Source: Candidatus Hydrogenedentota bacterium (lineage in GTDB: Bacteria; Hydrogenedentota; Hydrogenedentia; Hydrogenedentales; CAITNO01). Taken from it: 44,746 nucleotides of DNA. The stretch is taken from NCBI GenBank assembly GCA_012730045.1, contig JAAYBR010000147.1, forward strand, positions 1-44,746. Direction: 5' to 3'. The position numbers and the translations under genes were made by a program. Under the pieces are notes generated by a model. It did no database searches and was not told the origin of the DNA. It worked only from the letters and a program-made list of their open reading frames with translations. Shown here one piece after another: positions 1 through 44,746 of this stretch; positions within the stretch are counted from its first letter, which is position 1; every line of letters begins with the position of its first letter.

Positions 1-32
1 CCGCCTGCCTTGTCTTTGGGTGCCCGTCCCCA

Positions 33-216
33 TTTCGGCTGCCCCGTTGGGGCATGATTCTTTCCGTCCGGGCAACCCAGGGCAGGCCTGGCCCTTTGGG
101 CGGCGGCCTGCCCTGGGCTATATTCGGTAACGCTTTCAGCGTTGAAGAGGACAAGGAACAGGGAACGAAAGAACGCTTTGTCAGGAAGGGTAGACGGATC
201 TTAGTGCGATTGCCCT
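33..216 (+). repeat. Family A dispersed element, right part
   Basis: This stretch is closely similar to the right half of the complete element at 36512-36974. Both contain the CCCCGTTGGGGCATG hairpin, a block reading GGGCGGCGGCCTGCCCTGGG, and the AACGCTTTCAGCGTTGAAGAGG region. It ends at 198-216 in AGTGCGATTGCCCT, the same terminal repeat that closes the complete copy. Bases 1-32 do not match the left half of that copy but resemble 35836-35866 (shared CTTTGGGTGCCCG core), so the element is either modular or broken here. I see no gene in 1-301. Confidence 0.7.
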
Positions 217-301
217 GCCTCCCTGGGTTTACTCGGCGGGGCCGGAACAGGTACCATGCTGGGGGTCGGGCGGTTTCCAATTCACCACGGAGTATCAGGC
301 C

Positions 302-1267
302 ATGTCGAAGAGCATTTCCGGGATTTCCAGGCGCGGGTTCTTGGCGGGCGCAGCGGGCGCGGGCGCGCTGGCTGCGGCACCCCACACTGCGGAGGCCGCG
401 ACGGAGGCGAAACAGGGCAAACGCTACCAGGACGGCATCAGCCCGTGGCCGCTGACGCTGAACACGAGCACCATCCGGCCCACCCCGTTCAAGGACAAGA
501 TTGTCATCGCCGCCGAGGCGGGCTGGGACGCCATCGAGCCCTGGATCAACGAGCTGGAGCAGTATGAGGAGGAGGGCGGTGACCTGAAGGCGCTGGCCGC
601 GGAGATCAAGGACCGGGGCCTTTTCGTGCCGAACATCATCGGCCTGTGGGACTGCATGCCGGCGACGCAGGAGGCCTGGGAGGCGTCGCTGCCCGCCACG
701 CGCGAGCGGATGCGCCGGTCCGCCGCCGTCGGCTCGGAGTTTGTGGCGGCGATCCCCGCACCCGACCGGCCCGACTTCGACCTGCGCTGGGGCGCCGAGC
801 GCTACCGCGACCTGATGAAGATCGGCCGGGACGACTACGGCATCAAGGTGGCCGTCGAGTTTGTCGGCTTCATGAAGGGCGTCTACCGCTTCGGCCAGGC
901 CTGCGCCATCGCGCTGGACGCGGACGATCCGGCGGCCTGCATCATCATGGACACGTTTCACCTGTTCCGGGGCGGCTCGGGGTTCAGCGGCGTGAAGAAG
1001 GTCCGGGGCGACCTCCTCGCCCATTTCCACTGGAACGACGTGCCGGGCGACGTGCCCCGGGAGCAGCAGGGCGACGAGCACCGCCTGTACCCCGGCGACG
1101 GCATCCTGCCCCTGGGCCAGGGGCTGCGGGATCTGAAGGAAATCGGCTACACGCGCGCCCTCTCGCTGGAAATCTTCAAGCGCGACTACTGGGAGATGGA
1201 CCCGAAGGCGGTGGCGGCGAAGGGCCTGGAGAAAATGCGCGCCTGCATCCAGGCGGCCGGGGTCTAG
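302..1267 (+). CDS. Tat-exported sugar isomerase/epimerase-like TIM-barrel protein
   Basis: A 321-residue protein with a twin-arginine signal (S-R-R-G-F-L at about residues 9-14, followed by an Ala/Gly-rich stretch to about 33), so it is probably exported folded. The rest fits the xylose-isomerase-like TIM barrel family (AP_endonuc_2), which includes hydroxypyruvate isomerase and inosose dehydratase. Likely metal ligands are E186 (VAVEFVG), D217/H220 (MDTFH), H243 (HFHWND) and E290 (LSLEIF), the usual E-D/H-H-E pattern. The start is ATG with GGAG nine bases upstream. Substrate cannot be told from sequence. Exported members of this family are typical of Planctomycetes-like bacteria. It lies 31 bp before the response regulator on the same strand, but a functional link is not evident. 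Confidence 0.85.
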   Translation: MSKSISGISRRGFLAGAAGAGALAAAPHTAEAATEAKQGKRYQDGISPWPLTLNTSTIRPTPFKDKIVIAAEAGWDAIEPWINELEQYEEEGGDLKALAAEIKDRGLFVPNIIGLWDCMPATQEAWEASLPATRERMRRSAAVGSEFVAAIPAPDRPDFDLRWGAERYRDLMKIGRDDYGIKVAVEFVGFMKGVYRFGQACAIALDADDPAACIIMDTFHLFRGGSGFSGVKKVRGDLLAHFHWNDVPGDVPREQQGDEHRLYPGDGILPLGQGLRDLKEIGYTRALSLEIFKRDYWEMDPKAVAAKGLEKMRACIQAAGV

Positions 1268-1298
1268 GCCCCCAACGGACCGCCGGGGAGACCGGGTC

Positions 1299-1985
1299 AT
1301 GCAGAAAAGGCACCTGCTCGTGGTCGAGGACGACGAGGACATCCTGGAGCTCGTCGCGTACAACCTTGTCAAGGCGGGCTACCGCGTGACCCGGGCGGCC
1401 ACGGGCCGCGAGGCCCTCGCCCGCGTGGCGGAGGAGCCGCCGGACCTGGTGGTCCTCGACCTGATGCTCCCCGAGACCGACGGCACCGAGGTGTGCCGGC
1501 GGCTCAAGGGGGACGCGGGCACCTCCGCCATCCCCGTGGTCATGCTGACGGCCAAGGGCGAGGAGTCGGACATCGTGGCCGGGCTGGAGCTGGGCGCCGA
1601 CGACTACATCACCAAGCCCTTCAGCCCCAAGGTGCTGCTGGCGCGCATCCGCGCCGTCCTCCGCCGCAAGGAGAAGGGCGACGCCGGCGCCGACGCCGTG
1701 ATCCGGGCCCACAATCTCGTGATCCACCCGGGGCGGCGCGAAGTGCTCCTTGACGGCGCGCCCGTGGACCTCACCTACACGGAGTTTTCGGTGCTCCATG
1801 TGCTCGCGCGGCGGCCCGGATGGGTCTTCACGCGCTACCAGATCGTGGACGCCGTGCGCGGCGGGGACTACGACGTGACGGACCGCTCGGTGGACGTGCA
1901 GATCGCCGGGCTCCGCAAGAAGCTCGGCGACGCGGGCGACCACATCCAGACGGTGCGCGGCGTCGGCTACCGGCTCAGGGCGTAG
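1299..1985 (+). CDS. OmpR/PhoB-type response regulator
   Basis: A 228-residue response regulator. The N-terminal receiver domain (about 1-122) has the acidic pair D11/D12, the phospho-acceptor D54 (VVLDLMLP), T84 (MLTAKG) and K106 (YITKPFSP). The C-terminal half (about 133-228) is a winged-helix DNA-binding domain ending in the typical VRGVGYRLRA. It should be phosphorylated by the histidine kinase encoded three bases downstream and then act on transcription. Start is ATG with a GGGGAG ribosome site. The sequence is PhoB-like, but PhoB cannot be separated from other OmpR-family regulators without target sites, and no Pho box was recognised in the window. Confidence 0.92.
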   Translation: MQKRHLLVVEDDEDILELVAYNLVKAGYRVTRAATGREALARVAEEPPDLVVLDLMLPETDGTEVCRRLKGDAGTSAIPVVMLTAKGEESDIVAGLELGADDYITKPFSPKVLLARIRAVLRRKEKGDAGADAVIRAHNLVIHPGRREVLLDGAPVDLTYTEFSVLHVLARRPGWVFTRYQIVDAVRGGDYDVTDRSVDVQIAGLRKKLGDAGDHIQTVRGVGYRLRA

Positions 1986-1988
1986 GGC

Positions 1989-3791
1989 GTGCGCCGCGGG
2001 TCCACCATAGGCCGCTTCATCTTCTCCGCCTTCCTCGTGGTGCTCCTCTCCGCGCTGGCCGCCATGACGGTCCTCACCTCCAAAACCGTCGAGCACCTCT
2101 ACGCCGAGCGCATCCAGACGGGACTCCTGGCCCAGGCGGGACTCGCCCGCATGCTGTTTCCGGACACCGGCGGGCCGCCGGACACCGCCGCCGCCGCCGA
2201 ACTCTGCGCCCGCGTGCGCGCCGAAACCGGCGCGCGGGTCACGCTGGTGCTGCCGTCCGGAGAGGCGCTGGCGGACACGGACCGCCCCCCGGAGGGCCTC
2301 GACAACCACGCGGACCGGCCGGAAATCCGGGGGGCCATGGAGAGCGGCGCGGGCGTCGCCCGGCGGCGGAGCGGCAGCCTGGGCGGCGAGACGATCTATG
2401 CCGCCGTGGCCGTGCCGCGGCCCCCGGCGATGCCGGCCGCCGTGCTGCGGCTGGCCGTGCCCGCCACGGAGATGCGCGCCGCCCTGGGACGGCTGCGCTT
2501 CTTCATCCTCGCCATCGGCGCCTCCGCCGCCCTGCTCGCCGTGCTCGCCAGCGCCCTCGTCGCCCGCCGGATCAGCGGCCCCCTCAACGCCGTCAAGGCC
2601 GGCATGCTCCGCTATGCCCAGGGCGACTTCAGCCGCCCCGTGCGCGTGTCGCGCCCCGGGGAGATCGCCTCCCTCTGCGAGGCCATGAACGCCATGGCCG
2701 CGCGCCTCGACGACCGCATCCGCACCGTGGTCAAGGAGCGCAACCAGCAGGAGGCCATCCTCTCCAGCATGGTCGAGGGCGTCATCGCCGTGGACACGGA
2801 GGGCCGCGTCGTCAGCCACAACGAGGCGGCGGTCCGCCTCACCGGCATCCCCCTCACCACGGGGCCCGACGCCCACCTCGCCCGCATCGCCCCGGGCAGC
2901 CCCCTGAGCCAGTTCGTCACCCAGATCCTCACCAGCCCCGCCCCGCGCGAGAGCGAGTTCGGCAGCCTCAGCCAGGGCGGCCGCATCCTCCAGGTCCACG
3001 GCAGCGTCCTGCGCGACGCCGCCGGCAGCCGCCTCGGCGCCGTGGTCGTCCTCAACGACGTCACCCGCCTGCGCCGCCTCGAGCAGGTCCGCCGCGACTT
3101 CGTGGCCAATGTCTCCCACGAGCTGCGCACCCCCGTCACCTCCATCAAGGGCTTTGTGGAGACCCTCCTCGACGGCGCGATCGGGGACCCGGAGGAGGCC
3201 CGCCGCTTCCTGGAGATCGTCGCAAAACAGTCCGACCGGCTCAACGCCATCCTCAACGACCTGCTCACCCTGTCCCGCATTGAGGGCGGCGAGGAGCGCG
3301 CCAGCATCGAGATGGAAACCGTCGCCCTGCGCGACATCCTGGAAAACGCCGTGCAACTCTGCGCAAAGAAGGCCGCCGCCAGGGAGGTCGCCGTGGAGCT
3401 CGACTGCGACCCCGTCCTGCGCGCCCGCGTCAACGCGCCCCTTCTGGAGCAGGCCGTCGCCAACCTCGTGGAAAACGCCGTCAAGTTCAGCCCCGCAGGA
3501 AGCCGCGTCACGGTCCGCGGCCAGGCGGGCGAGGAGATCGTCGTCCGCGTGGAGGACCAGGGATGCGGCATCGCGCCGGAGCACCTGCCCCGCCTCTTCG
3601 AGCGCTTCTACCGCGTGGACAAGGCCCGAAGCCGCAGTCTCGGCGGCACCGGCCTCGGCCTCGCCATCGCCAGCCACGTCGTCACCGCCCACGGCGGACG
3701 CGTCGGCGTCACCAGCACCCCCGGCGCCGGCAGCGTCTTCTCCCTGTATCTCCCCCCCGTTTCCGGGCCCCCCGCCCCGGGAAATGGTTGA
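1989..3791 (+). CDS. PhoR-type membrane sensor histidine kinase
   Basis: A 600-residue sensor kinase with a GTG start three bases after the regulator's stop, so the two are certainly co-transcribed. Order of parts: TM helix about 10-30; periplasmic sensor about 31-170; TM helix about 171-192; HAMP about 193-245; PAS-like domain about 253-360; HisKA with phospho-acceptor H377 (VSHELRTPV); HATPase_c with N-box N492/N496, G1 (DQGCGIAP, 523-530), F-box (FERFYRVD) and G2 (GGTGLGLAI). All catalytic motifs are intact. This architecture is that of PhoR/VicK-type kinases. The ligand is unknown. The stop codon overlaps the -35 box of the next promoter. Confidence 0.93.
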   Translation: MRRGSTIGRFIFSAFLVVLLSALAAMTVLTSKTVEHLYAERIQTGLLAQAGLARMLFPDTGGPPDTAAAAELCARVRAETGARVTLVLPSGEALADTDRPPEGLDNHADRPEIRGAMESGAGVARRRSGSLGGETIYAAVAVPRPPAMPAAVLRLAVPATEMRAALGRLRFFILAIGASAALLAVLASALVARRISGPLNAVKAGMLRYAQGDFSRPVRVSRPGEIASLCEAMNAMAARLDDRIRTVVKERNQQEAILSSMVEGVIAVDTEGRVVSHNEAAVRLTGIPLTTGPDAHLARIAPGSPLSQFVTQILTSPAPRESEFGSLSQGGRILQVHGSVLRDAAGSRLGAVVVLNDVTRLRRLEQVRRDFVANVSHELRTPVTSIKGFVETLLDGAIGDPEEARRFLEIVAKQSDRLNAILNDLLTLSRIEGGEERASIEMETVALRDILENAVQLCAKKAAAREVAVELDCDPVLRARVNAPLLEQAVANLVENAVKFSPAGSRVTVRGQAGEEIVVRVEDQGCGIAPEHLPRLFERFYRVDKARSRSLGGTGLGLAIASHVVTAHGGRVGVTSTPGAGSVFSLYLPPVSGPPAPGNG

Positions 3792-3816
3792 CGTCCCCCC
3801 CCGTCCATGTTATCAT
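3788..3816 (+). promoter_or_regulatory. Strong sigma70-like promoter for the pseudopilin gene
   Basis: TTGACG (3788-3793), 17-base spacer, TATCAT (3811-3816). The -35 box overlaps the stop codon of the kinase gene, and the -10 box lies 44 bases before the pseudopilin start. The near-consensus match suggests that the pilin is expressed separately from, and more strongly than, the kinase. Confidence 0.6.
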
Positions 3817-3860
3817 TAGACCATCGAATGCCAAGGTGAGAACCCACGGAGACTGCCGCC

Positions 3861-4826
3861 ATGAGAAATTCCAGAAAATCAGGATTCACCCTGATCGAAC
3901 TGCTCACGGTTATCGCCATCATCGCCATTCTGGCGGGCCTCACGATGACCGTGGGCCCCCGCCTGATCGAGCGCGCGAAAATCCGCCGGATGGACTCCGC
4001 CCTGCGGCAGGTCTCCATCGCCCTGACGGCCTATTTCGCGGACAACCAGAGCTACCCGCCCGCCTACGGTTATGTCAGCATTGCCAACAAGGACATGCAG
4101 ACGCCGCCGTCGGACCCGACGCTGGAGGAGAAGTTCTACCACCTCCGCCCCTACCTGCTGCTGATGAAGTACCACGGGAACGAGGAGATGTACGACGAGT
4201 TCTCGGAGTCCTACGACACGGACCGCGACGGGGTCCTCAGCCCGCTGGAGTTCCTGCCCCGGGGCCGCAAGCTGCCCACGAACACCTGGGAGTTCGACGC
4301 CGGGCTGCCCCGCTACATGGGGGTGAACGACCCGGTGATGTCGGCGGAAATCCAGCGCCAGATGGACGCCGAAAACCGCCCCTTCGTGTACATCCCCGTG
4401 AACCGGGCGCAGTTCTCTCGGGCGCAGAAGTACTGGCTGAACCACGGGTCCTTCCTCGCGGACCGGTGGGACCCCTCGGACGCGGACTTCCCGAACATCA
4501 CGTTCCCGCCGCCCAAGTACGACGCCTTCGTGCTCATCGGCATGGGCCCGGGCGGCAATTCCTTCGGTGTGCTGCCGAAGCCCCTGGGCGTGGCCGCGGA
4601 AACGGAGAACAACAACCGCAACCTCTATCACCTGCTGGCGCTGCGGGCCTATTTCCTGGCCACGCGCGACATGAACGCAAACGGCCTGCTCGACTTCGAC
4701 TACACGGCGCGCACGCAGTCGGGCGAGGGCGAACTGACCTATGACTACAAGGGCGCCCCGGTCAACAACGACCTGCCCTGCGCCACGCCGCGCAGCTACG
4801 GCCCGTGGATTTACGTGGGCAAGTGA
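3861..4826 (+). CDS. Type IV pilin-like / GspG-like pseudopilin with EF-hand loop
   Basis: A 321-residue protein with a class III prepilin signal: short basic leader, then G8-F-T-L-I-E (E at mature position 5) and a hydrophobic helix to about residue 30. It should be cleaved after G8 and N-methylated by a prepilin peptidase. The globular part contains a perfect EF-hand loop at 119-130 (D119, D121, D123, G124, E130), and a second D-x-N-x-N-G loop at 270-275 lacks the last ligand. GspG pseudopilins bind calcium near the C-terminus, so a role in type II secretion or a related pilus-like machine is plausible, but no secretion genes adjoin it. It is longer than a typical GspG (about 140). Planctomycete-type genomes carry many such stand-alone proteins. 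An AAGGTGAG ribosome site lies upstream, with its own promoter. Confidence 0.85.
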   Translation: MRNSRKSGFTLIELLTVIAIIAILAGLTMTVGPRLIERAKIRRMDSALRQVSIALTAYFADNQSYPPAYGYVSIANKDMQTPPSDPTLEEKFYHLRPYLLLMKYHGNEEMYDEFSESYDTDRDGVLSPLEFLPRGRKLPTNTWEFDAGLPRYMGVNDPVMSAEIQRQMDAENRPFVYIPVNRAQFSRAQKYWLNHGSFLADRWDPSDADFPNITFPPPKYDAFVLIGMGPGGNSFGVLPKPLGVAAETENNNRNLYHLLALRAYFLATRDMNANGLLDFDYTARTQSGEGELTYDYKGAPVNNDLPCATPRSYGPWIYVGK

Positions 4827-4833
4827 CGGACGG

Positions 4834-5433
4834 ATGAACTCCCTCACGCGGCTCGCGCTGACCCTCTGGCACCGGCGCAAGTTCGCCGCCCTGGGGCCCA
4901 ACTGCGCCTTTCCGGCGCCGGACCTGCACGTGTCCGGCCATGTCGAGGTGGGCGCGCGCTGCCGCTTCCGCAACAATGTCACCCTGCGCGCCCACCCCGG
5001 CGCCAAGATCATCCTCGGCAACCGCTGCGGGTGCAGCTGGGGCTGCTTTGTCGAGGCGCGCGAGCTGGTCCAGTTCGGCAGTTACTGCGCCCCGGCGGAG
5101 CACTGCATCATCACCGACAGCCTGCTGACCCTCATGGGGAACACCACCCCCTGGCGCGACGCCGTGCCGGCGCCCCGCCCCGTCTTCATCGGCGACAACT
5201 GCTTCATCGGCAGCGGCTGCTTCATCGGCCCCGGCGTCACCGTCGGCGAGGGGGCCGTCATCGCCCACCACAGCGTGGTCCTGCGCAGCGTCGGCCCCTA
5301 CGAGATCTGGGGCGGCGTGCCCGCGCGGAAAATCGGCCACCGCACCGAGGGCGTGCCCGAGGCCAAGCTCCGCGAGCTGGCCGAGCTCGTCGCCCGCCAG
5401 GGCCTCGGACGCGACCGCTACCTGGACGACTGA
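4834..5433 (+). CDS. Hexapeptide-repeat (LbH) acyltransferase
   Basis: A 199-residue left-handed beta-helix protein of the WbbJ/maltose-galactoside O-acetyltransferase type. Hexapeptide turns are visible at roughly residues 29-80 and 108-150 (for example FIGDNCFIGSGCFIGPGVTV), followed by the common C-terminal turn GGVPARKIG. Family members transfer acetyl from acetyl-CoA to sugars, often in surface polysaccharide synthesis; the acceptor is unknown. The ATG at 4834 was chosen because upstream in-frame codons would overlap the pilin gene, and the homologous region begins just after it. It starts 7 bases after the pilin stop and ends one base before the HAD gene, so it is probably in the same operon. 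Confidence 0.85.
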   Translation: MNSLTRLALTLWHRRKFAALGPNCAFPAPDLHVSGHVEVGARCRFRNNVTLRAHPGAKIILGNRCGCSWGCFVEARELVQFGSYCAPAEHCIITDSLLTLMGNTTPWRDAVPAPRPVFIGDNCFIGSGCFIGPGVTVGEGAVIAHHSVVLRSVGPYEIWGGVPARKIGHRTEGVPEAKLRELAELVARQGLGRDRYLDD

Positions 5434-5434
5434 C

Positions 5435-6130
5435 ATGCGCGCCGTCACCTTCGACTTCTGGGGCACCCTCTTCCGCGACCACAACGGCGGCCGGCGGCAC
5501 GAAATCCGCGCCGCCGCCCTCGCCGACGCCGCCGGGGTCGCCCCGGAGGACGCCTCGCGGACCCTGCACGCCGTCATGGCCGAGTTCTTCCGCCGCCACC
5601 TGGCCGACGCCCGCACCCTCACCCCCCGCGACGCCGTCGCCATGGCCGCCGAACTCCTCGGGAGGGAGGTGCCGGAGGACCGCGCGCCCGCGCTGGCCGA
5701 ATGCTTCGCCACGGTGATCCTCGACCACCCCCCGGCGCCCGTGGAGGGCGCCCTCGACGCCGTGCGCGCGGCCGCCGCGCTCGGGCCCGTCGGCGTCATC
5801 TCCGACACGGGCATCACCCCGGGCCGCAGCCTGCGCGTGCTGCTGGAGCGGGAGGGGTTCACCCCCCATCTGCGCCGCCTCACCTTCTCCGACGAGATGG
5901 GCGTGGCCAAGCCCCACCCCGGCATGTTCACCCGCACCGCCGAGGCCCTCGGGGTGGACCCGTCGGACATCCTGCACCTGGGGGATTTGGAGCCGACGGA
6001 CATCGCGGGAATCCACGGCGTGGGCGGAAAAGGGGGGCTCTTCACCGGCGTCAACGACGCCTACGCGGACCAGACCAGCGCGGAGCACGAGTTCGCAAGC
6101 TGGGCCGAATTCACCGCCTGGCTCCGGTGA
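5435..6130 (+). CDS. HAD-superfamily hydrolase
   Basis: A 231-residue HAD hydrolase with an alpha-helical cap. Motif I is DFWGT with nucleophile D7. Motif II is S123 in VISDTG. Motif III is K in VAKPHPGMF. Motif IV is HLGDLEPTDIAG, giving the GD-x4-D pair. The second Asp of the usual DxD motif is replaced by Trp (W9). Phosphatases normally use that Asp as acid/base, whereas haloacid dehalogenases have Tyr there, so a plain phosphatase function is uncertain. The gene starts one base after the acyltransferase stop, suggesting translational coupling. Substrate unknown. Confidence 0.85.
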   Translation: MRAVTFDFWGTLFRDHNGGRRHEIRAAALADAAGVAPEDASRTLHAVMAEFFRRHLADARTLTPRDAVAMAAELLGREVPEDRAPALAECFATVILDHPPAPVEGALDAVRAAAALGPVGVISDTGITPGRSLRVLLEREGFTPHLRRLTFSDEMGVAKPHPGMFTRTAEALGVDPSDILHLGDLEPTDIAGIHGVGGKGGLFTGVNDAYADQTSAEHEFASWAEFTAWLR

Positions 6131-6140
6131 TCCGCCCCCC

Positions 6141-6638
6141 TCAGCGCAGACGGACCACGGGGATGCCGTTCGGCGCGTAAAGCTTGTCGCCCGAAATGGT
6201 CAGGGCCTCCCCGTAGTTCTTCCCCTGGAACATTGCGCTCACGTTGAGTTTCGCCCCGCTCACAGACCACGAGCCGGTCATCGTGTCCGTCCCCACGATC
6301 TGGCGCACCAGCGGGTTCGTCGCCACGGCCACCGCCGTGCCCCCGGCATTCATCGTCACCACCACCTTGATCCCCTTCTGGGGCTCCACCTCCCACACCG
6401 TGCCCGGCAGGTTGTCCGCATTAAGCAGCGGCGGCTCCAGCACGGTGGGCATGTCCACCTTCGGCGCGGGCCCCGCCATCCGCGCCACCTGCATGCCGAC
6501 GGGGAACCCCAAAAACACCACCAGCGCGACCACCGCGCCGATCCACATTTTCTTGCTTCCGTCCACAGGCCAGATTCCCGAGCTCCCCTTGCATTTCCAG
6601 CCGGACACCGCGTCTCCACCCGCGCGCCCGGCGTTCAT
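6141..6638 (-). CDS. Small membrane-anchored protein of unknown function
   Basis: I do not recognise this 165-residue protein. A hydrophobic segment at about residues 32-52 (IGAVVALVVFLGFPVGMQVA) suggests a single N-terminal anchor. The soluble part (about 65-165) is rich in beta-strand residues (GTVWEVEPQKGIKVVVTMNAGGTAVAV, then GSWSVSGAKLNVSAMFQG). That pattern resembles small lipocalin-like domains describing synthetic 'G-x-W' sheets, but this is only an impression. A later start at 6548 (just before the helix) has a better ribosome site (GGAAG) and would give about 135 residues. It is convergent with the HAD gene, with stops 10 bases apart. Confidence 0.6.
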   Translation of the reverse strand: MNAGRAGGDAVSGWKCKGSSGIWPVDGSKKMWIGAVVALVVFLGFPVGMQVARMAGPAPKVDMPTVLEPPLLNADNLPGTVWEVEPQKGIKVVVTMNAGGTAVAVATNPLVRQIVGTDTMTGSWSVSGAKLNVSAMFQGKNYGEALTISGDKLYAPNGIPVVRLR

Positions 6639-6653
6639 TAACAACGGACCCGC

Positions 6654-6662
6654 AGTATAGCA
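6654..6662 (-). promoter_or_regulatory. Extended -10 promoter for the small membrane protein
   Basis: Read on the minus strand this is TGCTATACT, an extended -10 (TGn plus TATACT), 16 bases upstream of the ATG at 6638. No good -35 box is seen, which is common with extended -10 promoters. Its position favours a transcript that includes the 6638 start or begins very near it. Confidence 0.4.
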
Positions 6663-6670
6663 CAGCCGAA

Positions 6671-6812
6671 GGGGGGGGAAGACTCCTCCAGACTCCAGAC
6701 TCCGGACTCCAGACTTCAGTGCCAGCATCCCTTTTCCGGCCGGGGGGGGAAGACTCCTCCAGACTCCAGACTCCGGACTCCAGACTTCAGTGCCAGCGTC
6801 CCTTTTCAGGCC
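6671..6812 (+). repeat. Two tandem copies of a 71-bp unit
   Basis: Units at 6671-6741 and 6742-6812 are nearly identical. Each begins with a run of eight G, followed by GAAGACTCCTCCAGACTCCAG and a short ladder of GACTCC/AGACTC repeats, and ends CAGTGCCAGC(A/G)TCCCTTTT. A third poly-G run at 6813 marks the start of a lost third copy. No coding function. Confidence 0.85.
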
Positions 6813-6823
6813 GGGGGGGGGAC

Positions 6824-7090
6824 AGGGCAGTCGCACTAAAACTCCCCTCAAGAAACGCCTGCGGGCGGCATGAACGTCCCCAGGTGATGCGATTCCGTCT
6901 TTGTTGTCCCAACGGGACATCCCCATATAGCGCAGGCAGGCCGCCGCCCCTCCCCGCAGCCCCGGGTCCGCACAGCGCGCAGCGCCTTGGAGTGCGGCAG
7001 CTTGCTGCCGCCGTTCTTCGCGTGGGCTTGCCCGCGCGGGGGCACACGAGAAACGACCGTGTCCGCGCGCTTCCCCAAGGCACACGGGAC
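6824..7090 (+). repeat. Family A dispersed element, left part
   Basis: Begins with AGGGCAGTCGCACTAAAA, one mismatch from the terminal repeat of the complete element at 36512. It then follows the complete copy with few differences through CCCAACGGGACATCC, GCAGCTTGCTGCCGCC, GCCCGCGCGGGGGCACACGA and TTCCCCAAGG (about 7082). Similarity stops about ten bases before the 5' end of the group II intron. The right half is not found after the intron, so this copy is truncated. Confidence 0.75.
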
Positions 7091-7546
7091 GCCTGCGGTA
7101 GTGCGCCCGCGAGCGCATTTTGTCGGAGGGGTGCGAGTCCCCTCCAGGTAAACCTTCTCCGGCCTGTAGCCGACCGTAACTGCGCCGCAGTGATGCGGGG
7201 TGGGGAGCAACGGAAGGCGAACGGCCAGTCCGCAGGATGACGAACTCGATTCGGCGTGATGGACCGGCGAGCCCGCGATCGAAGGGCGAAGCCTGGAACA
7301 CGCCGCGCACGCTGATGGGTAAGGTGTCAAAGCGATGCGCGGGGTCCATGGCGTGGTTGGAGGCGGAATGGCCGGAAGGCAGGATGCGTGAAGCGGGGAG
7401 ACCTGTCCGGGTTGGGCGCGGCGTTCAGGGCGAGTGCCCGAAGCGCCGCACCGGGCAGGAGTCAGAGCGCCCATAGTAGCGATGAAGCGCCGCAACGGGC
7501 GTGGAGCGAAGGGGCGCAGGAAGATGGATTCGGAAAGGACACGCGG

Positions 7547-8887
7547 ATGGAAGAGAAACCGCCGCCAGTGCCCGGGGAAACCGGGGCTAAACAAGGCGGA
7601 GAGGTCCGCGCCCGGTGGGCGTGGACGGAACCGTCCGTGTGGATGGACCGGATGCTGACGGCCCTCGAGACGGGGGTGAAAGGAGGCGTGTGGTTTAGTC
7701 TGATGGACAAGGTGTGGTCCCGCGCGAACCTGGAGTCGGCCTTCGCGAAAGTGCGGTCGAACCGGGGCGGCGCGGGGGTGGACCGGGTGACCGTGGCGAT
7801 GTTCGGGGCGCGCCTGGAGGCGGAGTTGACCCGCCTTCAGGAGCAGCTTCGGACGGGCGCCTACGCGCCGCAGGCGGTCCGGCGGGTGTGGATACCCAAG
7901 GGGGACGGCGCCATGCGCCCTCTGGGCATCCCCACGGTGCGGGACCGGGTGGTGCAGACGGCGTTGCGCAACGTGCTGGAGCCGGTCTTCGAGCGGGAGT
8001 TTGCCGAGCACAGCTACGGCTTCCGTCCGGGCCGGGGCGCGAAAGACGCGCTCCGCCGGGTGGACACCCTGCTCAGGGGCGGCCACCGGCACGTGGTGGA
8101 CGCGGACATCAAGGCGTATTTTGACAGCATCCCCAAGCAGGCCCTCATGGCGCGGGTGCGCGAACGGGTCTCGGACGGGCGGGTTCTGTCCCTGCTGGAG
8201 CAGTATCTGAGCCAGCCGGTGATGGAGCCGCTCAAGACGTGGACGCCGGACGCGGGCACGCCGCAGGGGGCGGTGATCAGCCCTCTGCTGGCCAACCTCT
8301 ACCTCAACCCGCTGGACCACCTGATGGCCCGGTCGGGGGTGGAGATGGTGCGCTACGCGGACGACTTTGTGATGCTGTGCAGGAGCCGGGAGCAGGCGGA
8401 ATCGGCCCTGGAGGCTGTCCGCGCGTGGATGGAAGAGGCGGGACTGACGCTTCATCCGGACAAGACGCGGGTGGTGTCCATGGACGAGGACGGCGGCCAG
8501 TTCGAGTTTCTGGGATACCGGTTTGTGCGGCGCAAAGGCCGTGACTACCGGTTTCCCCGCCCCAAGAGCGAGAAGAAGCTGCGGGACGCCCTGCGTCCTC
8601 TGACCCGTCGAAACAACGGCAGCAGCCTTGAGAAAATCATCGCCGACATCAACCGTCTGCTCCGGGGCTGGTATGAGTACTTCATGCACGCCCACCACAC
8701 CGTGTTTCCGGAAATAGACGGCTGGGTCCGCATGCGCCTGCGCTCCATACTGCGCAAGCGTCACCGCGGCAAAGGCCGGGGCCGGGGACGCGACCACCAG
8801 AGATGGCCAAACGCCTACTTTGCCGGGCATGGGCTGTTCTGCCTGACGACAGCGCATGCACTGGCCGTTCAGTCCCCTACGGGGTAA
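7547..8887 (+). CDS. ltrA: Group II intron reverse transcriptase/maturase
   Basis: A 446-residue intron-encoded protein that acts in splicing (maturase) and in reverse transcription during retrohoming. Reverse transcriptase motifs are all present: RT0/1 region (ANLESAFAKVRSNRGGAGVD), KGDGAMRPLGIPTVRDRVVQ, YGFRPGRGAKDA, DADIKAYFDSI, GTPQGAVISPLLANLYL and the catalytic YADD at 270-273. The thumb/maturase domain follows (GWYEYFMHAHHT). The C-terminus WPNAYFAGHGLFCLTTAH is typical, and no HNH endonuclease is present. The ATG at 7547 was chosen because AAAGG lies about 11 bases upstream and the RT0 region starts soon after; the frame stays open up to 7388 without a ribosome site. No frameshift or stop interrupts it, so the element may still be active. 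Confidence 0.93.
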   Translation: MEEKPPPVPGETGAKQGGEVRARWAWTEPSVWMDRMLTALETGVKGGVWFSLMDKVWSRANLESAFAKVRSNRGGAGVDRVTVAMFGARLEAELTRLQEQLRTGAYAPQAVRRVWIPKGDGAMRPLGIPTVRDRVVQTALRNVLEPVFEREFAEHSYGFRPGRGAKDALRRVDTLLRGGHRHVVDADIKAYFDSIPKQALMARVRERVSDGRVLSLLEQYLSQPVMEPLKTWTPDAGTPQGAVISPLLANLYLNPLDHLMARSGVEMVRYADDFVMLCRSREQAESALEAVRAWMEEAGLTLHPDKTRVVSMDEDGGQFEFLGYRFVRRKGRDYRFPRPKSEKKLRDALRPLTRRNNGSSLEKIIADINRLLRGWYEYFMHAHHTVFPEIDGWVRMRLRSILRKRHRGKGRGRGRDHQRWPNAYFAGHGLFCLTTAHALAVQSPTG

Positions 8888-8898
8888 GACCATCAACC

Positions 8899-8934
8899 GG
8901 AGACCCGTGTGCGGGAGATCCGCACGCACGGTTC
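8899..8934 (+). ncRNA. Group II intron domain V (catalytic hairpin)
   Basis: The hairpin pairs CCGTGTGCGG (5' arm) with CCGCACGCACGG (3' arm, with a bulge), ending GGTTC as in other domain V elements. Where most introns read GAGCCGT, this one reads GACCCGT, so the catalytic A-G-C triad would be A-C-C in the simplest alignment. Confidence 0.75.
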
Positions 8935-9014
8935 GGAGGGAGGGGGGGCCGGACAACCGGCTCTCCCTACCCTATCCTCGGCGGGCGTCAGCGGCACGGC
9001 GGCGCGAAAATGTC

Positions 9015-10142
9015 CTAGTTCGCGCTGTTCACGCAGGAGAGGACGGGGCAGGGGGTCTTTCCCATCTTTTCCGCCCAGTGCCGGGTGCGGTCCAGATATC
9101 CTTCCGGCGGCAGGGCGCCGTAGTCCTCGTAGGGGACGCCCTCGACGGCCTTGGGGACGGCCGGCTCGATCTGGGTGCCCTCGTGCCACTCGTTGTAGGA
9201 GGTGATGGAGACGATGGCGGGGTTCAGGGCGAGGGCGGCGGCGAACATGCGGTCGTAATACGCGCCGTCCTCGCGGCTCCGCGTGTTCTCTGTGTTCCAG
9301 GGGCGGATGCGCTCGTCGTTGTAGCCCGGGCCGACGCTGGGGATGAAGAGCATGCTGTGGCGTTTGGCGAAGGCGTTCAGGACGGGCCAGTTCTTCGCCG
9401 TGGACCCGTAGGTGAACCCGTCGGTGGCGAAGTAGGTGTAGAAGCCGTCGAAGCCCGCGGCCTTCAGTTTGGGGCCGTCGTCCTTCTTGACCCACAGGCC
9501 GACGGCCCAGCAGTCCAGGGCCGTGCCGCGCACCGTGTCCGCGCCGTCCGGCGCGAAGACGGCAGCCCACTCCTCCGGCGGCGTAAGGTAGGAGTCGTAG
9601 AGGTAGACCATCGGGCGGCCTTCCCGGCGGTACAGCGCCGGATGCGCGCCGTAGGTGTCCGCCAGATACGCCAGCGCGGCGCGGGTCGTCTGGGCGTTGC
9701 GCCCGGGAAAGGGCTCCAGATGGACGCATATCTTCACGCCCGCCCTCTGCGCGGCGTCCAGCGCGACTTCCAGGGAGGCGTCGGAGGAGTCCTTAATTCC
9801 CCACCAGGTGACGGCGGCCACGCCCGCGCCCGCCCGGCGGATATCCTGCATCTGCCGCAGCGCGTCCTCCGGGTCCATGGAGCTGTACAGCCCCGCTTCG
9901 GGGTAGAAATTCGCGCCGATCTCGTCCGGCGGCCGGTGCCCCTTCCCGGTGCCGCCGCCCTGCAGCATCACCGGATGGTCCCAATGCGCCCAGGATCCGT
10001 CCGTGGCGGCGCTGCGGTACCAGGTGTAATGGAAGACGTGGACCGCGTCGGAGGGGGGCTCCGTGCCGGCCCCTGCGGGAAACGCCGTCCCCAACAGGAG
10101 AGGGAGTGTGAGGAGCGCCGCAATGCCCGCCGAACGTCTCAT
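9015..10142 (-). CDS. Exported GH99-like endo-alpha-mannosidase/mannanase family protein
   Basis: A 375-residue protein with an N-terminal signal peptide (about 1-25) and a TIM-barrel glycosidase domain of the GH99 type. Recognisable family features in order are FHYTWYR near residue 37, HWDHP (53-57), PPDEIGANFYP (71-81), YSSMD (86-90), AGVAAVTWWGIKDSSD (106-121) and SYNEWHEGTQIEP (315-327). E318 and E321 in the last motif have the i, i+3 spacing of the two active-site carboxylates known in GH99. Family enzymes cut internal alpha-mannosidic bonds, so a role on mannose-containing glycans is likely. A GGAGG ribosome site lies 8 bases before the ATG. It is downstream of, and same-strand with, the GT-C gene (107-bp gap). 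Confidence 0.88.
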   Translation of the reverse strand: MRRSAGIAALLTLPLLLGTAFPAGAGTEPPSDAVHVFHYTWYRSAATDGSWAHWDHPVMLQGGGTGKGHRPPDEIGANFYPEAGLYSSMDPEDALRQMQDIRRAGAGVAAVTWWGIKDSSDASLEVALDAAQRAGVKICVHLEPFPGRNAQTTRAALAYLADTYGAHPALYRREGRPMVYLYDSYLTPPEEWAAVFAPDGADTVRGTALDCWAVGLWVKKDDGPKLKAAGFDGFYTYFATDGFTYGSTAKNWPVLNAFAKRHSMLFIPSVGPGYNDERIRPWNTENTRSREDGAYYDRMFAAALALNPAIVSITSYNEWHEGTQIEPAVPKAVEGVPYEDYGALPPEGYLDRTRHWAEKMGKTPCPVLSCVNSAN

Positions 10143-10249
10143 GCTGTCTGCCTCCGGGTGTTCCCCGCAATTCTACGATGCGCGGGGGGCGCGGCGCATC
10201 CGCGGCGCCCATGAAAGGGTGACAACGGCGCGGGGATGGCCTGTGCAGG

Positions 10250-12382
10250 TCAGCGGATAGACGCCGTGAACGGCGACGCATTTGGACGCGCCTCCAACTG
10301 CACGTTGTCCAGCCAGAAGCGGCCCGGCCCGACTCCGCCCCCCATGCCGATGCGAAACGTCTGGCCGTCTTCCGGGGCGTTGACACCGGGCTCTATGAAC
10401 AGCTCGTAGTGCCCCCAGTCGGCGTTCTCTGCGACCTGGAACAGCGCCCTCTGGAATCCGGCACCCTGTGTGTCCTTCCCCTCAATCCACACGCGGAACA
10501 CGGGGGACGCATCGGCATCGGCGATCTCCGTCTTTAGTAGAAAGGAAAGGGTGTATGCTCTGCGCGTCTCCAGGAAACAGGGACCGGGAGTGCCCAGCGG
10601 GGTGCGCACGGGCGCGAACCACACGGTTGACTTGTCGGACATTTCGAGGGAAGCCTCGCCGGGCAGGGTGACGCACAGGGACTCCCCGCGAAGGTGGGGT
10701 GTCCGAAGGGGGACGATTTTTCCGAATTCCGGAAGGGCGACGGCCTCCCGTCCATGCTCGAAGTCGCCGCCGTCCAGCATGTTCACGGTCCTTCTGCCAA
10801 CGACCCACAGCGCGGACAGCTTCTCGCTGTGATGCAGGACGGCGGCGGTGCGGCCCATCTCCTCAAAGCCTGTTTTCCATTCGGTTTGGCCGTAGGTCAG
10901 CACCCAGACGGTGTTTTCCCCCGGCGCGGGCACCGCAGCCCGGAAATCGTCCACACTTTCGTATTCCCCCCACTTAAGGCCGAACCGGAGGGAGGGGCTG
11001 TTCCCCAGAAACTGCCCCAGGTAATACTGAAGGATTCTGTGCCAGCCCCAGCGCGTGCCGACTGTGACAATGGTGTCCCCGGGCCGGGCCTGATCCGCGA
11101 TGGTGCGCGCGAGCGCCTTCTGGCCCAGGTCTGTCTGGTAGACGTGATGAACCTTCCCCTGGGAGAAGGTGAGGCTTCGGGACTCGTACAGGAAGAACGC
11201 GTAACCGGCGGCCAGCAAGACCGCGCCCGCTAACCTGGCCCCTCTTCCCGGCTTTCGGAGCATTCCGGCCAGGGCGGCCATGCCTGCGATCCCCGCCCCG
11301 GTGAGGATGGCATACGCGACGGCCTGGGCAATGAAATAGCGGGGGGAGCAGGGCTGCCTTGTGTAGATCAGGAGAAAGGGGACGTGGATTGCAAGGAGGG
11401 CCGCCATCAGGCAAGCGAGCAGCCGGTCCCTGGCAATGAGATAAAGAAGGCCCGCACACGCGAGGAGGAGGGAGACGAGGAAGAAGAGCGGCTCCCGTGC
11501 GCAGAGAAAGTTTGTCTTCAGGTACCTGTCCGTGTACAAAGGCAGGTTCAGACGGTGCGTCTTCGCTGCGGGGCGGGGAGGCTCGTCGTTGACCTGCCGG
11601 CCGTCCTCACCGTCCTGTCCGGGCGCGGCTTCGCCCAGAGAAAGGAGGGTGAAGACCCGGGTCATCCGGCCCGTGTCCGCGAGGAAGAAGACGGGGGCGA
11701 GGGCCGCGCCGGCCCCAAGGGCGGCCACAACGGAGAAAATGACGGACTGCCGCACCCGGCGAAGCGGCGGGATGCCTGGGCGGAACAGCAGCGCGGCCGC
11801 CCCCACGGGCGCGGCCGCCGCCAGCACAAGCGTGAAAGACAGGTGATTCGAGAGACCCAGCCAGGCTGCGGCGAACAGAAGCAGGAGGTTTGCGGCCCGC
11901 ATCTTTTCCGCGCATCGCAGGACGGCGAACACGAGCAGGGCGCTTGAGAGCACCGCAACGGCATAGTACCGGCTTTCCTGGCTGCATCCGACATGCAGGG
12001 GAAGGGTGGCCAGGAAGAGCGATGACGCGAATGCGGGAAGAATCCCCAGCCGCCTGCGCAGACCAATGTACAGAACGGCGATGCCCGCCAGGCCGAAGAC
12101 CAGATGGGGCATCCGCAGCAGGGTTTCGTTGGCGATGGCATCGGAGCGGAAGAACAGCAGCATCGTCTTGGCGGTGGCGGGCATGAAGGGGGTTGTGTTG
12201 TTCCGGAATATCTCCAAATAGCCCTTTTGCGCCCATCCCAGGGTGATCACCTCGTCCATCCAGGCCGGACGGCCCATCCCCGGCAATCGGAGGAGGAAGG
12301 CAAACACGAGCAGGGCGGAAACGAGCGCCGCCTCGACGGCCATGGCCGTGCGCGTGCCGGCGCCGCTCTTCTCATGTGTCAT
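10250..12382 (-). CDS. GT-C membrane glycosyltransferase with C-terminal jelly-roll-like domain
   Basis: A 710-residue polytopic protein of the ArnT/PMT-like GT-C fold. A first TM helix (about 16-32) is followed by the first-loop acidic motif W-M-D43-E44, the usual site for the metal or lipid-phosphate sugar donor. About ten more hydrophobic helices reach to roughly residue 425. These enzymes use polyprenyl-phosphate sugars on the outer face of the inner membrane. Residues 534-710 form a separate domain with the start NMLDGGDFEHG and end GRFWLDNVQLEA, the pattern of CBM4/9-like jelly rolls. The ATG at 12382 (GGAAAGGACG upstream) is preferred to an upstream in-frame ATG at 12505. It is probably co-transcribed with the GH99 gene. 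Confidence 0.85.
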   Translation of the reverse strand: MTHEKSGAGTRTAMAVEAALVSALLVFAFLLRLPGMGRPAWMDEVITLGWAQKGYLEIFRNNTTPFMPATAKTMLLFFRSDAIANETLLRMPHLVFGLAGIAVLYIGLRRRLGILPAFASSLFLATLPLHVGCSQESRYYAVAVLSSALLVFAVLRCAEKMRAANLLLLFAAAWLGLSNHLSFTLVLAAAAPVGAAALLFRPGIPPLRRVRQSVIFSVVAALGAGAALAPVFFLADTGRMTRVFTLLSLGEAAPGQDGEDGRQVNDEPPRPAAKTHRLNLPLYTDRYLKTNFLCAREPLFFLVSLLLACAGLLYLIARDRLLACLMAALLAIHVPFLLIYTRQPCSPRYFIAQAVAYAILTGAGIAGMAALAGMLRKPGRGARLAGAVLLAAGYAFFLYESRSLTFSQGKVHHVYQTDLGQKALARTIADQARPGDTIVTVGTRWGWHRILQYYLGQFLGNSPSLRFGLKWGEYESVDDFRAAVPAPGENTVWVLTYGQTEWKTGFEEMGRTAAVLHHSEKLSALWVVGRRTVNMLDGGDFEHGREAVALPEFGKIVPLRTPHLRGESLCVTLPGEASLEMSDKSTVWFAPVRTPLGTPGPCFLETRRAYTLSFLLKTEIADADASPVFRVWIEGKDTQGAGFQRALFQVAENADWGHYELFIEPGVNAPEDGQTFRIGMGGGVGPGRFWLDNVQLEARPNASPFTASIR

Positions 12383-12631
12383 TCTGCAACGTCCTTTCCA
12401 ACTGCACGCCTGTTCGGATGCCGGCCTGCGAAAACCCATGGCCGCAACAAAGAACGGCCTGCGGCCGCACGTTGCGATGGCAGAGCGCCACCGCAGACGC
12501 CCCAAGTCAGCCTATAGGCAACTCCTGGCACGGTGCAAATTTCCCCGCATCTCCGCCGCGCGGAACCATGCAGCAAGGGCGGCAGGTTCTCTCCCGGGCA
12601 GGAGACCGGACCAGACACTTTTCCCGTCCGC

Positions 12632-12660
12632 TTGCGCGCGCGCGCCGGATTGCGCATAAT
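12632..12660 (+). promoter_or_regulatory. Sigma70-like promoter for the phosphatase-superfamily gene
   Basis: TTGCGC (12632-12637), 17-base spacer, CATAAT (12655-12660), 39 bases before the GTG start at 12699. It lies in the 316-bp divergent gap 12383-12698. No convincing promoter for the opposite-strand glycosyltransferase gene was seen in that gap, nor any repeat. Confidence 0.5.
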
Positions 12661-12698
12661 CTTCCCCGGGGGGAAGACCAACCATAGGAGAGCGCGCC

Positions 12699-13805
12699 GT
12701 GAAACAGCATCCCACCGTCCTTTGCTGCATCCTGCTTGCCGGAACCGTGGCTGCGCCGCTGTGCGCGTCGGCGGCGGACCTGCGGACGGAGAACGTGGTC
12801 TATGTGATGCTGGACGGGTTCCGCCACCAGGAGCTGTTCTCGGGGGCGGAGGAGCCCTTGATCCAGGGGGAGGGGGGCAACCTGGAACTGGCGCGGATGC
12901 GGTTCTGGCGGGCGACGCCGGAGGCGCGGCGCGAGGCCCTGATGCCGTTCTTCTGGAAGGTGGTGGCGAAGGAGGGGCAGGTGTTCGGCGATCAGGACCA
13001 CGGCAGCATTGCGCAGGTGGCGAATCCGCACAAGTTCTCGTATCCGGGGTACAGCGAGACGCTGTGCGGCGTGGCGGACCCCGGGGTGGACAGCAACAAG
13101 AAAATCCACAACAAGAACCTGAACGTGCTGGAGTGGCTGCACGGCCAGAAGCCCTACGCGGGGCGGGTGGCGGCCTTCGGCGCGTGGGACCTGTTTCCCT
13201 ACATCCTGAACCAGCCCCGGTCGGGCATGGTGGTGAACGCGGGCTACACGCCCTTCACGGAGGGCAAGGTCACCCCCACGATCGCCACGATCAACCGCCT
13301 CAAGGACGAGATGACCCGCTACTGGAAGGGCGAGCCCTTCGACGCGCTGCCCTATGAGACGGCGATGGAGTATCTCAAGACCCGCAAGCCCCGCGTGCTG
13401 TTCCTGTCCCTCGGCGAGACCGACGAGTGGGCGCACGACAACCGCTACGACCTGTACCTGGAGTCGGCCCGGCTGGCCGACGGCTACATCGAGACGCTGT
13501 GGAACACCCTCCAGTCCATGTCGAAGTACCGCGGGAAGACCACGCTGATGCTGTCCACGGACCACGGCCGCGGCCTGGGGCCGGACGGCTGGCAGGGCCA
13601 CGGCAGGGACCTGCCCAACTCGGAGAACGTCTGGATGGCCTTTATGGGGCCCGACACCCCCGCCCTCGGCGTGCGCGCCGACACGGGCCGGGTCACGGCG
13701 GGCCAGATGGCCGCCACCCTGGCGGCCTTCCTGGGGAAGGATTACCTGTCGGCGGTGCCCGAAGCGGCCCCGCCGGTGGCCGGCGTCATCGCCGGAAAGA
13801 ACTAG
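12699..13805 (+). CDS. Exported alkaline-phosphatase-superfamily protein
   Basis: A 368-residue protein with a signal peptide (about 1-26, ending ASA-A) and the alkaline phosphatase/phosphodiesterase/phosphoglyceromutase fold. Putative two-metal site: D39 (VMLDGFR), nucleophile S119 (YPGYSETL), D242 and H246 (GETDEWAH), D288-H289 (STDHGRG) and H301 (GHGRD). This spacing fits type I phosphodiesterase/sulfatase relatives; substrate cannot be assigned. The start is GTG with AGGAG nine bases upstream. It begins a four-gene run with the PHP protein 15 bases downstream, and both are metal-dependent phosphoesterase-type folds. Confidence 0.82.
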   Translation: MKQHPTVLCCILLAGTVAAPLCASAADLRTENVVYVMLDGFRHQELFSGAEEPLIQGEGGNLELARMRFWRATPEARREALMPFFWKVVAKEGQVFGDQDHGSIAQVANPHKFSYPGYSETLCGVADPGVDSNKKIHNKNLNVLEWLHGQKPYAGRVAAFGAWDLFPYILNQPRSGMVVNAGYTPFTEGKVTPTIATINRLKDEMTRYWKGEPFDALPYETAMEYLKTRKPRVLFLSLGETDEWAHDNRYDLYLESARLADGYIETLWNTLQSMSKYRGKTTLMLSTDHGRGLGPDGWQGHGRDLPNSENVWMAFMGPDTPALGVRADTGRVTAGQMAATLAAFLGKDYLSAVPEAAPPVAGVIAGKN

Positions 13806-13820
13806 CAAAGGATCCGCACG

Positions 13821-15158
13821 ATGAGTGAGACCCTGGAGGCGCTGGAGCGCCAACTGGACGACCGCGACCCCGCCGCGCGCCGGGACGCCCTGAACCGCCT
13901 CGCGGCGATGCTGCGCGCGGGGGAGGCCGCCGCCGCGCCGGAGCACGACGCGGTCAACATGCACTGCCACTCCACCTTCTCCTTCAACGGCTACGGCTAT
14001 TCGCCGTCGGGGCTCGCGGCGCGGGGGCGCCTGCGCGGGCTGACCGCCATGGGGCTGGTGGACTTCGACGTGCTGGACGGCGTGGCGGAGTTTCTGGACG
14101 CGTGCGCGCTGCTGGGCATGCGCGGGGGCGCGGGGCTGGAGACGCGGGTGTACGTGCCGTCCTTTTCCGAGCGCGTGATCACCTCGCCGGGCGAGCCGGG
14201 CATCACCTACCACATGGGCATGGGCTTCACGGCCGGGCGCCCGGTGGCGGAGGCGGCGTGCCTTGCCGGGCTGAAGGAGACCGCCCAGCGGCGCACGCGC
14301 CAGCTCGTGGGGCGGGTGAACACCCTGCTGGACGACATCGCGCTGGACTACGACGCCGAGGTGATTCCCCTGACGCCGGCGGGCAACGCCACGGAGCGCC
14401 ATGTCTGCGCGGCGTATTACGACAAGGCGGCGGCCGTGTTCCCCGACCGGGACCGGCGCGCGGCGTGGTGGGCGGGGAAGCTGGGGATGACCGTGGAGCA
14501 GATCGAAAAGTCGCTGGACAACCCGCCCGCGTTCCATGGCGTGATCCGGGCGAAGACCATGAAGGCCGGCGGGGTCGGCTATGTCTGCGAGAAGGGCGAG
14601 GCCTTTCCGCTGGGGGCGGACATCAACCGCTTCACGCTGGCGAACGGCGCGATCCCCACGATGACCTGGCTCGACGGCACCTCGGACGGCGAGCAGTGCA
14701 TTGACGAGCTGCTGGACCTGATGACGGCGGAGGGCGTGGCGGCGGTGAACATCATCCCCGACCGCAACTGGAACCTGTCCGACCCGGAGGTCCGCCGGGT
14801 CAAGGTGGCCCATTTCCACGCCTTCGCCGAGAACGCGCGGCGGCGCAATCTGCCGGTGTTCGTGGGCACGGAGATGAACGCCCACGGCCAGAAGTTCGTG
14901 GACGACTTCAACGTGCCCGAGATGGCCCCCCTGCACGGGCTGTTCCTCGAGGGGGCCTTCGTGCTCCACGGGCACACGGTGCTGGAGGCGGCGGCGGGCA
15001 TGGGCTTTGTCAGCGGGTGGGCGGCGCACCACCTGCCGGACGCCGGGGCGCGCAAGGCCTTCTACGCCGAGGCGGGCCGCCGCGCGCGGCCGGGCGTCCC
15101 CGTGAAGGGCCTGCGCCCGGAGGCGGATCCGGCGGAGGCGCTGCGCCTGCTGTCCTGA
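13821..15158 (+). CDS. PHP-domain metal-dependent hydrolase-like protein
   Basis: A 445-residue protein with no signal peptide. Residues 44-85 match the start of the PHP domain: H48-C-H50-S-T-F-S-F-N-G, then GLVDFDVLDG near 78-87. PHP proteins bind two or three metals and usually cleave phosphoesters, as in histidinol phosphatase or polymerase exonuclease domains. Other possible ligands are H209 region residues and the C-terminal VGTEMNAHGQKFVDDF (near 350-365). I cannot assign a substrate. The start ATG has AAAGGA eight bases upstream, and it follows the phosphatase-like gene by 15 bases. Confidence 0.75.
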   Translation: MSETLEALERQLDDRDPAARRDALNRLAAMLRAGEAAAAPEHDAVNMHCHSTFSFNGYGYSPSGLAARGRLRGLTAMGLVDFDVLDGVAEFLDACALLGMRGGAGLETRVYVPSFSERVITSPGEPGITYHMGMGFTAGRPVAEAACLAGLKETAQRRTRQLVGRVNTLLDDIALDYDAEVIPLTPAGNATERHVCAAYYDKAAAVFPDRDRRAAWWAGKLGMTVEQIEKSLDNPPAFHGVIRAKTMKAGGVGYVCEKGEAFPLGADINRFTLANGAIPTMTWLDGTSDGEQCIDELLDLMTAEGVAAVNIIPDRNWNLSDPEVRRVKVAHFHAFAENARRRNLPVFVGTEMNAHGQKFVDDFNVPEMAPLHGLFLEGAFVLHGHTVLEAAAGMGFVSGWAAHHLPDAGARKAFYAEAGRRARPGVPVKGLRPEADPAEALRLLS

Positions 15159-15184
15159 CCGGCCGGCGCGGCGTGTGGTACCAT
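15155..15184 (+). promoter_or_regulatory. Possible promoter for the lipoprotein gene
   Basis: CTGACC (15155-15160), 18-base spacer, TACCAT (15179-15184), 57 bases before the lipoprotein start. Like the pseudopilin promoter, its -35 box overlaps the upstream stop codon. Moderate match only. Confidence 0.35.
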
Positions 15185-15241
15185 TCGGGCAGCGAATCCC
15201 GGCGCCCGCAGCGCGCCGACAAGGGAAGAAGGGAGAGAAGT

Positions 15242-15910
15242 ATGCGCGTTCTCCGAAATCTGCTGGCCCTGTCCGTGCTGGCGGCGATGGCCGCCTCCTG
15301 CAAGGTGGAGCCGCCGCCGCCCCCGCCGCCCCCGCCCACGGGGCCCCAGACCAAGGAGGAGGTGCTGGCGATGGTGCGGCCCATCATCGCCCCCATCCGC
15401 GCGTCCGTTGACACGGGCACCTTTCTGGGGATCCAGGAAAGCGCCACCATACTGCAGAATCTCCGCCAGGCCGTCATGGAGCACGGCGGCAAGGACTTCG
15501 GCCGCGAGGCCCTGCGCGAGGTCGGCTATGACATCGCCGAACTCGGCAAGGAGGCCAGCGCCGACGAGCGCTGGAAGCTGGCGCTGTTCTGCGTGGACGC
15601 CTTTGACACGCTCTCCATGGAAAGCGCCCTGCTGTCCCGGATCAGCGACCGGGCCGAGAAAATGCTGGAGCAGCCCACCGTGCGCGTGCGCGGTTTTCTG
15701 GAGGACGGGGTGGACAAGACCCTTTATGTCTTCATGGACATCGTGGACCGCCGCACCGGAGAGGTGAAAAAGGTGCAGGCCCGCGAGGGCGAGGAGTTCA
15801 ACGGCCTGCGGATGCTCAAGGTGCTCGGCCGCAACAAGCAGGTGCGCTTCGAGTACATCAAGATTCCGGGGCTCATCTTCGACGTGGATTTCGAGCCGAA
15901 CAACCCCTGA
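15242..15910 (+). CDS. Proline-linker lipoprotein of unknown function
   Basis: A 222-residue predicted lipoprotein: hydrophobic signal 1-19, lipobox AAS-C with C20, then a nine-proline linker (residues 24-32). The folded part has a helical segment (about 37-140) and a C-terminal beta-rich part (VRVRGFLEDGVDKTLYVFMD, then REGEEFNGLRMLKVLG). The latter is loosely reminiscent of the short beta domains of pilus-assembly lipoproteins such as PilP, but the similarity is too weak to name it. The ATG at 15242 follows GGGAGAGAAG and is followed by the signal peptide, which decides the start over in-frame codons inside the upstream PHP gene. Confidence 0.72.
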   Translation: MRVLRNLLALSVLAAMAASCKVEPPPPPPPPPTGPQTKEEVLAMVRPIIAPIRASVDTGTFLGIQESATILQNLRQAVMEHGGKDFGREALREVGYDIAELGKEASADERWKLALFCVDAFDTLSMESALLSRISDRAEKMLEQPTVRVRGFLEDGVDKTLYVFMDIVDRRTGEVKKVQAREGEEFNGLRMLKVLGRNKQVRFEYIKIPGLIFDVDFEPNNP

Positions 15911-15952
15911 TCCGGCGGCTTCCCCGGACCCGCCCGCAGCAAGGAGACCAAG

Positions 15953-17608
15953 ATGACTGTTTCCCGCGCCGCAGCCCTGTCTTTTGCCGGCCTGTTCCTG
16001 TGCCTGTCCGCCTGCGTGTCCCCCGGGGACGCCCGTGCGGAGGACAAAACGGTCTCCGCCGATGTCGTTGTCTACGGCGGCACGGCCGGCGGCGCGGCGG
16101 CCGCCGTGCAGGCGCGGCGCATGGGAAAGACGGCGGTGCTCGTGGAGCCGGGCGCGCACATCGGCGGCCTCACCAGCGGCGGCCTCGGCGCCACGGACAT
16201 CGGGAACAAGGGGGCCATCGGCGGCGTCTCCCGCGAGTTCTACCGCCGCGTGAGGGCGCACTACGAGACGCCGGAGGCGTGGACCCATGAGAAGCCTGGG
16301 GACTACCAAAACCCCCGGAAGACCCCGAACGAAGACGCCATGTGGACCTTTGAGCCGAAGGTGGCCGAGGCGATCCTGCGCGACATGCTCCGCGAGGCGG
16401 GGGTGGAGGTTGTCTGCGGCGAGCGCATGAGGCGCCCGGGCGGCGCGGTGAAAGAGGGCGCGCGGCTCACGGCGGTGGTCATGGAGAGCGGCCTCACGGT
16501 GCGGGGCCGGTGCTTCATTGACGCCACCTACGAGGGCGACCTGATGGCCGACGCCGGGGTGGACTTCACCGTGGGCCGCGAGGCCGGGGCGGACTACGGC
16601 GAGGACCTCAACGGCGTGCGCACGGCCCAGGCCAAATACCACCAGCTCATGCGCGGCATAGACCCCTGGCGCGTGAAGGGCGACCCGTCCAGCGGGCTCC
16701 TGCCCGGCATCCAGCCCGGCGGCCCCGGGGAGGAGGGGTCCGGCGACCGCCGCGTGCAGGCCTACAACTTCCGCATGTGCCTGACCGACCTTCCCGAAAA
16801 CCGCCTGCCCTGGGCGAAGCCCGAAGGCTACGACCCCCTGCGCTACGAGGTGCTCCTGCGCAACTTCGAGGCCGGCGAGACCCGCGCCCCCTGGAACCCC
16901 ATCCTCATGCCCAACCGCAAGACGGACGTGAACAACAATTTCGGGTTCTCCACCGACAACATCGGCATGAACTATGGCTGGCCCGGGGCGGACTACGCCG
17001 CGCGCGAGGCGATGTTCCAGGAGCACCTGCTGTACCAGCGCGGGCTCATGTGGACCCTCGCCAACGACCCGCGCGTGCCCGCGGACATCCGGGAAAAGGT
17101 CTCCCAGTGGGGCCCCTGCCGCGACGAGTTCCCCGAGCACGGCGGCTGGCCGCACCAGCTCTACGTGCGCGAGGCGCGCCGCATGCGGTCGGAGTACGTC
17201 ATGACCCAGCACAACTGCCAGGGCCGGGAGACGGCCGACGACCCCGTCGGCCTGGCCGCCTACACCATGGACTCCCACCACGTCCAGCGCTACGTCACCG
17301 CCGACGGCGACGTGCAGAACGAGGGCGACGTGCAGGTCGGCAAGTTCCCGCCCTACCCGATTTCCTACAAGTCCCTGCGCCCGCGCCGGGCGGAATGCGA
17401 GAACCTCCTCGTGCCCGTGTGCCTGTCCGCCTCCCACATCGCCTACGGCTCCATCCGCATGGAGCCCGTGTTCATGGTCCTCGGCCAGTCCGCCGCCACG
17501 GCCGCCTGCCAGGCCCTCGACGCCGGCGTCCCCGTCCAGGACATAGACTACCCCGCCCTCCGCGCCCGCCTCGAACAGGACGGCCAAATCCTCGCCTGGA
17601 AGCCGTGA
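15953..17608 (+). CDS. Exported FAD-dependent oxidoreductase (FAD_oxidored family)
   Basis: A 551-residue flavoprotein. Residues 1-21 are a signal peptide with a lipobox-like LSA-C21, so it may be lipid-anchored. The dinucleotide-binding fold starts at about residue 37 (VVVYGGTAGGAAAAVQA, then VLVEPG), followed by GGLTSGGLG. The far C-terminal part has the family's MEPVFMVLGQSAATAA FAD-contacting segment. This family is abundant in Planctomycetes, Lentisphaerae and Acidobacteria, often near sugar-degradation genes, but substrates are largely unknown. The ATG has GGAG seven bases upstream. It ends the four-gene run that begins with the phosphatase-like gene. Confidence 0.85.
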   Translation: MTVSRAAALSFAGLFLCLSACVSPGDARAEDKTVSADVVVYGGTAGGAAAAVQARRMGKTAVLVEPGAHIGGLTSGGLGATDIGNKGAIGGVSREFYRRVRAHYETPEAWTHEKPGDYQNPRKTPNEDAMWTFEPKVAEAILRDMLREAGVEVVCGERMRRPGGAVKEGARLTAVVMESGLTVRGRCFIDATYEGDLMADAGVDFTVGREAGADYGEDLNGVRTAQAKYHQLMRGIDPWRVKGDPSSGLLPGIQPGGPGEEGSGDRRVQAYNFRMCLTDLPENRLPWAKPEGYDPLRYEVLLRNFEAGETRAPWNPILMPNRKTDVNNNFGFSTDNIGMNYGWPGADYAAREAMFQEHLLYQRGLMWTLANDPRVPADIREKVSQWGPCRDEFPEHGGWPHQLYVREARRMRSEYVMTQHNCQGRETADDPVGLAAYTMDSHHVQRYVTADGDVQNEGDVQVGKFPPYPISYKSLRPRRAECENLLVPVCLSASHIAYGSIRMEPVFMVLGQSAATAACQALDAGVPVQDIDYPALRARLEQDGQILAWKP

Positions 17609-17640
17609 CAGCCGGCAGATTCCCCGCGCACAAGAAGAGC

Positions 17641-17706
17641 GAACATGGATGAACAGGATGCGCAGGATTGTTTGTCTCATCCTGTCCATCCTGTTTATCC
17701 ATGTTC
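17641..17706 (+). repeat. Inverted repeat of GGATGGACAGGATG type
   Basis: A left arm at 17641-17669 and right arm at 17678-17706 are complementary at about 26 of 29 positions around a short loop. The arms are built of GGATGnACAGGATG motifs. A related but not identical inverted repeat is at 26194-26265. It may also work as a transcription end for the FAD oxidoreductase gene. Confidence 0.75.
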
Positions 17707-17727
17707 CCTCTTCCTGGCCCCGGACAA

Positions 17728-18026
17728 GGCCAGCGAGACGCTGGCGGTACGGGGGTGGGCAGGCGGGGGCTGTTGCGTACCGCCGCCGTCCCGGCGGCCT
17801 TGTCTTCGGGCCTCGCGCCAGACCGGCGTCCGGAACGAAAGACGAGGCCAGCGGGACGCTGGCGGTACGGGGGGGAGAAGACAGGGCCAGCGGGACGCTG
17901 GCGGTACGGGGGCGGGCAGGCTGGGCTGTTGCGTAGCGCCGCCGTCCCGGCGGCCTTGTCTTCGGGCTCGCGCCAGACCGGTGCTTGGAAAGGAAGACAG
18001 GGCCAGCGGGACGCTGGCGGTACGGC
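17728..18026 (+). repeat. Palindromic direct repeats (GCCAGCGGGACGCTGGC)
   Basis: The palindrome GGCCAGCGGGACGCTGGC followed by GGTACGG occurs four times, at 17728, 17846, 17885 and 18001. Two long units (17728-17845 and 17885-18000) share a further 90 bases, including CCGCCGTCCCGGCGGCCTTG and CTCGCGCCAGACCGG, and flank a 39-bp short unit. The whole array is non-coding and ends 19 bases before the -35 box of the gap promoter. Confidence 0.8.
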
Positions 18027-18044
18027 CCGCTGTTGGCCCGAAAG

Positions 18045-18074
18045 TTGACATTTAATTGGGCGGCGTGCGATACT
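18045..18074 (+). promoter_or_regulatory. Promoter of the gap operon
   Basis: Consensus TTGACA (18045-18050), 18-base spacer, GATACT (18069-18074). It would give a 5' leader of about 280 nucleotides before gap. The leader has GC-rich partial inverted repeats (for example CCCCAACCCC with GGGGTTG near 18168-18199), but I recognise no riboswitch. Confidence 0.6.
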
Positions 18075-18362
18075 TCCGGCAATTCTGAATGGTGTGAAAG
18101 GGCGTTTCCGGTCAGTGGCGGGAGCGCGGGACGAGTCTAATGGGGCGTTTTTCAGGGTTGATGCCGCCCCAACCCCTCTCTCAGCACCTTCGGGGTTGCG
18201 GTGTATTTCCGCGTCGGGGTACGTGTTTTTCCGCTTTTGCCTTCCGGGTTCCCGGGGACACAGGGTTCCGGGCGGGGGGCAGGGGACGTTTGGCCAAAAG
18301 GACGACCCGGGTGATGGTAGCCCCGGGCGCAACGAAACAGTTCACGAAAGGAACAGAGCATC

Positions 18363-19358
<996 letters not shown>

Positions 19359-19378
19359 GCGGATTGCGCGTGAATTCC

Positions 19379-19407
19379 GGGGCCGCGCCGCAGGGCGCGG
19401 CCCCTTT
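19379..19407 (+). terminator. Hairpin terminator/attenuator between gap and pgk
   Basis: A perfect 11-bp stem (GGGGCCGCGCC with GGCGCGGCCCC), a four-base loop and TTT. With such a short T run it may reduce rather than end transcription, or protect the gap mRNA end. Confidence 0.6.
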
Positions 19408-19445
19408 CCAAAAACAGACCGGCCTTTGAACGACGGGTGAACGAC

Positions 19446-20687
19446 ATGACGATGAAGAAGTTGGGCATCGAGGATCTGGACCTTGCGGGCAAGACCGTGC
19501 TCATGCGCGTGGACTTCAACGTGCCGCAGCACGCGGACGGGACGGTGCGCGACGACATGCGCATCCGGGCCGCGCTGAAGAGCATCAACTACGTCCGCGA
19601 CCACGGCGGGAAGCTGGTGCTCATGTCGCACCTGGGCCGCCCGAAGAAGGTGAAGGACGACCCGGCAAAGCTGGCGCTGCTGAGGATGGACCCCGTGGCG
19701 GACCACCTTCGGTCGCTGGTGGGCGGCAACGTGACGAAGCTGGACGAGGTGGCCGGGCCGGCCGTGGAGGCCGCCGTGGCCGCCATGCAGCCGGGCGACA
19801 TCATCCTGCTGGAGAACACGCGCTTCCATCCGGGCGAGGAGAAGAACGACCCCGAACTGTCGCAGCAGCTGGCGAAGCTGGGCGACGTGTATGTGAGCGA
19901 CGCGTTCGGCACGGTGCACCGGGCCCACGCGTCCACCGAGGGCGTGACGCGGTATGTCGCGCAGAGCGCGGCGGGCTTCCTTGTGGCGAAGGAGATGGAG
20001 TATTTCGGCAAGGTGCTCCAGTCGCCGGAGCGGCCGCTGGTGGCGATCCTGGGCGGCGCGAAGGTGTCGGACAAGATTTTGGTGATTGACAACCTGCTGA
20101 ACCTGGTGGACACGCTGGTGATCGGCGGCGGCATGGCCTACACCTTCATGAAGGCGAAGGGCATGGAGATCGGGAACTCGCTGCTGGACAAGGACGGCGT
20201 CGAGGTGGCGGCGAAGGCGATGGAGAAGGCCGCGGCGCAGGGCGTGAAGCTGATGCTGCCGGTGGACTTCAAGATCGCGGACGCGTTCGACAACAGCGCG
20301 AACACGCAGATTGTGGCGGCGGACGCCATCCCGGCGGGGTGGGAGGGCCTCGACATCGGCCCCGAGACCGTCAGGCTGTTCACGGACGAGGTCAACCGCG
20401 CGGCCATGATCGTGTGGAACGGCCCCGTGGGCGTGTTTGAGATGCCGAATTTCGCCGTGGGCACGCGCGCCCTGGCGGACGCCATGGCGTCGTGCAGGGG
20501 CGTGACGATCATCGGCGGCGGCGACACGGCCGCGGCGGTGATCCAGTTCGGCCTGGCCGACAGGATGTCCCACGTGTCCACCGGCGGCGGCGCGTCGCTG
20601 GAGATGCTTGAGGGCAAGGAGCTTCCGGGCCTGGTGGCCCTGACGGACAAACCGGGCGGCTGCGGCTGCTGCTGCTGCGGCGGCTGA
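19446..20687 (+). CDS. pgk: Phosphoglycerate kinase with Cys-rich C-terminal tail
   Basis: A monomeric PGK of 413 residues that makes ATP and 3-phosphoglycerate from 1,3-bisphosphoglycerate. Seen motifs: VLMRVDFNVP, the substrate-binding MSHLGRPK, ENTRFHPGEEKND, SDAFGTVHRAHAST, the hinge region with NGPVGVFE, and the C-terminal nucleotide-site GGGDTAAAV and HVSTGGGASLEMLEGKELPG. The normal protein ends a few residues after LPGLVAL. This one adds a tail ending GGCGCCCCGG with five cysteines. Start choice is uncertain: ATG 19446, ATG 19452 or GTG 19437 are all in frame and GGGTGA is the only weak ribosome site. It lies between gap and rpsO. Confidence 0.95.
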   Translation: MTMKKLGIEDLDLAGKTVLMRVDFNVPQHADGTVRDDMRIRAALKSINYVRDHGGKLVLMSHLGRPKKVKDDPAKLALLRMDPVADHLRSLVGGNVTKLDEVAGPAVEAAVAAMQPGDIILLENTRFHPGEEKNDPELSQQLAKLGDVYVSDAFGTVHRAHASTEGVTRYVAQSAAGFLVAKEMEYFGKVLQSPERPLVAILGGAKVSDKILVIDNLLNLVDTLVIGGGMAYTFMKAKGMEIGNSLLDKDGVEVAAKAMEKAAAQGVKLMLPVDFKIADAFDNSANTQIVAADAIPAGWEGLDIGPETVRLFTDEVNRAAMIVWNGPVGVFEMPNFAVGTRALADAMASCRGVTIIGGGDTAAAVIQFGLADRMSHVSTGGGASLEMLEGKELPGLVALTDKPGGCGCCCCGG

Positions 20688-20777
20688 GCGCCCGAAAACC
20701 CCTACCCGCGGCCCGGCCGTTCGACACACCGACGGCGCGCCTGGCCCCGGGCGAACCAGAAGGAAAAGGTGAAGAAG

Positions 20778-21047
20778 ATGCCCCTGACGAAAGAGAAGAA
20801 AGAGGAACTGATCAAGAAGTACGGCAAGGCCGAGGGCGACACGGGCTCGCCGGAGGTGCAGGCGGCGCTCCTGACGGAGCGCATCCTCCACCTGACCGAG
20901 CATTCCAAGGCCCACCCCAAGGACCATGCCACGCGGCGCGGCCTGCTGAAGCTGGTCGGACGCCGCCGCCACCTGCTGGACTACGTCCGCAAGTGCGACG
21001 TCGAGCGGTACCGCGAGCTGGTGAAGGCGCTGGGCCTGCGCAAGTGA
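20778..21047 (+). CDS. rpsO: 30S ribosomal protein S15
   Basis: A protein of 89 residues, exactly the family length. The S15 signature runs through [36 protein letters not shown] and [13 protein letters not shown]15 binds 16S rRNA early in small-subunit assembly. The ATG at 20778 gives the standard N-terminus MPLTKEKK and has AAGGAAAAGG upstream; an in-frame GTG nine bases earlier would add three residues. rpsO directly before pnp is a widely conserved pair, and in E. coli S15 represses its own translation. Confidence 0.97.
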
Positions 21048-21053
21048 CCACGG

Positions 21054-21086
21054 CGCCCGGGGCGGCACCGCCGCCCCGGGCGTTTT
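21054..21086 (+). terminator. Hairpin terminator between rpsO and pnp
   Basis: A perfect 13-bp GC-rich stem (CGCCCGGGGCGGC pairing with GCCGCCCCGGGCG), a three-base loop and TTTT. It starts 7 bases after the rpsO stop. In E. coli the rpsO-pnp gap also holds a terminator and an RNase processing site; a similar role here is inference. Confidence 0.75.
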
Positions 21087-21234
21087 CCGGAACCCTCCGG
21101 CGCCCCCCGCGAAACGCGCGGGAACGGGGCCCCGGACACCGGCATCCGGACAGGAAAGAAGAAGAGAGAGAAAAAACAATGACATTATGGAACCCCATGC
21201 ATGCTGTTCCATTGTCAAGGGAGCAACAGCGAAC

Positions 21235-23535
21235 ATGGTAGAACGCATTTCAGTGATGGTCGGCTCCGATTCCGTCGAATTCGAGACCGGCCGAATCGCC
21301 AAACAGGCGCACGGCGCCGTCATCTGCCGGAGCGGCGACACGATGGTCCTTTCGGCCGTCGTGGTGGCGCCCGAATCCAAACCGGGGCAGGATTTCTTCC
21401 CCATGACCGTGGACTACCGGGAGAAGTTTTACTCGGTGGGCCAGATTCCGGGGAACTTCTTCCGGCGCGAGGCGCGCCCCTCGGAGCGTGAGATCCTCGT
21501 GTGCCGCCTGACGGACCGCCCCCTGCGGCCCCTCTTCCCCAAGGGCTTCACCAACGAGACCCTGGTCTGCCAGACGGTCCTGTCGGCGGACAACCTCCAC
21601 AACCCCGACGTGCTGTCCATCAACGCGGCGTCGGCGGCCCTGCACATCTCCAAAATCCCCCTTTCCGAGCCCATCGGCGCCGTGCGCGTCGGGTGCGTCG
21701 AGGGGGAGTTTGTCGTGAACCCGCCCATGGACCAGATGCCCGCCAGCACCCTCGACATCGTTGTCGCGGGCACCGCGGGGGCCCTGTGCATGGTCGAGGG
21801 CCTGGCGAAGGAGGTCTCAGAGGGCGTGATGGCCGACGCGCTTGAGTTTGCCCACGGCCACATCAGGAACATCGTGGCGGCGATCGAGGAGCTGCGCACC
21901 CGCGTCGGCGTCGAGAAGATGGTTTTCACGCCGCCCGTGGTTGAGGAGGAGGTGGTGGCGGACGTCGCCGCCCTCGCCGAGGCGCGCCTCAAGGAGGCCC
22001 TGGCCATCCGCGAGAAGATCCTGCGCCTCGACACGATTGACGCCGTGAAGGCGGAGACCCTTGCGGCCCTCCAGGCAAAGTACGGCGAGGAGCTGTACGC
22101 GGCGCGGGAGGCCGGCATCGGCGCGGCCTTCTCCGACCTGAAGAAGCGCACCATGCGCGGCGCGGTCATCGAGACCAGCGTGCGCATGGACGGCCGCCGG
22201 CTGGACGAGGTGCGCCCCATCACCATCGAGGTGGGGGTGCTGCCCCGGGCCCACGGCTCCGCGCTGTTCACGCGCGGCGAGACGCAGGCGCTTGTGGCGA
22301 CCACGCTGGGCACGAGCCGCGACGAGATGCGGCTGGACGAGCTCACGGGCGACAGCTTCCAGCGCTTTTTCCTGCACTATAACTTCCCGTCCTGGTCGGT
22401 CGGCGAGGTGCGCCGGATCACCGGCCCGGGCCGCCGCGAGGTGGGCCACGGCAAGCTGGCCGAGCGGGCGCTCCAGTCGGTCATGACCTTCCTGGAGGAG
22501 GGCGAGAACGCCCCGGCCCCCGAGGACGACTTCCCCTACACCCTGCGCATCGTGTCCGAGGTGACCGAGAGCAACGGCTCCAGCTCCATGGCCACGGTGT
22601 GCGGCGGGTCGCTCAGCCTGATGGACGCCGGCGTGCCGGTGTCGGCCCCGGTGGCGGGCATCGCCATGGGGATGATCAAGGAGGGTGACGAGATCCGCAT
22701 CCTGTCCGACATCCTGGGCGACGAGGACCACCTCGGCGACATGGACTTCAAGGTGTGCGGCACGGCGAAGGGCATCACGGCGTTCCAGATGGACACCAAG
22801 GTGAAGGGCCTCTCGCGCGACGTGATGGAGCGGGCGCTGGCGCAGGCCCGCGCGGGCCGCGACCACATCCTGGGCAAGATGAACGAGGCGCTCGACAAGC
22901 CGCGCTCCGACATCTCCCCGTACGCGCCGCGGATATACACCATCACGATTGATCCGGACAAGATCCGCGAGGTGATTGGACCCGGCGGCAAGGTCATCCG
23001 CGAGATCCAGAGCGCCAGCGGCGCCGAGATCGAGATCGAGGACGACGGGCGGATCCATGTGGCGGCCGTGGACAAGGCCAGCGCCGACGCGGCCATCGAG
23101 ATGATCCGCGGGATCGTCGCCGAGGTCGAGGTCGGGAAGATCTACCACGGCACCATCACGCGCCTCATGAACTTCGGCGCCTTCTGCTCCGTCTTCGGAA
23201 ACAAGGAGGGCCTGATCCACATCTCCGAGATGGCCCCGCACCGCGTCAACGAGGTCACCGACGTGCTCAACGTCGGCGACGAGGTGGACGTGAAGGTCAT
23301 CGAGATTGACAAGATGGGCCGCGTCAACCTGTCCAAGCTGGCGGCGGACATCGAACTCGGCCGGGTGGACCCGTCCGAGGTCGAGAACCGCGGCGGCGGC
23401 GACCGGGGCGGCGACCGCGGCGGACGCGGCGGCGACCGGGACCGCGGCGGGCGCGGCGGTGACCGCGGGCGCGGCGGTGACCGCGGCGGACGCGGCGGCG
23501 ACCGCGGCGGACGCGGGGGGGACCGCAGGCGGTAA
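21235..23535 (+). CDS. pnp: Polyribonucleotide nucleotidyltransferase (PNPase) with RGG tail
   Basis: A 766-residue PNPase, the phosphorolytic 3'-5' exoribonuclease of mRNA decay. Two RNase PH cores occupy about 1-225 and 310-545. The second has the catalytic D496 and D502 in [16 protein letters not shown] domain (about 555-615, [11 protein letters not shown]) and an S1 domain (about 636-702, [12 protein letters not shown]) follow. Residues 719-766 are a low-complexity tail with eleven RGG triplets separated by D, unlike most PNPases. The ATG at 21235 gives the usual N-terminus [17 protein letters not shown] lies about 12 bases upstream. A longer in-frame start at 21187 would add 16 atypical residues. 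Confidence 0.96.
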
Positions 23536-23566
23536 GCCTGGAGAAGCCCCTTCCTGAGGTTTTGCC

Positions 23567-23610
23567 CCGGGGCGGCGCCGTTCCGACCGAACAGCGTCGC
23601 CCCGGTTTTT
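23567..23610 (+). terminator. Terminator after pnp
   Basis: A 12-bp stem (CCGGGGCGGCGC with GCGTCGCCCCGG, one wobble), a 15-base loop and TTTTT. It lies 17 bases before the M16 peptidase start. Confidence 0.7.
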
Positions 23611-23626
23611 CCTGAACGGAGCAAGC

Positions 23627-24898
23627 ATGAACGCAGCGTCATCCCCCCGGGAGGAGGTGCGGGTGCGGCGGCTCGGCAACGGGTTCACCGTCGCGCTGGA
23701 GCCGCTTCCCTACCTGCGCACGGCCTCTTTCGGCCTGTGGGTCCGGGCGGGCTCCTCGTCCGAGGACGCCCGCACCGCCGGGGCCGCCCACTTCCTGGAG
23801 CACCTGTTCTTCAAGGGCACCGCGCGCCGCTCGGTCCACGAGCTGATGGCCGCCGTGGAGGGCCGGGGCGGGTACATCAACGCGTCCACGGGCCGCGAGT
23901 ACACCGAGCTGTACCTGCGCATCCCGTCGCACCATGTGGCCGCCGGCATGGACATCCTCGCCGAGATCGCCCGCGAGTCCCTCTTCTGCGACATGGAGAA
24001 GGAGCGCGGCGTCATTCTGGAGGAGATCGCCTCCATCGAGGACAGCCCCGAGGACCTCGTCTTCGACCTGTCCGCCGAGGCCCACTGGCCGGACCACCCC
24101 CTGGGCCGCCCCGTCGCGGGCACGGCCGCGTCCGTCTCCGCCCTCACGCGCGACGACATCGTGAACTTCTACCGCGCCTGGTACACGCCGGAGAACATGG
24201 TGTTCTCCGTTTCCGGCGGCTTCGACGAGGCGGATGTGATGGCCCGGGCGGAAAGGCTCTTCGGCGACTGGCCCGCGGCGGCGCCGCCGCCCTTTGTGTC
24301 GGAGCCCGCCTTCCGCGCCGGGGCGTCCGCGGCCGCCCGCCCCGTGTCGCAGGCGCACCTGGTGCTGACCTTCCCCGGTGTGTCCGTGTCGGACCCCCGG
24401 TACTACACGGCGTCGCTCCTGGCGAACCTGCTGGGCGGCGGGTCCACCTCGCGGCTCTTCGAGCGCATCCGCGAGGAGGAGGGCCTGGCCTACAGCGTCT
24501 ACGCCTCCCACAACTGCTACGCGCGGGCGGGCGTCTTCGACGTGTACGAGGCGGTCGCGCGGAAGCACACCCGCCGCGCGCTCGCCCTCGCCTGCGCCGA
24601 GCTGCGGCGCGCGCGCACCGAGCCCGCCCCGGCGGAGGAGGTGGCCACCAACCGCGAGGAGATCAAGGGATCCATGCTCATGTCCCTGGAGAGCTCCCTG
24701 TCCCGCGCCGCGCGCGCGGCGAAAAACCTGCTCTTTCTGGGCCGCGTGCTGGATGTCGGCGAGGTCATGGCGGGCTTCGACGCCGTCACGCCGGAGGCCC
24801 TGCTGGAAATGGCCGCGGAAACCTTCACCCCGGACCGCTGCGCCTTCATGGCGCTGCTGCCCCGGGGCATGAAACCGCCGGAGGTGGACCTGTCATGA
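23627..24898 (+). CDS. M16-family zinc metalloprotease (MPP/PqqL-like)
   Basis: A 423-residue insulinase/processing-peptidase family protein. The inverted zinc motif H55-F-L-E58-H59 is intact, with the distal glutamate in [10 protein letters not shown] (E132/E133). The C-terminal M16_C domain (about 185-360) includes the conserved [22 protein letters not shown] region (start near 266). Members degrade small peptides or process precursors; physiological substrates in bacteria are mostly unknown. No signal peptide. The ATG has GGAG five bases upstream. Linkage with rpsO-pnp and dut is seen in many bacteria. The dut gene overlaps its stop by four bases. Confidence 0.93.
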
Positions 24899-25353
24899 GC
24901 GAGCCGCGGGAGGTTGTGGTGGACATCGCGCGCGATCCGGGCACGGAGGACCTCCCCCTGCCGCGCTACGAGACGGACCACGCCGCGGGCATGGACCTGC
25001 GGGCGGCGGTCACGGAGCCGCTGACCGTCCCGCCGGGCGGGCGCGCCCTCGTGCCCACGGGCCTGCGCGTCGCCGTGCCGCCGGGCTTCGAGGCCCAGGT
25101 GCGCCCGCGCAGCGGCCTCGCCCTGAAGCGCGGGATCACCCTGCCCAACAGCCCCGGGACCATTGACGCGGACTACCGCGGCGAGGTGAAGGTCATCCTG
25201 ATGAACGCGGGGGACGAGCCCTTTGTCATCCGGCGGGGCGACCGCATCGCCCAGCTTGTGGTCGCGCCGGTGGCGCGGGCGGTGTGGCGGCCCGCCGCCG
25301 AACTGCCCCCCACGGCGCGCGGCGACGGCGGCTTCGGCCACACCGGCACCTGA
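24895..25353 (+). CDS. dut: dUTP diphosphatase
   Basis: A 152-residue trimeric-type dUTPase that converts dUTP to dUMP, keeping uracil out of DNA and feeding dTMP synthesis. All five motifs are visible: [18 protein letters not shown], the substrate loop [19 protein letters not shown] and the C-terminal [11 protein letters not shown]. The last differs from the common GFGSTG by His for Ser. The ATG overlaps the stop of the M16 gene (ATGA), a sign of translational coupling. Confidence 0.95.
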
Positions 25354-25360
25354 GGCGCGC

Positions 25361-26194
25361 ATGCTCGGTTTTTTGGACGAGTTCATCCTTCCCGGCACCA
25401 GCCCCTGGCTGTTCTGGCCCTTCGTGCTCACGGGGGTCATCATCCAGGGCATCAGCAAGTCCGGGTTTGCGGGCGGCGCGGGCATTTTGTCACTGCCGAT
25501 GATGATGCTCGTCATGCCGGTGGACCGCGTGCCCGCCGTGCTCCTGCCGCTGCTCATCCTGTTCGACATGAACGCCGTGTACCACCACCGGACCAACAAG
25601 GACCTGCGCCTCGTCAGGACCATCTTCTACCCCTCCCTGCTGGGCACCGCGCTGGCCACCTGGGTCTGGTACAAGGTGGGCAAGGAGGGCGTCGGCGAGT
25701 ACGGCGGCTACATCAAGCAGTTCACCGGCGTCATCGCCATCCTCTTCGCCGCCTACATCTTCGCCAAGGAGACCTCCATGAAGTGGGTGAGCGGGCGGAA
25801 GGCCGGCCCGGGGCTCGGCGTCGTGGCGGGCGTGGCCGCGGGCTTCACCTCCACCATCAACCACTCCGCCGGCCCCATCGTCAGCCTCTACATGTTCTCC
25901 CAGAATCTCGGCAAGAGCTTCTTCACCGGCACCGTCGCGTGGACCTTCGCCTGCATCAACCTGAGCAAGCTGCCCTCCTACGCGGGACTCGGGCTCATAG
26001 ACTACAGCGTGCTCAAATTCGACCTGCTCCTCCTGCCGCTGATCCCCCTCGGCTCCTGGATCGGCAAATGGATGCACCACACCGTCTCCGAGCGCGCCTT
26101 CAACTGGGTCATCTTCGTGCTGACGGTCATCGCCAGCGTGCATCTGGTGTTCGGGGTCAATCTGGTGTCGCTGGCGCTCGGGCTGGTTTTCTGA
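25361..26194 (+). CDS. TSUP (TauE/SafE) family membrane transporter
   Basis: A 277-residue polytopic inner-membrane protein with about eight hydrophobic helices. Two family-type repeats are visible, one starting QGISKSGFAGGAG (29-41) and one AAGFTSTINHSAGPIVSLYM (near 161-180). TSUP proteins export or import sulfite, sulfoacetate and related organosulfur compounds, but the substrate here cannot be told. ATG 7 bases after dut, without a strong ribosome site, so translation may depend on coupling. It is the last gene of the gap-to-TSUP run and is followed by an inverted repeat. Confidence 0.85.
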   Translation: MLGFLDEFILPGTSPWLFWPFVLTGVIIQGISKSGFAGGAGILSLPMMMLVMPVDRVPAVLLPLLILFDMNAVYHHRTNKDLRLVRTIFYPSLLGTALATWVWYKVGKEGVGEYGGYIKQFTGVIAILFAAYIFAKETSMKWVSGRKAGPGLGVVAGVAAGFTSTINHSAGPIVSLYMFSQNLGKSFFTGTVAWTFACINLSKLPSYAGLGLIDYSVLKFDLLLLPLIPLGSWIGKWMHHTVSERAFNWVIFVLTVIASVHLVFGVNLVSLALGLVF

Positions 26195-26265
26195 AATGGA
26201 CGATATGGACGGGATGGACAGGAAGGGTTGATTGCGCCTTGTCCATGGTGTCCATGTCGTCCATT
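26194..26265 (+). repeat. Inverted repeat of GATGGAC/GTCCATC type
   Basis: The left arm (about 26194-26222) carries ATGGACGATATGGACGGGAT and the right arm (26237-26265) is its imperfect complement. It starts at the TSUP stop codon and may act as a transcription end. It is related in motif to 17641-17706. Confidence 0.65.
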
Positions 26266-26354
26266 CTGTCCATCTTCTCTTCTCCTCCCTCCCCCCGGGC
26301 CCGACCCCGCGCCAGCCGAAGCATGCTCTTGGCGGAGGCGCCGGCGGGGGAAAC

Positions 26355-26385
26355 TTGCGCGCGGCGGCGGGGGTCTGACTATCAT
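26355..26385 (+). promoter_or_regulatory. Possible promoter for the alpha/beta hydrolase gene
   Basis: TTGCGC (26355-26360) and TATCAT (26380-26385) with a long 19-base spacer, 61 bases before the start codon. The same two hexamers appear separately in other promoters of this window. Confidence 0.35.
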
Positions 26386-26446
26386 GAAGGCTGCGGCCGG
26401 TCCGGCCGCCCGCCGTCATTCCACCACCACACGGGACATTATCGCC

Positions 26447-27448
26447 ATGAAACGCGCACTGCTCATCGCTGCCGGAGTCTTTCTGGCCATTCTGGTCCTC
26501 GGGGCCGTCGCCAAGTCCCGGGCCGACGCCGCCTACTTCAGCGCCTACAACGCGGCCGCGCCGTTCAACACGCAGGTGCGCGAGGTGACGGAGGTGGCCT
26601 CGACGAGCCTGCCCGTCAGCTACCAGCTCATCAACTTCACCTTCGACGGCGTGAACGGCGAGGACGTGCCCACGCTCATGACCTTCCCGTCGCCCATGCC
26701 CGCCGAGAAGGTCCCCGTGATCATCTTCCTCCACGGCATCGGCCAGAACAAGAACTTCCTGAAGGAGATCACCGCGCCCTTCAGCGCGACGGGCTTCGCC
26801 TTCGTGTCGTTTGACCAGTACATGCAGGGGGAGCGCAAGCTGCCCAAGGACGCCTCCATGCTCGCGCAGGCCCGCGCCTTCCGCCAGCGGCCCTCCAAGA
26901 CCATCAACGAGACGCGGCGGCTCGTGGACTACCTCATGACGCACCCGCAGGTGGACACGCGGCGCATCTACCTGGTCGGCGCGAGCTACGGCGCCATCAC
27001 GGGCAGCACGGTCCTCTCCTTCGACAAGCGCATCCGCGCCGGCGTGCTGGTCTACGGCGGCGGCAACATCCCCAAGATGCTCGACGCCCCCCTCATCAAG
27101 AAAGAGGCGGGCGCCACCACCGTCGCCCTGCTCAAGCCCCTCGCATCGTACATCCTCCAGCCCGCCGACCCCATCAACTACGTCAAGGGCATCTCCCCCA
27201 CCCCCGTCTACTTCCAGAACGGGAGACACGACCAGCTCGTCTCCGTGCCGTCCTCCGAGGCCCTCATCGCCGCCGCGGGCGAGCCGAAAAAGGTCACCTG
27301 GTACGAGTCCGACCACATCGGCCTCGACATCGAGAACACCAAGCTGGTCCTCCGCGACGCCCTCCAGTGGCTGCTGGAACAGGACGACTCCTTCCGCGCC
27401 CCGGAGCAGAAGGTCCAGGAGCTGCCGCCCTTCGAGGTGGAGTCCTGA
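26447..27448 (+). CDS. Membrane-anchored alpha/beta hydrolase
   Basis: A 333-residue protein with an N-terminal hydrophobic segment (4-22) that is a signal anchor or signal peptide. The hydrolase fold shows the oxyanion-loop region IIFLHGIGQ, nucleophile S180 in GASYG, D262 in NGRHDQL and H290 in YESDHIG, a complete Ser-Asp-His triad. Dienelactone hydrolase or acetyl-xylan-esterase-type enzymes look most similar, but the substrate is unknown. The ATG at 26447 was chosen because it directly precedes the hydrophobic segment; the frame is open upstream to 26228 but that part is Pro/Arg-rich and looks non-coding. Confidence 0.82.
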   Translation: MKRALLIAAGVFLAILVLGAVAKSRADAAYFSAYNAAAPFNTQVREVTEVASTSLPVSYQLINFTFDGVNGEDVPTLMTFPSPMPAEKVPVIIFLHGIGQNKNFLKEITAPFSATGFAFVSFDQYMQGERKLPKDASMLAQARAFRQRPSKTINETRRLVDYLMTHPQVDTRRIYLVGASYGAITGSTVLSFDKRIRAGVLVYGGGNIPKMLDAPLIKKEAGATTVALLKPLASYILQPADPINYVKGISPTPVYFQNGRHDQLVSVPSSEALIAAAGEPKKVTWYESDHIGLDIENTKLVLRDALQWLLEQDDSFRAPEQKVQELPPFEVES

Positions 27449-27486
27449 GGGCGGAGAAGGGTGTCGTTGCCGACCGGGGAGTTGGC

Positions 27487-27724
27487 GGGAACGAGATTGC
27501 CGCGCTGCGCTGCCAAGAAAGTACCGCGTTCGCTGGAGAGGCCGCGCCCCTGGGATCGCCAAGCTTCCCCTTGGCTTTCGGGGAAACACGGAGCGACTAG
27601 GCCCGCGCGGAAGAACCCAAGAGGCCAAGCTGGAGCTTGGCGATCCCAGGGGGCGCGCGGTTTGGGGCTCGCAATGACGTGTGTTTTCGCGTCATTGCGA
27701 GCGCAGCGCGGCAATCTCGTTCCC
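27487..27724 (+). mobile_element. 238-bp MITE-like element with 24-bp perfect terminal inverted repeats (family D)
   Basis: The ends 27487-27510 and 27701-27724 are perfect inverted repeats of 24 bases, beginning GGGAACGAGATTGCCGCG. Inside is a second inverted pair (CCTGGGATCGCCAAGCT near 27549 and its complement near 27634) and a hairpin GCTCGCAATGACG/CGTCATTGCGAGC at 27667-27702. The CGTCATTGCGAG core is a repeat type seen in many bacterial genomes. It fills nearly all of the gap between two convergent genes and has no credible gene. Fragments occur at 36386-36457 and 44428-44466. Confidence 0.75.
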
Positions 27725-27747
27725 GGTGCGACCCCGGTTCCCCGCGC

Positions 27748-28290
27748 TCACAGCGACGCCAGATAGTCCTTCAGCGGCTGGGCGGCGGCGTCGCGGGGGG
27801 AGAGCACGGGGTCGGTCACGGGCCAGGGGATGGCGAGGCCGGGGTCGTCCCAGCGGAGGGCAAACTCGTCGCCGGGACGGTAGAAGTCGGTGCATTTGTA
27901 CTCAAGCTGGGCGCGGTCGCTGAGGACGCAGAAGCCGTGGGCGAATCCGGGGGGGATGTAGAACTGGCGGAAGTTTTCCGCCGACAGGGTGACGGCGACG
28001 TGGCGGCAGAAGGTGGGGGAGCCGGGCCGCAGGTCCACAGCGACGTCGTAGATTTCGCCCTCCACCACGCGCAGGAGCTTGCCCTGGGGGTGCCGGGTCT
28101 GCCCGTGGAGCCCGCGCAGGGTGCCCCGGGACGACAGGGAGTGGTTGTCCTGCACGAACACGGCGTCAATCCCGCCGTTGCGGTATTTCTCCGCGTGGTG
28201 GGTTTCGAGGAAGAAGCCCCGCGCGTCGCGGAACACCTCCGGCTCGATGATGACCACCCCGGGAATCTCGGTCGCTGTGAATTTCGGCAT
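27748..28290 (-). CDS. rmlC: dTDP-4-dehydrorhamnose 3,5-epimerase
   Basis: A 180-residue RmlC-type cupin that epimerises dTDP-4-keto-6-deoxyglucose on the way to dTDP-L-rhamnose for surface polysaccharides. Seen motifs: R21-D-x-R-G-F-F near the start, VQDNHSLS, R59-G-L-H62 (catalytic base), K71, and the C-terminal [10 protein letters not shown] and LEYKCTDFY with Y131. ATG 28290 has GGAG upstream and gives the standard N-terminus. An in-frame ATG at 28320 overlaps the stop of the upstream gene (ATGA) and would add ten residues. No other rml genes are in the window. Confidence 0.93.
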
Positions 28291-28316
28291 GGCTGCTCCG
28301 AACGGTTGTCTTTCGC

Positions 28317-29279
28317 TCATCCGCCCTGTGGCGGGATGCCCAGTGCCCGCTCGCGCGCGTGGACCATCCGCGCCAGGAGGGCGTTCACCGGCGCGGGCAC
28401 GCCCGCCGCCTCGCCAAAGGCCGCGAGGGCGCCGTTCATGGCGTCCACCTCGGTGCGCCGGCGGCGCGCGAAGTCCTCGTGCATGCTGGCGTAGTGCGCC
28501 GCCGTCGGCGGCACCAGTTTCTCATAGAACAGGGCGCGGTATTCGTCCGCCGTCGGCGGGTCGAGGTCCGCGCCGCGCGCGCGGCCCACGGCGTACAGCT
28601 CCCCGATGACGGCGTCCATCATCTCCCGCGCCTCGGGAATCTCCGGCAGCCGCCCGTAGGGCACGTCGAGCAGCGCCGACAGGGGGTTCAGCGCGGCGTT
28701 GTACGCCGCCTTGCCCCAGATCAGGGACTCGATGCGCCCGGAGTAAACCGTCGGCAGGCCCGCGGCGTCCATCGCCTCCGCCAGCCGCCGCGCCGCCGCC
28801 GCCGGCCCCTCCGGACGGAGCGCGCCCAGGGCCGTGGGCGCGGCGATCACGGTGATGGTGATAGCCCCCGGCGCCGTGACGCGCACGCCGTAGATGGCCC
28901 GCACGCCCACGGTGCGCTCCCAGCCAAAGCGCGCCGCCGTCTTCTCGGCGTTGCCGAGGCCGTTCTGGTAGGCGCAGACCGGCGTGTCCGGCCCCACGCA
29001 CGGCGCCACCGCCTCCAGCGCCGCCTCGGTGTCGTAGGACTTCACCGTGATGAACACGGCGTCGTAGCCCCCCGCCGGGGGCGCGTCCGGCGCGGCCGTC
29101 AGCGCGCGCAGGCCCCGGAAAACCCGGTCTCCCCAGATGCCCGTGACCCGCAGGCCGTCCCGCGCGACGGCGTCCATGTGCGGGCCGCGCCCGACCAGGG
29201 TGACGTCGTGGCCCGCCCCGGCGAGGAAGCCCCCCACCGCCGAGCCCATCGCCCCCGCGCCGAACACCAGCACGCGCAT
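28317..29279 (-). CDS. Ketopantoate reductase (2-dehydropantoate 2-reductase)-like protein
   Basis: A 320-residue protein with the ketopantoate reductase fold. The NADP-binding motif [10 protein letters not shown] starts at residue 7. N106 sits in YQNGLGN. Catalytic K190 is in [16 protein letters not shown], with conserved N194 and N198. PanE makes pantoate for coenzyme A, but many paralogues of this fold act on other 2-keto acids, so panE is likely rather than certain. The start at 29279 is decided by GAGGGAG upstream and the start of the Rossmann fold. It is upstream of rmlC and the two may be co-transcribed. Confidence 0.85.
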
Positions 29280-29294
29280 GCCGTTCTCCCTCTT

Positions 29295-29337
29295 GTGTAC
29301 AATGAACGCGGACGTTTTCCGCGGTTCCATTGTACAC
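29295..29337. promoter_or_regulatory. Palindromic divergent promoter region
   Basis: GTGTACAATG (29295-29304) and its exact complement CATTGTACAC (29328-29337) form the ends of an imperfect 43-bp palindrome. Each end contains TACAAT, a good -10 box, one reading toward the oxidoreductase gene and one toward the ketopantoate-reductase-like gene. A shared operator bound by a dimeric regulator is possible. No clear -35 boxes. Confidence 0.4.
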
Positions 29338-29386
29338 CAGCCTGCGGGGCCTGTTCCGCGCCCGCGCCACCACAGGAGGACGGGTC

Positions 29387-30367
29387 ATGCGCGCCTGGCG
29401 CTTCCACGAGACGGGGGACATCCGAAACCTGCGCCTGGAGGAGGCGCCCGAGCCCGTGCCCGGACCGGGCGAGGCCCTGGTCCGCGTCCAGTACGCGGCC
29501 CTCAACCCCGCCGACCGGTATCTGGTGCAGGGGCAGTACCCGCGCGCGGGCGCGCCGCCCTTCACCCCCGGCCGCGACGGCGCAGGCCGCATCCTGCGCG
29601 CGGCGGCGGGCGGACGGTTTAAAGAGGGTGACGCCGTGTGCCTCCTCGGCGGGCTCACGGGCATCTCGACCCCCGGCACCTTCGCCGACTGCGCCGCGAT
29701 CCCCGAGGAATGGCTGGCCCCCGTGCCCGACGGCTGGTCCCCGGAGGAGGCCGCGGCCGGGCCGCTCACCCTGCTGACCGCCTGGCGCGCCCTCGTGGTG
29801 CGCGGCGGGCTGAAGGCCGGGGAGACCGTGCTCGTCACCGGCGCGTCCGGCGGCGTCGGCTCGGCGGCGGTCCTGCTCTGCGGCGCCCTCGGCGCGCGCG
29901 TGGCCGCGTTGTCCCGCAGCGCCGGGAAACGCGCCGCCCTCACGGCCCTCGGCGCGGACATCGTGGTGGACGCGGCGGCGGACAACGTGGAGGCGGGGGT
30001 GAGGGAGGCTTTGGGCAAAGAGCGCATCGGCCTGGTCGTCGAGAACCTCGGCGGCCCCTGGCTCAACCGCGCCGCGCGGCTCGCCGCCCCCGGCGGGCGC
30101 GTCATGGTCGTCGGCCTCCTCGCGGGGCTCGACGCCGAACTCACCATCGGCCTGCTCATCCACAAGAACCTCCGCGTGGAGGGCCTCAGCGTGAGCGCCT
30201 ACACTCCCGCCGAGGCCGCCGAAGCCTGGCGGGAAATCGTCCGCCTGCTGCATGCAAAGGAGAAACGCCCCCTCGTGGACAGCGTCTTCTCCCCCGACCA
30301 GCCGCAGGAAGCCTTCGCCCACCTCGCCGAGGGCCCGCTGGGAAAGGTGCTGGTCGCGTTTGACTGA
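29387..30367 (+). CDS. Quinone-oxidoreductase-like MDR-family protein
   Basis: A 326-residue zinc-free medium-chain reductase. The N-terminal GroES-like domain has NPADRYLVQGQYP and GRDGAG, and lacks the zinc-binding cysteine cluster of alcohol dehydrogenases. The Rossmann domain has LVTGASGGVGSAAV at about 146-159, typical of NADPH:quinone reductases and enoyl reductases. Substrate unknown. The ATG at 29387 has AGGAGGA seven bases upstream. Divergent from the ketopantoate-reductase-like gene with shared regulatory DNA. Confidence 0.88.
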   Translation: MRAWRFHETGDIRNLRLEEAPEPVPGPGEALVRVQYAALNPADRYLVQGQYPRAGAPPFTPGRDGAGRILRAAAGGRFKEGDAVCLLGGLTGISTPGTFADCAAIPEEWLAPVPDGWSPEEAAAGPLTLLTAWRALVVRGGLKAGETVLVTGASGGVGSAAVLLCGALGARVAALSRSAGKRAALTALGADIVVDAAADNVEAGVREALGKERIGLVVENLGGPWLNRAARLAAPGGRVMVVGLLAGLDAELTIGLLIHKNLRVEGLSVSAYTPAEAAEAWREIVRLLHAKEKRPLVDSVFSPDQPQEAFAHLAEGPLGKVLVAFD

Positions 30368-30436
30368 ACGGAGGCGCGGATCAAATCGCTGCGGAGAATA
30401 GGGACACCCGGCCCCCCTTCACCCCGAAGGGGTGAG

Positions 30437-30638
30437 GGACATTAGCCGGTGGTTGAGCGTCAGCGATACCACCGGAAACGGGTGCCGCCCCCCCCTTTTT
30501 ACTGGCACCCCGGCAGGGGTGCGGGACACCAACGCAAGAGGGAGCGGCGCGTCCTGAACCCCTGCCGGGGTTCTTGAAAGAGGGGAGAGGGCCTGCTGTC
30601 CGGTGGTATCGCTGACGCTCAACCACCGGCTAATGTCC
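30437..30638 (+). repeat. Inverted-repeat element with 39-bp perfect arms (family B)
   Basis: Arms at 30437-30475 and 30600-30638 are exact complements. Each arm includes CCGGTGGTTGAGCGTCAGCG. The 124-bp centre holds smaller pairs around CCCCGGCAGGGGT and CCCCTGCCGGGG. It fills the gap between the MDR gene and the DUF1080 gene. No gene is evident. Confidence 0.8.
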
Positions 30639-30809
30639 TGCATCCCTCCGGGATGCAAGAAGCGCTCATCTTCCTACACCTCCCCGTTTGGAGCTTGGCG
30701 TTCCCAGGGAGATGCGCGTTTTTCTGTCCGCCGCCCCCGGTGGTATAGTGCTGGGACTGCGGTTTGAGAACAGATCATTGGCCTGCCGACCCCAGAGAGG
30801 AACTTTGCC

Positions 30810-31448
30810 ATGTCCACGATGAGAAACCTGCTTGTCGCCGTTGCCGTGACCGTGCTGCTGGCCGCGTGCCAGACCACGGCGCCTGCGCCCGCCCCGGAGA
30901 AGGAGGCGGCCTGGGTCCCGCTGGTGACGGGAAACAGTCTGGACGGGTGGACAGCCCGCGGCAGCGCCAAATGGCGCATGGAGGACGGCGTGATCATCGG
31001 GCAGTCGCCGGGCGGGCAGGGGCACCTCTACGCGGCGCCGGTCCTCCAGGACCTGGAGGTCAAGGGGACGTTCCGCGTCACCAGCCAGGGCAAGGACGCG
31101 AACAGCGGGCTCTATTTCCGCGCCAACCCGCCGGCGGACAATCCGGACGGGTATCCGAACGGCTACGAGGCGCAGATATGCAACTCCCAGGACGCGTTCA
31201 CCGGGTGGCTGTGGAAGCCCGGCACGCCGACGGGCAAGGCGTCCGCGCTGCTGACGAAGGACGCGGAGTGGTTCTCCCTGCGGGTGCGCGCCGTGGGCGA
31301 CGAGATCACGATCTGGGTGAACGACACCGAGGTGACCCGCCACCGGGACCGCGAGTACAAGACCGGCCTGTTCGCCCTGCAATGCCACAACGACCAGATG
31401 ACCATCGAGGCGAAGGACCTTTATTACCGCGATTTGGGCAAGTCCTGA
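30810..31448 (+). CDS. DUF1080 (3-keto-disaccharide hydrolase-type) lipoprotein
   Basis: A 212-residue predicted lipoprotein: signal 1-19, lipobox LAA-C20, a short Pro/Ala linker, then a concanavalin-like beta-sandwich of the DUF1080 family. Family landmarks are LVTGNSLDGW (near 38), WRMEDGVIIGQ, NSGLYFRAN and a late WYxLRV-type strand. The family is expanded in Planctomycetes and Bacteroidetes and is linked to glycoside processing, including hydrolysis of 3-keto sugars. A GAGAGGAA ribosome site precedes the ATG. A TATAGT box at 30744-30749 may be the -10 of its promoter, without a good -35. Confidence 0.85.
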   Translation: MSTMRNLLVAVAVTVLLAACQTTAPAPAPEKEAAWVPLVTGNSLDGWTARGSAKWRMEDGVIIGQSPGGQGHLYAAPVLQDLEVKGTFRVTSQGKDANSGLYFRANPPADNPDGYPNGYEAQICNSQDAFTGWLWKPGTPTGKASALLTKDAEWFSLRVRAVGDEITIWVNDTEVTRHRDREYKTGLFALQCHNDQMTIEAKDLYYRDLGKS

Positions 31449-31510
31449 CGGGCGGCGGCCCAGGGCGGGAATTCTGTCCATGGCATGACATGCGCGGAGG
31501 GGCCGAAATC

Positions 31511-31585
31511 GTAGACGCGGCTTCCAGCCGCGTTCTTCGGGACAACGGAAGGCTCCAGGAACGCGGCAGGATGCCGCGTTGCGTC
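31511..31585 (+). repeat. Palindromic repeat of GTAGACGCGGC type (family G)
   Basis: GTAGACGCGGCTTCCAGCCG forms one hairpin and GGAACGCGGCAGGATGCCGC a second; outer arms read GTAGACGCGGC and GCCGCGTTGCG. A relative at 44281-44352 has the same GTAGACGCG start. Non-coding, in the gap 31449-31724. Confidence 0.65.
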
Positions 31586-31598
31586 CCCGCCCGTTTTA

Positions 31599-31627
31599 TT
31601 GCATTGCGCGGGGGGCCGTGGTAGAGT
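31599..31627 (+). promoter_or_regulatory. Possible promoter for the FmdB-type gene
   Basis: TTGCAT (31599-31604), 17-base spacer, TAGAGT (31622-31627), 98 bases before the ATG at 31725. Moderate match. Confidence 0.4.
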
Positions 31628-31724
31628 TAACGGGTCAAAGTGTTCCCGCCGACCCCCGCCCAGCATGGCGCCGGGCGTTTTCTTTTTTCGGATTGTTGCG
31701 GCGGGAACCGGAGGTTTTTCTCGC

Positions 31725-32036
31725 ATGCCGACGTACACCTATAAATGCAAGAAGTGCGGCGCCGACCATGACGTCTTCCACGCCATGTCCGCCGCGCCGA
31801 AAGTCGCGTGCCCGGAATGCGGGGGCGCGTGCGTGAAACAGCTGGGCACCGGCTCGGGCATCATCTTCAAGGGCAGCGGCTTCTACGAGACCGACTACAA
31901 GAAGAAGTCCGGCGGAGGCCCGGCGAGGGACGGGGCGGCGGTCTCCGCCGCGAAGACGGACGGGGCGAAGGCGGACAGCGCCAAGGCGGCCCCGGCGGCC
32001 AAGACCCCGGAGGGGGGCGGCAAGAAGAAGGACTGA
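31725..32036 (+). CDS. FmdB-family zinc ribbon protein
   Basis: A 103-residue protein. The N-terminal half is the FmdB/CxxC_CxxC regulatory-type zinc ribbon: MPTYTYKC8-KKC11 ... C29-PEC32, followed by the usual F-K-G-S-G-F-Y at about 49-55. The C-terminal half is a Lys/Ala/Gly-rich low-complexity tail common in this family. Molecular function is unknown; some members are linked to regulation of amidase or formamidase genes. The ATG has GGAGG about 11 bases upstream. It precedes the arginine genes by 40 bases on the same strand, and co-transcription is possible. Confidence 0.85.
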   Translation: MPTYTYKCKKCGADHDVFHAMSAAPKVACPECGGACVKQLGTGSGIIFKGSGFYETDYKKKSGGGPARDGAAVSAAKTDGAKADSAKAAPAAKTPEGGGKKKD

Positions 32037-32076
32037 CGGGCGGACCCGGATTCGCACCGGCGGGAAAGGCGACAGG

Positions 32077-33273
32077 ATGAGCAATCTCTCGATCAAGACG
32101 CTCACGGAAGCCCATGTGATGAACACCTACGGCCGGCTGCCGATCGCGATCGTGCGCGGCGAGGGCGCGCGCCTGTGGGACGCCGACGGCCGGGAATACC
32201 TGGACTTCTTCGCGGGCATCGCCGTGTGCAACCTGGGCCACTGCCACCCGAAGGTGACGGAGGCCGTGTGCCGCCAGGCCGCCACGCTGGTCCACGTGTC
32301 CAACCTCTACCACATTGAGACGCAGGCGGAGCTGGCGAAGCGCCTCGCGGCGCACAGCTTCGCCGGCCGCTGGTTCTTCTGCAACGGCGGCGCCGAGGCG
32401 AACGAGGCGGCCATCAAGCTGGCGCGGCGCTACTGGGCCGTCGCCCAGGGCACGCCGCGCCCCGGCGTGGTGACGGCGAACCACTCCTTTCACGGGCGGA
32501 CCCTGTGCACCCTCACGGCGACGGGCCAGCCGAAGTACCAGGAGGGCTTTGAGCCGCTGGTGCCCGGGTTCACCTATGTGGACTACGACAACCTGGACGC
32601 GCTGGAGGCCGCGCTGAACCCCTCGGTGGGGCTGGTGCTGCTGGAGCCGGTGCAGGGCGAGGGCGGCGTGCGCGTGCCGTCGCCGGACTACCTGCGCGGC
32701 GTGCGCGCGCTGTGCGACAGGCACAACGTCCTGCTGGCCCTCGACGAGGTGCAGACGGGCCTCGGCCGCACGGGCCGCCTCTTCTGCCACGAGCACAGCG
32801 GGATCACGCCGGACATCATGACCCTGGCCAAGGGCCTCGGCAACGGCGTGCCCATCGGCGCCATGGGCTGCACGGAGAAGGTGTCCGCGGGCTTCACCCC
32901 CGGCAGCCACGCCTGCACCTTCGGCGGCAACCCCCTGAGCGCGGCGGCGGGCGTGGCCACGATGGACGTCCTGACGGCGCCCGGATTCATCGAGACCGCC
33001 GCGCGGCGCGGCGACTACCTGCACGCGGCGCTCCGGGACCTGGCGGCGCGCCACCCCGGCGTGCGCGAGGTGCGCGGCATGGGCCTCATGGCGGGGGTCG
33101 AGTGCGCCGGTGCCGTGGGTCCGCTCGTCGAGGCCATGCGCGGCGCGGGCGTCATCTGCGGGCCCGCGGGCCCCAACGTGCTGCGGTTCCTGCCCCCGCT
33201 GGTGGTCACGGAGGCGGACATTGACACGGTCACGGCGGCGCTGGACCGGTGTCTGGGAGACCTGGGATGGTAA
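32077..33273 (+). CDS. argD: Acetylornithine aminotransferase
   Basis: A 398-residue class III PLP aminotransferase. It makes N-acetylornithine from N-acetylglutamate semialdehyde with glutamate. Seen: YLDFFAGIAVCNLGHCHP, the phosphate-binding NGGAEANEAAIKLAR (103-117), D223 in LALDEVQTG (pyridine nitrogen partner), and the Schiff-base K252 in TLAKGLGNGVPIGA. The class also covers succinyl-DAP and ornithine aminotransferases, but the neighbours argF and argG settle the role. The ATG follows AAAGGCGACAGG. Its last codons overlap argF by 7 bases. Confidence 0.95.
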   Translation: MSNLSIKTLTEAHVMNTYGRLPIAIVRGEGARLWDADGREYLDFFAGIAVCNLGHCHPKVTEAVCRQAATLVHVSNLYHIETQAELAKRLAAHSFAGRWFFCNGGAEANEAAIKLARRYWAVAQGTPRPGVVTANHSFHGRTLCTLTATGQPKYQEGFEPLVPGFTYVDYDNLDALEAALNPSVGLVLLEPVQGEGGVRVPSPDYLRGVRALCDRHNVLLALDEVQTGLGRTGRLFCHEHSGITPDIMTLAKGLGNGVPIGAMGCTEKVSAGFTPGSHACTFGGNPLSAAAGVATMDVLTAPGFIETAARRGDYLHAALRDLAARHPGVREVRGMGLMAGVECAGAVGPLVEAMRGAGVICGPAGPNVLRFLPPLVVTEADIDTVTAALDRCLGDLGW

Positions 33274-34184
33274 AAGACTTCCTTTCCCTCGCGGACTACA
33301 CGGGCGAAGAGATCCTGGCGTTTCTGGACTTCGCCGACCGGCTGAAGGCCGAGGTGCGCGCGGGCACGCCGCATCCCCTGCTCCAGGGAAAGACCCTGGC
33401 GCTCATCTTCGAGAAGCCCAGCCTGCGCACGCGGCTCACCTTCCAGATCGGCATGTTCCAGCTCGGCGGCCACACGGTCCTCATTGACGACATCCTCGGC
33501 CGCCGCGAGTCGGTGCCCGACGTGGCCCGCAACCTGGAGCGCTGGGTGGACGGCATCATGGCGCGGACCTACCGACACGCCCACGTCGTGGAGCTGGCGC
33601 GCTGCGCCCGCATCCCCGTCATCAACGCGCTCACGGACCTCCTGCACCCCTGCCAGATTCTGGCGGACGTGCAGGCCCTGCGCGAGCACAAGGGACGCGA
33701 CCTCGGCAGCCTCAAGGTCGCCTTCGTCGGCGACGGCAACAACGTCTTCCACTCCTGGGCCAACTTCGCCGCCCGGGTGCCCCTCAACCTGACCCTCGTG
33801 TGCCCGCCGGGCTACGAGGGCGACGCCGAAATCACCGGACGCGTCCGCCGCGAGGCGAAGGGCGAATTCGTCATCACCCACGACGTGGAGGCGGGCCTGC
33901 GCGACGCCGACGCGGTCTACACGGACGTGTGGGCCAGCATGGGCCAGGAGGAGGAGGCCGAGACCCGCGAGCGCGCCTTCGCCCCCTACCAGGTGAACGC
34001 CGCGCTCATGGCGCTGGCGAAGCCCGACGCCCTGTTCATGCACTGCCTGCCCGCCCACCGCGGGCTGGAAGTGACTGATGACGTCATAGACGGACCCCAG
34101 TCCGTCGTCTTCGACGAGGCCGAGAACCGGCTGCACGCCCAGAAGGCCGTGCTCGCCACCCTGCTCGGCGGCCCGGGAAACTAG
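33267..34184 (+). CDS. argF: Ornithine carbamoyltransferase
   Basis: A 305-residue transcarbamylase that makes citrulline from ornithine and carbamoyl phosphate. The carbamoyl-phosphate loop reads SLRTR in place of STRTR, a variant found in some other bacteria. [10 protein letters not shown] and the ornithine-specific HCLPAHRG are intact, separating it from aspartate transcarbamylase. ATG 33267 is inside the end of argD (ATGGTAA, 7-base overlap) with GGGAGA upstream, so translation is coupled. Confidence 0.95.
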
Positions 34185-34230
34185 AACCCGGCGGCCCCGC
34201 GGCCGCCACAGACCACAAAGGACACCCGAC

Positions 34231-35451
34231 ATGAGCGACAAGGTCAACAAGATCGTGCTGGCGTATTCCGGGGGGCTCGACACCTCGGTCATCCTGAAAT
34301 GGCTCAAGGAGACCTACAAGGCCGAGGTGGTCGCCTACATCGCCGACGTGGGCCAGGGCGAGGAGCTGGAGGAGGCCCGCGTGAAGGCCATGAAGACCGG
34401 CGCCTGCGAGGCCGTGGTCCTCGACCTCAAGGAGGAGTTCACCCGCGACTTCGTGTTCCCCGCCATGCGCGCCAACGCGATCTACGAGGGGTCCTACCTC
34501 CTGGGCACCAGCGTGGCCCGGCCCATCATCGCCAAGGGCCACATCCAGGTCATGCGCCAGACCGGCGGCGACGCCGTCGCCCACGGCGCCACGGGCAAGG
34601 GCAACGACCAGGTCCGCTTCGAGATGACCTGCATGGCCATGGAGCCCGGCGTGAAGATCATCGCGCCCTGGCGCGACCCGCTGTGGACGCTCAACACGCG
34701 CGAGAAGATGGTGGCCTACGCCAAAGAAAACGGCATCCCCGTGCCCGTCACGGCGAAGAAGCCCTACTCCTCCGACCGCAACCTCCTGCACATCTCCTTC
34801 GAGGGCGGCATCCTCGAGGACCCGTGGAGCGCGCCGCCGGACGACATGTTCGTCCTGAGCGTCTCCCCCATGCAGGCCCCCGACACGCCCACCTTCGTCG
34901 AGGTGGACTTCGAGGCCGGCTGGCCCGTCGCCGTGAACGGCGAGCGCCTGAGCCCCGCCGCGCTGCTGGCGAAGCTGAACGCCCTGGGCGGCGCGAACGG
35001 CGTCGGCCGGGTGGACCTGGTTGAGAACCGCTTCGTGGGCATGAAGTCCCGCGGCGTGTACGAGACCCCGGGCGGCACGATCCTCTACGCCGCGCACCGG
35101 GCCGTGGAGTCGCTGACCATGGACCGCGAGGTGATGCTCCAGCGCGACCAGTTGTCTCCCAAGATCGCCCAGCTTGTTTACAACGGTTTCTGGTACTCGC
35201 CGGAAATGGAGGCCCTGACGGCCTTTGTGGACAAGAGCCAGGAGAATGTCACCGGCACCGCGCGCGTCCGCCTGTACAAGGGGAACTGCGACATCGTGGG
35301 ACGCCGCGCCGAGAAGACCCTCTACGACCCCAAGATCAGCACCTTCGAGGAGGACGAGGGGGCCTACAACCAGTCCGACGCCACCGGGTTCATCCGGCTG
35401 AACGCCCTGCGGCTCCGCGTGCGGAACCGCGCCGGGTTCTTTAAGGGGTAA
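34231..35451 (+). CDS. argG: Argininosuccinate synthase
   Basis: A 406-residue argininosuccinate synthase joining citrulline and aspartate with ATP. The ATP-binding P-loop is AYSGGLDTS at 11-19. Other family segments are the [13 protein letters not shown] stretch, [15 protein letters not shown]-type motif (here [15 protein letters not shown]) and the C-terminal KGNCDIVGR. Length is standard. An AAAGGA ribosome site precedes the ATG, 46 bases after argF. argH is not in the window, so the last step of arginine synthesis lies elsewhere. Confidence 0.97.
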
Positions 35452-35533
35452 CATTTCGCAACGCCTTTCCGATTGAGTGTTTACGCGGGGGCATCCGCCC
35501 CCCCGGAAGGGCGGGGAGCCCCCGGGAGCGCGC

Positions 35534-35770
35534 ATGACAACGGTAGTGGCCCTGTTGGGCTCGCCGCTGTTCCCGGTCGTGGGGACCCTGGCCGGGGCGT
35601 GCGCGGGGGCTTTTGGGGGGGCGGCGCTCTATGAGCTGCTGGTCCGGGGGAAGACGGCGGCCGACTCGGCGCGGACGGGCGCCGGGGCGGCGCTGGGCCG
35701 CATCGGCGGCCTCGCGGTGAAGCTGGGGCTGGGGCTGGTCATGCTGGCCGTCGCGGCGGTGAATTTCTAG
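35534..35770 (+). CDS. Small Gly/Ala-rich membrane protein, DUF456-like
   Basis: A 78-residue protein made of two hydrophobic, Gly/Ala-rich segments (about 5-33 and 52-77) around a short basic stretch with GKTAADSARTG. The pattern GT-x-GA-x2-GAFGGAALYELL...GAALGRIGGLAVKL resembles the C-terminal half of DUF456 proteins, which are usually about 160 residues. It may be a short paralogue or a remnant. ATG with GGGAG upstream. A GC-rich hairpin (about 35494-35525) lies between argG and this gene. Confidence 0.6.
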   Translation: MTTVVALLGSPLFPVVGTLAGACAGAFGGAALYELLVRGKTAADSARTGAGAALGRIGGLAVKLGLGLVMLAVAAVNF

Positions 35771-36006
35771 GGCGGCTCACCCGGTTAAATGCGCCGCCAA
35801 TGAAGCGGGCCGGGAGGGCTTTTTTCCCGTCCCGCCGGCCTGGTCTTTGGGTGCCCGCCACAGTTTCTGCCCCGCCCGGGCAGGAGGCATGGCCGGGGCC
35901 TCCCCCCCTGGGAACGCCACTCTCCTGAGTGGCACGTGTTTAGAGCAGTTTAAAATGAACCATGGCCGCGCTTGTATGTTCGGATTCTGCTTCCCCGGAG
36001 GGGAAG

Positions 36007-36199
36007 AATGTGAATAGCCGGAGGTGACCGAAGGGAACCTCCGGACAGAAGTCCGGAGAACCGCAACCCCGAGGGGGTTGAATGTGCGCTTCCGGCGGCC
36101 CGGTCTGCGAACCCGTTCACATTCACCCCCTTGCGGGGTTGGGTTGTTTGGGCCTCGCGCACCGGAGGTTCCCTTCGGTCACCTCCGGCTATTCACATT
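36007..36199 (+). repeat. Inverted-repeat element with 38-bp perfect arms (family C)
   Basis: Arms at 36007-36044 and 36162-36199 are exact complements, each with AATGTGAATAGCCGGAGGTG at the outer end and a smaller internal palindrome around CCGAAGGGAACC. The 117-bp centre has GGTTGAATGTG and TTCACATTCACC, which repeat the outer theme. The stretch before it (35771-36006) has no gene. At 35836-35866 it resembles bases 1-32, and it is otherwise unremarkable. Confidence 0.8.
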
Positions 36200-36341
36200 T
36201 GTCCCCTTCGGGGACGTTTGCCCCGAAAAGCCTCGCGGACGGGCATCGAACCCTCGTCAGCACCATCGGAGGACTCGCGACGTCGGCCACAGTTTGCCTT
36301 TGTCTGCTTTAAAGAGGCCAATCGGGAGAGTGGCGTTCCCA

Positions 36342-36457
36342 GGGAAGCCCTTTCTTCAACGACATTCCCGCCCCTGGGCGGTCCGGGGCTCGCCATGACT
36401 GCGGAAATGCGAGTCATTGCGAAGGCGCGCAGCGCCTGAAGCAACCTCGTTCCCGCT
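36342..36457 (+). repeat. Degenerate family D fragment
   Basis: Contains CGCCATGACT, GCGAGTCATTGCGAAGGCGC and GCAACCTCGTTCCCGC, which parallel the GCTCGCAATGACG hairpin and the GCAATCTCGTTCCC end of the element at 27487-27724. Decayed; no left end can be placed with confidence. Confidence 0.5.
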
Positions 36458-36497
36458 CCGGCTTCGGCTCTCGCAACGTCTTATCCGGCGGTCAGGG

Positions 36498-36988
36498 GAT
36501 GAAAATTACCCGGGGCAATCGCACTAAAATGCCCCTCAAGAAACGCCTGCGGGCGGCATGAACGTCCCCAGGGGATGCGATTCTGTCTTTGTTGTCCCAA
36601 CGGGACATCCGCATATAGCCCAAGCAGGCCGCCGCCCATCCCCACAGCCCCGGGTCCGCACAGCGCGCAGCGCCTTGGAGTGCGGCAGCTTGCTGCCGCC
36701 TTTCTTCGCGTGGGCTTGCCCGCGCGGGGGCACACGAAAAACGACCGTGTCCGCGCGTTTCCCCAAGGCCGGCGCGGCACTCCCCGCCGCAATTTCGGCT
36801 GCCCCGTTGGGGCATGCCTGTTCTGCGCGGGCAACCCAGGGCAGACCTGGCCCTTCGGGCGGCGGCCTGCCCTGGGCTATATTCGGCAACGCTTTCAGCG
36901 TTGAAGAGGTCGGATAAAGGGTAATGAACGCACTCCATCCAGAAAGTGTCCACGGATTTTGGTGCGATTGCCCTGATGAAAATTACCC
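36498..36988 (+). mobile_element. Complete family A element with terminal inverted repeats and 14-bp direct repeats
   Basis: The element proper is 36512-36974 (463 bp). Its left end GGGGCAATCGCACTAAAA (36512-36529) and right end TTTTGGTGCGATTGCCCT (36957-36974) are 18-bp inverted repeats with two mismatches. Directly outside are identical copies of GATGAAAATTACCC (36498-36511 and 36975-36988), which look like a 14-bp target-site duplication; the other two family A copies lack this sequence. The interior has several strong hairpins (CCCAACGGGA, GCGGCAGCTTGCTGCCGC, CCCCGTTGGGGCATG) and no convincing gene, so it would be a non-autonomous (MITE-like) element mobilised in trans. Confidence 0.75.
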
Positions 36989-37017
36989 TTGACAGGACGG
37001 CCGGAAGGTGCTATCAT
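36989..37017 (+). promoter_or_regulatory. Consensus promoter for the giant surface protein
   Basis: TTGACA (36989-36994), 17-base spacer, TATCAT (37012-37017). This is the best promoter match in the window. The -35 box touches the right-hand direct repeat of the family A element, so the insertion lies immediately upstream of the core promoter. Confidence 0.65.
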
Positions 37018-37023
37018 GACATT

Positions 37024-37255
37024 AGTGACGCAGTTTCACGGCGGTGTCTTGTGCGCGGACGGGATATTCTCCCCGGTCGCGCGGGTTTTTGCGTCTCCCC
37101 CGGCGGGTATGCCGGGATACCGCCTGGTTGCAGGGTTTTTTGCCCGTCGGGCCCCGCCTGCGGGCTGGTAATATTTTGGTGACACTTGGGACAGGCAGGG
37201 CCCGCCAGGGCGCAACAAGGGACATGTGGTCCAAACTTCAAGAAGGAATCCTTCC
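37024..37255 (+). other. Long structured leader before the surface protein gene
   Basis: About 230 bases of predicted 5' leader. It holds a hairpin-like CCCCGGTCGCGCGGG followed by TTTTT (37063-37086), a bulged stem GGCGGGTAT/ATACCGCC (37102-37124) and a T6 run at 37136-37141. The two T runs after GC-rich sequence look like possible attenuators. I match it to no known riboswitch class. Confidence 0.35.
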
Positions 37256-40200
37256 ATGACAGAAAGCACTTGTCGGGTCAGAAAGGGGGCCGTTGCGTTT
37301 GCGGTCCTGTGGGCGCTCGCCCTCGCGGTCGCCGTGGGGGGCGGAACGGCGGACGCCGCCATCAATGTGGTGTCTGTCGGACACAAAGAGGCAACCGATA
37401 ATACAGACGACTGGCAGGATTTATTTAACACTGACAACACGGGATCTCGGAACACCATCCCGGCGGGAACAGAGCTGCTTGTTATTGCTGTTTGCGATAT
37501 GCGCGACCAGCACTGCAATGCGGTGTCCATAAGGCAGAATGGTTCCGCGACATGGATTGGGCTGACCCGGATGGGAGCGACGGCGGGCACGGGCAACGAG
37601 CGCACCTCGCTGTTCTATCTCAACAACCCAGCAGCCATTCCTCAGGGCCAAATTCAGTTCAGGGCTCGGTTTGCCGGGAATGTCCGTGAAAGAAACATCG
37701 GCATGGCGGCACTGACCGGGGTGGCAGCCAACACAGCCACCCGTATAGGCCCTTATCACGTCTATTCATCTGGTGGCAACGAGTACGGAAACCCGATTGC
37801 GCTCACGCTGACCGCAGCGCAACTGCCCAAGAACTGGGCGTTCGTTACTGCTAGAACAGCGAATGCAGATCAGAGCCCCCCAGATGGCACCCGCACAAAC
37901 CTGACGCTGTTCAGCGGTATTTACATGGGTTTCCCTCAAGGAGGAACAATTATATCGGGTCGTCGCCGTAGTTCCGCGCGCATGGACTTGACCAGAGCCA
38001 CGGATTCTGCTGATCCCCGCATTATGAACTATGCGGCCGGCGCCAACATGGCAGGATTGGGGGTGGCCATCCGCCCAAGGTACACGATCAACGCGACTTC
38101 GGGTGGCAACGGAAGCGCGTCCGGCGGGGGGCAATATGACCACGGGCTGACAGCGACGGTGATCGCAACCCCGAACGCAGGGTATCGGTTCTTGAACTGG
38201 ACCGTTGGGGGGGCTCCGGTTTCCACCAACGCCACATATGCCTTCACAGCGACGGATGACCGTTCGCTGGTGGCGAACTTCATCCAGACCTGGACGTTGA
38301 CGTACACGCCGGGCGCGGGCGGCACCATCAGCGGCATATCGCCGCAGACGGTGGACAACGGCGGGAGCGGCACGCCGGTGACGGCGGTTCCGAGCGCGGG
38401 GTACCGCTTCGGCAGTTGGAGCGACGGCGTGCTGACGGCGGCGCGCACCGACACGAATGTGACGGGGAACATCACCGTCACGGCGAACTTCATCAAGACC
38501 TGGACGCTGACCTACACGCCGGGCGCGGGTGGCTCCATCTCGGGCACGACGCCGCAGACCGTGGACAACGGCGGTAGCGGCACGCCGGTGACGGCGGTTG
38601 CGAGCGCGGGGTACCGCTTCGGCAGCTGGAGCGACGGCGTGATGACGGCGGCGCGCACGGACACGAATGTGACGGCGAACGTCGCGGTCACGGCGAACTT
38701 CATCAAGACGTGGACGCTGACCTATACGCCGGGCGCGGGTGGCACCGTCAGCGGCACATCGCCGCAGACCGTGGACAACGGCGCGAACGGCGCGCCGGTG
38801 ACGGCGGTCCCGAACACGGGGTACCACTTCGTTGACTGGAGCGACGGCGTGCTGACGGCGGCGCGCACGGACACAAATGTGACGGCGAATATCACCGCGA
38901 CGGCGAACTTCGCCATCAACACGTACACGATCACGGCGTCGGCGGGCGTCGGCGGCAGCATCACGCCCTCGGGCGCGGTGCCGGTCAACCACGGCTCGGA
39001 CCAGGCTTTCACCATCGCGGCGAATGCGGGCTACCGGATTCTGGAGGTGCTGGTGAACGGCGTGGCCCAGGGCCCGGTGTCCGACTACACCTTCACCAAC
39101 GTGACGGGGAACGGCAACACCATCGCGGCGTCGTTCCAGAAGACGTGGACCGTGTCGGTGTCCGTCAATCCGGCGGGGGCCGGCAGCGTTACCGGCGGCG
39201 GCGTCTATGACGACGGCGCGACGGCCGTGCTGGACCCGACGGCAAACGCGGGCTACGGCTTTGACAGTTGGAGCGGCGACGCGTCGGGCTCCGACGACCC
39301 GCTCTCTCTGCTGGTGGACGGTGACAAGTCGGTGACGGCGAACTTCATCTCCCTGGACAAGACGATCACGGCGTCTGCGGGCGTCGGCGGCACCATCACG
39401 CCTTCGGGCGTGGTGGTGGTGACCTACGGCGACGACCAGACCTTTGGCATCGCGGCGGACCCGGGCTACCGGATCCTGGACGTGCTGGTGGACGGTTCGA
39501 GCGTCGGCGCGGTGGCGAACTACACCTTCACCAACGTGACGGTGGATCACACCATTGCGGCGTCGTTCCAGAAGGTGTGGACCGTGTCGGTGTCGGCCGA
39601 CCCGGCGGCGGGCGGCAGCATCACCGGCGGCGGCGTCTATAATGCCGGCGCGACGGCCATCCTGGACCCGACGGCGAATGCCGGCTTCGGCTTCACCGGC
39701 TGGAGCGGCGACGCGTCCGGCACGGACGACCCGCTCTCCCTGCTGGTGGACGGCGACAAGTCGGTGACGGCGAACTTCGCGGACATCGAGAACCCCGTGG
39801 CGGTCTGCCAGGACATCGCGGTGAACCTGGCGAGCCCGACCATCCTGGCGGCGGCCATTGACGGCGGCAGCACGGACAACTCCGGCGGCATCGCCTTGAT
39901 GACCATTGACGGCGCGGCGGACAAGACCTTCACCTGCGCGGACCTCGCGGCGAGCCCGGTGACGGTGACCCTGGTGGTCTTCGACACGGCCGGCAACAGC
40001 GACACCTGCACGGCAAGCGTGACGGTGACGGACGCGGATCCGGACGCGGGCGCCACGGCGCTGCTGTCTGTGACCCCCGACACCGGCGTGTCGGACAGCG
40101 ACTTCATCACCAACGCGGACGACATCGTGCTTCAGGGCACGGTCGGCTCGGCCCTCCCGGGCACGAAGTTGAACGTGGAGGTGAGTACTGCCTCCGGCGG

Positions 40201-42298
40201 CCCGTACGGTCCCCTCGCCAGCGGCCTGCCCACGTTGGGCGGCGACTTCGCGGTGCCGGTCAACGGTGTGGCCGCGGCGACCTACTACCTGGTGTTCCAG
40301 ACCGAGACCGCCTGCGGCACGCAGGGCGCCTGGTCGTCCGAGTACACGGTGATCGTGGACCGGACCGCGCCGACGGCGGCCTGCCCGGCCCCGGTCGAGG
40401 TGGCCGCGGACACGGCCTGCCTGGGCGTGATTCCGGACCTGACGGGCGATGTAACCGCCACGGACAACGTGGCCGGCACCCTCGCCGTGACCCAGGACCC
40501 GGTCGCGGGCACCCCGGTCGGCCTGGGTGACACCACGGTGACCATGACGGTGACCGATGTGGCGGGCAACACGAACACCTGCGCCGCGACCGTGACGGTC
40601 GTGGACGCGCCCCCGGCGGCCCCGGCGCTGGTCCAGATGCTTCCGGACACGGGCGTGGCCGGCGACTTCATCACCAGCGCCTCGGACTTCCAGTTCCAGG
40701 GCACGGTCGGATCGGCCGAGCCCGGCACGCTGCTGAACATCCGCGTTCATGGGCTTTCGGGCCTGCTGCCGGACACCTTCATGGCCCAGTGGGAGAACAT
40801 CCCGACGGCGGGCGGCCTCTTCGCCGTGCCGCTGACGGACATTGACCCGGCCACGTACTACCTGGTCTTCCAGACCGTGAACAACTGCGGCACCCCGAGC
40901 GCGTGGTCCTCAGAGCGCATCGTGATCGTGGACCAGACGCCGCCGACGATCACGGCCTGCGCGGCGGACCGCGAAGTCGCCGCCGACGGCACCTGCCAGG
41001 GCGCGATTCCGGACCTGACGGGCGACGTGGTTGCGGCGGACAACGTGCCCGGCACGCTGGGCGTGACGCAGAGCCCGCCTGCGGGCACGGTCGTTGCGAT
41101 GGGTGACCACACGGTGACGCTCACCGTGACCGACCTGGCCGGCAACACAAACACCTGCGACACCATCGTGACGGTCGCCGACCTGACCGGCCCGACCTTC
41201 TCGGTCTGCGCGCCCGACCGCGCGCTGACCCCCGGCCCCGGCTGCACGGGCACGGTGCCCGACATGCTGTCCGAGGTGACCGCGATTGATGACCCGTGCG
41301 GCGGCACGGTGGTCGGCATCGTCCAGGATCCGATCGCGGGCACGTCCTTCACCGGTGCGGTCACGGTGGTCTTCACGGCCACGGACAACTCCGGCAACAC
41401 GGGCACCTGCGAGACCCTCGTGAGCTTGGTGGACACCGAGGCCCCGGTCGCGGCCTGCCAGGACTTCACCGTGGACGCGGCCGACGGCATCGTGACGGGT
41501 GCCGACATTGACGGCGGCAGCACGGACAACTGCGTGGTGTTCGACCGTCTGATTGACGGCGCGGCATCGGTGACCTACACCTGCGCCGACCTGGGCGACC
41601 ACACGGTCACCCTGACGGTGCTGGACGCCAACGGCAACAGCGACACCTGCTCCGCCACCGTCACGGTGGTGGACGGGACCGCCCCGGAGATCACGCTCAC
41701 CGGCGACGCGGCGGTGGTGCTGGACAACGGCGAAACGTACACCGAGCTGAGTGCCACGGCGCTTGACGGGTGCGACGGCGACCTGACCGGTGCCCTGGTC
41801 ATCGGCGGCGACACGGTCAATGACCGCGCCCCCGGCGTCTACACGGTGACCTACACCGTGTCCGACGCCGCGGGCAACGAGGCGGTCGCCACCCGCACCG
41901 TCACCGTCCAGCGCGTGGCCTGCGCCCTCGTGGTCAACGCCGTCGCGACGGACATTGACGCCTCCCCGGGCGACACGGTTGTTCTGGAAGTCACCCTCGG
42001 CGCCGCCAACTGCGCCATTGGCGACATCCACTACGACTGGAAGAAGGACGACGGCAGCAAGGCCCTCGTCTCCCTGCCCAGTGCGGCCGATGACCCGGTC
42101 CTGACCCTCACGGACGTGACCCCGGCCGACTCCGGCGTCTACGTGTGCGAGGTCTCCGACGACATGTACGCCGTGCAGTCGCCCGAGATCAACGTCACCG
42201 TGGCGTCAGGCGTGCCGGCCGCGGGCGGCCTGGGCCTGGCCCTGGCGGCTGTGGCCGCGGCCCTGACCGGCGTCGGCGCCCTGCGCCGCCGCAAGTAG
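37256..42298 (+). CDS. Giant secreted surface protein with B-repeats, HYR/Ig-like modules and CTERM-like tail
   Basis: A 1680-residue protein: signal peptide about 1-36; an unrecognised N-terminal domain (about 37-275); eight InlB-like B-repeats (about 276-843), marked by GYRFxxWSDG and TVTANF; then alternating HYR-like modules (VTMTVTDVAGNTNTC type) and two long Ig-like modules (about 845-1480); a DUF5011-like module (about 1477-1550); an Ig domain (about 1555-1648); and a C-terminal tail VPAAGG, hydrophobic helix and RRRK (1653-1680). The tail resembles CTERM sorting signals (PEP-, IPTL- or Myxo-CTERM), which are cut by exosortase-like enzymes. AAGGAA precedes the ATG. Probable role: cell-surface adhesion or matrix. 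No catalytic domain seen. The first 700 bases have markedly lower GC in third positions than the rest. Confidence 0.88.
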   Translation: MTESTCRVRKGAVAFAVLWALALAVAVGGGTADAAINVVSVGHKEATDNTDDWQDLFNTDNTGSRNTIPAGTELLVIAVCDMRDQHCNAVSIRQNGSATWIGLTRMGATAGTGNERTSLFYLNNPAAIPQGQIQFRARFAGNVRERNIGMAALTGVAANTATRIGPYHVYSSGGNEYGNPIALTLTAAQLPKNWAFVTARTANADQSPPDGTRTNLTLFSGIYMGFPQGGTIISGRRRSSARMDLTRATDSADPRIMNYAAGANMAGLGVAIRPRYTINATSGGNGSASGGGQYDHGLTATVIATPNAGYRFLNWTVGGAPVSTNATYAFTATDDRSLVANFIQTWTLTYTPGAGGTISGISPQTVDNGGSGTPVTAVPSAGYRFGSWSDGVLTAARTDTNVTGNITVTANFIKTWTLTYTPGAGGSISGTTPQTVDNGGSGTPVTAVASAGYRFGSWSDGVMTAARTDTNVTANVAVTANFIKTWTLTYTPGAGGTVSGTSPQTVDNGANGAPVTAVPNTGYHFVDWSDGVLTAARTDTNVTANITATANFAINTYTITASAGVGGSITPSGAVPVNHGSDQAFTIAANAGYRILEVLVNGVAQGPVSDYTFTNVTGNGNTIAASFQKTWTVSVSVNPAGAGSVTGGGVYDDGATAVLDPTANAGYGFDSWSGDASGSDDPLSLLVDGDKSVTANFISLDKTITASAGVGGTITPSGVVVVTYGDDQTFGIAADPGYRILDVLVDGSSVGAVANYTFTNVTVDHTIAASFQKVWTVSVSADPAAGGSITGGGVYNAGATAILDPTANAGFGFTGWSGDASGTDDPLSLLVDGDKSVTANFADIENPVAVCQDIAVNLASPTILAAAIDGGSTDNSGGIALMTIDGAADKTFTCADLAASPVTVTLVVFDTAGNSDTCTASVTVTDADPDAGATALLSVTPDTGVSDSDFITNADDIVLQGTVGSALPGTKLNVEVSTASGGPYGPLASGLPTLGGDFAVPVNGVAAATYYLVFQTETACGTQGAWSSEYTVIVDRTAPTAACPAPVEVAADTACLGVIPDLTGDVTATDNVAGTLAVTQDPVAGTPVGLGDTTVTMTVTDVAGNTNTCAATVTVVDAPPAAPALVQMLPDTGVAGDFITSASDFQFQGTVGSAEPGTLLNIRVHGLSGLLPDTFMAQWENIPTAGGLFAVPLTDIDPATYYLVFQTVNNCGTPSAWSSERIVIVDQTPPTITACAADREVAADGTCQGAIPDLTGDVVAADNVPGTLGVTQSPPAGTVVAMGDHTVTLTVTDLAGNTNTCDTIVTVADLTGPTFSVCAPDRALTPGPGCTGTVPDMLSEVTAIDDPCGGTVVGIVQDPIAGTSFTGAVTVVFTATDNSGNTGTCETLVSLVDTEAPVAACQDFTVDAADGIVTGADIDGGSTDNCVVFDRLIDGAASVTYTCADLGDHTVTLTVLDANGNSDTCSATVTVVDGTAPEITLTGDAAVVLDNGETYTELSATALDGCDGDLTGALVIGGDTVNDRAPGVYTVTYTVSDAAGNEAVATRTVTVQRVACALVVNAVATDIDASPGDTVVLEVTLGAANCAIGDIHYDWKKDDGSKALVSLPSAADDPVLTLTDVTPADSGVYVCEVSDDMYAVQSPEINVTVASGVPAAGGLGLALAAVAAALTGVGALRRRK

Positions 42299-42316
42299 CC
42301 CCTCTCCGACCGTTTC

Positions 42317-42354
42317 GGCGGCCGCCGGGATCCCCCGGCGGCCGCCTTCTTTTT
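42317..42354 (+). terminator. Terminator after the giant surface protein
   Basis: A perfect 13-bp stem (GGCGGCCGCCGGG with CCCGGCGGCCGCC), a four-base loop and TTCTTTTT. It starts 18 bases after the stop. Confidence 0.8.
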
Positions 42355-42393
42355 GCCGCTTCCCCCCGCCCTGGCGTCTTCGCGTTCGCACCG

Positions 42394-42485
42394 GGGCGCG
42401 GCAAGCGGCGCCCCTACGGGCGAGAATCCGGGGCTTTCGCAGAAGCACGGCGCACGGAGCCGTAGGGGCGCCGCTTGCCGCGCCC
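42394..42485 (+). repeat. Inverted repeat with 26-bp perfect arms
   Basis: Arms 42394-42419 and 42460-42485 are exact complements (left arm starts GGGCGCGGCAAGCGGCGCCC) around a 40-base centre. The GTAGGGGCGCCGCTTGCCGC arm type is a common intergenic repeat in several GC-rich phyla. Non-coding. Confidence 0.75.
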
Positions 42486-42535
42486 TCTTCCTCCACGGCA
42501 TGACCGTCTTACCCCTTTGGGGAGTCCCGCTCCGG

Positions 42536-42565
42536 TTGCGGGAAGGGGCCCGCAACAGGTACACT
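42536..42565 (+). promoter_or_regulatory. Probable promoter for the dapL-like gene
   Basis: TTGCGG (42536-42541), 18-base spacer, TACACT (42560-42565), 48 bases before the ATG. Confidence 0.45.
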
Positions 42566-42612
42566 ATCCGCATTGTTTTCGGGGCTTCATTCTCTGTTTT
42601 GAGGGCTGACGC

Positions 42613-43791
42613 ATGGACACCGCCGAAAGGCTCGGGAAAATACCGCCGTACCTCTTCATGACCCTGCGCAACAGGATCGCCGAGGCGCGCGCGCGCGGCG
42701 TGGACGTCATCAGTCTCGCCATCGGCGACCCCGTCGAGCCGACGCCCGACCCGGTCATTGAGGCCCTGTACACGGCGGCGAAGGACCCCGAGAACCACCG
42801 CTACCCCACGGACGAGGAGTGGGGCATGCGTGCCTTCCGCGAGGCCGTCGCCCGCTGGTACGCCCGCCGCTACGACGCCGCCCTGGACCCCGCCCGCGAG
42901 ATCGTCGCCCTCATCGGCTCGAAGGAGGGCTGCCACCACTTCGCCCTCGGCATGGTCAACCCCGGCGAAACCGTCCTTGTCACCGACCCCGGCTACCCCG
43001 GCTACAAGCCCAGCATCTGGTTCGCCGGCGGCGAGCCGGTCCCCGTCGCCATGCGCCCCGAGGACGGGTTCCTCCCCCGGCTGGCGGACATCCCGTCGGA
43101 CGTGGCCCGGAAAGCCCGTGCCTTTTACCTCAACTATCCGAACAACCCCACGGGCGCCGTGGCCACGCGCGCGTTCCTCGCGGAGCTGGTGGAGTTCGCC
43201 AAGACCTACGACATCGCCGTCTGCTACGACAACCCGTACAGCGAGATGGTTTTCGGCGTGGAGCGCCTGAGCTTCCTGAACGCCCCCGGCGCGAAGGACG
43301 TGGGCGTCGAGCTGAACTCCCTGTCGAAGCCCTTCAACATGACCGGCTGGCGCATCGGCATGGCCTGCGGCAACCCGGACATCGTGAAGGCCATCGCCAC
43401 GGTGAAGGCCAACACGGACAGCGGCGTTTTCAACGCCGTCCAGTACGCGGGCATCGAGGCGCTGGACAACGGCGACGCCTGCACCGCCCGGATGCTGGAA
43501 ATCTACGGCGCGCGGCGCGACAAGGTGCTGGCCGCCCTCCGCGGCCTGGGCTGGACCTACGACCCGCCCAGGGGCACCTTCTACCTGTGGGTGCCCGTGC
43601 CCGCCGGCCACACATCCGCCTCCTTCTGCGACCACATGCTGGAGACCTGCGCCGTCGTGCTGGCGCCGGGCGCCGCCTACGGTGTGAACGGCGAGGGCTT
43701 TGTCCGCTTCTCCCTCACCGTCGCCGACGACCGCCTCGACGAGGCCCTCGCGCGGATGCGGAAAAACCTCACCGGTCTGAAGTTCGACTGA
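42613..43791 (+). CDS. dapL: LL-diaminopimelate aminotransferase-like PLP enzyme
   Basis: A 392-residue class I/II aminotransferase. The opening LGKIPPYLFMTL, then VISLAIGDPVEPTPD, the HRYPTDEEWGMRAFR stretch, IGSKEGCHHF and the PLP lysine K239 in SLSKPFNMTGWRIG follow LL-DAP aminotransferase, which makes LL-diaminopimelate from tetrahydrodipicolinate for lysine and peptidoglycan. DapL is found in PVC-related phyla. Substitutions such as VEPTPD for the usual DxPTP leave room for a related specificity (for example alanine or another amino acid). GAGG lies upstream of the ATG. The EIIA gene follows by 13 bases. Confidence 0.82.
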   Translation: MDTAERLGKIPPYLFMTLRNRIAEARARGVDVISLAIGDPVEPTPDPVIEALYTAAKDPENHRYPTDEEWGMRAFREAVARWYARRYDAALDPAREIVALIGSKEGCHHFALGMVNPGETVLVTDPGYPGYKPSIWFAGGEPVPVAMRPEDGFLPRLADIPSDVARKARAFYLNYPNNPTGAVATRAFLAELVEFAKTYDIAVCYDNPYSEMVFGVERLSFLNAPGAKDVGVELNSLSKPFNMTGWRIGMACGNPDIVKAIATVKANTDSGVFNAVQYAGIEALDNGDACTARMLEIYGARRDKVLAALRGLGWTYDPPRGTFYLWVPVPAGHTSASFCDHMLETCAVVLAPGAAYGVNGEGFVRFSLTVADDRLDEALARMRKNLTGLKFD

Positions 43792-43804
43792 GCCCAAGGA
43801 CACC

Positions 43805-44254
43805 ATGGCCCAACTCGACATCGTCATCCCCAAAGAGCAGATCGTGATCCTGCCCCCCGGCCTGGACAAGAGCGCCGCCCTTGACCGGCTCGTGGACGCC
43901 ATGGCCGGAAACCCGGTCATCACGGACGGCGCGGCCTTCCGCAGGGCCGTCTTCGAGCGCGAAGCCGTCATGAGCACCGGCATCGGCAACGGCGTCGCCG
44001 TGCCCCATGTCCGCATCGCCGAGGTGACCGTGCCCACCCTCGGGCTGGCCGTCTCCGCGGAGGGCGTGGACTTCCAGGCCCTCGACAACCGGCCCGCCCA
44101 CATCCTGGTCCTCTTCGCCACCCCCGTCGGCTCCGAGAAGACCTACCTCGCCATGCTCGCCAAGGTCATGCTCGTCCTGCGCAACCGCAACCTCTACGCC
44201 TCGCTCCTCTCCTGCCACACCCCCGAAGAGGTCCACGCCGTCCTCAACCGCTGA
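43805..44254 (+). CDS. PTS EIIA type-2 (PtsN/fructose-type) domain protein
   Basis: A 149-residue single-domain EIIA of the fructose/mannitol/nitrogen class. The phospho-acceptor is H68 in STGIGNGVAVPHVR, the family signature. No EIIB or EIIC genes adjoin, so a regulatory PtsN-like role is more likely than sugar uptake. AAGGA lies before the ATG, 13 bases after the aminotransferase gene, suggesting one transcript. Confidence 0.88.
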   Translation: MAQLDIVIPKEQIVILPPGLDKSAALDRLVDAMAGNPVITDGAAFRRAVFEREAVMSTGIGNGVAVPHVRIAEVTVPTLGLAVSAEGVDFQALDNRPAHILVLFATPVGSEKTYLAMLAKVMLVLRNRNLYASLLSCHTPEEVHAVLNR

Positions 44255-44280
44255 CGGCGGGTTGCGTCCCCGCCGGAAAC

Positions 44281-44352
44281 GTAGACGCGCCATCTTGGCG
44301 CGTTCTTGTGATTTTCGTTGGCCCAAAGAACGCGCCTGGAAGGCGCGTCTAC
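44281..44352 (+). repeat. Palindromic repeat of GTAGACGCGCC type (family G)
   Basis: Outer arms GTAGACGCGCC (44281-44291) and GGCGCGTCTAC (44342-44352), inner arms GGCGCGTTCTT and AAGAACGCGCC, forming one long hairpin or two nested ones. It starts 27 bases after the EIIA stop and could serve as its transcription end. Relative of 31511-31585. Confidence 0.7.
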
Positions 44353-44487
44353 ATTGCGGGCGTTCTCGCCGACTTACTTCATCAGCAGCGCCGCGAAGCC
44401 ATCTCGTGCCCGCCGTAGCCCTGCCTGCACGAGATTGCTTCACGCGCTCCGCGCGTTCGCAATGACGGGGGGGGCGCCTCGCCGCTG

Positions 44488-44632
44488 GGAGGCCCACGCC
44501 AGGCACGTCACTGCGAGGAGACCGCCGCCTGACCTGTCGCTGCGAGGAGGCCCACGTCAGGCACGTCACTGCGAGGAGGCCCACGCCAGGCACGTCACTG
44601 CGAGGAGGCCCACGTCAGGCACGTCATTGCGA
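44488..44632 (+). repeat. Five tandem copies of a 29-bp unit
   Basis: Units start at 44488, 44517, 44546, 44575 and 44604. The consensus starts GGAGGCCCACG and ends CGTCACTGCGA; unit 2 is divergent. The end motif CGTCA(C/T)TGCGAG is the core of family D elements, and a decayed family D end (ACGAGATTGC ... CGCAATGACG) lies just before at 44428-44466. The stretch 44255-44746 has no gene. Confidence 0.85.
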
Positions 44633-44746
44633 GCCCCTGACCGCCGTGAGGCGGGAATTCGCATAAGAAAGTTGGCTCCCTGCATGATGATGTCGCGGGT
44701 CCCACAGAGTGGCCGGAGCTCGAATGGTGTCAGCGTACCCGTTCGC

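Follow-up and report, generated by a model that had tools for sequence, protein, structure and literature searches.

An ISAs1-family MITE beside a promoter in a Hydrogenedentota bacterium and its likely preference for sites just upstream of -35 hexamers

A 465-bp segment of the window (the whole stretch of DNA analysed, 44,746 nucleotides, which is contig C147 of a 4.46-Mb, 155-contig draft genome of a Candidatus Hydrogenedentota bacterium) is an ISAs1-family MITE. This identification is made because the same ends (CAGGGCAATCGCA...) flank an ISAs1-family insertion sequence (IS) of ~1.33 kb in other Hydrogenedentota. The presence of a promoter beside the element turns out to be a rule for the family and is not incidental. 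Taken as a whole, the evidence makes it likely that the element is a MITE mobilised by an ISAs1 transposase and inserted preferentially just upstream of the -35 hexamer of a sigma70-type promoter.

An earlier note on this DNA had described a 463-bp segment with 18-bp terminal inverted repeats (TIRs). The TIRs are indeed 18 bp long (GGGCAATCGCACTAAAAT / ATTTTGGTGCGATTGCCC, with one mismatch), but the boundaries are now set by comparison with the ends of the family, which gives the length of 465 bp (Table 1). Family ends read 5'-CAGGGCAATCG...CGATTGCCCTG-3', or in another form of the consensus 5'-CAGGGCAATCGCACTAAAAT. The window contains exactly two occurrences of GATGAAAATTACCC, 36498-36511 and 36975-36988, which bracket the element. 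These identical 14-bp flanks had been read as a target duplication of that length. The identity holds, but the outer G and C of the repeat are the same as the element's own terminal bases, and the repeat without element bases is ATGAAAATTACC, a duplication of 12 bp; in the family it is 10 bp. A profile search of the window for a transposase gave no match to PF01609 or NF033564. The Acido-Lenti-1 RNA (RF01687) was considered as a functional core of the element and rejected, as it scores 30.5 bits at 36835-36902 against an Rfam gathering threshold of 37 and has no match in an Rfam search of the other MITE copies. Just left of the element, and separate from it, lies a 53-nt inverted repeat (35992-36214) to which palindromic repeats at other places in a sister genome are related.

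Table 1. The MITE and associated features in the window, with flanking repeats of other copies in the same genome
Feature	Position	Strand	Basis
ISAs1-family MITE, no transposase gene	36511..36975		TIRs and copy-specific direct repeats; 59 own-genome matches; two-ended copies
Left terminal inverted repeat CGGGGCAATCGCACTAAAAT	36511..36530	+	end-pattern matches
Right terminal inverted repeat, CAGGGCAATCGCACCAAAAT read inward	36956..36975	-	end-pattern matches
Left target duplication ATGAAAATTACC	36499..36510		copy comparison
Right target duplication ATGAAAATTACC	36976..36987		copy comparison
Sigma70-like promoter: TTGACA 36989-36994, 17 nt, TATCAT 37012-37017	36989..37017	+	matrix score 17.6
Truncated MITE copy (query 2-258), then group II intron	6823..7081	+	sequence match
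Right part of another MITE copy, cut by contig start	23..217	+	sequence match
Flanking repeat of copy L002: CTCCCCGGCT			
Flanking repeat of copy L009: TCCCCGGAAG			
Flanking repeat of copy L022: CAACTGGGCG			
Flanking repeat of copy L027: CCGCCACCGG			
Flanking repeat of copy L007: GCAGTGGAAT			

The element has 59 matches in its own genome, where its copies number in the tens. Because the end sequence is found there at 68 sites with three or fewer mismatches, compared with 2 sites for a reversed control pattern, and because the direct repeats are copy-specific, the TIR pattern is more than chance. Two-ended copies are ~430-495 bp long, and each has different flanking repeats, in agreement with the earlier observation that the repeat in the window is not common to other copies. 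With CAGGG...CCCTG as the ends of the element, most two-ended copies in this genome have a 10-bp repeat. It reaches 11-12 bp in the window copy, L005 and L114, and has become degenerate in L003, L025 and L056. Contigs end inside MITE copies in many cases, which is expected because repeats break assemblies. Directly upstream of the truncated copy in the window is a 71-bp tandem duplication (6671-6812), and just after the end of this copy at 7081 starts a group II intron (7100-8977, with D1-D4 at 7184-7386, the RT ORF at 7388-8887 and D5/6 at 8900-8975), which may have inserted near or into it. Near the contig end, at 44473-44633, are tandem 29-nt direct repeats (CACGTCACTGCGAGGAGGCCCACG...).

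The 100-bp flanks of twelve copies were joined, with one duplication kept, and used to search the sister species (G001) for empty sites. Four of the twelve (L009, L027, L005 and L025) align there through the junction without interruption, at 83-90% identity, and therefore these copies are insertions. The -35/-10-like sequences that adjoin the junction of L005 and L025 occur in the uninserted loci as well. Around the window copy there is no synteny with this species: the left side of the locus (35000-35447) is conserved at 96%, and the right side was not found. These empty sites show past movement of the MITEs, and their current mobility in the window's genome is putative.

The end sequence is present in 29 of the 68 genomes of the order, and the phylum-wide search used these same 68 genomes. 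In the relatives G035, G060 and G026 (the last being Candidatus Hydrogenedentota bacterium USDE_maxbin.110, JAKQEQ010000192.1), MITE-type ends enclose an IS of 1327-1361 bp that carries a 375-421-aa transposase. These transposases match NF033564 at E values of 1e-123 to 1e-126 (411-420 bits, with a cut-off of 70) and also PF13808 and PF01609 (DDE_Tnp_1_assoc and DDE_Tnp_1), and the IS copy in G026 has a perfect 10-bp duplication. Among 80 ISAs1 loci surveyed from many phyla, 34 had recognisable ends and duplications, and the target duplication was exactly 10 bp in 30 of these. The earlier proposal that the window holds a non-autonomous TIR element moved by transposition is thus borne out by copy-specific duplications, by empty sites and by a TIR-sharing transposase in relatives. 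It had suggested looking for copies with different flanking duplications, for an orthologous locus lacking the insert and for a transposase between the same terminal repeats; these have been found in the window's own genome, at four other copies in the sister genome and in three relatives, respectively.

A search of the draft assembly of the window's genome for an intact ISAs1 transposase gave no match to PF01609, and NF033564 detected only a decayed relic (L298, G000:C42:3889-4026, 46 positions). In the sister genome, the NF033564 search detected no ISAs1 transposase, not even a relic. The MITEs of these two genomes may therefore be orphaned, allowing for gaps in the drafts. We infer that mobilisation in trans probably occurred in an ancestor of the genus. 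One other locus, L173 in the sister genome (G001:C438:1903-3191), was considered as an autonomous partner and rejected: it has no duplication, and its ORFs look IS630-type-like by eye, so that it is apparently an IS630-type transposase nested in a MITE.

As the earlier note had pointed out, the right-hand repeat in the window abuts the TTGACA of a promoter (Table 1), which lies upstream of a 1690-aa ORF (37226-42298). The insertion may, as that note suggested, alter expression of this downstream gene. The -35 starts 13 nt outside the element, and the promoter score is among the strongest of 67 flanks. Promoters were scored with a hand-written E. coli sigma70 matrix and are sequence matches, not mapped starts. 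Family ends in 29 genomes, mostly draft MAGs, supplied 230 nonredundant flanks for this analysis. A strong outward promoter with its -35 starting no more than 15 nt from the element is present in 52 of these flanks, whereas inward promoters number 0 (p = 1.7e-17). The next 15-nt bins hold 12 and then about 4 flanks, and -35 starts peak at 9-13 nt from the element end. The score threshold of 10 and the 15-nt bin were picked after a first list from the window's own genome; the other genomes and the autonomous IS serve as the independent tests.

Similar results are obtained without the matrix. The motif TTGAC lies 0-24 nt from the element in 27 of 225 flanks; windows further out have 3-7, and the opposite strand has 4. 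The hexamers most enriched at 24-44 nt include TATACT, TATAAT, TATGCT and TATCAT. With the matrix, a promoter adjoins 16 of the 55 ends in the window's own genome, versus 1.1% of positions lying 30-250 nt upstream of genes called with a crude codon-usage script (p = 1.4e-18). The share of elements involved is larger than these flank fractions because usually only one end can face a promoter. One genome, G026, has no promoter within 15 nt in any of its 19 flanks.

In the mechanism that we favour, an ISAs1-family transposase acting in trans would recognise the CAGGGCAATCGCA ends of the MITE and insert it by a staggered cut, which would duplicate about 10 bp. The insertion complex would favour sites that immediately precede the -35 hexamer in sigma70-type promoters, and would probably find them either by touching RNA polymerase/sigma bound at the promoter or by reading the -35 region directly. 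Insertion would leave the element abutting the promoter, with the -35 and -10 intact. We infer that promoter targeting of this kind is the cause of the positional bias.

Autonomous ISAs1 elements from other phyla show a related placement, sharper than in the MITEs and shifted in its spacing. On a Dehalococcoidia chromosome, one IS has several copies with a -35-like TTG at 18 (+/-1) nt from one end, and so have several Ktedonobacteria copies. In the 84 flanks of 42 IS whose duplications were verified, a TTG begins at position 18 in 14 cases, compared with 1.7 per position elsewhere (p = 4e-9). Among IS with CAGGGYRATCGC ends, a TTG lies 16-19 nt from one end or both in 16 of 22, versus 1 of 22 for a control window; this range was picked after the duplication survey had been seen, and the count reuses those IS. 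Within the range, the most frequent start is exactly 18. The TTG peak is weak or absent in ISAs1 members with other ends, and ISAs1 copies on plasmids have mostly clean 10-bp duplications and few clear promoter-adjacent sites. The difference in spacing between Hydrogenedentota MITEs (mode 9-13) and other IS (18) may reflect transposase clades.

Rather than recognising a promoter, the transposase could prefer a short motif (TTGAC, for example) that lies at a constant offset from its cut; promoters would then be hit only because they contain the motif, with RNA polymerase uninvolved. In some IS flanks no obvious -10 follows the TTG at 16-19 nt, as would suit such a preference; in about half, an obvious -10 follows at the proper distance. 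However, -10 hexamers are also enriched at 24-44 nt in the flanks of the Hydrogenedentota MITEs, and two Bacteroidia ISAs1 copies (L393 and L394) seem, by eye, to lie beside Bacteroidota-type promoters (TTTG ... TANNTTTG). We regard a preference for sequence alone as doubtful. If the flanks of these Bacteroidia copies are truly of the Bacteroidota type, the host's own promoter type would be followed.

Insertion of the same ISAs1 MITE could also be random, with a pile-up just outside promoters arising because a copy survives only where it damages neither a gene nor a promoter. The copies are mostly intergenic, and those landing within genes or promoters would be lost; moreover, enrichment in promoter regions has been reported for IS in general (PMC9208149). 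Survival would nevertheless be expected to spread copies over the upstream region, yet the flanks fall off sharply beyond the first 15 nt, upstream intergenic positions give a null of only 1.1%, and the -35 recurs at 18 (+/-1) nt in other phyla. We therefore consider survival bias an unlikely explanation, and target selection at promoters is favoured because sharp spacing recurs in unrelated hosts. A casposon-like or IS4-type element with a long target duplication, to which the 14 identical bases flanking the window copy might have pointed, is rejected as extremely improbable given the 10-bp repeats at other copies and the ISAs1 transposase encoded by the autonomous element with the same TIRs.

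The terminal repeats (CAGGGCAATCGCA...) of known ISAs1-family IS (NF033564; ISPa60, ISKpn31, ISAs12, ISAzs15 and ISRm21) are identical to those of the MITE. These IS also share the 10-bp duplication with the MITE family and, in many members, the placement upstream of -35-like boxes. The window element differs from these IS in being only 465 bp long and lacking a transposase gene, and the -35 lies closer to it, at 13 nt, than in ISAs1 IS from other phyla, where 18 nt is typical. Bacterial MITEs mobilised by other IS (for example, MITEPye1/IS1182 and MITEAba12) are likewise small, non-coding, TIR-bounded, intergenic and multicopy, with the ends of an autonomous IS, but unlike for the ISAs1 MITE, a fixed promoter-adjacent placement was not found described for them. 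In the open-access literature searched, a scope that leaves subscription papers and ISfinder text mostly outside, we found no description of an ISAs1-derived MITE and no report of promoter targeting by ISAs1, which is weak evidence of novelty.

ISAjo2 of the IS1202 family is a simple IS that inserts at a fixed distance (5 bp) from dif, possibly via contact between its transposase and a host protein (PMC10132070). Its insertion at a fixed distance from the site of a host protein resembles what is proposed here, although its transposase and ends are unrelated to those of ISAs1 and its target is XerC/dif rather than promoters. The yeast elements Ty1 and Ty3 use the transcription machinery to integrate at a set distance upstream of where transcription starts. 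These are eukaryotic retroelements at Pol III genes, and their likeness to the ISAs1 MITE is one of analogy only.

We lean towards the broader conclusion that ISAs1-family transposons in many phyla are promoter-targeting, recognising either the promoter-RNA polymerase complex or the -35 region and inserting upstream of it at a fixed distance, and that their MITEs have spread promoter-abutting elements through genomes. If true, this insertion by ISAs1 elements would be the bacterial counterpart of integration directed to promoters in yeast. It would also offer a simple, testable case of a one-protein transposase that reads promoter DNA or the machinery of transcription. Landing at a set distance upstream of the -35 would explain how this IS family multiplies with little damage to the host, as well as how it can rewire regulation. 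For the window, the junction between element and promoter would be an instance of the family rule and no coincidence.
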